DNA from: Candidatus Omnitrophota bacterium | GTDB lineage: Bacteria; Omnitrophota; Gorgyraeia; Zapsychrales; JANLHA01 | Direction: 5' to 3' | Assembly: GCA_020849375.1 (NCBI GenBank) | Contig: JADLGJ010000042.1 | Coordinates: 1-40,446 of the forward strand | Length of the DNA: 40,446 nucleotides | Shown here: positions 1-40,446 of the stretch, one piece after another | Layout: the number at the start of each line of letters is the position of its first letter | Numbering within the stretch: position 1 is the stretch's first letter | Notes under the pieces: model-generated | What the model saw: the letters and a program-made list of their open reading frames with translations, nothing else | What the model was told of the DNA's origin: nothing | Database searches by the model: none | Position numbers and translations under genes: made by a program

Positions 1-1
1 T

Positions 2-181
2 CCTGCTGAGATGTCAGCTTCTGACTTGGAGAAGATCATCGCCGACATTGTTAAAGAGACCGGCAGCCAGGGCATGAAGGATATGGGTAAGGTCATGAAA
101 GAAGCCTCAGCACGCTTAGCAGGCCGCGCTGACAATAAAGCCGTTAGCGAAACGGTCAAAAAGATCTTGAGCCAGCAGTAA
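2..181 (+). CDS. GatB/YqeY-domain protein, C-terminal fragment
   Basis: Only the last 59 codons and the TAA stop lie in the window; the gene begins upstream. The fragment reads PAEMSASDLEKII, then GSQGMKDMGKVMK, then AGRADNKAVSETVKKIL. This is the usual end of YqeY/GatB-C-terminal (helical tRNA-amidotransferase-like) domains, where the GMKDMGKVM and GRADGKxVS motifs are typical. Family knowledge suggests a small cytosolic protein related to the tRNA-binding tail of GatB, with an unclear cellular role. It ends 11 nt before the deacetylase start and could be cotranscribed with it. It could instead be the end of a full GatB; the AGRADNK wording fits YqeY better, but the fragment alone cannot separate the two. 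Confidence 0.75.
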   Translation, partial: PAEMSASDLEKIIADIVKETGSQGMKDMGKVMKEASARLAGRADNKAVSETVKKILSQQ

Positions 182-192
182 GCGGTCTGCCG

Positions 193-972
193 ATGAAAAT
201 CTCCATTAAAACGATTTTTTCGTTTTTCCTTTATGCCGTGATCGCGGCCGGGCTTTACTGGCTGATCAATGACAAATACACGGTCCCGGTGATGATGTAC
301 CATAATGTTGCGGAATCGCCGGAGTTCCGTGATGACACGGTCAGCCTCGCTAATTTTGAGCGCCATTTGCAGTTTTTGCAAAAACGCGGTTATCGTGTTA
401 TTTCGGCTAATGATCTGGCTAACGGGATAAAGTCAGGAAAACATTTCCCCCGTAACAGTGTTGTCATCACTTTTGACGATGGAAATGAAAATAATTATAC
501 GGCGGCATTCCCGTTGCTACGGGAATACGGTTATGCGGCGGATTTTTTTATTTCTCCCGGGACGATCGGGACGGAAGGTGCTCTGACCTGGGATGATGTC
601 TTGCGGATGCATCTGGGTGGTATGCGTTTTGGCAGCCACGGCATGATCCAAGCGTATTTGCCGGACGTCTCGAATGAAAAACAGCTTTATGAAATATTGG
701 AAAGTAAGCGGATCCTCGAGCAGAAGTTGAAAGCCCCTGTCGAATATTATGCGTATCCTATCGGCGGGTTCAATGAGGAGATCAAAAAACTTTTGCGCGA
801 TTCCGGTTACAAGGGGGCTTTCACAACCAACCGCGGGACGGACCGTTTTGACAAAGATGTTTATGAGATCAACCGCATCCGTTTTGGCGACCACGACACA
901 TCGGATCTTATTTTAGCGGCCAAGCTTTCCGGCTACTATAATATGTTCCGCAAACTTAAAAAATCGTATTAG
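193..972 (+). CDS. Membrane-anchored polysaccharide deacetylase (CE4/NodB-like)
   Basis: A 259-residue protein with an N-terminal hydrophobic anchor (about residues 5-24) and no obvious signal cleavage site, so the catalytic domain probably sits in the periplasm. The NodB order is visible: PVMMYHNVA (32-40), the metal and base motif TFDDG (93-97), FGSHGMIQ (146-153), and YAYPIGG around residue 188. CE4 enzymes remove N- or O-acetyl groups from envelope polysaccharides using a metal held by one Asp and two His. Here the first His (H149) is present, but the position of the second, four residues on, is Gln153. The enzyme may therefore bind metal differently or be impaired. The upstream SD is weak. 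The next gene is a GH94-like phosphorylase, suggesting a glycan-related neighbourhood. The substrate cannot be read from sequence. Confidence 0.88.
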   Translation: MKISIKTIFSFFLYAVIAAGLYWLINDKYTVPVMMYHNVAESPEFRDDTVSLANFERHLQFLQKRGYRVISANDLANGIKSGKHFPRNSVVITFDDGNENNYTAAFPLLREYGYAADFFISPGTIGTEGALTWDDVLRMHLGGMRFGSHGMIQAYLPDVSNEKQLYEILESKRILEQKLKAPVEYYAYPIGGFNEEIKKLLRDSGYKGAFTTNRGTDRFDKDVYEINRIRFGDHDTSDLILAAKLSGYYNMFRKLKKSY

Positions 973-990
973 CTTTAAAGGACTCTGCCT

Positions 991-3900
991 ATGTCACCTA
1001 AAACCGTTTCTCCCTCATCACAATACTGCTTTGACAAAGACGGCAATTTTATTATCGCCAACTACAATCACGCCAAAACTTTCAGTAATTTTTTCCCGGG
1101 GGTTGCCGGCGTGTGGGGCGTCCCGATGTGGGTTTTTTACGTGAACCGGGGGCAGGCGATCAGCAGTTTTGGGACCGAAAGTAAAGACAAAGCGATCCTG
1201 GAATTTCTTCCGGCTAATAAAGCTTATCGTTTAACATCGCTTCAGGGATTCCGCACGTTTATTAAGGTGAAGTCAGGCGGGAAGTCCGTTATTTGGGAAC
1301 CCTTTCATGGCCAAAGCGGGCATGACTCAATGACCATCAATTCGCATGAATTGACCATTGAAGATGAGAGTAAGGAGTTGGGCCTCAAGATCAGTGTTAA
1401 TTATTTCACTTTGCCGGGAGAATCTTATGCGGCCTTGATCCGCCGCGTGACTTTGACCAATACGTCAAAGAAGGCTCGTGATATTGAGATGATCGATGGA
1501 TTACCGATCATCCTTCCGTACGGAATGAAGGATTGGACGGTTAAAAACATGTCGCGAACTGTGGAGGCCTGGGTCAAGGTCCGTAATGTCAAGACCAAGG
1601 CGCCGTTCTACCAGCTTAATGTGGAAGTCGCTGACACTCCGGATGTGAAATATATTAAAGAAGGGAATTTTTACTTTTCTTTCATTAACGGCAAACTTGT
1701 GGACCCGATCGTGGAAGCTGCGGTAGTTTTTGGTGATGGTACGGATTTTATAAAACCGCAAAGATTTCAGGATTTGGCTAAGTTTTCTATTCCTGCCCGT
1801 CAGGAGACTGCCAGCCGCACGCCGAGCGCAATGAGTTTCGCGAAGATCAAGCTCGCGGCGAAAGCCAGCCAGGAGATCATCTCTCTCGTCGGACAAACTT
1901 ATGCTGTCGAACATTTGAACGCCATTGTCAAGCAGGTCACGGTAAAAGGGTTTATTGATCAGAAACGGATCGAGAACCGTAAGCTCGTTGCCGGCATCAA
2001 GGACTACGCATTCACCAGCAGTTCCTCGACCGCGTTTGACCAGTATTGCGGACAGACATTCCTGGATAATATTTTGCGCGGGGGTTTGCCGGTTACGGTC
2101 AAGACCAGTGACGGTAATATTGCGTTCAATGTGTTCAGCCGAAAGCACGGCGACCCGGAACGTGATTATAATTATTTTGTTCTTTCTCCGACGTATTTCT
2201 CTCAGGGGAACGGGAATTACCGCGACGTCAACCAGAACCGCCGTAATGATGTCTGGTTCAATACGGACGTTAAAGATGCTTCCGTCATTGATTTTTGGAA
2301 TCTTTCTCAGGCGGACGGGTTCAATCCTTTGATCGTCAAAGGGATGACCTTTTCGCTGGCTGACCCGGAACATTTGGAAACGATTTTACAGGATTCCGTT
2401 AAAGGCTCGTGTGAGCCGTTGCGCGAACTATTGCAGAAAAGCTTCGGCCCCGGGGATGTCCTGAAATGCGTTCTTGAAAATAATTTGACACTGCGTGTTA
2501 CTCAGGAAGAATTTCTGGAAAAACTTTTGTCTCATTGTCAGCGCCAGATCACGGCTGACCACGGGGAAGGGTTCTGGTCCGACCATTGGACCTATAATCT
2601 CGATCTTGTGGAAAGTTATCTCGGCGTTTATCCCGATCACAGCCGCACACTTTTGCTCGAGAAGAAAGTTTTCAGTTTTTACCATAATTCGCATTACTTG
2701 GCGCCGCGTACGGACCGTTATGTCCTGACGCCCAAAGGGGTGCGGCAATATCATGCGGTTGTCGACGGGACGAAAGAGATCCGCAGCCAGGAAAAAGGCA
2801 GTAAATTACGCGTCGGCAATGGTGAGGGAGAAGTTTATCATACGAATTTGCTGGTAAAAATGCTGTGTTTGCTGACGAATAAGGCCGCGAGCTTTGACCC
2901 CAGCGGTGTCGGCTTGGAAATGGAAGGCGATAAGCCGAACTGGTATGATTCGTTGAACGGTTTACCGGGGCTTTTAGGGTCGTCATTATCCGAAACATTG
3001 GAACTTAAGCGGCTTTGCCAATTCGTGCTTGAACGCCTCGACGGCTTGCGCATTGAAAATGAGAAGCTTCCCGTCTTTGTTGAGCTTGCTGATTTTATTA
3101 AAGAATTATCGGCCGTTTTTGACTCAGAGAAGGATTCTCAGGCGATGTGGCATAAAACCAATGACGCCAAGGAACATTACCGACAACACATCCGCCGCGG
3201 GATCAATGGAAAAGAAGTTGATCTGTCTGTTAAGGAAATCCATGATTTTCTCAAGAAGATCGTTGAGCGCTGCCGGCAAGCCTCCGAAAAAGCCGCAACT
3301 CCGCAGGGCGCGCTGTCCACATATTTTTATCATGACGTCATCGACTATGCGCCGCTCGATAAAGTTTATCAGGACCAGCCTTATGTTCTTCCGGTTGCGT
3401 TCAAGCGGCATAACCTTCCGTTATTTTTGGAAGGATTTGTGCACGCCTTGAAAGTCAATCATGATCACAAGCATGCTTTGCAGATCTTTGAAAGTGTCCG
3501 CAAGAGCGGGTTGTTCGACCGTAAGTTGAAGATGTATAAAGTCAATGAGAATATCACCAGCGAGACCGAGGAGATCGGGCGTACCCGTATTTTTCCTCGC
3601 GGCTGGCTGGAAAATGAGTCAGTATGGCTCCATATGCAGTACAAATATCTCTTGGAGGTTTTACGCAGCGGGCTTTATTCTCAATATTATGAAGCGATGA
3701 AAGATGTGTTGGTCCCGTTCTTGAAGCCGGAGGTTTACGGGCGCAGTACGTTGGAAAATTCGTCTTTCATTGCCAGTAGTGCGCATGAAGATAAAAGTTT
3801 TCACGGCCAAGGCTTTGTTGCTCGCTTGTCCGGAAGTACGGCGGAGTTTCTGCATATGTGGCTGGTGATGAATGCCGGGGTCAAGCCGTTCCATTGGGAC

Positions 3901-4245
3901 AATAAAAAAGGCCTGACATTGACGTTCAAACCTGCCTTAGCCGGATGGTTATTCAGTAAAGAAGAACGTGATATCATTCTGACGAATCGTGAACAAGAGC
4001 AAAAAGCGATCCGTTTGCCGAAGAACAGCTATGCCTTTAATTTCTTAAGCACGACCTTGGTGGTTTATCACAACCCAAGCCGCCGCGACACGTTTGGCGA
4101 AAAAGCAGTTATGGTCAGCGGGGTCACGATCAAATACTACGGTTTGCAAAAACCGGTCCAGTTAACGGACGCGGTGATCCCGTCGCAATATGCGTTGGAT
4201 ATTCGTGAGAATAAAGTCGAGCGGATCGATATCAAGCTTTCATAG
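991..4245 (+). CDS. GH94-like (cellobiose phosphorylase family) protein, long form
   Basis: A 1,084-residue cytosolic-looking protein with no signal peptide. The N-terminal region (GNFIIANYNHAKTFSNFFPG, then GVPMWVFYVNRGQ and FLPANKAYR) matches the beta-sandwich of GH94/former GT36 proteins commonly annotated as cellobiose phosphorylase. A helical-barrel region follows, with KPNWYDSLNGLPGLLGSS near residues 648-665. That segment lines up with the GH94 catalytic-acid region (the DWND type), making D653 the likely acid. Family enzymes phosphorolyse beta-glucosidic bonds to give sugar-1-phosphate. The protein is longer than the roughly 800 residues of classical cellobiose phosphorylases, so the substrate may differ. 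The ATG is preceded by AAAGGA at a good distance. It sits between a polysaccharide deacetylase and a sensor kinase; foldback element 1 follows 11 nt after the stop. Confidence 0.82.
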   Translation: MSPKTVSPSSQYCFDKDGNFIIANYNHAKTFSNFFPGVAGVWGVPMWVFYVNRGQAISSFGTESKDKAILEFLPANKAYRLTSLQGFRTFIKVKSGGKSVIWEPFHGQSGHDSMTINSHELTIEDESKELGLKISVNYFTLPGESYAALIRRVTLTNTSKKARDIEMIDGLPIILPYGMKDWTVKNMSRTVEAWVKVRNVKTKAPFYQLNVEVADTPDVKYIKEGNFYFSFINGKLVDPIVEAAVVFGDGTDFIKPQRFQDLAKFSIPARQETASRTPSAMSFAKIKLAAKASQEIISLVGQTYAVEHLNAIVKQVTVKGFIDQKRIENRKLVAGIKDYAFTSSSSTAFDQYCGQTFLDNILRGGLPVTVKTSDGNIAFNVFSRKHGDPERDYNYFVLSPTYFSQGNGNYRDVNQNRRNDVWFNTDVKDASVIDFWNLSQADGFNPLIVKGMTFSLADPEHLETILQDSVKGSCEPLRELLQKSFGPGDVLKCVLENNLTLRVTQEEFLEKLLSHCQRQITADHGEGFWSDHWTYNLDLVESYLGVYPDHSRTLLLEKKVFSFYHNSHYLAPRTDRYVLTPKGVRQYHAVVDGTKEIRSQEKGSKLRVGNGEGEVYHTNLLVKMLCLLTNKAASFDPSGVGLEMEGDKPNWYDSLNGLPGLLGSSLSETLELKRLCQFVLERLDGLRIENEKLPVFVELADFIKELSAVFDSEKDSQAMWHKTNDAKEHYRQHIRRGINGKEVDLSVKEIHDFLKKIVERCRQASEKAATPQGALSTYFYHDVIDYAPLDKVYQDQPYVLPVAFKRHNLPLFLEGFVHALKVNHDHKHALQIFESVRKSGLFDRKLKMYKVNENITSETEEIGRTRIFPRGWLENESVWLHMQYKYLLEVLRSGLYSQYYEAMKDVLVPFLKPEVYGRSTLENSSFIASSAHEDKSFHGQGFVARLSGSTAEFLHMWLVMNAGVKPFHWDNKKGLTLTFKPALAGWLFSKEERDIILTNREQEQKAIRLPKNSYAFNFLSTTLVVYHNPSRRDTFGEKAVMVSGVTIKYYGLQKPVQLTDAVIPSQYALDIRENKVERIDIKLS

Positions 4246-4256
4246 ATGTAAAAGCC

Positions 4257-4356
4257 GGGGCCCTGAATGGTCCCGTGCGAGTTTGATTTTGACATACCTT
4301 AATCTTTTTCTGAAAAGTCAAAATCACTGTTTGAGCAAGGGGCCATTCAGGGTCCT
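4257..4356 (-). repeat. Foldback element 1 (conserved internal loop, inverted orientation)
   Basis: A 100-nt intercistronic stem-loop. The outer arms are 4257-4274 and 4339-4356: 18 pairs, of which three are G-T/G-U wobbles when read on the + strand. The inner stem is GATTTTGAC (4285-4293) with GTCAAAATC (4317-4325), enclosing a 23-nt loop. Read on the - strand, the unpaired strands are TTGCTCAAACAGT (4326-4338) and AAACTCGCAC (4275-4284). These match the unpaired strands of the elements at 7139 and 31371, although neither arm sequence is shared. The element starts 11 nt after the GH94 stop and ends 11 nt before the histidine kinase ATG, so it fills the gap between the two genes. Confidence 0.85.
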
Positions 4357-4367
4357 GGCTAAATTTT

Positions 4368-6029
4368 ATGAAGATCGCCAATAAAATATTCGTTCTCGTC
4401 CTGTTCCTCATTGCCGCCTTAGGTGTTAATACATATATTTCTCTCTGTCAGGTTTCCAGCCTCGGCGAAAAACTTCGTGAAATTACTGATAAGAATATCG
4501 TGCTCAGTGATGTCGGTAATACCGTCACTCAGCGTTATTTAGAAAATGCGATCCGCTTTCAGGCTATGCTCAACGCCGGTGATGAACTGGCGTTCGCAGA
4601 AATGCCTGCGTCCCGCCGGCAATATCTCATTAGCCACATCAACAATATCAAGCAGGGCTTTGACCGCTTAACGCAGGAAACTGGTGAAGCGGTGATCAAG
4701 GGGAAAGAACTGATTGCGCATAAACTGCAGGGAGCAAGTCATCCGGCGCAGGCCGAGGAACTAAAACAGGCGGGCCAGCTTTTAGAAAAGATCGAGACGG
4801 CGTATGTTGAGTATGACAAGCTTTTCAACGACATTTTCAAAATGATCGGCGCCGGCAATTACGAACTATCTCTTGAAGACTTGGGCCGCATCAACCAAAA
4901 GGAAAAGCTCCTTGCGCAAAAGATCAAGTCTTTGCTTGAGGAGATCCGCCAATCAACGCAAAAAACTTTAAATAATGCCGCCCGGCAAGAGCAGAAGGCC
5001 CGCGAAACACTCGTTCTGGCGTTGCAATGTATTATTTTTGTCAGCATGTTGACATCATTTTTTATCATCCGTAGTTTTTCCAGTCCGTTAAAGAAATTAG
5101 TCTACGCTGCCCATGAGATCGGGGTCGGGAATTTTAAAGTGGAGCTGGATACCGACCGCCGTGACGAGATCGGCGAAGTCAGTACGGCCTTTAATAAGAT
5201 GACCGGCCAGCTCGATGAGTTTAAGACCAAGCTGGAAGAACAGAACCAGGTTCTGGGAAAGAATTTGCAGATAACGAAGGAGCAGAAGCAGGATATCGAA
5301 AAAGTGAACACGGAATTGGACCGCTTTGTTTATACGGTTAGCCATGATATTGCCGCGCCGCTGACCGGTATCGAGGGTTACGGTGATTTTCTAGAAAAAC
5401 ATTATTTTGACAAGTTAGATGAGAAGGGCCAGCGCAGTTTAACGGGCTTGCGCCGTGCAACCAAGCGGATGACCATGATGATCAAAGACCTTTTGGCTTT
5501 GACTCGCATCACTCGGATCAAAAATCCGTATGAGAAAGTTGATATCCGTTTGCTCCTCGATGTGGTTTTGGAGCGTTTGGAATATGTGATCCGGGAAGCT
5601 GATGCCAAGATCGTTCTGATGTCGCCGTTACCGAATGTCGTGTGCGACCGCGTCAAGATTACCGAGGTCTTTGACAATTTGATCAATAATGCGGTGAAGT
5701 TTTCCGCCTCTTATCAGAAGGGCAAGTGGGCGACGCCGACCGTTGAGATCGGATATGCCGAGAGGGAAGATTGTTTCCAATTCTATGTCCGGGACAACGG
5801 GATCGGTATCCCACCGGAAAATAGGGAAGATATATTCAATCTTTTTAAGCGTTTAGATAATGCGATCGACTATGAGGGCACCGGGGCTGGTCTCAGCATC
5901 GTCAAGGCGGGGGTCGAGGATCATGGCGGAAAGGTTTGGGTCGAGGCAAATCAGCATGAGGGTTCGACCTTTTATTTTACGATCCCAAAAGGGCTGAAAG
6001 CCACTCTCTCTAAATTGGTCGCCTCTTGA
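4368..6029 (+). CDS. Membrane sensor histidine kinase (HAMP-HisKA-HATPase)
   Basis: A 553-residue two-component sensor kinase. There is a first membrane segment at about residues 5-27 and a helical periplasmic sensor to about residue 210. A second membrane segment (about 213-236) leads into a HAMP domain (SPLKKLVYAAHEIGVGNFKVELD) and a coiled coil. The HisKA H-box is VSHDIAAPL with H326 as the phosphoacceptor. The ATPase domain shows the N-box FDNLINNAVKF, G1 DNGIGIP and G2 EGTGAGLSIVK. The sensor helices resemble four-helix-bundle ligand domains, but the signal is unknown, and no response regulator is encoded beside it, so it is an orphan here. There is no good SD: the nearest AGGG (4349-4352) lies inside the right arm of the foldback element that ends 11 nt upstream, so folding could affect translation. 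Confidence 0.93.
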   Translation: MKIANKIFVLVLFLIAALGVNTYISLCQVSSLGEKLREITDKNIVLSDVGNTVTQRYLENAIRFQAMLNAGDELAFAEMPASRRQYLISHINNIKQGFDRLTQETGEAVIKGKELIAHKLQGASHPAQAEELKQAGQLLEKIETAYVEYDKLFNDIFKMIGAGNYELSLEDLGRINQKEKLLAQKIKSLLEEIRQSTQKTLNNAARQEQKARETLVLALQCIIFVSMLTSFFIIRSFSSPLKKLVYAAHEIGVGNFKVELDTDRRDEIGEVSTAFNKMTGQLDEFKTKLEEQNQVLGKNLQITKEQKQDIEKVNTELDRFVYTVSHDIAAPLTGIEGYGDFLEKHYFDKLDEKGQRSLTGLRRATKRMTMMIKDLLALTRITRIKNPYEKVDIRLLLDVVLERLEYVIREADAKIVLMSPLPNVVCDRVKITEVFDNLINNAVKFSASYQKGKWATPTVEIGYAEREDCFQFYVRDNGIGIPPENREDIFNLFKRLDNAIDYEGTGAGLSIVKAGVEDHGGKVWVEANQHEGSTFYFTIPKGLKATLSKLVAS

Positions 6030-6053
6030 CAACTTTCACGAAATTTATAAAAT
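6026..6053 (+). promoter_or_regulatory. Candidate sigma70 promoter for the moxR-bat cluster
   Basis: TTGACA (6026-6031) overlaps the stop codon of the histidine kinase. It is followed after 16 nt by TAAAAT (6048-6053), one mismatch from the -10 consensus. A second possible -10, TATAAT at 6098-6103, lacks a good -35 at standard spacing. Either would place the start of transcription in the 100-nt gap before the moxR gene. Confidence 0.5.
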
Positions 6054-6129
6054 ATTTCTTATCCTACCTGCAGTTCATTTAATCTTGTTAGCTAAAATAT
6101 AATTCATATTTTTTATGGAGGAAATATCT

Positions 6130-7125
6130 ATGGGCGAGATCAGTATCAGTGCGATCAACGAAAAAGTTAAGAAAGAAAGCGGTTTTGTTGAAGCGATCGT
6201 CATGGAAGTTGATAAGGTCCTCATTGGCCAGCGGTATCTCTTGGACCGTTTGCTCGTCGGGCTTTTGGCGAACGGCCATATCCTTGTCGAAGGCGTTCCC
6301 GGGCTTGCCAAGACGACCGCGGTTAAAACTCTTGCTGCGACAATTCAGGCGAAGTTCCAGCGCCTGCAATTCACGCCTGATATGCTCCCGGCTGACTTGA
6401 CCGGGACACTGATCTACGACCAGCACACTGGGAAATTCAATATCAAGAAGGGCCCTTTGTTCGCAAATTTTATTCTTGCTGATGAAATTAACCGCGCGCC
6501 CGCGAAAGTACAAAGCGCGCTTTTGGAAGCGATGCAGGAACGCCAGATCACGATCGGTGCAGAAACGTTGAAACTTGAAGACCCGTTCTTGGTCCTGGCT
6601 ACACAGAACCCGATTGAACAAGAGGGGACGTATCCTTTGCCGGAAGCGCAGGTTGACCGTTTTATGCTTAAGGTCAAGATCACATATCCGACCAAGGACG
6701 AGGAACTTAAGATCCTGCAGCGGATGTCGTATACGAAAGCGGATTTCAAAGTTCAGAGTATCGTGACGACTCAAGATATTCTGCGTGCCCGTGCGGTCGT
6801 TGATGAAATCTATATGGACGAGAAGATCGCCCGGTATATCGTTGATATCGTCGAGGCGACCCGCCATCCAGAAAATTATAAGCTTGGAGATCTTAAAGGC
6901 CTGATCCAATACGGGGCTTCGCCGCGCGCGACGATCTATTTGGCGCTGGCTTCAAAAGCTTATGCGTTTTTGCAGGGCCGCGGTTATGTGACGCCGCAGG
7001 ATGTGAAGACGATCGGAGTTGATGTTTTACGCCACCGTGTCATTGTCAGTTATGAAGCGGAGGCGGAAGAGAAAACATCGGAAGATATCATTGCGAGAAT
7101 CTTTAGCGAAGTCGAAGTTCCTTAA
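6130..7125 (+). CDS. MoxR-family AAA+ ATPase
   Basis: A 331-residue cytosolic AAA+ ATPase. Visible motifs are Walker A GVPGLAKTT, a Walker B with ADEINRA, and the MoxR signature ATQNPIEQEGTYPLPEAQ followed by VDRF. MoxR proteins act as chaperone-like ATPases paired with von Willebrand factor A (VWA) proteins, and here DUF58, BatA and BatB follow directly. I chose ATG 6130 because a strong GGAGG (6117-6121) lies 8 nt upstream; the in-frame ATG at 6115 overlaps that SD and would leave the gene without one. A foldback element separates this gene from DUF58, so the ATPase could be made at a different level from the rest of the cluster. Confidence 0.94.
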   Translation: MGEISISAINEKVKKESGFVEAIVMEVDKVLIGQRYLLDRLLVGLLANGHILVEGVPGLAKTTAVKTLAATIQAKFQRLQFTPDMLPADLTGTLIYDQHTGKFNIKKGPLFANFILADEINRAPAKVQSALLEAMQERQITIGAETLKLEDPFLVLATQNPIEQEGTYPLPEAQVDRFMLKVKITYPTKDEELKILQRMSYTKADFKVQSIVTTQDILRARAVVDEIYMDEKIARYIVDIVEATRHPENYKLGDLKGLIQYGASPRATIYLALASKAYAFLQGRGYVTPQDVKTIGVDVLRHRVIVSYEAEAEEKTSEDIIARIFSEVEVP

Positions 7126-7138
7126 TAATTTTATTTGA

Positions 7139-7264
7139 GCGGCGTTGTGGGGGTGACCTTCCGTGCTCGAACAGTGAATTTTGCTTTTATCAAAATTTTC
7201 TTCAAATAGAGATCGGGAAAAAGCAAAATTCAAACTCGCCGGAAGGTCACCCCCACAACGCCGC
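7139..7264 (+). repeat. Foldback element 2 (perfect 25-bp arms, conserved internal loop)
   Basis: A 126-nt intercistronic stem-loop. The outer arms 7139-7163 and 7240-7264 are perfectly complementary over 25 bp. The inner stem, GAATTTTGCTTTT (7176-7188) with AAAAGCAAAATTC (7219-7231), is perfect over 13 bp with a 30-nt loop. The unpaired strands between the stems are TGCTCGAACAGT (7164-7175) and AAACTCGC (7232-7239), conserved with the other two elements while the stems are not. It starts 13 nt after the moxR stop and ends 14 nt before the DUF58 ATG. No T-tract follows the right arm, so it is not a standard intrinsic terminator. Confidence 0.92.
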
Positions 7265-7278
7265 CCGAGAAACGATTT

Positions 7279-8169
7279 ATGATCCCTAAAGATGTATTCA
7301 AAAAAGTCCGCCGTATTGAGATCACGACGTCGCGGCTTGTGACCGATGTCTTTGCCGGCCAGTACCACAGTGTTTTTAAAGGCCGCGGCCTTGAGTTCGA
7401 TGAAGTGCGCGAATATTTTCCCGGCGATGATGTCCGTACCATTGACTGGAACGTCACCGCACGCACCGGGAAAGCACATATTAAAAAATTCGTCGAAGAA
7501 CGCGAGTTGACCGTCATGCTTCTCGTTGACGTGTCCCGCTCCTGCCAATTCTCCACCGTTAATGAACTAAAAAGTAAACTCGCCGCTGAGATCGCCGCAC
7601 TGTTGGCTTTTTCCGCCATCCGTAATAATGACAAGATCGGCCTGATCATTTTCACCGATAAGATCGAGAAATTTGTTCCCCCGGTCAAAGGGACAAAGAA
7701 TGTCCTTCGGCTGATCCGCGAGATCCTTTTTTATCAGCCGCAGCATTCTGCGACCGACATGGTTGCCGCACTGGAATACCTCAATAAGATCGTCAGCCGT
7801 AAAAGCGTTGCTTTCTTAATCTCGGACTTTTTTGAGCCGGGGGAGACCGGACGCTTGAAGAAAGCCTTGGCGATCGCCAACCGCCGTCATGACGTCATCG
7901 CGGTCACGCTTAACGACCTGCGCGAAAGCGAGTTGCCGGATTGCGGGCTTGTCCTTTTGGAAGATGCGGAAACCGGCCGTACGACCTTGGTTGATACCAG
8001 TTCGGCCAAGGTAAGGGAAGATTACCAACAGAGAGCTGCGGTTCGTGTTAAGAATCGCCAACGGATGTTCGATTCCGTCGGCATGGACCATATTCCTATC
8101 GCGACCCATGAGTCGTACAGCGATGAGATTGTGAAATTCTTTCTGAAACGCCGTAGGAGAAAGATCTGA
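7279..8169 (+). CDS. DUF58 domain protein
   Basis: A 296-residue soluble protein. It carries the DUF58 signature GRGLEFDEVREYFPGDDVRTIDWNV near residues 35-60, followed by a VWA-like fold containing LLVDVSRSC. DUF58 proteins lie next to MoxR in most genomes and are thought to be its direct partner or client adaptor. The DxSxS metal site of VWA domains is present (DVSRS), so ion binding is plausible. The ATG has only a weak GAGAAA as SD (7267-7272), lying between the foldback arm and the start. The protein is followed 1 nt later by the DUF4381-like gene, in the order typical of Bat clusters. Confidence 0.93.
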   Translation: MIPKDVFKKVRRIEITTSRLVTDVFAGQYHSVFKGRGLEFDEVREYFPGDDVRTIDWNVTARTGKAHIKKFVEERELTVMLLVDVSRSCQFSTVNELKSKLAAEIAALLAFSAIRNNDKIGLIIFTDKIEKFVPPVKGTKNVLRLIREILFYQPQHSATDMVAALEYLNKIVSRKSVAFLISDFFEPGETGRLKKALAIANRRHDVIAVTLNDLRESELPDCGLVLLEDAETGRTTLVDTSSAKVREDYQQRAAVRVKNRQRMFDSVGMDHIPIATHESYSDEIVKFFLKRRRRKI

Positions 8170-8170
8170 T

Positions 8171-8701
8171 ATGCCGTTAGAAGAATTAAAAGACGTTCGA
8201 CCGCCTGTTGACTTGCCGGCCAATTATTTTTGGCTGTTCGCGGTCTTGGGTGTCATTTTGGCCCTGGGTGGTATTTTCTTCGTGCGTTGGCTAAGAGAAA
8301 GATTGGCAAAGCAAAAGATCGCCCCTGTGATCATCCGTCCCGCCTGGGAGATCGCAAATGAAGAATTGGCCGCGTTGGAAAAAGAAAATCTACCCGCTGC
8401 CGGAAAGATCGAAGAATATTTTGTCCGCTTGTCCGCTATTATTCGTCATTATTTGGAACGGCGTTTTTCGGTTAGCGCGCCGGAAATGACAACCGATGAA
8501 TTCCTGGTTTATGTAAAAACGATGGCGGTCCTGGAGCTCCAGCAGAAAGATTCTTTAAGGGAATTTTTAACATTAAGCGACATGGTTAAATTCGCGCGTT
8601 ACAGCTCGAATAATAAAGAAATGGATAATGCCCTGATCGTTGCCAAGCGCTTGATCACAGAAACGATCCCTAAAGTTGAACCTGCAGAAGCGAAAGTATG
8701 A
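8171..8701 (+). CDS. DUF4381-like membrane protein of the Bat cluster
   Basis: A 176-residue protein with one transmembrane helix at about residues 19-39, after a short Pro-rich N-terminus (DVRPPVDLP). The cytosolic tail is helical and contains YFVRLSAIIRHYLERRFSVSAPEMTTDEFL, typical of DUF4381 proteins that lie between DUF58 and BatA. The function is not known; position suggests it tethers or recruits parts of the MoxR/VWA machinery at the membrane. It starts 1 nt after DUF58, and its stop overlaps the BatA start as ATGA, which suggests translational coupling. Confidence 0.85.
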   Translation: MPLEELKDVRPPVDLPANYFWLFAVLGVILALGGIFFVRWLRERLAKQKIAPVIIRPAWEIANEELAALEKENLPAAGKIEEYFVRLSAIIRHYLERRFSVSAPEMTTDEFLVYVKTMAVLELQQKDSLREFLTLSDMVKFARYSSNNKEMDNALIVAKRLITETIPKVEPAEAKV

Positions 8702-9693
8702 TCTTTAAAGATCCTTTTATTCTTATTCTTGTCCCGGCCGTCCTTGTTTTGTTGTTTTGGACGGCATTGCGCTTAAGGTCGGCGAGTTTGCGTTTTCCTT
8801 CAGGTAATCTTGTTGGTTCACTGCACCGCACCTGGAAGATCCGCTTTTTTTGGGCACCGGCTTTTTTGCGTTACCTCGCCGTGATATTGTTCATTATTGC
8901 CTTGTCGGGGCCGCGTTCGGTCTTGGAAGAAGCGAAGCATGAAATAGAGGGCATTGATATTGTCCTCGCCATTGACGGCTCCGGCAGTATGGCTGCTGAG
9001 GATTTTACGCTGAAAGGCCAAAGGTACAATCGTCTGGAAGTGATCAAAAGCGTGGTCGGAGAATTCATTGATGCTCGCAAATCTGATCGCATCGGTTTAG
9101 TCGCTTTTGCAGGTCTTGCCTATACGGTCAGCCCTTTGACGACCGACTACTCGTGGCTGAAAACAAATTTGGAACGCCTGCAGTTGAATATGATGGAGGA
9201 CGGAACCGCGATCGGCTCCGGGATCAGCGCGTCTTTGTCGCGCCTACAAAAAAGTGAAGCCAAGAGTAAGGTCATTATCCTTTTGACCGATGGCGTGAAT
9301 AACCGCGGCAAGGTGGACCCTGTTGCGGCAGCCAAAGCGGCCAAGGTGATGGGCGTGAAAGTTTATACGATCGGTGCCGGGACCAACGGCATGGCGCCTT
9401 ATCCCGTGCAGGATATTTGGGGCCGGCACGGTTATCAGAACGTTCCCGTCGAGATAGACGAGGAAACGTTGAGAACGATCGCCGATACGACGGGCGGCCG
9501 GTATTTTCGCGCGACAGATACTGATTCTTTGCGTGACGTTTATAATGAGATCGACCGTTTAGAAAAAACAAAGATCGAAGAGACAGGATACCGTGAGTAT
9601 AAGGAACTGTTTGTGTATTTTCTTGGCGCGGCCTTGATCCTGTTATTGTTGGCCGTTGCTCTTGAGAGTACAGTATTCTTACGTTTACCTTAA
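8698..9693 (+). CDS. batA: BatA-type VWA domain membrane protein
   Basis: A 331-residue membrane protein with two N-terminal helices (about residues 7-24 and 55-71) and one C-terminal helix (about 305-326). The VWA domain lies between them, presumably on the periplasmic side. The metal-ion-dependent adhesion site D93-G-S95-G-S97 is intact, and later VWA motifs TDG and GAGT are visible. BatA/BatB proteins are linked by family knowledge to oxygen or stress tolerance in Bacteroides and to envelope integrity elsewhere; the biochemical role is unsettled. The start overlaps the preceding stop by 4 nt. Confidence 0.93.
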   Translation: MIFKDPFILILVPAVLVLLFWTALRLRSASLRFPSGNLVGSLHRTWKIRFFWAPAFLRYLAVILFIIALSGPRSVLEEAKHEIEGIDIVLAIDGSGSMAAEDFTLKGQRYNRLEVIKSVVGEFIDARKSDRIGLVAFAGLAYTVSPLTTDYSWLKTNLERLQLNMMEDGTAIGSGISASLSRLQKSEAKSKVIILLTDGVNNRGKVDPVAAAKAAKVMGVKVYTIGAGTNGMAPYPVQDIWGRHGYQNVPVEIDEETLRTIADTTGGRYFRATDTDSLRDVYNEIDRLEKTKIEETGYREYKELFVYFLGAALILLLLAVALESTVFLRLP

Positions 9694-9698
9694 TTTTC

Positions 9699-9720
9699 CC
9701 CCTCTTTCTTTAAAGAGGGG
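9699..9720 (+). repeat. CCCCTCTTT/AAAGAGGGG hairpin between batA and batB
   Basis: A perfect 9-bp stem (9699-9707 with 9712-9720) with a 4-nt loop sits 5 nt after the batA stop. It is followed by TTAGGGGAG, which supplies the batB Shine-Dalgarno region. The C-rich/A-G-rich pair looks like a dispersed intergenic palindrome rather than a terminator, because no T-run follows. It could tune the batA/batB ratio or stabilise the message. Confidence 0.7.
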
Positions 9721-9732
9721 TTAGGGGAGTTT

Positions 9733-10740
9733 ATGAAATTTGCAACACCCGAAAATCTTTTGTGGCTGTGGGCTGTGATCCCGCTGTTTGCTTTTCTTTT
9801 GTGGGCGGTCCGCCACCGGCGGAGTATGCTGGGGCGTTTTTCACAGCAAAAACTTTTTGCAGAGATCACGAAAAGTTATGACCCGAAACGCTACCGGCTG
9901 AAGGCGGCCCTTTTGATAGGGGTCATTGTCCTGAGCATTTTTGCTTTGGCCCGTCCGCAGTGGGGTTATGAAACGCGTGAGATCAAACGCCGCGGCACGG
10001 ATATTTTGCTCGTTGTTGACGTCTCGAAAAGTATGCTCACGAAGGATGTCAAGCCTTCGCGTTTGGAGCGCACCAAACTTGCGATTCAAGACCTGATCAA
10101 GAAGCTCAAGGGCGACCGTATCGGCTTGGTCGCTTTTGCCGGCGATGCATTTTTGATCTGCCCGTTGACCGTGGATTACAGCGGTTTTCTTTTGAACCTT
10201 GAAGATCTGGGCCCCGGCATTGTTCCCCGCGGCGGTACCAATATTGCGGCGGCCTTGCGTGAAGCTTTGAAAGAATACGAGGCGGCGGGGACAAAATATA
10301 AAGCGGTCGTCATTATTACCGACGGTGAGAATCTGGAGGAAGACCCGATGCCGTTGGTTGACAAGGCCAAAGAAAAAGGGATCAAGATCTTTTCGATCGG
10401 CGTCGGGACCCAGGATGGGGAGTTGATCCAGGTCACGAATGACAATGGTTCAACAGATTTCTTGAAAGATAGTCAGGGAAATTTCGTCAAGTCGCGGCTC
10501 AATGAAAGTTTGCTGCAGAAGATCGCCCTGGCGACGGGTGGTGTGTATGTCCGCGCAAGCGGGACACAGTTCGGCCTGGAGTTGATCTATGATCAGGAAA
10601 TATCAAAATTCGAGAAAAAAGATTTTCAGGTCAGATCGGAAAAGCGTTACTTTGAACGTTTTCAATTCCCACTGGCTTTAGCTTTATTGTTCTTAGTCTT
10701 TGAAATGGTTTTTCCTTTACGTAGACGGGTGGGAGCATGA
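9733..10740 (+). CDS. batB: BatB-type VWA domain membrane protein
   Basis: A 335-residue paralogue of the preceding BatA with the same plan: two N-terminal helices (about residues 9-26 and 57-73), a VWA domain with an intact metal site D96-V-S98-K-S100, and a C-terminal helix near the end (FPLALALLFLVFEMVF). The SD is GGGGAG (9723-9728), just 3' of the hairpin. VWA pairs in Bat systems probably form a membrane complex with the TPR proteins BatC and BatE. The stop overlaps the BatC start (ATGA), indicating a tightly coupled operon. Confidence 0.93.
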   Translation: MKFATPENLLWLWAVIPLFAFLLWAVRHRRSMLGRFSQQKLFAEITKSYDPKRYRLKAALLIGVIVLSIFALARPQWGYETREIKRRGTDILLVVDVSKSMLTKDVKPSRLERTKLAIQDLIKKLKGDRIGLVAFAGDAFLICPLTVDYSGFLLNLEDLGPGIVPRGGTNIAAALREALKEYEAAGTKYKAVVIITDGENLEEDPMPLVDKAKEKGIKIFSIGVGTQDGELIQVTNDNGSTDFLKDSQGNFVKSRLNESLLQKIALATGGVYVRASGTQFGLELIYDQEISKFEKKDFQVRSEKRYFERFQFPLALALLFLVFEMVFPLRRRVGA

Positions 10741-11615
10741 TAAAGAAATTGATCCTAACAGTCATTTCTATCGTGTTGTTGATCTCTTCGGCCTTTGCCG
10801 CGTCGAAAGAGAGTAGCGTGAAGAAGGGGAATCATCTTTATAACAAGGGTGACTTTGAATCATCCTTAAAGAATTATGAGGATGCTCTCAAGGCCGATCC
10901 GGAGTCGCCGGAAGTTAATTTTAATTTAGGGACCGCGCTTTATAAAAATAAAAAGTATCGTGATGCGGCGTCTTATCTTCAAAAGGGGCTTTTAAGCAGT
11001 GACCCTGATGTTAAAAAAAACGCGCATTTTAATCTCGGGGACGCATTATTTGCCGCCGGTTTGACGGCTGAAAAGCAAGATGTTAACGAAGCGATCAAAA
11101 ATCTCGAGGAATCGGCTCGTCAGTTCGATACGGTCGTGAATCTAGATGACAAGGATGTTGACGCCAAGTATAATCATGACATTGTTCAAAAAGAATTAGA
11201 ACGTTTAAGGAAAAAGCAGGAACAGCAGAAGCAGGATCAACAACGATCCCAGCAGAACGAAGACAAGAAGCAAGATCAGAAAGAGCAACAAGGCCAACAA
11301 AAGCAGGAGCAAGGTATAAATTCGTCGCAGAGTGGGTCCGACTCGCAAAATGATCAGGAACAACAGCAGTCTTCGGCATCAGAAAAGAAAGACGATGAAA
11401 AGAAGCCGGCATTTAAACCTGAAGACGGATCATCGCAGGACAAAGATAATAAAAAAGGTGAGGATGGCAAGGAGCCACAGCCTCAATCTGGTGAAATGAC
11501 GAAGGAAGAAGCTAAGGATCTGCTTAAACAGTTTGAACAAAATGAACAACCGGTGGGATTATTGAATTTTGGTAAGAATAAATTTCAAGAGCGACCGGTT
11601 TTGAAAGATTGGTAA
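10737..11615 (+). CDS. batC: BatC-type TPR protein with a low-complexity Gln/Lys/Glu tail
   Basis: A 292-residue exported protein. The signal peptide is residues 1-22 (hydrophobic core, then SAFAA). TPR helices span about residues 24-140 (GNHLYNKGDFESSLKNYEDALKADPESPEV is a clear repeat). The region from about 150 to 265 is dominated by Q, K, E, D and S and is probably disordered. A short conserved-looking end, LLNFGKNKFQERPVLKDW, follows. BatC-like TPR proteins are periplasmic scaffolds for the VWA proteins. The long charged linker could let the TPR and the C-terminal segment reach separate partners. The start overlaps the BatB stop by 4 nt and the next gene begins 1 nt after the stop. Confidence 0.88.
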   Translation: MIKKLILTVISIVLLISSAFAASKESSVKKGNHLYNKGDFESSLKNYEDALKADPESPEVNFNLGTALYKNKKYRDAASYLQKGLLSSDPDVKKNAHFNLGDALFAAGLTAEKQDVNEAIKNLEESARQFDTVVNLDDKDVDAKYNHDIVQKELERLRKKQEQQKQDQQRSQQNEDKKQDQKEQQGQQKQEQGINSSQSGSDSQNDQEQQQSSASEKKDDEKKPAFKPEDGSSQDKDNKKGEDGKEPQPQSGEMTKEEAKDLLKQFEQNEQPVGLLNFGKNKFQERPVLKDW

Positions 11616-11616
11616 A

Positions 11617-13449
11617 ATGTTGCAACTCGTTTTAAGATCATTTTTATTTTTTGTTTTATTGTCGGCCGGGCCGTTGTCCCAACCGGTGTTAGCGGAAGAC
11701 ATCAGCGTCGAGGCCAGTGTTAATACGACGACCGTGGAGTTGGGGTCATCCCTGAGGCTGACCATTACGGTCACCGGAGCCGATGCGCCACCGATCCAGT
11801 TCCCTAAAATAGATGGATTGGAGATCCGTTATCTCGGGCCTTCGACCAAGATCTCGGTCATTAACGGGAAAATGTCGCGTTCGACGGGCCTCATGTTCAC
11901 CGTGATCCCGCTCAAGACCGGACAATTCCAGATCCCTTCGATTACGCTTCCGCTTTCGGGCAAGAATTATTCCACTGACCCAGTTGCCATTACCGTCGTT
12001 GACTCTGGTTCCTCGGGCTCAAAACCGGTACACCCCGGCGGATCTGGCGGCGGTGACACGTCCGCCTTGCAGGATAAGATCTTTGTTGTGCTGAGTACAG
12101 CAAAGAAAGAAGCCTACCTGAATGAACCGATCCCGGTGGAGATTAAACTTTTTATTAATGAGCTGGCGGTAAAGAATGTGCAATATCCTTCGTTGAGTAC
12201 TGATGGTTTCCGGTTGGAGCCTTTTGCTGAACCGGAACGCAGGCAGCAGGTCATGGGTGGCATCTCTTATCAGGTCCTTAATTTTAAGACTTTCCTTTAC
12301 CCGACGCGTGCCGGTGATTTGACGCTCGGCCCGGCTAAGCTAGGTGCGAATATCGTTATTGCCAGTTCTCCCCGCCGAGGCATGCCCGGGGACATCGGCA
12401 GTATTTTTGATGATGATGTGTTCGATGAATTTATGGGCCGTTTTGAAACAAAGACCGTCATGCTTGAATCTGCAGGTATCGGTATTAAGGTGTTGCCTTT
12501 GCCCGAAGAAGGCAAGCCTGCTAGTTTTTCCGGCGGGGTAGGGAAGTATAATTTCGAAATGTCGGTGTCGCCCTCCGAAGTGAAAGTGGGAGACCCGGTC
12601 ACGGTACGTATGCGGGTCGCCGGTGATGGAAACCTTAAGGCGGTCGAAATGCCCGCTTTTAAAGAATCGAAAGATCTCAAAGTTTATGACCCCAAGGTTA
12701 CCGAGCAGGACGGTGAGAAAACCTTGGAACAAGTCGTGATCCCGAAAAATGATGCGGTCAGGGAATTACCGGTGGTGGAGTTTAGCTATTTTGATACCAG
12801 CGAAGGAAAATATTTTACTGTGAGCAAGGGGCCGTTCCCGTTGACCGTCACCCCGCTTGCAAAAGGCGAGGAAGCCAAGGTCGTCGGGATGCTCGCTTCA
12901 TCCGGCCCCATTTTTCGTGATCAGCCCGAAGAGTTAGGGAAGGACATCCATTTTATTAAAGATGAGATCGGCCCGGTGCAACGGCGAGGGGCTACACTTT
13001 TGCGTCAGGGTGGGTTTATTGTGGGGATTATTTTATTCTTCCTTGCGTGGTTGGGGTTGTTCGTTAATTATTTATTCCGGCAAAGACTAACGACCGATCA
13101 CCGTTTAGCCCGGCGTTTGCAGGCGCCGCGTCAGGCAAAAGCCGGCTTGTCACAGGCCGCAGCGTTCTTGGAAAAGAATGACGCGCGGAATTTTTGCGAC
13201 ACTTTGGTCAGGACATTGCAGGAATACTTCGGGAATAAATTTCATGTCCCGCAGAATACTGTCACTGTGGCTTTGATCGCCAGCCACATGAAGAATAATA
13301 ATGATAAAGTTCTCGAGGACCTGAGGCAGGTCTTTAGTGAATGTGAACTTGTCCGTTTTGCCTCGGCTCAGATCACGGTGGAGAAAATGAAGGCTCATTT
13401 GCAGAAGGCCCAGGAAACGATCGACTTTTTTGAACGGAATGTGAAATGA
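11617..13449 (+). CDS. batD: BatD family protein
   Basis: A 610-residue exported protein. The signal peptide is residues 1-26 (ending VLAED). A series of beta-sandwich, Ig-like segments follows (ISVEASVNTTTVELGSSLRLTITVTG, then KKEAYLNEPIPVEIKL). One transmembrane helix at about residues 469-489 leads to a cytosolic helical tail containing AAAFLEKNDARNFCDTLVRTLQEYF. This is the architecture of BatD (oxygen-tolerance) proteins: a large periplasmic domain with a single anchor. The gene lies between BatC and BatE, and its stop overlaps the BatE ATG by 4 nt. Confidence 0.92.
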   Translation: MLQLVLRSFLFFVLLSAGPLSQPVLAEDISVEASVNTTTVELGSSLRLTITVTGADAPPIQFPKIDGLEIRYLGPSTKISVINGKMSRSTGLMFTVIPLKTGQFQIPSITLPLSGKNYSTDPVAITVVDSGSSGSKPVHPGGSGGGDTSALQDKIFVVLSTAKKEAYLNEPIPVEIKLFINELAVKNVQYPSLSTDGFRLEPFAEPERRQQVMGGISYQVLNFKTFLYPTRAGDLTLGPAKLGANIVIASSPRRGMPGDIGSIFDDDVFDEFMGRFETKTVMLESAGIGIKVLPLPEEGKPASFSGGVGKYNFEMSVSPSEVKVGDPVTVRMRVAGDGNLKAVEMPAFKESKDLKVYDPKVTEQDGEKTLEQVVIPKNDAVRELPVVEFSYFDTSEGKYFTVSKGPFPLTVTPLAKGEEAKVVGMLASSGPIFRDQPEELGKDIHFIKDEIGPVQRRGATLLRQGGFIVGIILFFLAWLGLFVNYLFRQRLTTDHRLARRLQAPRQAKAGLSQAAAFLEKNDARNFCDTLVRTLQEYFGNKFHVPQNTVTVALIASHMKNNNDKVLEDLRQVFSECELVRFASAQITVEKMKAHLQKAQETIDFFERNVK

Positions 13450-14183
13450 AGAAAGTTGCCATCATCACTTTGCTTGGTTTAATGTTCGTGCGCGCTGCCT
13501 TCGCGGTCGATATCTCGGCTCCCAATTTTGCCAAAGCCAACGCCGCTTACCGCGATGGAAAATACGACGAAGCGATCGCGGATTACGAAGCCATTTTGAC
13601 CAGCGGTTTTGAAAGCGGCGCGATTTACTACAATCTCGGGAACAGTTATTTTAAGAAACAAGAGTTGGGTAAGGCCGTCCTCAATTATGAACGGGCGAAG
13701 CGCTTGCTGCCGCGCGATCCGGACGTGGCCGCTAATACGCAGTTCGCTCTGTCTGAAGTACAAAATGATGTCCAACGGCCGCTCAATGCCTGGGAAAGAT
13801 TGTGGGAAGGGCATATCAAGTTTTATAGCGTTAATGAAATGGCCTTGATACTGCTCATTTTTCTTGTTTTGTTTGGTGCCGCGCATTTAGCGACACTTTA
13901 TTTACATTGGAAAGCCGGGCGGCTAGCGATGTGTGCGGTTGCTGTTCTGTTCTTTATTTTTGGTTATGGTTTGCAGGCCAAGCTTGCGGATGAATACAAT
14001 GCCGCTGTCGCGGTAAGATCTTCTGCTGCGCGTTTTGAACCGAATGAGAAAGCGACCGTTTATTTTGAGCTTCCCGAAGGGCAGCGTTGCCAAGTTCAGG
14101 AACGAGAAGGCGGCTGGGCCAAGATCGTCCGTCCAGACGGTAAAACCGGTTGGGTTGATGCGGGGTCTGTTGAAGGAATTTAA
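13446..14183 (+). CDS. batE: BatE-type TPR and SH3b protein
   Basis: A 245-residue protein. The signal peptide (residues 1-20, ending AFA) is followed by a TPR region (about 25-115). Two transmembrane helices come next (about 134-156 and 160-178), then a bacterial SH3-like domain at about 190-243 (VRSSAARFEPNEKATVYFELPEGQRCQVQEREGGWAKIVRPDGKTGWV). TPR plus SH3b is the usual BatE layout; SH3b domains often bind peptidoglycan. It closes the moxR-bat cluster, and the next gene begins 19 nt later. Confidence 0.9.
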   Translation: MKKVAIITLLGLMFVRAAFAVDISAPNFAKANAAYRDGKYDEAIADYEAILTSGFESGAIYYNLGNSYFKKQELGKAVLNYERAKRLLPRDPDVAANTQFALSEVQNDVQRPLNAWERLWEGHIKFYSVNEMALILLIFLVLFGAAHLATLYLHWKAGRLAMCAVAVLFFIFGYGLQAKLADEYNAAVAVRSSAARFEPNEKATVYFELPEGQRCQVQEREGGWAKIVRPDGKTGWVDAGSVEGI

Positions 14184-14202
14184 CTTTAAAAGTGAGGTTG
14201 AC

Positions 14203-14736
14203 ATGCGTTTTCAAAGAATTTTAAGCGTTTTGTTGGCAGTATTAATTTCTTTCGCCGGAGCGGGTTTTGCTGTTGCGCAGACGTTTGCTGATTATTGCAC
14301 GGGGGCTTATGCCAAGGGAGCCGGCTGTCCGCCGGCGGCTTGCCAATTACAATGCGCGGACGGTTCGAAAGCTCCTGAATGTCCGCTAGCTTGCGTCCCC
14401 CGCGATTGCCAAACGATCAGTGCTGACAGCTGTCCACGGCAGTTTTGCAGTATTATTGAGAATTGCTCAAAGCAAAAGATCTGCATGGCCAAGATCCCCG
14501 AAGGCCTGATCCCCGATTGTGGCGCCTTAGCTTACAACGGCCAGGATGTTGAATGCTGTAAAGGTATGGTTAAACGCTGCGGCTTTGATTATCTCGACGG
14601 TAAATGTAACATGGAAGGGAAAAACTCACAATACGCGCTGCCAATTTGTATTCCTTGTGGCGATGGCGTGTGTACGAACTTCGAGAACCATTGTAACTGC
14701 CCCGAAGACTGCAAGAAAGACATTATTCCGCTATAG
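14203..14736 (+). CDS. Small secreted cysteine-rich protein
   Basis: A 177-residue protein with a clear signal peptide (residues 1-25, ending GFAVAQ). It has 22 cysteines in about 150 mature residues, an even number consistent with disulphides in an oxidising compartment. The last cysteines form CGDGVCTNFENHCNCPEDCK, a version of the C-G-(D/N)-G-x-C ... N-C-x-x-D-C motif seen as a short repeat in secreted proteins of many environmental bacteria and archaea. I do not recognise a named family. ATG 14203 has GAGG (14194-14197) upstream, and the signal peptide begins there; longer in-frame versions would run into batE. The final six bases, CTATAG, are shared with the stop of the convergent gene. 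Confidence 0.85.
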   Translation: MRFQRILSVLLAVLISFAGAGFAVAQTFADYCTGAYAKGAGCPPAACQLQCADGSKAPECPLACVPRDCQTISADSCPRQFCSIIENCSKQKICMAKIPEGLIPDCGALAYNGQDVECCKGMVKRCGFDYLDGKCNMEGKNSQYALPICIPCGDGVCTNFENHCNCPEDCKKDIIPL

Positions 14737-15141
14737 AAGGTCGATGATTTTTTTGACGTGCCAGTGGGAGTTGACCCATAATCCTGTGACGGGGTAGGAA
14801 GGGAAGAGTCTTTTTATCTTCTTTGACCCTGCGATGATCTGCTCCAAATGCGTTTCATAAGGCACCGGATTACCGCGACAATCGAAATGCCCCACCACAA
14901 AAATATGCGATGAGTGATTGATCGTTGTTGAGACTTTGATCCCGGTGAGGATCGCGTCCATCTGCGCGTGCGGGGTGGTCAAGATCTTATCCATCCCCGG
15001 GCCGGAAATAATATCAACGAATTTGACTTTGGAACTGCGGCGGATCCAATTGATAACAGGGATCTGGATGCGCCCGTCCATGCAGGTCAGACAGGTGGCG
15101 CGGTGATCGTCGCGGAGATGTGGCTTCGGTGCCTTGCTCAT
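14731..15141 (-). CDS. Small beta-carbonic-anhydrase-like protein
   Basis: A 136-residue soluble protein with the full beta-carbonic anhydrase metal set: C20-M-D22-G-R24 (zinc Cys plus the Asp-Arg dyad) and H85-F-D-C88 (zinc His and second zinc Cys), inside VVGHFDCRGNPV. Beta-CAs interconvert CO2 and bicarbonate. This one is much shorter than the usual 190-220 residues and lacks most of the flanking helices, so catalysis is possible but not certain. The start overlaps the stop of the DUF4914-like gene by 4 nt, so the two are translationally coupled. Its stop TAG overlaps the stop of the convergent Cys-rich gene within CTATAG. Confidence 0.8.
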   Translation of the reverse strand: MSKAPKPHLRDDHRATCLTCMDGRIQIPVINWIRRSSKVKFVDIISGPGMDKILTTPHAQMDAILTGIKVSTTINHSSHIFVVGHFDCRGNPVPYETHLEQIIAGSKKIKRLFPSYPVTGLWVNSHWHVKKIIDLL

Positions 15142-17021
15142 GAATTATTGATAAACCGCAAATAATCCTCGATTTTTCCGTCGCGCATGCAGCATTCGAT
15201 GATCTGCTTGCCGAGCGGGTCAAGCCCTGGGTCCTTAAGATAGAGTGCTAATTCTTTTTTGAAGAAATCCATGAGGATCTTCGCGCCTTTGTCGTACGTT
15301 TCTTCGCCGACTTCCGGCTGAACTTCCACTTGAAGAAAATCACGGTTCAAGAAAAATCCTTCGATCTGTAACGATTGCACGGTATAGCCGAGTAACGGGC
15401 AGCGTGCCGGCTCAAGTTGGTTCGGCTTAAAGAACGCGCTTCCGCGGCGGGCGAGGTACTCACGTACGATCCATTGCGGCATAAAGCCGACCTTCCATGC
15501 CCCGATATATTGGTTCGGGGTGAGGGAGTATTTGGTTCTCGGTGTTTGAATGATCTGTTTTAAAAGGAGATTCGCCTGATCAACCCGGCGTCCGGTGGCG
15601 AACGGCCAATACGAACCGACCCCTTCGCTGGACATCCCTTCGCTGGCCGTAATGCTCGGGTTATCATATCCCCGCGGTGACACAAGCCGCCACAGCCATG
15701 CTAAAGAGCGCGGTAAAATATGGAGCATGCCGATGATCCCGTAGGTCGGATTTTCCGTCGTGCACGGCGGAGTACGGATCCCGAAGCTTCTGATATTAAC
15801 CTCAACGGGTGTTTTAACAATGCCCGGAACAATGTCCCGGGGAATAATGACGCGCGGATTAGGGCAGGGGACACCCGGTTTATCTTCCGTCGGTTCCCAT
15901 ATTAAACATGTTGCTTTCGGCACAGAATAAAGATTTAAGAATACGAGCGGATTTTTCGGCGCCATGGTCATTTCTTCCAGGAAATTATCCGTGCCATATT
16001 TGGTGATATGGTTAACGCGGACGAACCATCCTTGCTCTGCATCCTGCACGATGAGTTTTCCGTTCTCTCCCTGGATCGATGGATGGCATAGAGCCATGTC
16101 GTCAGTGACAGGGTTGAGGCGGCATCCCTGAAAGAGCGGGATGTAGCGGGCTTTCCCGGTCATGATGTTGGTTCCGGTCAAAAGACGGCCGTCAGGCTGG
16201 CGGTGCGGATACTGCAGCATTTCGCTTTTTCCGCCGCCGCTGGCACCTTCGTGCATAATGACTAATTCATTATCGTAAGGGGTGGTCACGACAACGGTCG
16301 ACCCGTGGGCCGTGATCCAGCCTTCTTTTTCGCCTAAATTTAATAGAACGCCGTATATCCCTTTTTTTGCGCTGGGGCCGGGATAAAGGTTGAGCGAGAA
16401 GATCTCATGAATGTTGTCGCTGCGGTGGTGGACAACGATCTGTTTCCCATTGCAGTGAGTGTGACGGAATGTTGGTGCCAAAAAGATCACGGCCTTCGGC
16501 GCCCAGACTTCGGGAAGGTCTTTTTTGTCGACCATGCCTTGCAAGCTGGCCAATGACGCGGAAAAGAATGCGGCGTTCTTTGGCCCGATCAAAAGAGACG
16601 TATATCCGAGTTCTTTACTGCCGGAATAAAAAGGAACAACGAGCAGGTCCTGGTCTTTGAGCCACGCTAAAACTTCTTTACGGAATTGAGGGAACGGTGT
16701 TTTGAAGCGTTCATTGTAATGAGCCTTATCAGTAGCTTTCTCATCAGCGATGACCATGGTGTCGGGATCGCGGCGGCGCATGTAGGGTTCAGGATAGTTG
16801 GCAGCGAGGCCGTTGCGGCAGCGGTCAACGATCGCTTCCACGATCTTTCCTTTACCGGGGATATCGTATGAAACTTCGTAGGTGTCGGCGTCGGGGCTTC
16901 CTAAAGAAAGAGCGACCAACTCCTGGAAATCTTTCGCGATCGTCACGCTTTTTGCGTTCTCGAATAAATCAGCTAGTTCATTGTTAGCAAGAAACTTTTT
17001 CCAGTCAGTGGCTGCGATCAT
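15138..17021 (-). CDS. DUF4914-like protein with a PEPCK-type P-loop
   Basis: A 627-residue soluble protein that I match to DUF4914 by its length and by HEGASGGGKSEM, with the P-loop GASGGGKS at residues 259-266 (K265). That P-loop style is shared with phosphoenolpyruvate carboxykinase and HPr kinase. Further downstream are TDDMALCHPS and DAEQGWFVRVNHITKYGTDN, and before it HTHCNGKQIVVHHR. I infer a nucleotide-binding kinase-like fold; the substrate is unknown. GGAG lies about 9 nt before the ATG. It is the third gene of a four-gene - strand run: 13 nt after lpxB, and overlapping the carbonic-anhydrase-like gene. The family name rests on memory. Confidence 0.75.
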   Translation of the reverse strand: MIAATDWKKFLANNELADLFENAKSVTIAKDFQELVALSLGSPDADTYEVSYDIPGKGKIVEAIVDRCRNGLAANYPEPYMRRRDPDTMVIADEKATDKAHYNERFKTPFPQFRKEVLAWLKDQDLLVVPFYSGSKELGYTSLLIGPKNAAFFSASLASLQGMVDKKDLPEVWAPKAVIFLAPTFRHTHCNGKQIVVHHRSDNIHEIFSLNLYPGPSAKKGIYGVLLNLGEKEGWITAHGSTVVVTTPYDNELVIMHEGASGGGKSEMLQYPHRQPDGRLLTGTNIMTGKARYIPLFQGCRLNPVTDDMALCHPSIQGENGKLIVQDAEQGWFVRVNHITKYGTDNFLEEMTMAPKNPLVFLNLYSVPKATCLIWEPTEDKPGVPCPNPRVIIPRDIVPGIVKTPVEVNIRSFGIRTPPCTTENPTYGIIGMLHILPRSLAWLWRLVSPRGYDNPSITASEGMSSEGVGSYWPFATGRRVDQANLLLKQIIQTPRTKYSLTPNQYIGAWKVGFMPQWIVREYLARRGSAFFKPNQLEPARCPLLGYTVQSLQIEGFFLNRDFLQVEVQPEVGEETYDKGAKILMDFFKKELALYLKDPGLDPLGKQIIECCMRDGKIEDYLRFINNS

Positions 17022-17034
17022 GGGCTCTACTCCG

Positions 17035-18177
17035 TTATTTAAGGAACTCTAAGATGTTTTCTGCCGCGCGTAAACTTGCTCCGTCGGAACCGAGGGAGGC
17101 CTTGACTTTCTCCAGGTCTTTTTTGATACGGTCAAACTCGGCCGGATCTTGACATATTTTTTTAATTTCGTCGGCGATCTTGGGCCCATTAGCTTCATCC
17201 TGCAGGCATTCCGGGACGATCTTTTTGCCGGCGACAATATTGACAAGCCCGATGCAGGGGATCTTGATCAGGGCTTTCGCTAGAACAAAAGTAAAGAACG
17301 ACGTTTTGTAGATCACGACCATCGGCTTGAGGAGCAGTGCTGTTTCCAGGGTGGCCGTTCCTGAGGCAACCATGGCGACGTCGCAAGCGTTCAACCCATC
17401 GTGAAAATGACCAGCGAGGATTTTAAGCGGTAAATCCCGGTTTGTCAAAAATTTTTCGAATAATCCTGTGTCGAGGTTCGGGGCCTTGAGCAGTAAAAAC
17501 TGGTACCGTGGATCCGCTTGATGCAGGATCTCGGCCGCGTCAAGCATCGGCGGTAAGAGCGCTTCAATTTCTTTTTGCCTCGAACCGGGCAAAAGGCCGA
17601 CCGTGAAGCGTTCGGGTGAAAGGTTGAGGTCTTTCATCATTTGCTCGCGCCCAACGGTGATATGGACTTCGTCCGCAAGCGGGTGGCCGACGAACTCAAC
17701 TTCGACCCCGCGGTCAGCGTAAAACTTTTTTTCGAAATCAAAAAGCACGAGCATGCGGTCAACATTCTTTTTGATGAATTGGACGCGGTTTTCTTTCCAG
17801 GCCCAGACCTGGGGGCTGATGTAATAAATGACCGGAACGCCCATTTTTTTGAGCCGGCTCGCTAAACGTAAATTAAATCCCGGATAATCCACAAGAATGA
17901 CCGCGACGGGCTTGCGCTGGGCAACGTTTTGCAGAAAGAGATCAAAGCATCTTTTAAAGTTGCTGTAATGTTTAATGACCTCGATAAATCCAACGACCGC
18001 AAATTTTGTAAAATCTTCGTCAATGGCAACGCCGGCGGCTTGCATCTTTGGCCCGCCGAGCCCGGATAAGGTCAGGGTGGGTTCGAGTTTTTTCAGGGCG
18101 GACACGAGAGCGGCGGCATGGCTATCCCCCGAAACTTCGCCAGCAACGATCATTAAATGTTTTTCGGATGGCATCAT
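17035..18177 (-). CDS. lpxB: Lipid-A-disaccharide synthase
   Basis: A 380-residue peripheral membrane glycosyltransferase of family GT19 that joins UDP-2,3-diacylglucosamine and lipid X to make the lipid A disaccharide. Diagnostic stretches are VAGEVSGDSHAAAL, GLGGPKMQAAG, DYPGFNLRLA, YYISPQVWAWKENR, VGHPLADE, GLLPGSRQKEIE and ASGTATLETAL. The length is normal for LpxB. Its presence shows an outer membrane with lipid A. The start overlaps the stop of the upstream oxidoreductase by one base (TAATG), and a second in-frame ATG follows immediately. No lpxA, lpxC or lpxD is visible in the window. Confidence 0.96.
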   Translation of the reverse strand: MMPSEKHLMIVAGEVSGDSHAAALVSALKKLEPTLTLSGLGGPKMQAAGVAIDEDFTKFAVVGFIEVIKHYSNFKRCFDLFLQNVAQRKPVAVILVDYPGFNLRLASRLKKMGVPVIYYISPQVWAWKENRVQFIKKNVDRMLVLFDFEKKFYADRGVEVEFVGHPLADEVHITVGREQMMKDLNLSPERFTVGLLPGSRQKEIEALLPPMLDAAEILHQADPRYQFLLLKAPNLDTGLFEKFLTNRDLPLKILAGHFHDGLNACDVAMVASGTATLETALLLKPMVVIYKTSFFTFVLAKALIKIPCIGLVNIVAGKKIVPECLQDEANGPKIADEIKKICQDPAEFDRIKKDLEKVKASLGSDGASLRAAENILEFLK

Positions 18178-19145
18178 TAAGCTTGGGTCAGGGACTCGGA
18201 TTTGATCCGCTCAAAGATCTGGGTTTGTGCGGTTTTGATGCTTTCGCAAATTTTAAGGGCCAACTTTAGCGCGTCGCGGCCTTCCACACCTGACACGATC
18301 GGTTGTTGGTCGTCGCGGACGCATTCGATGAACGATTTGATCTCTTCTTTGAGAGGTTCTTCTTTTTGGATCGGTAAAGCATGTTTAGAGATCATCGCCC
18401 CATGCTTGCGGTAAATGTGGGCTTCCTGCTGGACATAATCGAGGGAAATGTAAGAATCCGTCGTGAAAATGCGGATCTTGCGCATGACATCTTCTGAGAC
18501 CCTGCTTGCCGTGAGATTGCACACGCAACCGTTTTCAAAAACAACGCGCACGCTCGCAATGTCTTCCATTGATGTTAAAACATTAATCCCGACAGCGTGA
18601 AAATCTTTGACCGGGCTATTGTTGATGCCGAGGATGATGTCAATGTCGTGGATCATTAGATCCATGACGACGCCGATGTCGAGCGAGCGGTTAGGGAATT
18701 TATTGAGACGGTGGCATTCGATGAAAAGGGGATACTTCGTGAAATGTTTGATCGCGCGGAACGCGGAGTTGAACCGTTCGACGTGGCCGACTTGCAGTTT
18801 GAGGTTGTTTTTCTGGGCGACAGCGATCAGGTCGTCGGCTTGAGCGATATCCATGGTGATCGGTTTTTCAATAAAAGTATGGACACCGTTCTCGAGGAAG
18901 AACTTACCGATCTTATGGTGAAGTGTGGTCGGCACGCAAATGTTCACGGCATCAATTTTCCCGGCCAGTTCCCGGTAATCTTCAAAAAAGGGGACATTGT
19001 AATGGCGGGCGAGCCGTTCGGTCCGATCTTCTTTAACGTCGCACACCCCGACAATGTTGACAATATTCTTAAGTTCGGAAAGGACTTTAAGGTGGCGGGA
19101 GCCTAGATGGCCAATCCCGATAATGGCAATATTGATCTTTCGCAT
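18177..19145 (-). CDS. Gfo/Idh/MocA family NAD(P)-dependent oxidoreductase
   Basis: A 322-residue sugar-type dehydrogenase. There is an N-terminal Rossmann fold with IAIIGIGHLGSRHLKVL (about residues 5-21), the catalytic Lys in FIEKPIT (about residue 95), and the C-terminal-domain motif DLMIHDIDIILGI. The start is the ATG at 19145 (MRKINIAII), because it falls just before the Rossmann beta strand; a longer reading would extend into the divergent promoter gap. In many Gram-negative genomes a Gfo/Idh gene lies next to lpxB. GnnA, which oxidises UDP-GlcNAc for 3-amino lipid A, belongs to this family. That role is possible here, but no partner aminotransferase is visible. Confidence 0.9.
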   Translation of the reverse strand: MRKINIAIIGIGHLGSRHLKVLSELKNIVNIVGVCDVKEDRTERLARHYNVPFFEDYRELAGKIDAVNICVPTTLHHKIGKFFLENGVHTFIEKPITMDIAQADDLIAVAQKNNLKLQVGHVERFNSAFRAIKHFTKYPLFIECHRLNKFPNRSLDIGVVMDLMIHDIDIILGINNSPVKDFHAVGINVLTSMEDIASVRVVFENGCVCNLTASRVSEDVMRKIRIFTTDSYISLDYVQQEAHIYRKHGAMISKHALPIQKEEPLKEEIKSFIECVRDDQQPIVSGVEGRDALKLALKICESIKTAQTQIFERIKSESLTQA

Positions 19146-19152
19146 GGCATCC

Positions 19153-19181
19153 ACCTTAACAAATCCCTCGACAAAAGTCAA
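19153..19181 (-). promoter_or_regulatory. Weak candidate promoter for the lpxB strand
   Basis: In the divergent gap (19146-19234), the - strand reads TTGACT (19181-19176), 17 nt, then TAAGGT (19158-19153), 7 nt before the oxidoreductase ATG. The -35 is good and the -10 poor. If used, the transcript would have almost no leader. No convincing + strand promoter is visible for the ABC exporter in the same gap. Confidence 0.3.
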
Positions 19182-19234
19182 CCTGCATGCTAACATCCAA
19201 ACTTTCGCCTAACATCTTTATTTGCTACGGTTTC

Positions 19235-21025
19235 ATGAAAAATTATCTCAAACTTTTAGGTTTTTTAAAGGATCACAAGCGGCTTTTCGGCATCGCGATC
19301 GTGGCGATGTTCGTTTCCAGTCTCTTTGAGGGTATTCAATACACGCTTTTGATCCCCCTAACGGACCGTATTTTCAACAAAAAACAGATCGTTTTCCCTA
19401 ATCAGGTTCCAGAGTTCGTACGTAATGCCGTTGATCAGCTTAATACGATGGATCCGGCCGCCCTGTTGAGTCTTTTGCCGTGGTTCATTGTGGGTTTGAT
19501 GGTCGTCAAGCATGTTTTTGTTTATCTCAGTTCGTATTTAATGAATGATCTTTCTCAGCGCGTTATCCGTGACATCCGCAACAAGCTTTACGAAAAGATC
19601 CAGAGTTTTTCTCTGGATTATTTTAGCGAAAGACGGACGGGCGAGCTTTTGTCACGGATCACCAATGACGTTGCCGTCGTCGAGAATGCCGTGTCTTACG
19701 GAGTGACCGACCTTTTTCGTCAGAGTTTCTTGATCTTGATGTATGTGTCGATCGCTTTTTCGATTCACTTTAAGGCCGCCTGTGTGATCTTTATTGTCTT
19801 GCCGTTGATCGGCTGGCCGTTAAGCCGTATCGGTTCGAAGTTGCGCAAATTATCAAAGAGAACTCAAGAGAATATGGCGGACGTGAATTCCATTTTATTG
19901 GAAACTATTTCCGGGGTCAGAGTTGTTAAAGCTTTTGGTACCGAGCAGTATGAAATTAACCGTTTCCGCACCAAGAATCACGACGCTTATAAACTGCGCC
20001 TTAAGTCCGTGAAACGCATCCTGTTGATGAATCCTATCACCGAACTTTTTGGGCTTTTTTGTGGGGTCGCGATCATTTTGTGGATGGGCAAGCAGGTCAT
20101 GAACGACGTGTTGTCTTTTGGTGTTTTTGCTTTCTTTTTAAGTTCGGTTTTGTTGATCATCAGTCCGTTAAAGAAGTTGGGAAATGTGCATGCCATGACC
20201 CAGCAGGCTTTGGCCGCGAATGAACGCATTTATGATGTCCTCGACGAACAGCCGAGCGTTCAGGAGAAGCCGGGCGCTTTAGCCTTGTCTGCGATCCAAA
20301 AGAATATCAAGCTTGAGAATGTGTCGTTCCGCTATGAAAGTGAAGGGTCGGAGGTCCTCCAAAATATCAATCTCGAGATCAAGGTCGGTGAATTGGTCGC
20401 GATCGTCGGCCCGACGGGAACAGGGAAATCCACGCTCGCGAATTTGATCCCTCGTTTTTATGATGCCACGTCGGGGCGGGTCACGGTTGACGGCAAAGAT
20501 GTCCGCGATGTGACGTTCCATTCTTTGCGCCGCCAGATCGGCATCGTGTCCCAGGAAACTTTTCTTTTTAATGACACCGTCGGTGCGAATATTTCTTACG
20601 GCACGCCGCAGGCCAGCCAAAGTGAAGTTGAAACGGCGGCCCAGCGCGCTTATGCCCATCAGTTCATTGTTAAAATGCCTGAGGGTTATGCAACGATCAT
20701 TGGCGACCGCGGTTTTCGTTTGTCCGGCGGGGAGAAACAGCGCATTGCGATCGCGAGAGCGATCTTGCGCAATCCGCCGATCCTCATCCTTGACGAGGCG
20801 ACCTCGCAGTTAGATTCGCAGTCAGAAAAATATGTCCAGGATGCTTTAGATAAATTAATGGTCGGCCGTACGGTCATTGCGATCGCGCATCGCTTGTCTA
20901 CGATCAAGAAGGCTAATAAGATCGTGGTCCTGGACAAGGGCGGGATCGTCGGCCTCGGCCCGCATGAAGAGCTTTTGACAACATGTAGCCTTTATAAGCG
21001 CCTTTATGAGACGCAGTTTCAATAA
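19235..21025 (+). CDS. ABC exporter, MsbA-like (fused TMD-NBD)
   Basis: A 596-residue half transporter. Six membrane helices lie in about residues 1-310, with the coupling segment LSRITNDVAVVENAVSYGV. The nucleotide-binding domain has Walker A GPTGTGKST, the Q-loop in IGIVSQETFLFNDTV, signature LSGGEKQRIAIARA, Walker B ILILDEATSQLD and the switch His in IAHRLSTI. Exporters of this layout homodimerise and move lipids, lipid A core or drugs. The divergent lpxB gene makes a lipid A flippase role attractive but unproven. I start at ATG 19235 (MKNYLKLLGFLKDHK), where the family's first helix begins. An earlier in-frame ATG at 19187 would add 16 residues. Neither start has a strong SD. Confidence 0.92.
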   Translation: MKNYLKLLGFLKDHKRLFGIAIVAMFVSSLFEGIQYTLLIPLTDRIFNKKQIVFPNQVPEFVRNAVDQLNTMDPAALLSLLPWFIVGLMVVKHVFVYLSSYLMNDLSQRVIRDIRNKLYEKIQSFSLDYFSERRTGELLSRITNDVAVVENAVSYGVTDLFRQSFLILMYVSIAFSIHFKAACVIFIVLPLIGWPLSRIGSKLRKLSKRTQENMADVNSILLETISGVRVVKAFGTEQYEINRFRTKNHDAYKLRLKSVKRILLMNPITELFGLFCGVAIILWMGKQVMNDVLSFGVFAFFLSSVLLIISPLKKLGNVHAMTQQALAANERIYDVLDEQPSVQEKPGALALSAIQKNIKLENVSFRYESEGSEVLQNINLEIKVGELVAIVGPTGTGKSTLANLIPRFYDATSGRVTVDGKDVRDVTFHSLRRQIGIVSQETFLFNDTVGANISYGTPQASQSEVETAAQRAYAHQFIVKMPEGYATIIGDRGFRLSGGEKQRIAIARAILRNPPILILDEATSQLDSQSEKYVQDALDKLMVGRTVIAIAHRLSTIKKANKIVVLDKGGIVGLGPHEELLTTCSLYKRLYETQFQ

Positions 21026-21049
21026 GTAAAGTTCTGTTAAAAGAAATAG

Positions 21050-21077
21050 TTGCCAAAAATAATTAATTTGGTATACT
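21050..21077 (+). promoter_or_regulatory. Sigma70-type promoter of the rpsB operon
   Basis: TTGCCA (21050-21055), 16 nt, TATACT (21072-21077). Transcription would start near 21084, leaving a leader of about 150 nt before the rpsB ATG. It lies 24 nt after the ABC exporter stop, so the ribosomal operon has its own start. Confidence 0.75.
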
Positions 21078-21083
21078 ACATCC

Positions 21084-21233
21084 CTGTATTTAAATCCGTG
21101 CTTTAAACTCCACAAAAAATGAGAGGGTTTTAAGCGCATCAACCTAAAGCATTTGCGCTCATTCGCCGAAGGCGCTCCCAAAGGGGGTTTCCTTAGACCG
21201 GTGCCAAACAAATGCCAGAGAGAAGGAGCAGTT
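21084..21233 (+). promoter_or_regulatory. Structured 5' leader of rpsB (candidate S2 autoregulatory RNA)
   Basis: About 150 nt of non-coding leader between the predicted transcription start and the rpsB ATG. Three hairpins follow one another: AGCGCA/TGCGCT (21133-21138 with 21154-21159), CGCC-GAA-GGCG (21064-equivalent position 21164-21174) and CCC-AAA-GGG (21177-21185). After them comes CCTTAGACCGGTGCC and then the SD AGAAGGAG. Leaders upstream of rpsB are known in several phyla to bind S2 and repress the operon; whether this one belongs to that class is inference from position and structure. Confidence 0.5.
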
Positions 21234-22022
21234 ATGCAAGACGAAGTGTTGAAGAAGTTGTTGGAATGTGGGACGCATTTTGGTCATCAAACCCGCCGCT
21301 GGAACCCTAAAATGAAGCGTTTTATTTTTGGGGACCGGGACGGGATTTATATTATTGACCTCGAAAAGACCGTCCATCACTTGAACGAAGCCAGAGATTT
21401 TGCGCGCGATGTCGCGATGAAGGGTGGAACCATCCTTTTTGTCGGGACCAAAAAGCAAGCCCAGGATGTCATCAAGTCCGAAGCCGAACGCGCAGGACAG
21501 CCGTATATTAATAACCGTTGGATGGGTGGGCTTTTGACCAACTTCCAGACGGTCCGCAAATCCATTCAAAAAATGGTTAAGATAGAAAAGATGATCGAAG
21601 ATGGTTCGATCAATAATTTGACTAAAAAAGAAGTTGCCCTTTTGACAAAAGAAAAAGACCGCTTGGTCAGAGATTTAGGCGGTATTCGCAACGTCGTTGA
21701 CCAACCGAAAGCGATCTTCGTTGTTGATTCGAAGCGAGAAGAGATCGCGATCAAAGAAGCTAATCGTCTTGGGATCCCGTTGATCGGTTTGATCGACACC
21801 AATTGCGACCCGGATGTCATTGATTATCCGATCCCGGGCAATGATGACGCGCTGAAATCGATCCGTTATATTATGACCGTGATCGCTGATGCTATCATTG
21901 AAGGCCGTCAAGAATTTGCACAAGCCGAAACTGTCCGCCGCCGTAAAGATGCTCCTGAACAGGCGGAAGTGGCTGCAGCTAAAACAGAAGCTGCTCCTGC
22001 TGTGCAACAAGAACAAAAATAA
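21234..22022 (+). CDS. rpsB: 30S ribosomal protein S2
   Basis: A 262-residue ribosomal protein S2 on the small-subunit surface, needed for S1 binding. Family motifs seen are [87 protein letters not shown] and [11 protein letters not shown]. The C-terminal ~30 residues are an Ala/Glu/Gln-rich tail. ATG 21234 is fixed by the AGAAGGAG SD (21221-21228); longer in-frame readings run through the structured leader and are not credible. It is the first gene of the classical rpsB-tsf-pyrH-frr operon. Confidence 0.98.
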
Positions 22023-22054
22023 TACGACTGATATATTATATAGAGGAAGGTAAA

Positions 22055-22591
22055 ATGAATATGACAGCTTCATTTGATGCGATCAAAACATTGCGGGATT
22101 TGACATCCTGTGGTGTTATGGAATGCAAGAACGCCCTTGAAAAAGCGGGCGGTAATCTTGAGAAAGCGAAAGAAATTTTGCAGCAGCGCGGTATGGAGAT
22201 GGCAGCTAAAAAAGGCGACCGCGTCGCGAAAGAAGGCCGTATTGAATCGTATGTCCATATGGGCAATAAGATCGCTGTTCTCGTTGAAGTCAATTGCGAG
22301 ACCGATTTCGTCGGCAGCAATGAAGACTTCATCAAATTCACCAAAGATGTCGCGATGCACATCGCGGCCATGAACCCGAAATATATTGGCGAGAAAAACG
22401 TTCCGGCGGAAATCCTGGAAGCTGCGGCCGATAAGAAAGCTTTTTTAGTTGAAAGCTGCTTATTAAATCAGCCGTTCGTCCGCGAGCCAAGCAAAACCAT
22501 TGGTGAGTATTTAAATGCGATCATCGCTAAGATCGGCGAGAACATTGTCATCGGCCGTTTTATCCGATATAAGGTAGGGGAAGTTGCCTAA
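22055..22591 (+). CDS. tsf: Elongation factor Ts, short form
   Basis: A 178-residue guanine-nucleotide exchange factor for EF-Tu. The N-terminal UBA-like helix pair ([30 protein letters not shown]) and the core motif [11 protein letters not shown] are intact. It is shorter than the E. coli protein (about 280 residues) and holds a single core subdomain, like the short EF-Ts of Thermus. GAGGAAGG gives a strong SD. The end overlaps the pyrH start by 8 nt. Confidence 0.96.
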
Positions 22592-23303
22592 TAAGCCTGT
22601 TTACAAAAGCATTCTCCTGAAGTTGAGCGGGGAAGCCATGATGGGCAAGTTCGATCATGGGATCGACGCTGAAATGTGCGCGTCCTTAGCGGCCCAGATC
22701 AAAGAAGTTGTCAATATGGGCGTTACCGTCGCCCTCGTGGTCGGTGGCGGGAATATTTTTCGCGGTCAGGTCGCTTCAAAGAGCTTTGGCTTGGACCGTT
22801 CCGTTGCTGATTATATGGGAATGCTGGCGACCGTTTTAAACGGGTTGGCTTTGCAAAACGCTCTTGAAAAAATTGGTGTTCAGACCCGAGTCATGTCGGC
22901 GATCCAGATGCATCAGGTCGCTGAACCGTATATCCGCCGCCGTGCGATGCGCCACATGGAAAAGAAGCGCGTGGTTATTTTCGTCGCCGGGACAGGTAAC
23001 CCTTTCTTTACGACCGATACGACGGCGGCTTTGCGTGCTGCCGAAATGGAAGCGGACGTGATCATGAAGGCAACGAAGGTTGATGGGATCTATTCCGCTG
23101 ACCCGATGGTGGATAAAAAAGCGACAAAGTTCGCTGAATTGAAATTCATTGATGTTCTTAAAAAGAAATTGAAAGTGATGGACCTGACCGCGATCAGTAT
23201 GTGCATGGATAATAATGTGCCGATCGTGGTGTTTGATATTAACAAGCCGGGTAATATTAAAAAGGCCGTGCTTGGTGAAAAGATCGGAACTTTGGTTCAT
23301 TGA
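22584..23303 (+). CDS. pyrH: UMP kinase
   Basis: A 239-residue hexameric UMP kinase of the amino-acid-kinase fold, phosphorylating UMP to UDP in pyrimidine synthesis. Motifs: [70 protein letters not shown]. The start is a TTG at 22584 inside the last codons of tsf. The first ATG would remove the phosphate-binding strand, so the rare start codon and 8-nt overlap are probably real and couple translation to tsf. Confidence 0.97.
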
Positions 23304-23332
23304 AATTAAGAAATTATTAGAGGGTTTGCATC

Positions 23333-23893
23333 ATGATCAAAGACATTGTTAAAGAAACAGAAGGCAAGATGCACAAGGCGTTGGAATCCGTTCAGCGTGA
23401 ATTCATGGAAGTCCGCACCGGACGTGCCCATCCCGGGTTGATCGAAGGGATGCATATTGATTACTACGGTACTCCGACGATGATCAAGACGATCGCTTCG
23501 ATCTCGGTCCCGGACCCGAAAACGATCATTATCCAGCCGTGGGATGCGACCGCTCTTCCGGAGATCGAAAGAGCGATCAATACTTCTAAGCTTGGGGTTT
23601 CTCCGGTCATAGACGGCAAGTTGGTTCGTTTGATCATCCCGTCTCTCTCCAAAGAACGCCGCGATGAATTGGTCAAGGTGGTCCGCGATATGGCTGAACA
23701 TGGTCGTATTTCTTTGCGTACGATCCGCCGCGATGCTAACGAACGCATTAAAAAAGTTCAGGGTGAAGGTAAAGTTTCCGAAGATGATTCGTTCCGCGGC
23801 CAGGAAGAGATCCAAAAGCTGACCGATAAATATATTAAAGATGTTGATCATGTGCTTGAAGGAAAGAACAAAGAGCTAGCGGAATTTAAATAA
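23333..23893 (+). CDS. frr: Ribosome recycling factor
   Basis: A 186-residue protein that with EF-G splits the post-termination ribosome. Family stretches: ALESVQREFMEVRTGRAHPGLIEGMHIDYYGTPTMIKTIASISVPDPKTIIIQPWD, then RRDANERIKK and DKYIKDVDHVLEGKNKELAEF. Length is standard (about 185). It closes the rpsB-tsf-pyrH-frr operon; no clear terminator follows, and tRNA-Lys begins 19 nt later, so tRNAs may be on the same transcript. Confidence 0.98.
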   Translation: MIKDIVKETEGKMHKALESVQREFMEVRTGRAHPGLIEGMHIDYYGTPTMIKTIASISVPDPKTIIIQPWDATALPEIERAINTSKLGVSPVIDGKLVRLIIPSLSKERRDELVKVVRDMAEHGRISLRTIRRDANERIKKVQGEGKVSEDDSFRGQEEIQKLTDKYIKDVDHVLEGKNKELAEFK

Positions 23894-23912
23894 TAGATCT
23901 TTTTAGTTTTAC

Positions 23913-23988
23913 GACCCACTAGCTCATCAGGTAGAGCACAGCCCTTTTAAGGCTGGTGTGCCGCGTTCGAGTCGCGGGTGGGTCACCA
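23913..23988 (+). tRNA. tRNA-Lys(UUU)
   Basis: A 76-nt cloverleaf with CCA encoded. Acceptor GACCCAC/GTGGGTC, D stem GCTC/GAGC, anticodon stem CAGCC/GGCTG with loop CTTTTAA (anticodon TTT), T stem CCGCG/CGCGG with loop TTCGAGT, discriminator A. Confidence 0.97.
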
Positions 23989-24003
23989 TATTTTTTACTC
24001 CAC

Positions 24004-24084
24004 GGGCGGATGGCGGAATGGTAGACGCGCATGTCTTAGGAACATGTGAGGAGACTCGTGGAGGTTCAAGTCCTCTTCCGCCCA
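24004..24084 (+). tRNA. tRNA-Leu(UAG)
   Basis: An 81-nt cloverleaf without encoded CCA. Acceptor GGGCGGA/TCCGCCC, anticodon stem CATGT/ACATG with loop CTTAGGA (anticodon TAG), a longer variable arm as expected for Leu, T arm GGAGG-TTCAAGT-CCTCT with one wobble pair, discriminator A. The 3' portion is copied, with an interruption, at 24100-24148. Confidence 0.95.
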
Positions 24085-24099
24085 TAGATTTGTTTTAAG

Positions 24100-24148
24100 C
24101 GTGGAGGTTCTCCCATTGAGGGATTAAAAAAGTCCTCTTCCGCCCATA
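24100..24148 (+). repeat. Interrupted duplicate of the tRNA-Leu 3' end
   Basis: CGTGGAGGTTC (24100-24110) and AAGTCCTCTTCCGCCCATA (24130-24148) repeat tRNA-Leu positions 24057-24067 and 24068-24086 exactly, 30 nt in all. They are split by a 19-nt insert (24111-24129) containing TCCC-ATTGA-GGGA. The break falls in the T-loop, between TTC and AAGT. There is no 5' half, so this is not a functional tRNA. Confidence 0.9.
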
Positions 24149-24189
24149 AATTTTGTAACATTAGCATTGTTCTTTTATTCGTTTTTCAT

Positions 24190-24263
24190 GCGGCGGTAAT
24201 TCAGTTGGCTAGAATGCGACCTTGCCAAGGTCGATGTCATGGGTTCAAATCCCATCCGCCGCT
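24190..24263 (+). tRNA. tRNA-Gly(GCC)
   Basis: A 74-nt cloverleaf without encoded CCA. Acceptor GCGGCGG/CCGCCGC, anticodon stem CGACC/GGTCG with loop TTGCCAA (anticodon GCC), T stem ATGGG/CCCAT with loop TTCAAAT, discriminator T. Confidence 0.96.
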
Positions 24264-24295
24264 TTTTTAGCTTTTTTACTCCCAAGGAGCCTCAC

Positions 24296-24766
24296 ATGAA
24301 GATCAGCGAATTTCTCTGTTCAAAAGCCGTCATTCCCGATTTAAAAGCCACCACCAAAAAAGAAGTCATTGAGGAGCTTGTCGACAGTTTGGTCAAAGCC
24401 GGCCCTATCGAAAAAAAGATCAGAAATAAACTGGTTGAAGTCCTTATGGCCCGGGAAGCTTTAGGGTCCACCGCTATCGGCCAGGGGGTCGCGATCCCGC
24501 ATGGTAAATGTGAAAATGTCACGAAACTCACCGCCGCATTAGGTATCAGTAAAAAGGGTGTTGATTTTGATTCTCTCGACGGAGAACCGGCGTACATCTT
24601 TTTTCTTTTGGCTGCACCGCTCGATTCCGCCGGACCTCACCTCAAAGCCCTGCAAAGGATCACCCGTCTTCTCAAAGACAAATATTTCCGGGAGAACTTC
24701 AAGTCCGCTAAGGACGAAAAAGCGATTTTAGCCTTGTTGACTCAGGACGAAAGTCAGGCCGTATAA
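24296..24766 (+). CDS. PTS IIA domain protein (fructose/nitrogen type, PtsN-like)
   Basis: A 156-residue single-domain EIIA of the mannitol/fructose/Ntr class. The phosphorylatable His is H69 in GVAIPHGK, and the second conserved His is H115 in SAGPHLKALQRITRLL. No EIIB or EIIC is fused or adjacent, so it more likely accepts phosphate from the HPr encoded two genes downstream for regulation than for sugar uptake. The start is ATG 24296 after AAGGAG; an earlier in-frame ATG lies inside tRNA-Gly and is rejected. YvcK follows 7 nt later. Confidence 0.93.
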   Translation: MKISEFLCSKAVIPDLKATTKKEVIEELVDSLVKAGPIEKKIRNKLVEVLMAREALGSTAIGQGVAIPHGKCENVTKLTAALGISKKGVDFDSLDGEPAYIFFLLAAPLDSAGPHLKALQRITRLLKDKYFRENFKSAKDEKAILALLTQDESQAV

Positions 24767-24773
24767 ATTTTCT

Positions 24774-26015
24774 ATGCCGAGTAATTTGCTAAAGTGGTTG
24801 TATCCCGGCATGAGGATCAAAAGATGGCTCTCTGTGGCTGCGGCCGGCGTTCTGATCGTCGGCTTCGGGGCATTGGCTGTCGGGTCCTCATTCTGGCAAG
24901 TCCGCGCCTTAGGGGTCGTGATCCTCATCTGCGGGATCAGCTTGATCGTTCTGGGCATCGGCAAACTGATCGTGTCTTTCATTACGCTTTTTTTGCCGGA
25001 AGGGGAGCGCGAACTTGTTAACATTCTTTATGAAAAACGTTTCCTTGAGCGGGGACCGAAGATCGTCACCGTCGGCGGCGGGCACGGGTTATCGAATTTA
25101 CTGTTAGGCCTCAAGGACTATACTGCGAATTTGACGGCGATCGTCACCGTTGCGGACAGCGGCGGATCTTCGGGCCGTTTACGTGAAGAGTTTAATATTG
25201 TCGCCCCGGGTGATATCCGTAACTGTTTGGTTGCGCTCGCTGATGCCCCGAAATTGATGGGCGAACTTTTTCAATTCCGTTTTTCGACGGCTTCGCAGTT
25301 GGATGGGCATAATTTTGGTAATTTATTTTTGACTGCCATGGTCCAGGTGACCGGCGATTTTGAAAAGGCCGTTAAAGAATCCAGTAAAGTTTTAGCTATC
25401 CGTGGGCACGTTGTTCCGGCGACCGTTAGTAATGTCCAGCTTGTCGCGGAATATGAAGACGGTACAGTGACCGAGGGGGAAGCCAGAATCCCGAAACCGG
25501 GTTTGCGGATCAAGACGGTTTTTCTGAAACCTGAGGACGCTCAGCCGACACAAGACGCCCTGAGCGCTATTGAGCAGGCTGATGTGATCATCTTGGGCCC
25601 GGGAAGTCTTTATACCAGTGTTATCCCGAATTTGTTGATCAAAAGGATCAGTGACGCCATTTCGTCGTCGCATGCATATAAGGTTTATGTTTGCAATGTT
25701 ATGACCCAACCGGGGGAAACCGACCGCTATAGTGCGAGTGAACATCTTGAGGCGATCGTTAAGCATTCCCGTCCGGATATTTTAAATGCCTGCTTGATGA
25801 ATTCTGCTGAGGTCACTTCGGCAGAAGCGTTGGCTCGGTATGAACGGGAAGGGTCTTTCCCGGTCGTCGGGGATATTGCGAAGGTTGAGGACATGGGTTT
25901 TGAGGCCGTTGCTAAGGACTTGATCAGTGTTAATGACTATGTCCGCCATGATTCGGAAAAATTAACGAAAGAACTGATCACTTTAATTGAAAAGAACCGG
26001 GTGATCCGGAGATAA
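24774..26015 (+). CDS. yvcK: YvcK/CofD-family gluconeogenesis factor with membrane anchor
   Basis: A 413-residue protein. Two hydrophobic helices (about residues 18-38 and 43-73) precede a YvcK/CofD-like domain with KIVTVGGGHGLSNLLLGLKDY, VTVADSGGSSGRLREEF, PGDIRNCLVALAD and ILGPGSLYTSVIPNLL. Family members in Bacillus are needed for growth on gluconeogenic carbon and for cell shape, and bind UDP-GlcNAc. The classical Bacillus form has no membrane helices and is about 95 residues shorter; the anchored form would hold the sensor at the membrane. The SD is weak. It lies between an EIIA and HPr, recalling the Gram-positive linkage of yvcK with the HPr paralogue crh. Confidence 0.93.
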   Translation: MPSNLLKWLYPGMRIKRWLSVAAAGVLIVGFGALAVGSSFWQVRALGVVILICGISLIVLGIGKLIVSFITLFLPEGERELVNILYEKRFLERGPKIVTVGGGHGLSNLLLGLKDYTANLTAIVTVADSGGSSGRLREEFNIVAPGDIRNCLVALADAPKLMGELFQFRFSTASQLDGHNFGNLFLTAMVQVTGDFEKAVKESSKVLAIRGHVVPATVSNVQLVAEYEDGTVTEGEARIPKPGLRIKTVFLKPEDAQPTQDALSAIEQADVIILGPGSLYTSVIPNLLIKRISDAISSSHAYKVYVCNVMTQPGETDRYSASEHLEAIVKHSRPDILNACLMNSAEVTSAEALARYEREGSFPVVGDIAKVEDMGFEAVAKDLISVNDYVRHDSEKLTKELITLIEKNRVIRR

Positions 26016-26021
26016 TTGTTT

Positions 26022-26285
26022 ATGCCGCGTATCGAAAAAGAGATCTTAGTTAAAAGTGTTCAAGGGCTTCATGCCCGGCCGGCCGCGCTTTTTGTCCAGA
26101 CAGCGGTCAAGTATGACTCGACGCTGGCGGTTAAGAAAGATGGTGAAATCGTTAACGGGAAATCGATCATGGGGATCTTGATGCTCGGTATTCAACGGGA
26201 TACACCGATCATTTTGGTCGCCGAAGGCAAAGATGCGGAAGCTCTTATTGCCGAGCTGGAAGCATTTTTAGGTAAAAATGAGTGA
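26022..26285 (+). CDS. ptsH: Phosphocarrier protein HPr
   Basis: An 87-residue PTS phosphocarrier. H17 in GLHARPA takes phosphate from Enzyme I. S48 in NGKSIMGIL matches regulatory Ser46 of Gram-positive HPr, so regulation by an HPr kinase is possible. I prefer ATG 26022 (MPRIEK), 10 nt after GGAG (26008-26011), over an in-frame TTG at 26016. The end overlaps the Enzyme I start by 8 nt, consistent with coupled expression. Confidence 0.96.
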   Translation: MPRIEKEILVKSVQGLHARPAALFVQTAVKYDSTLAVKKDGEIVNGKSIMGILMLGIQRDTPIILVAEGKDAEALIAELEAFLGKNE

Positions 26286-28044
26286 GTATGTTTTAAAAGG
26301 AGTCCCGGCCGCTCCGGGGATCGCCATTGGGTCAGCGTATATCGTTGATAAGCAGGATATCGTTGTCCCGCCGCGTGCGATCTTGGAAAAAGAGATCCCG
26401 ATCGAGATCGCCCGTTTCGAAGAAGCACTTTATAAAACGCGCGAGCAGTTATTGGCTTTGAAGCGTAAGATCACGGACGAGATCGGTGAACAGCACGCTC
26501 AGATCTTTGATGCCCACCTCATGGTTCTTGAGGATCGGATGCTCACTGAGGATGTCGTTAAAAAGATCCGCCAGGACAAGCAGTCCGCGGAATACGTTTT
26601 TTCCAATATTTTTAAGAAATATATTAAAGTCTTCTCCAACATGGAAGACGAGTATTTGCGTGAACGCTCAAGTGACGTCAATGATATCGCGCGCAGAGTC
26701 TTGAAAAATCTGGTTGATGAATCGAAGTTCATGCACGAGTTAGAGAATTTGACCGAAGAATTGATCATCATTGCCCACGATCTTTCTCCCTCTGATACGG
26801 CCAGCATGTTTAACAAGAATGTCCTCGCTTTTGCCACGGATATCGGTGGCCGTACGTCGCATACGGCGATCATGGCTAAGTCCTTAGGCGTTCCGGCCGT
26901 TGTCGGCTTAAAAGACGCGACCTTGCGTATCAGCAATCAGGACCTGGTCATCGTCGACGGGCGTATGGGGTTGGTCATTGTCCATCCCAACGATAAGACG
27001 TTGAGTTTGTACCGCGCTGAAAAAGAACGCATTAATTCCATGCGTAACCGCTTTGATGATATTAAGGACCTCCCGGCGGAAACGACCGATGGTCGCAAGG
27101 TGGAAGTCCTCGCGAACTTGGAGCTTCCGGAAGAGATCCCGATGATCTTAAGCCGCGGGGCGTCCGGGATAGGCCTTTACCGTACAGAATATTTTTATAT
27201 GAACCGCGTTGACCTCCCGAACGAAGAGGAGCAATTTGCCGCGTATAAAAAAGTTGTCGAGGCCATGGCCCCGCATTCCGTGACGATCCGTACGCTCGAC
27301 CTCGGAGGGGATAAATTTATTTCGAGTTTGCAGATCCCGCGTGACATGTACCCTTTTTTGGGATGGCGCGCGCTGAAGTTCTGTTTGGAGCGCCCTGATA
27401 TTTTCAAAACGCAATTGAGGGCGATCTTAAGGGCTTCGTATTACGGGAAAATGCGGATGATGTATCCGATGGTCTCGGGCCCGGCGGAGTTCCGCAGTGT
27501 TAATGAGATCCTTGATTCGGTTAAAAAGAATTTGCGTGAGGAAGAGATCCCCTTCGATGAAAATATCGAGGTGGGCGCGATGATCGAAGTTCCGTCGGCG
27601 GCGATGACGGCTGATCTTTTGGCAAAAGAGGCCAAGTTCTTTAGTATCGGGACCAATGACTTGATCCAGTATACGTTGGCCATTGACCGCGTTAATGAAC
27701 AGACCGCCGCATTTTATGAACCGTGCCATCCGGCGGTTTTGCGGTTGATTCAGCGTACGGTTCAGGCCGGGCACGAGAAAAACATCAAGGTCGCGCTTTG
27801 CGGAGAAATGTCGAGCGAACCGATCTATACGTTGCTTTTGCTAGGGTTGGGATTGGATGAATTTAGTATGTCCCCGGGCAATATTTTGCAGATCAAAAAA
27901 TTGATCCGCAGTGTAAGTTTTCAGGATGCCAAGGAATTGGCAGAAAAAGCTTTAGAATTGACAACAGGGCAGGAAGTTGAAGATCTCTGCCGCCGTCGTT
28001 TACAAGAATTAGCACCGAATATTATTAACAATGAAGGGGTTTAA
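26278..28044 (+). CDS. ptsI: PTS Enzyme I (PEP-protein phosphotransferase)
   Basis: A 588-residue cytosolic enzyme that autophosphorylates from PEP and passes phosphate to HPr. The N-terminal HPr-binding region is followed by the phospho-His motif GGRTSHTAIMAKSLGVPAVVGL with H195. The PEP-binding barrel has GIGLYRTEYFYM, FSIGTNDLIQYTLAIDR and ALCGEMSSEP, including the conserved Cys. Length is normal (E. coli 575). With HPr and EIIA but no sugar permease in the window, it points to a regulatory phosphorelay. Confidence 0.97.
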   Translation: MSEYVLKGVPAAPGIAIGSAYIVDKQDIVVPPRAILEKEIPIEIARFEEALYKTREQLLALKRKITDEIGEQHAQIFDAHLMVLEDRMLTEDVVKKIRQDKQSAEYVFSNIFKKYIKVFSNMEDEYLRERSSDVNDIARRVLKNLVDESKFMHELENLTEELIIIAHDLSPSDTASMFNKNVLAFATDIGGRTSHTAIMAKSLGVPAVVGLKDATLRISNQDLVIVDGRMGLVIVHPNDKTLSLYRAEKERINSMRNRFDDIKDLPAETTDGRKVEVLANLELPEEIPMILSRGASGIGLYRTEYFYMNRVDLPNEEEQFAAYKKVVEAMAPHSVTIRTLDLGGDKFISSLQIPRDMYPFLGWRALKFCLERPDIFKTQLRAILRASYYGKMRMMYPMVSGPAEFRSVNEILDSVKKNLREEEIPFDENIEVGAMIEVPSAAMTADLLAKEAKFFSIGTNDLIQYTLAIDRVNEQTAAFYEPCHPAVLRLIQRTVQAGHEKNIKVALCGEMSSEPIYTLLLLGLGLDEFSMSPGNILQIKKLIRSVSFQDAKELAEKALELTTGQEVEDLCRRRLQELAPNIINNEGV

Positions 28045-28047
28045 AAA

Positions 28048-28788
28048 GTGAAATCTCTTATTCTAGCCGCCGGTTATGGAACACGCCTTGCTTCGATAGC
28101 AGAAAATACGCCTAAACCGCTTTTGCCGGTTTCCGGAAAGCCTTTGATAAATTATATCGTTGATAAATTACCGGGATTGCCGGGGCTCAACGAATTGTTC
28201 GTTGTGACAAATCAAAAGTTCGAGAAGCATTTTCAGGATTGGGCCAAAGAGATGCAAAAGACCTTTCCGGTACCGATCACGATCGTCAATGACGGGACGA
28301 CGACGCCGGAAAACCGTTTGGGCTCGGTCGGCGATATTGATTTTGCTATTAAAAAAGCCGCGGTCAAGGATGACCTGTTCGTCCTAGGTGGCGATAATCT
28401 GTTTGATTATCACTTAAAGGATTTTGTCGCTTTTGCGTCCGATAAGAATTCGGCGGTCACGATAGGGCTGTATGATATCCATAATTTGAAAGACGCGACC
28501 ATGTACGGCGTTGTCGAGTTGGGCGCCGGCGGGGCAGTGGTCTCTTTTGAAGAAAAGCCGGCCCAACCGAAGTCAACCCTGATCTCGATGTGCTGCTATT
28601 ATTTCCCCGCGGAGACATTATCCTATCTGGACCAGTACCGGAAGGCCTCCGGTAAAATGGATAAAGCAGGGGAATATATCCGCTGGCTCTCGGAAGAAAA
28701 AGAGGTTTGCGGTTTTACTTTTTCGGGGAAATGGTATGATATCGGGAGTATTGAATCCTATAAAGAGGCGCAGGAGAAGTTTAAATAA
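28048..28788 (+). CDS. Sugar nucleotidyltransferase (NTP_transferase family)
   Basis: A 246-residue Rossmann-like enzyme joining a sugar-1-phosphate to an NTP. The signature LILAAGYGTRL ... TPKPLLPVSGKPLI is at the N-terminus, and the metal-binding Asp is in LGGDNLFDYHL. Residues such as SVGDIDFAIKKA and GKWYDIGSIESYKEAQEKF resemble glucose-1-phosphate thymidylyl- or uridylyltransferases, but the sugar and base cannot be fixed. The start is GTG 28048, 3 nt after the Enzyme I stop. Confidence 0.88.
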   Translation: MKSLILAAGYGTRLASIAENTPKPLLPVSGKPLINYIVDKLPGLPGLNELFVVTNQKFEKHFQDWAKEMQKTFPVPITIVNDGTTTPENRLGSVGDIDFAIKKAAVKDDLFVLGGDNLFDYHLKDFVAFASDKNSAVTIGLYDIHNLKDATMYGVVELGAGGAVVSFEEKPAQPKSTLISMCCYYFPAETLSYLDQYRKASGKMDKAGEYIRWLSEEKEVCGFTFSGKWYDIGSIESYKEAQEKFK

Positions 28789-28827
28789 AATTTTACTAAT
28801 GCTGAACCACGAAAGGATGGTTGTAAG

Positions 28828-30027
28828 ATGAAAGGAAAGTATTTTATCACTTCAGAATCGGTCGGTAACGGTCACCCGGATAAAGTTTGCGATCAAATTT
28901 CAGATGCGGTTTTGGATGCGGTTTTGCGTGATGACCCTAAGGGACGTGTGGCTTGTGAAACATTTGTCACGGCCGGACTCGTGATCGTTGGCGGTGAAAT
29001 TACGACGACAACCTATATTGATGTCCATAAATTGGTCCGTAAAGTTTTGAACGGGATCGGTTATACCGATATTAAATATGGATTTAATGCTGATACGTGC
29101 GCGATCTTGAACGCGATCAATGCCCAATCACCGGATATCTCCCAAGGGGTTGATACCGGAGGGGCCGGCGACCAGGGGATCATGATCGGTTATGCCTGCG
29201 ATGAAACGCCGGAATTGATGCCGCTCCCTATAATGCTTGCTCATAAATTGGTCCGCCGCGTCGAAGAAGTCCGCACCAAAGGGATCCTTGATTACTTAGG
29301 CCCGGATTGCAAAAGCCAAGTCACCGTCGAATACAAAGACGGTATCCCGCAGCGCATTGATACGGTCGTTTTAGCCTGCCAGCATTTGGAAAAGATCTTG
29401 GATAAGACCGGAAAGCGCATCACGGAAGAATCTAAAAAAGAGATCATTAAAGTCGTCGCCATGCCGATCGTTGGGAAAATGGTCGATGCGAAGACGAAAT
29501 TCTTTGTTAATGAAACCGGCAAGTTCGTCGTCGGCGGTCCGCAATCCGACACCGGCGTCACCGGCCGCAAGATCATTGTTGATACTTACGGCGGGGTCGT
29601 TTCGCACGGCGGCGGGGCTTTTTCGGGTAAGGATCCGACGAAGGTTGACCGTTCTGCGACATACATGGCCCGCTATGTGGCCAAGAACATTGTCGCCGCA
29701 GGTTTAGCCAAACGTTGCTGGCTCCAGATCGGTTACGCCATCGGCGTTGCCGAACCGGTCAGCGTCATGGTCGACACCTTCGGAACAGGTAATGTTGCCG
29801 ATGAGAAATTGACAGAGTTGGCACGCAAGCATTTTGACCTGACCCCGCGCGGGATCATTAAGGAATTGGACTTACAGAAGCCGGTTTATCAAAAGACCGC
29901 TTCGTACGGACACTTTGGCCGCGAAGAGTTCACTTGGGAAAAGACCAATAAGGCCGACATCCTGAGAAAGGCCGCGAATCCGTCGTCATCGGCTTCAACG
30001 TCACGTAAAACTAAGGCTTTGGTTTAA
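28828..30027 (+). CDS. metK: S-adenosylmethionine synthetase
   Basis: A 399-residue enzyme making S-adenosylmethionine (SAM) from methionine and ATP. Motifs: [59 protein letters not shown] and [17 protein letters not shown]. Length is near the usual 385-400, with a Ser/Lys-rich tail after the normal end ([16 protein letters not shown]). The SD AAGGA (28813-28817) lies in the loop of a small hairpin, AACCA/TGGTT (28805-28809 with 28818-28822). No SAM riboswitch is recognisable. The ahcY gene follows directly, pairing synthesis of SAM with removal of its product. Confidence 0.98.
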
Positions 30028-30036
30028 GGAGAACTT

Positions 30037-31356
30037 ATGGAACAGACCCAAGCTGTTAAGGCGAATAGAACCACTAATTACATAAAAAAGGAAACTCGCA
30101 TGAAGTATGATGTTAAGGATATAAGTTTAGCCAAAAAAGGGAAGTTGCGTATTGAGTGGGCTTTTAAAGACATGCCGGTTTTGGCTTTGATCGAAAAACG
30201 TTTTGAAAAAGATAAGCCTTTGAAAGGTTTGCGCGTTGCGGCGTGTTTGCACGTCACGACGGAAACAGGGAACCTGGCCCGTGTTTTAAAGGCCGGCGGT
30301 GCGGATGTTTCGATTTGTGCTTCCAATCCTTTGTCAACGCAAGATGACGTTGCCGCTTCGCTCGTTAAGGATTATGGTATTCCGACCTTCGCGATCAAAG
30401 GGGAAGACACCAAAACGTATTACAGCCACTTGAATGCGGTTTTGGACAACAAGCCGAATCTCACCATGGATGATGGGGCTGACTTAGTATCTGAGATCCA
30501 TCAGAAACGCAAGGACCTGCAGAAGTACATTTATGCCGGTACAGAAGAAACCACTACGGGGGTTATCCGTTTAAAGAGCCTTGAGAAACATAATCTGTTG
30601 ATGTATCCGATCATCGCTGTCAACGACGCGTTGACCAAGCATTTTTTTGACAACCGTTACGGGACGGGCCAATCGACTCTAGACGGGATGATCCGTGCAA
30701 CGAATCGTTTAGTTGCCGGTTCGAACTTTGTCGTCTGCGGTTACGGCTGGTGCGGGCGCGGGGTTGCGATGCGTGCGGCCGGTTTAGGCGCTCGTGTCAT
30801 CGTCACTGAAATTGATCCGCTCAAAGCACTTGAAGCGGTCATGGACGGTTATGATGTTATGCCGATCAAAGATGCAGCTTCTAAAGGTGATTTCTTCGTG
30901 ACCGTCACTGGTGATATCAATGTCATCCGTGCTGAGCATATGGCGACGATGAAAGAAGGGGCCATTATGTGCAACTCCGGCCACTTTAATGCTGAACTCG
31001 ACATTGCCGGTTTGGAAAAGATCACCAAGTCCCGCCGTATTATCCGTGATTTCGTAGAAGAATTCACCATGAAGAACGGAAAGAATGTTTATCTCTTGGG
31101 TGACGGACGTTTGATCAATCTCGCATCAGCGGAAGGCCATCCGGCGTCCGTTATGGACATGAGTTTTGCCAATCAAGCGTTGGCTTCGGAATTTGTCGCT
31201 AAGAATTATAAAAAGTTACAAAATAAAGTTTACAGCGTTCCGGAAGACATCGATAAGATGATCGCCAAGCTTAAGCTCAAAGCGTTAGGTATTAAGATCG
31301 ACGTTTTGACCGAAGAGCAAGAGAAGTACCTTGCCAGCTGGCAAATGGGAACATAA
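30037..31356 (+). CDS. ahcY: Adenosylhomocysteinase
   Basis: A 439-residue NAD-dependent enzyme that hydrolyses S-adenosylhomocysteine to homocysteine and adenosine. Motifs: [57 protein letters not shown], the NAD fold [21 protein letters not shown] and ICN-type [11 protein letters not shown]. Two in-frame starts each have a good SD: 30037 (AAGGAG, 5 nt) and 30100 (AAGGA, 7 nt). The second, [15 protein letters not shown], is where the family normally begins, so the first 21 residues may be a leader-like extension or unused. It lies 9 nt after metK. Confidence 0.97.
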
Positions 31357-31370
31357 GAAAACTAGTACTT

Positions 31371-31487
31371 AATAAGAAACAATAACCACTATCCTTGCTC
31401 AAACAGTCCTCGCGCACTCAACCTCTTCGATGAAAGGTAGGTTGAGTGGCTGCGGAACTCGCCGGATAGTGGTTATTGTTTCTTATT
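31371..31487 (+). repeat. Foldback element 3 (perfect 24-bp arms, conserved internal loop)
   Basis: A 117-nt intercistronic stem-loop. The outer arms 31371-31394 and 31464-31487 are perfectly complementary over 24 bp. The inner stem is CACTCAACCT (31415-31424) with AGGTTGAGTG (31439-31448) and a 14-nt loop, with a few extra pairs below it. The unpaired strands TTGCTCAAACAGT (31395-31407) and AACTCGCC (31456-31463) match the other elements. It starts 14 nt after ahcY and ends 12 nt before pfkA; the pfkA SD lies just outside the right arm. Confidence 0.92.
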
Positions 31488-31499
31488 CTGGAGACTGAT

Positions 31500-32465
31500 A
31501 TGGCCATTAAGAAAATTGGGGTTTTGACGTCGGGAGGGGACGGCCCGGGAATGAACGCGGCAATACGCAGCGTGACGCGTTCAGCGCTTTCGTCCGGGCT
31601 CGAGGTCGCCGGAATTATCCGTGGCTATCAGGGTTTGATTGACGACAATATCATTTCTTTGGAACATCGCTCCGTTTCCAATATTATAAATCGCGGAGGA
31701 ACTATTTTGAAAACCGCGCGGTCCGAGAAATTTCGTTCTCCGCAAGGGAAGACGATCGCACTTGAAACTTTGCAAAAGCACAATATTGATGCCTTGATCG
31801 TGATCGGCGGGGACGGGACGTATCAGGGCGCTGTGGATATGATGGCGTTGAATCAATTTCCGATCGTCGGTGTTCCGGGGTCCATTGATAATGATATTTG
31901 CGGGACGGATGAAACCATCGGGTGTGAAACCGCGATCAACACGGCTTTGGAATCGATCGATAAGATTCGTGATACCGCGCAAAGCATGGAACGGATCTTT
32001 ATCATTGAGGTCATGGGTAATAAGAGTGGTTATATTGCTTTGCGTGTGGCAATGGCCGCCGGTGCTGAAACTGTCATCATTCCTGAGCGCAAGTTCGACT
32101 ATAAAACGTTGTGCAGTGAAATTCAAGACGGTAATAAGCGCGGCAAGTTGAACTGGATGATCGTTACCGCTGAGGGGGCTGCGAAAGCCGCTGAAGTCGC
32201 GCAAACATTGACGATGATGACAGGGCTTGAGACCCGTTATGTGGTTTTAGGCCATGTCCAGCGCGGTGGAACTCCCGTATCGGCAGACCGTATTTTGGCC
32301 ACGCGATTAGGCGCAGCGGCGGTTGACCTGGTTTTGAAGGGGCAGTTCGGTAAGGCTCTTGGTGTTATTCATGAGGAGATCAATATCGTTGACCTTTGTG
32401 ACGCGAAGACCCGGCCGGATACCCGTACCGACGAATATTTGAAGTTAATGAAGCTGCTTAGCTAA
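31500..32465 (+). CDS. pfkA: ATP-type 6-phosphofructokinase
   Basis: A 321-residue glycolytic enzyme, the length of bacterial PfkA. The N-terminal ATP motif GVLTSGGDGPGMNAAIR, GGDGTYQGA and GVPGSIDNDI are clear. Gly106 and Gly127 occupy the places of E. coli Gly104 and Gly124, where PPi-dependent enzymes have Asp and Lys, so ATP is the likely donor. D130 is the catalytic base. The ATG at 31500 has GGAG (31490-31493) 6 nt upstream; an in-frame TTG at 31476 lies inside the foldback arm and is rejected. Confidence 0.96.
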   Translation: MAIKKIGVLTSGGDGPGMNAAIRSVTRSALSSGLEVAGIIRGYQGLIDDNIISLEHRSVSNIINRGGTILKTARSEKFRSPQGKTIALETLQKHNIDALIVIGGDGTYQGAVDMMALNQFPIVGVPGSIDNDICGTDETIGCETAINTALESIDKIRDTAQSMERIFIIEVMGNKSGYIALRVAMAAGAETVIIPERKFDYKTLCSEIQDGNKRGKLNWMIVTAEGAAKAAEVAQTLTMMTGLETRYVVLGHVQRGGTPVSADRILATRLGAAAVDLVLKGQFGKALGVIHEEINIVDLCDAKTRPDTRTDEYLKLMKLLS

Positions 32466-32552
32466 ACGCTTTTCCTCTGGATTTTTTTCTATTGAAAATC
32501 CAGGTTTATGATAAAATGTTTGGAATTTTCTAACAAAACAGAAGGGGTATTT

Positions 32553-33545
32553 ATGACAAAGATTTACTATGACAAAGATGCTGATTTGAACCAATTGAAA
32601 AAACGCACGATCGCCATCGTCGGATACGGTATCCAGGGACGCGGTCAGGCTTTGAATTTACGTGATAGCGGATTGAATGTCATTATCGCTCAGCGCCCGG
32701 GTGGCCCCAACTACGACCAGGCCATCAAGGACGGCTTTAAGCCCGTTGACGTCGAAACAGCCGCGAAGCAAGCGGATATCATTTTCATTTTGACCCAAGA
32801 CCATTTGCAAGCTGATATCTACAACAACTCCATTAAGAAACATATGAAAAAAGGCAAGTCATTGGCCTTTTCGCACGGCTTTAATATTCATTTTAAATTG
32901 ATCAAGCCGTCCAAAGATATCGATGTTTGGATGATTGCTCCGAAGGGGCCTGGAGCTTTGGTCCGTCGCCAATACGAAGAAGGCAAAGGCGTTCCGTGCT
33001 TGGTCGCGATCTATCAGGACGCATCCGGCCATGCCAAGAAAGACGCGCTTGCTTACGCCAAAGGTTTAGGCGGGACACGCGGCGGCGTTCTTGAAACAAC
33101 ATTCCAGGAAGAAACTGAAACCGACCTTTTCGGCGAACAAGCTGTTCTCTGCGGTGGCGCCAGCGAACTCGTGAAGGCCGGGTTTGAAACACTGACCAAG
33201 GCCGGTTATCAACCCGAGATCGCTTATTTCGAATGCCTTCATGAGCTAAAACTTATTGTGGACCTTATGTATGAAGGCGGGATCACCGGGATGCGCAAGC
33301 GCGTGTCCGATACAGCCGAGTACGGCGATCTAACTCGTGGTAAAAGAATTATTACCGATCGTACTCGTAAAGAAATGAAGAAAATTCTTAAAGAGATCCA
33401 AAAAGGTAAATTCGCTAAAGAGTGGATGAACGAAAATAAAACCGGTCGTAAAAAGTTCACCAAAATGCGTAAAGAAGGCGAAAATCACCCTATCGAAAAA
33501 GTGGGTGAAAAACTACGCGGCCTGATGTCTTGGATGAAGAAGTAA
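32553..33545 (+). CDS. ilvC: Ketol-acid reductoisomerase
   Basis: A 330-residue class I enzyme of branched-chain amino acid synthesis (acetolactate to dihydroxyisovalerate, Mg and NAD(P)H). The Rossmann motif is [19 protein letters not shown]. The metal/catalytic motifs are [17 protein letters not shown] and [19 protein letters not shown]. The cofactor-specificity loop reads AQRPGGPNY (46-54) and lacks the Ser residues that usually hold the NADPH 2'-phosphate. The start is ATG 32553 after GAAGGGG; a longer in-frame start at 32508 is not supported. The C-terminal tail is Lys-rich. No ilvBN is in the window. Confidence 0.96.
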
Positions 33546-33549
33546 AATA

Positions 33550-33595
33550 GGACACCGCCTCGGCGGGCGCCTCGTCGGTGTTCCTGTTTCTTTTC
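33550..33595 (+). terminator. Probable intrinsic terminator after ilvC
   Basis: GGACACCG (33550-33557) pairs with CGGTGTTCC (33576-33584) with one bulged T, closing a GC-rich loop that can pair further. The T-rich run TGTTTCTTTTCT follows. It ends the ilvC message before leuA. Confidence 0.6.
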
Positions 33596-33604
33596 TAAAT
33601 TTAC

Positions 33605-33638
33605 GCAAACCTGCTCCCGATGGGGTTAGCAGGTTTGC
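33605..33638 (+). promoter_or_regulatory. Strong hairpin upstream of leuA
   Basis: GCAAACCTGCT (33605-33615) and AGCAGGTTTGC (33628-33638) form a perfect 11-bp stem, and CCC/GGG in the loop can add pairs. CTCTTTAAAGG follows, and the leuA SD begins 7 nt later. It may be a second terminator stem or a translation-region structure for leuA. There is no T-box or leader peptide with Leu codons. Confidence 0.6.
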
Positions 33639-33660
33639 TCTTTAAAGGAAGAAATACGGA

Positions 33661-35193
33661 ATGAAACCAGATAAAGTTTTGATTTTTGATACAACGTTGA
33701 GAGACGGCGAGCAGGCACCCGGTGCATCCATGAACAAGGATGAAAAGCTGGAGATCGCCTATGCCCTGGAACGTATGGGTGTTGATATTATTGAAGCCGG
33801 GTTTCCCATCAGCTCGCCGGGAGACTTCGAATCCGTACGCCAGGTGGCCAAAGCCATCAAGAATTCCACGGTATGCGGTTTGGCCCGCGCGATCCGCAAG
33901 GACATTGATGCGGCCTACGATGCGGTCAAGGTTGCCAAGAGCGGCCGTATCCATGTCTTTTTAGCCACGTCCAAGATCCACTTGGAACACAAATTCAAAA
34001 AATCACAGGACGAGATCTTGGCCATGGCCGTTGATGCGGTCAAGTACGCCAAGTCCAAGATCAGCAACGTCGAATTTTCGCCGGAAGATGCCAGCCGCAG
34101 TGAAAAGCAATTCTTGTACCGCGTTTTGGAAGCGGTCATTAAAGCCGGTGCCACGACCGTCAATATTCCTGATACCGTTGGATATAAGACACCGGATGAA
34201 TATGGCCAACTCTTTAGTGACATCCGCAACAATGTTCCCAATATCAATAAAGCGGTTATTTCCACCCATTGTCATGACGATTTAGGCATGGGCGTTGCCA
34301 ATTCTTTGGCGGCGATCAAGAGTGGCGCACGCCAGGTCGAATGTACCGTCAATGGGATCGGCGAACGCGCCGGTAATGCCGCGATGGAAGAGATCGTCAT
34401 GGCTTTGCAAACCCGCTCTGATTTCTATGGCTGCGACACCAATATCAATACGAAAGAAATTTACAAGATCTCCCGCTTGGTCAGTAAAATGACCGGTTTC
34501 TTGGTCCCGCCGAATAAAGCGATCGTCGGTGCCAATGCGTTTCGTCATGAAAGCGGCATTCATCAGGACGGGGTCTTGAAAGAGAAGTCAACATACGAGA
34601 TCATGAGCCCGGAATCGGTGGGTGTTCCCGTTGGTAATTTGTTCTTGGGCAAACATTCCGGCCGCCACGCGTTTAAAGTCCGTTTAAAAGCATTGGGTGT
34701 GGAGTTAAAAGATGCTGAATTGGACAAGGCGTTCGAAGAATTTAAGAAATTGGCCGACCAGAAAAAGCAGGTTTTTGATGAAGACTTAATGGCCATCGTC
34801 GAGGACGAAGTGAAAGTCATCAAGTCGACCTGGGAATTAGTGGATTTCACTAACGTCAGCGGCATGAACAAAGCGGCCAAGGTCGAAGTCACTTTGAAAT
34901 CCAAGGGCAAGAAAGTTTCGAAATCTTCCACTGGTGACGGTCCCGTTGACGCGTGTTACAAGGCCATTGATAAGATCACCGGCGTAAAAGGTGAACTCTT
35001 GGATTACGCCATTCAATCCGTCACCGAAGGCCAGGACGCTTTGGGTGAAGTCACGGTCAAGGTCAAAGTTGACGGGAAGAGTGTGATTTCCCGCGCGGCC
35101 AGCACCGACATCGTCGTGGCCTCTGCGAAAGCCTACCTCAACGCGATCAATAAAGTCATTGCAACCGTATCGGACCGGGCGCCGAAATCATGA
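33661..35193 (+). CDS. leuA: 2-isopropylmalate synthase
   Basis: A 510-residue enzyme condensing acetyl-CoA with 2-ketoisovalerate, the first step of leucine synthesis. The TIM-barrel motifs are [80 protein letters not shown] and [15 protein letters not shown]. The C-terminal leucine-feedback domain (from about residue 390) is present, so inhibition by leucine is expected. AAGGAAG is the SD. The stop overlaps the aroE ATG by 4 nt. Confidence 0.97.
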
Positions 35194-36050
35194 CCGCAGA
35201 GAAATCGACCTACGGAATCATTGGATATCCCGTCGAGCACAGCCTGTCGCCGTTGATGCATAATACGGCATTCAAAGAGCTGGGCGCGGATGCGGTCTAT
35301 AAACTTTTTCCGCTCCAAGCCGACGAGCTAGATCAATTTTTTAAAGACCTTAAAGACAAAAACTCTCCTATTTTTGGCTTGAATGTGACGGTCCCGTATA
35401 AAGAGATCGTAATCGAACATGTTGATGCTTTAAGTCCATTCGCCAAGAAGGCGATGTCGGTCAACACGATCGTTATTGATGAAGGCCGCAATCTGACCGG
35501 ATTTAATACCGACGGTCCGGGTTTCCTGGCGCATCTGGTGGAACTCCAATTTAATACTAAGGGAAAGCGGATCGCGATTTTAGGGGCAGGAGGGACGACC
35601 CGCTCGATCCTTGCATCGTTATGCCTTATCCCCGAAAGGCCGGAATCAATTAAGATCTATAATCGTACAGTGGAAAAAGCCAAACAACTCGTGAAAGACC
35701 TTTCTGCTCACATGGATGTCAGTAATGTCGAAGTTGAATCTTCAATCGATGATCTGAATATTGAATTATCTGATCTTTTGCTTAACACGACATCGGTCGG
35801 CTTGAAGGACCCTGATGATTGCCTTGTCGACGGAGAATTGATCCACGCGGATATGCTTGTTTATGATGTCGTGTATCAGCCGGCAGAGACGCTACTCCTT
35901 AAGTTGGCAAAACAACAGGGTGCAAAAACAGCGAATGGTTTGGGGATGTTGTTCTATCAAGGCATGTTGTCTCTGCAGCATTGGGCAGGCCAGGAAATAC
36001 CGCAGGACGTGAAAGATCAAGTCCGTAAAGCTTTAGAGAAAGGGCGCTAA
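35190..36050 (+). CDS. aroE: Shikimate dehydrogenase
   Basis: A 286-residue NADP-type dehydrogenase reducing 3-dehydroshikimate to shikimate. The substrate motif is GYPVEHSLSPLMHN. The catalytic pair is K71 in NVTVPYKE and D108 in FNTDGPGF. The cofactor fold is AILGAGGTTRSI. Length is normal. The gene overlaps leuA and is followed without gap by the prepilin peptidase. Shikimate kinase, a later step of the same pathway, begins 4.2 kb downstream. Confidence 0.96.
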   Translation: MTAEKSTYGIIGYPVEHSLSPLMHNTAFKELGADAVYKLFPLQADELDQFFKDLKDKNSPIFGLNVTVPYKEIVIEHVDALSPFAKKAMSVNTIVIDEGRNLTGFNTDGPGFLAHLVELQFNTKGKRIAILGAGGTTRSILASLCLIPERPESIKIYNRTVEKAKQLVKDLSAHMDVSNVEVESSIDDLNIELSDLLLNTTSVGLKDPDDCLVDGELIHADMLVYDVVYQPAETLLLKLAKQQGAKTANGLGMLFYQGMLSLQHWAGQEIPQDVKDQVRKALEKGR

Positions 36051-37106
36051 ATGTCGGAGGCCATGTTCATCGAAACGTTCGTTGTTTTTCTTGGCGCCTG
36101 TATCGGCAGTTTTTTGAACGTTTGTATTGTCCGCTTACCTAAAGAGCAGTCAGTGATCAGCCCGGGTTCGCATTGCATGTCCTGCAACAAACCAGTCGCG
36201 TGGTTCGATAATATTCCACTCCTTAGCTATCTTGCTCTCGGTGGTAAATGCCGCTATTGCAAAACACGGTATTCGGTCCGTTATTTTTTTATTGAGCTTT
36301 TGACCGCGGTCGCGTTTTGGGGATTTTATAAGATCTTCGGTTTTAGTGCTTTGACCGCGGCGTATTGGGTCATGGTCTCTGGTTTCATTGTGGCAACCTT
36401 CGTTGATTTCGAATACCGTATCATTCCCGATGAGGTCAGTGTCGGGGGGATGTTCGTTGGGTTCGCCCTGAGTCTTTTTATCCCGGAAATGCACGGTTTA
36501 GTGTCGCAAGGCACGCAATCCGGACAATGGCTAATCCATTTGAAATCATTGGGGCTGTCTTTGCTTGGAGCTTTAGCCGGAGGAGGATCCATCTATGCGA
36601 TGACGATGATAGGAAATTCCTTTATTCCGCGTTCGATGCGCCAGATCGAACACGCCACAAAGGAAGAATTTACCGACGCGCTTCACCCACTTAAGCCTGA
36701 GATCATTGAAGGGTTGTGGGACAATATGGTCCGCAGCGGGTACATGAATGACAATGGCGATATTTTGCAGGTTTTTTGGGATGTGAAAAAGGCGGATGAT
36801 TTGCAATTTGACCCGCAGTACGCGCAGTATAAGAGGAAGATCTTCCGGACCGTCATGATGGATACGACGGGTGGGGGAGACGTTAAATTGATGGGCATGG
36901 TCGGCGCGTTCATGGGATGGAAGCTGAGCTTATTGACCTTCTTTCTTGCCCCGTTCTTTGGTGCCACATACGGGATCATCGAAAAGCTCCGCACGAAAGA
37001 CAGCGCTATCGCTTATGGGCCATTTTTGGTCTTGGGAGCGCTGATGAGCTTGTTTTACGGTGAAAAGATCATGCTTTTCATCTTAAGCGGCTATTCTGTG
37101 CATTGA
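36051..37106 (+). CDS. Type IV prepilin peptidase with an inserted loop
   Basis: A 351-residue integral membrane aspartyl protease that processes and often N-methylates type IV prepilins and pseudopilins. GACIGSFLNVCIVRLP opens the N-terminal domain, and two Cys pairs (C42/C45, C67/C70) form the zinc-type ribbon. The catalytic Asp residues are in FVDFEYRIIPD (119-127) and TTGGGDVKL (D277). The gap between D119 and D277 is about 158 residues, against roughly 64 in the classical TcpJ enzyme; the extra part (about 190-272) is soluble and charged. It abuts aroE (start ATG directly after its stop). Type IV pili or a type II secretion system are implied but not encoded here. Confidence 0.93.
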   Translation: MSEAMFIETFVVFLGACIGSFLNVCIVRLPKEQSVISPGSHCMSCNKPVAWFDNIPLLSYLALGGKCRYCKTRYSVRYFFIELLTAVAFWGFYKIFGFSALTAAYWVMVSGFIVATFVDFEYRIIPDEVSVGGMFVGFALSLFIPEMHGLVSQGTQSGQWLIHLKSLGLSLLGALAGGGSIYAMTMIGNSFIPRSMRQIEHATKEEFTDALHPLKPEIIEGLWDNMVRSGYMNDNGDILQVFWDVKKADDLQFDPQYAQYKRKIFRTVMMDTTGGGDVKLMGMVGAFMGWKLSLLTFFLAPFFGATYGIIEKLRTKDSAIAYGPFLVLGALMSLFYGEKIMLFILSGYSVH

Positions 37107-37118
37107 GCCTAAATAAAT

Positions 37119-37147
37119 TTGTATTCCTTACCGCTCTCGTATATACT
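37119..37147 (+). promoter_or_regulatory. Sigma70-type promoter of the large secreted protein gene
   Basis: TTGTAT (37119-37124), 17 nt, TATACT (37142-37147). Transcription would begin near 37154, giving a leader of about 40 nt before ATG 37194. Confidence 0.7.
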
Positions 37148-37193
37148 ACGTACTAAACATACACAGTCCGTTTTAACTCCTAACTCTAGTGAT

Positions 37194-40100
37194 ATGAAGC
37201 ATTTTTGCGTCAATCAAACATCGTTTCTCCGCAAAGCGATCTCATTGTTCGTCATGAGCGCGTTTTTGTTCCAGCTCATCTTTTATCCTGCATCTGCGGT
37301 TCGCGCAGAACTTTTACCAAATCTACCCGCTCCGGGAACCATGGTTTCACTTACAGACCGCTTTGAGCCGCTGATGCTCCTTGGGATGGCGCTCAATGCT
37401 CAGAATCCACTGCTTTTCGAATTTTTGGTTGACCGCGGACAGGACCAGCCTGGGCAAGCGGAGTTTTCCAATACTAGCGATAAACTTGTGAAATATTTTC
37501 TTTCCGCAATGACGGTTCCCGATGCTGAAGCATGGGTGAACTTGTCCCCGTATGAGAACGACCGCATCATGCCTGATCAGTTAAGTACCACCGAGATGGG
37601 TAAAACGATGCTAGAACAGGATTACATTTTAAAGCAGCTTTCAGCATCGTTAACGAACCCGGACAAGGAGCTTGGGAAGAAATTCTGGGATGCAGTCAAG
37701 AAAAAAGCTTTGGAGCGGTTTGGGACGACCGAGCTCCCGATGAGTACGCTTAATAAAGTTTGGATCGTTCCACAAAAGGCGCTCGTCCTGGAAAAGGACC
37801 GTTTTGTTTTGATCGGCGAGAGTCGGCTGCAGGTCATGTTAGAGGAGGACTATAACACTTTAGCAACTGATCAAAAACAACCGTCAGGGACGGAAGATAA
37901 AATTGCCACGCTGTCCTCGGAAGTTTTTCGCGACATGATCCTGCCTGAGCTTGAAAAGGAAGTTAATGAAGGTTCAACGTTCTCGCCGGTGCGGCAGATC
38001 TATCATGCGGTTATTCTGGCAACCTGGTACAAAAAGAACCTCCGCGAATCATTGTTAGGTAAGGTTTATATTGATAAGAATAAAATTGCTGGTGTTGATA
38101 TAGAAGAAAAAGGCCTGAGAGAAAAAGTTTATAACCAGTATTTAAGTGCTTTCCAAAAGGGTGTATACAATTTGATCAAAGATGAGGTTGATATCGCCAG
38201 TAAGGAAGCCTTGCCGCGTAAGTATTTCTCCGGCGGGACGTCTTTCTCGGAAGTGGCTTCCTCGACGGTCGCAGAAGACATGGCCCGCCCCAGCACCAAC
38301 GGCCGGCGTGCGTTAAATCGAGTGAGAGAGACGATGGATAAGGGCCGTGTGTCATCGGTTGATGTCCAGTTAGCGGACAGTCCGGGGTTGGGAGACTTGT
38401 TGCGTAACAAAGCTATAGCATCGACTCCTCTTAAATATTATTTTGGTGAGAAAAGTAATGTTGGCCGCGGGATACATGTTCTAGAGGATGCATATCAGCT
38501 TTCAACTTTCCTCGGTCCGCGTAATGAAAAGGGGCCCGGCACGATTCTTTTGGTGGGCGCTGGATGGGGGGTCACCGCATTACAAATGGCTTTGCGTTAC
38601 CCTAATTTCACAATTTGGGTGGTCAATAAGGAAAAAGGGCTTTGGAATATTGCCAAGGCTATCACCCGGCTCAACCAATTTGAAAAAGATCGTTATTCGG
38701 ACCGGCAAATCGTCGAAGCGGTGCAGCGTATTAAAGTCGTTGAGGGTTTGGATATTGAGGATGACGGGGCAAGGCAACAAATGATGAGGACCGCGCCCAA
38801 TACGTTCGATGCCGTCATTGTTGAAACCAATGTGTCGTTGTACTTGACCGACCAAATTAGAGTTTTTGAGAAATTGTTCAATGAACGTTTGAAAGCGGAC
38901 GGGTTCTTTGCTTTTGAGGTTGCCTTTCCCAGTGCGTTTCAGGTTGGCGAGTCCACTGTCTCAGAGGAATTGGCGTTAGCGAGTATCGAACGTGCCTTTG
39001 CCGGTGTCGGCGATATTAAGTTGCAAGGTAAGAATGTCACCGCGTCTTATACTGTAGAACGCAAACAGCCTCAGCGAATAATAATTCCTTTAGAAAAAGA
39101 TTGGTTGCGCAGCGAAATGGTAGGCGGACAAGCCACTGATGAGCCGCGGGTGTTTCAGTCGAGGTATACGGTCAGAAGCTCTAGCGCGGTGACAGAGCAG
39201 GATATTCAGAGAGCTGTTGTTTTTTATGCGTTATTGATCTTTGGCCCGAACTCTCCCAAGGTATTGACAAGTCAAATTGTTATGGATTCAATTCCTGACG
39301 AGGAAAGAAGAGGCATGACCACAGAGATGGTCGGTGGTCATTTGCGTTCTTTGCTGGGGGAACCTGATGCACAAGGTCAATGGGATCGTAGTGGAGCAGT
39401 ATGGCGTGAACAGTTTGGGGTCGAAGTCATGAAGGCAATATTGGCTTTGGATTATGATACGATCAAAAACATATTTCTCGTCATGCCGGAAAGAACTGCT
39501 GAACAAGAAAGTGCACTATTGTCTCTTCGCCAGGATATTCTATCTCAGAAGCAGGGTGTGCAAATTCCTGATTCGCAAATTCTTTTAGCTTTGAAAGAAA
39601 GTCAATTAATGGGTCTTCTGGCAAATCCTCAGGCCTTGGTCTTTGTTCGGACGGTCATTAATGCCCATTTGACAATAATGTTTTCGCCGAAAATCTCAAA
39701 CGATATGCTGCCGGTTGAAATAACGATAAACAGATCAAAAAGGATCGTAAATGTTAGCAAGGGCATCGCTGGTGAGGGCGCCCCGTCACAGCAGTTGACT
39801 GATGAAATAGTCCGCTTGATGGCGAATTTAAAGGATATTCGTAATATTAACGAAGTTGAGAATGTTCTCGATGACCCTAATGCGCAAGTCGTTATTTATG
39901 GCCGCTCGACCCGGACGGTCATTGTCCCGCGTTATGTGAGATTGCAGTTGGTAAATAATAAACTTGAAGACCGTGAAATGGAAATTATGTTGAGCTCGTC
40001 CGGAGTTATTGATGCGGAAGCCCCGATCACTTCCGACGCTGGCATTGACCTTAAAAAAGGGGGTATTGATTTTAATCCTGCAGTATTCGACCTGCAGATC

Positions 40101-40259
40101 AAGCGCGATGGCAAAGGTGTCCCGTTACCGTTACCCCAGCAGAGTTTGGAAAATATTCATATTGAAGGGTTTTACCCCGTCATCATTAACATCCAGCCCG
40201 CAACGTTGCAAAATTTCCCCGTATTTTTAAGTGCTCTTGAAGCACAAAGTCCAGTTTGA
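37194..40259 (+). CDS. Large secreted protein with methyltransferase-like Rossmann motif and Omnitrophota-type tail
   Basis: A 1,021-residue exported protein of unknown function. Signal peptide residues 1-38 end in PASAVRAE, followed by LPNLPAPGTMVSLTDRFEPLMLLGM. The next ~350 residues are helical and charged. At about 447-475, GTILLVGAGWGVTALQMALRYP has the look of SAM-methyltransferase motif I, with FDAVIVETNVSLYLTDQIRVFEKLF later as a motif IV-V analogue. The last 66 residues (956-1021, GGIDFNPAVF ... VPLPLPQQ ... PVIINIQP) match a tail I recall at the end of other Omnitrophota secreted proteins. A cytosolic-type domain behind a signal peptide is odd. The start is ATG 37194; an upstream TTG is the promoter -35. 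No SD is strong. Confidence 0.8.
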   Translation: MKHFCVNQTSFLRKAISLFVMSAFLFQLIFYPASAVRAELLPNLPAPGTMVSLTDRFEPLMLLGMALNAQNPLLFEFLVDRGQDQPGQAEFSNTSDKLVKYFLSAMTVPDAEAWVNLSPYENDRIMPDQLSTTEMGKTMLEQDYILKQLSASLTNPDKELGKKFWDAVKKKALERFGTTELPMSTLNKVWIVPQKALVLEKDRFVLIGESRLQVMLEEDYNTLATDQKQPSGTEDKIATLSSEVFRDMILPELEKEVNEGSTFSPVRQIYHAVILATWYKKNLRESLLGKVYIDKNKIAGVDIEEKGLREKVYNQYLSAFQKGVYNLIKDEVDIASKEALPRKYFSGGTSFSEVASSTVAEDMARPSTNGRRALNRVRETMDKGRVSSVDVQLADSPGLGDLLRNKAIASTPLKYYFGEKSNVGRGIHVLEDAYQLSTFLGPRNEKGPGTILLVGAGWGVTALQMALRYPNFTIWVVNKEKGLWNIAKAITRLNQFEKDRYSDRQIVEAVQRIKVVEGLDIEDDGARQQMMRTAPNTFDAVIVETNVSLYLTDQIRVFEKLFNERLKADGFFAFEVAFPSAFQVGESTVSEELALASIERAFAGVGDIKLQGKNVTASYTVERKQPQRIIIPLEKDWLRSEMVGGQATDEPRVFQSRYTVRSSSAVTEQDIQRAVVFYALLIFGPNSPKVLTSQIVMDSIPDEERRGMTTEMVGGHLRSLLGEPDAQGQWDRSGAVWREQFGVEVMKAILALDYDTIKNIFLVMPERTAEQESALLSLRQDILSQKQGVQIPDSQILLALKESQLMGLLANPQALVFVRTVINAHLTIMFSPKISNDMLPVEITINRSKRIVNVSKGIAGEGAPSQQLTDEIVRLMANLKDIRNINEVENVLDDPNAQVVIYGRSTRTVIVPRYVRLQLVNNKLEDREMEIMLSSSGVIDAEAPITSDAGIDLKKGGIDFNPAVFDLQIKRDGKGVPLPLPQQSLENIHIEGFYPVIINIQPATLQNFPVFLSALEAQSPV

Positions 40260-40285
40260 CACCCCGTCAAATGCTATGTTAGAAT
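40256..40285 (+). promoter_or_regulatory. Promoter of shikimate kinase overlapping the previous stop
   Basis: TTGACA (40256-40261) overlaps the TGA of the secreted protein gene. After 18 nt comes TAGAAT (40280-40285) with the extended-10 TG (40277-40278). The expected transcription start is about 40291, the A of the aroK ATG. Confidence 0.6.
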
Positions 40286-40290
40286 TCCCC

Positions 40291-40446
40291 ATGTCAAAAA
40301 ACATTGTTCTTATTGGTTTTATGGGCGTCGGCAAATCATTAGTCGCCAAACACCTGTCCGGTAAGCTCGGGTTGCCGGTCATTTCAACGGATGAGATGAT
40401 CATCGCGAGTGAAGGTAAACCGATATCGAAGATCTTTCAAGATAAA
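40291..40446 (+). CDS. aroK: Shikimate kinase, N-terminal part
   Basis: The first 52 codons only; the gene runs past the window end. SKNIVLIGFMGVGKSLVAKHLSGKLGLPVISTDEMI shows the Walker A of shikimate kinase (GFMGVGKS) and the substrate/metal Asp in STDEMI. It phosphorylates shikimate at O3 in the chorismate pathway. No SD lies before ATG 40291; the best promoter predicts a transcript starting at or next to the ATG, so it may be leaderless. Family call is firm; other small P-loop kinases are less likely. Confidence 0.88.
   Translation, partial: MSKNIVLIGFMGVGKSLVAKHLSGKLGLPVISTDEMIIASEGKPISKIFQDK

Follow-up and report, generated by a model that had tools for sequence, protein, structure and literature searches.

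Interspersed palindromes of bacteria are normally recognized via a conserved stem or tag. ERIC/IRU, BOX, Correia, and similar MITE-like repeats measure ~100–150 bp, are palindromic, and occupy intercistronic or convergent gaps in either orientation; their stems or terminal repeats are conserved. REPs and REPINs are intergenic and dispersed, form hairpins with compensatory stem changes, and are probably moved as single-stranded DNA (PMC3733652, PMC3116915). REPs are tagged at the end by GTAG or CGTC and have mostly 6- to 9-bp stems with conserved ends (PMC3733652). The attC sites of integrons, 57–142 nt long, show little sequence conservation and a variable terminal structure, and one folded strand is read by structure (PMC2727003). 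Here, we describe a previously undescribed family of non-coding, intergenic foldback elements of ~100–145 bp, first recognized in a window of 40,446 nucleotides (the whole stretch of DNA analyzed) from a Candidatus Omnitrophota bacterium. Literature searches on the core sequences returned no relevant paper, and other literature provided comparators only.

Three copies are present in the window (table 1), where they are the top three inverted repeats by length for a spacing within 200 nt. The pattern of their loop strands, TGCTCRAACAGTN{35,65}AACTCGC, has three matches in the window and none in 100 dinucleotide shuffles, in support of the three copies with common loop strands reported in the initial annotation. 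Their folding z-scores range from −5.9 to −14.5. For element 1, the annotation had proposed a perfect 25-bp outer stem, a 13-bp inner stem, and the loop strands TGCTCGAACAGT and AAACTCGC. Its arms are indeed 25 nt long and 100% complementary and the loop strands are as given, but the inner stem (7175–7188/7219–7232) measures 14 bp. The arms of element 3 are 24 nt long and 100% complementary. Those of element 2, of 26 nt, are 85% complementary and make a near-continuous stem once G-T pairs are counted on the plus strand. This copy, first noted as 4257–4356, is real but inverted relative to the other two, a fact that had gone unmentioned and that bears on function. The distances to the neighboring genes had been given correctly: the elements begin 11, 13, and 14 nt after a stop codon and end 11, 14, and 12 nt before the next ATG.

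Table 1. Foldback elements of the window, their parts, and their neighboring genes. For elements and loop strands, the strand given is that of S (see text).
Feature	Position	Strand	Remarks
Foldback element 1	7139..7264	-	25-bp perfect outer stem, core loop GCGAGTTT/ACTGTTCGAGC, 14-bp inner stem
Element 1, left outer arm	7139..7163	.	Inverted-repeat analysis
Element 1, right outer arm	7240..7264	.	Inverted-repeat analysis
Element 1, conserved loop strand ACTGTTCGAGCA (S sense)	7164..7175	-	
Element 1, conserved loop strand GCGAGTTT (S sense)	7232..7239	-	
Element 1, inner hairpin	7175..7232	.	
Foldback element 2	4253..4360	+	Opposite to elements 1 and 3
Large ORF without Pfam match	991..4245		Neighbor of element 2
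Histidine kinase gene	4368..6029		Neighbor of element 2
Foldback element 3	31371..31487	-	
S-adenosylhomocysteine hydrolase gene	30037..31356		Neighbor of element 3
Phosphofructokinase gene	31500..32465		Neighbor of element 3
moxR-type AAA ATPase gene	6115..7125	+	Upstream of element 1
DUF58/VWA gene	7279..8169	+	Downstream of element 1; used in empty-site comparison

On the strand that we call S, which for element 1 is the complement of the strand first described, the order is outer arm, GC, GAGTTY, inner hairpin, ACTGTYTGA, GC, outer arm. All copies share the asymmetric internal loop GCGAGTTY/ACTGTYTGAGC, and the conservation claimed for its strands extends well beyond the window, most positions exceeding 95% identity over 85 parsed copies. 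Two GA steps are opposed in this core loop, beside GC pairs; they are compatible with tandem sheared G-A pairs, which the arrangement would allow. The inner hairpins belong to a few sequence families. GAA triloops, stable in DNA as well as RNA, cap several of the shortest. The outer stems, of ~20–26 bp, are copy-specific and 92% Watson-Crick in this genome. Left arms match right arms with a mean local score of 19.3 when both belong to one copy, compared with 5.8 when they come from different copies. In the stem alignment, 84% of the cells are paired versus 56% in shuffles, 228 cells show a compensatory double change versus 86 in shuffles, and the covariation is lost when the partner is slid by one column. 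The stems are kept by pairing rather than sequence, and selection on folding, initially proposed from three copies, is borne out by these counts. To our knowledge, the combination of a conserved internal loop with free stems is otherwise found mainly in integron attC sites and structured RNAs. The elements resemble ERIC/IRU, BOX, and Correia repeats in size, palindromy, placement, and orientation, but differ from them in their variable stems.

The strand that folds can be read from the exceptions to stem pairing, as double-stranded palindromy alone predicts equal numbers of G.T and A.C on either strand. On S, we counted 57 G.T versus 17 A.C (33:9 in this genome, 24:8 in the others; binomial p 3e-6, over cells that are not fully independent as copies come from related lineages). 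There are 43 G.A on S, part of which may adjoin the core, versus a single C.T (C.T and G.A, respectively, on the strand first described). Counted per copy, a sign test of the strand bias gives 35:9 (p 1e-4). The G.T bias points the same way in copies with a sense S, in those with an antisense S, and in those that lie between convergent genes; among codirectional cases, S is sense in 23 and antisense in 33. An excess of G.T on S that keeps its direction in all gene contexts indicates that the folding of S, and not of mRNA, is selected, at least in the lineage from which the copies arose. By the same asymmetry, the initial annotation had portrayed the complement of the strand that folds. This comparison of G-T with A-C by strand is a simple computation, applicable to other repeat families for finding the folded strand.

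The exact pattern occurs seven times in this genome (G000; 1.55 Mb, 123 contigs). A first covariance model, seeded with 8 copies, detected 30 copies in it, all with E ≤0.0035, and the weakest, on contig C78, still has the full fold; the suspected new family with further copies is thus real. A second model, of the kind that the initial annotation had proposed to run over Omnitrophota, was built from 44 copies and matched in 20 of 384 sampled genomes of the phylum, in several classes; copy numbers per genome in this wide search are lower bounds, since few candidates were scored per genome. The distribution across Omnitrophota is patchy, with 30 copies in G000, none in any of the six other genera of its family, and copies in distant families (G024, G028, G036, and G046). 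The named public contigs that bear true copies are all from Omnitrophota. Exact-pattern matches outside the phylum (genome_contigs, IMG/VR) have no fold and look like chance, as does a covariance-model match in G020. For the window and 19 further loci, only tRNA scored above the Rfam gathering threshold, low scores to microRNA precursors being those of generic long hairpins.

The elements are placed in either orientation, mostly directly 3' of stop codons. The majority of the copies in this genome are intercistronic or in gaps of convergent genes; none of the 29 classified there lies in a divergent gap and 3 copies elsewhere do, all genomes being metagenome bins with gene context taken from simple open reading frames. 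In one copy (G000:C12:3126-3184, L031), ~20 additional bases (CCCATTAGGTGCCCGTAGGG) at one of the loop strands may have been inserted into the element. Inverted pairs of elements 80–350 bp apart are frequent (G102: L141 1548/1759, L121 1501/1770, L139 1508/1917; G046: L071 386/547) and are reminiscent of REP doublets. We rejected element pairs as transposon ends around a gene: the intervals in G000 C20, G102, and G046 contain ordinary genes or none.

The junction between moxR and DUF58, occupied by element 1, was compared using DUF58 orthologs from six genera of the same family, of which G004 yields no comparison. From stop to start, the gap measures about 153 nt in the window, 126 in the element and 27 in the rest. 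Four other genera have the junction without the element, the two genes overlapping (G001) or lying 2 nt (G005), 12 nt (G002), or 21 nt (G003) apart, which answers the call of the initial annotation for a comparison of orthologous gaps. As this gap is 0–21 nt in relatives, the element has been added, together with its arms, to a short gap. Entry into a palindrome already present at this junction, such as a terminator, is rejected, since the relatives lack a gap of that kind. In G006 (L186 985–1501), the gap holds a different insert with partly complementary flanks and a small ORF, whose product presumably resembles, judging by eye only, four-helix-bundle proteins of the 23S rRNA intervening-sequence type. 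This junction has received two inserts that are unrelated to each other.

At two sites of G024, the orthologous genes in G028 and G371 are without the element. G024 carries eleven copies at different loci, the better-matching pairs being 85–97% identical; those of L078 and L129 match over 141 bp between unrelated flanks. The family has both occupied and empty orthologous sites and near-identical copies at unrelated loci, the marks of a dispersed mobile repeat. No target-site duplication is visible at the G024 copies, and no excised intermediate was seen. The same genome contains a second dispersed foldback family of ~115–135 bp (GTTTAGCGCC...GGAACGAGGGGCTYGCRAGCCCCGAGAGAAGCC...GGCGCTAAAC) with a similar architecture (L078 1335–1455, L126 1640–1771, L129 1650–1757, L074 92–223 and 1600–1731, L080 1696–1826), often ~100 bp or less from copies of the first.

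A search for Y1_Tnp and IntI revealed no transposase or recombinase linked to the elements. The single Y1_Tnp gene of G000 is more than 1.5 kb away from any element, and G036 has elements and no Y1_Tnp. The integron integrase model TIGR02249 was over its cut-off in none of 17 genomes, and the matches below it look like ordinary tyrosine recombinases. At G000:C93:3582-4536 (L015), a single copy among the 30 lies directly 3' of a XerC/D-like tyrosine recombinase gene, probably by chance. The elements are akin to attC sites in length, sparse sequence conservation, and variable terminal structure. Their anatomy suggests a similar logic, a structure read on one strand, and their strand-biased stem exceptions are consistent with an attC-like, strand-selective structural recognition. 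However, attC sites are conserved at their boundaries (AAC...GTT, R boxes), whereas the elements are conserved in the internal loop with free boundaries and are scattered singly in gaps of housekeeping genes, in both orientations. Their copy-specific ends without AAC/GTT boundary boxes (R''/R'), and the lack of an IntI over cut-off, led us to reject attC membership. Like REPs and REPINs, they are intergenic, dispersed, and hairpin-forming, with compensatory stem changes; unlike REPs, they have outer stems of 20–26 bp of free sequence, a conserved center, and no tag. With neither a constant tetranucleotide (GTAG/CGTC) at their feet nor a linked RAYT (Y1_Tnp), and with this different anatomy, they are not REP-type elements in the strict sense, one of the roles first listed. 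A GTAG-type palindrome (GTAGGGGCGGACTTTATGTCCGCCC...) near a RAYT-like gene in G028 (L091 2098–2167) is separate and apparently an ordinary REP.

The arms, unrelated between copies according to the initial annotation, are copy-specific but partly common in some genomes. Copies in G024, G360, and MBPbin6 have wholly or partly common arms, and the arms of G000 show a weak positional consensus, (T)YCCG beside the core and GGR ~18–20 nt out. In G102, two inverted copies separated by 334 bp do not differ in the inner hairpin, yet their arms of 23–26 bp are unrelated. For pairs of G000 copies with an inner identity of at least 0.85, the arm identity is 0.45, about background. The inner hairpin turns over more slowly than the outer arms. 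Unrelated arms around near-identical inner hairpins, as in G000 and G102, are not predicted by simple copying, so that very fast arm evolution or exchange is needed.

A search for the core in permuted order, prompted by its likeness to known sequences, identified ACTGTYTGAGCGNAGCGAGTT, in which the two loop strands are joined in that order via a GNA triloop, in three IMG/VR contigs. Minus its first base, it occurs seven times in an Ilyobacter plasmid (within a repeat), twice in an Aureibacter plasmid, and once in MT837089. Each of these permuted cores is at the tip of a long hairpin. The permuted core has 18 bases identical to the element core in permuted order and a similar fold, the two loop strands having the same polarity within long hairpins; it differs in that the GC-side stem is closed by the GNA triloop and the other stem opens outwards. 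Neither the permuted core nor a bridging form was found in the 384 Omnitrophota genomes. Since the search was prompted in this way and no bridging form was found, a possible common origin of the two cores is a lead only. The Ilyobacter repeat (NC_014633.1; L149, L152, L154, L156–L160) is intergenic, up to ~490 bp long, and listed at 11 places; the seven copies examined are 80–96% alike and comprise a multi-loop hairpin with the permuted core, then a GGTTACTTTTC..GAAAAGTAACG hairpin. In Aureibacter pAT2 (L164), a tandem duplication of ~8 kb, possibly a mobile element, carries genes for an HTH regulator and a CHC2 zinc-finger protein, a permuted-core hairpin, and two overlapping tyrosine recombinase genes. 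The proximity of the permuted core to tyrosine recombinases in Aureibacter is not general, as elsewhere it lies near glycosyl hydrolases, a transporter, or phage structural genes.

On balance, we favor the view that the family consists of small non-autonomous mobile elements of ~100–145 bp that work through a single strand, S, in folded form; a single-strand-DNA mobile element was among the roles initially listed, and it is the one that gains support. S forms the outer stem, the conserved asymmetric internal loop (5'-GC GAGTTY / ACTGTYTGA GC-3'), and the inner hairpin, and the core loop, with its two GA steps beside GC pairs, may be the recognition site of an enzyme supplied in trans. The intermediate would be ssDNA more likely than RNA. 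The outer arms would need only to pair and might diverge or be replaced during spread, and the position 3' of stop codons would be where insertion is tolerated. The same element could instead move through RNA, S being transcribed and copied back by a reverse transcriptase. Tolerance of G-U on S fits RNA at least as well as DNA, and covariation is strong, but an unsystematic look revealed no promoter, tail, target duplication, or linked reverse transcriptase, and the GAA triloops of the short copies are stable in DNA too, so that we judge this route unlikely. We are just as skeptical of a fixed host element whose folded strand or cruciform serves the cell, through nucleoid or gyrase binding, an effect on replication forks or transcription, or a bidirectional role at gene ends. 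Placement right after stop codons, very few copies in divergent gaps, and near-perfect stems in copies with diverged inner loops all speak for such a function; orthologous junctions and six other genera of the family without elements, a patchy distribution, and random orientation speak against it.

The unrelated arms raise the question of whether the mobile unit is only the core plus inner hairpin, a new inverted arm pair being captured at each insertion. Both the G102 pair and the G000 pairs with similar inner parts would be explained. However, copies in G024, G360, and MBPbin6 share arms along with the inner part, the arms have a weak positional consensus, and a pre-existing palindrome is excluded at moxR-DUF58; we give arm capture a slim chance. 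An mRNA cis-element in operons, such as an RNase III site, stabilizer, or attenuator, agrees with the intercistronic location, and RNase III would accept a 25-bp duplex as substrate. The near-equal use of S as sense and antisense, the latter at least as frequent, disfavors it, as do a G-T bias that tracks S and not mRNA and the empty orthologous junctions; an RNA structure or processing site, also among the roles first listed, is thus very improbable as the selected function. Perfect inverted repeats can also arise as assembly foldbacks, yet the same core and architecture recur in many independent metagenome-assembled genomes, flanking genes are intact, long unrelated sequence separates the arms, and shuffles gave no match, which leaves artefact or chance a negligible probability.

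Beyond the favored reading of a mobile element working as folded S, a broader one is possible, if doubtful: the elements may belong to a new class of strand-specific mobile sites read by structure, in which an enzyme would bind GCGAGTTY/ACTGTYTGAGC in folded ssDNA, the module would work in either permutation and span Omnitrophota, Fusobacteriota, Bacteroidota, and phages, and the arms would be replaced on moving. If an enzyme does read the loop in one strand, this would be a second, independent structure-reading mobilization system, and the core loop would then offer a precise handle for finding such an enzyme.
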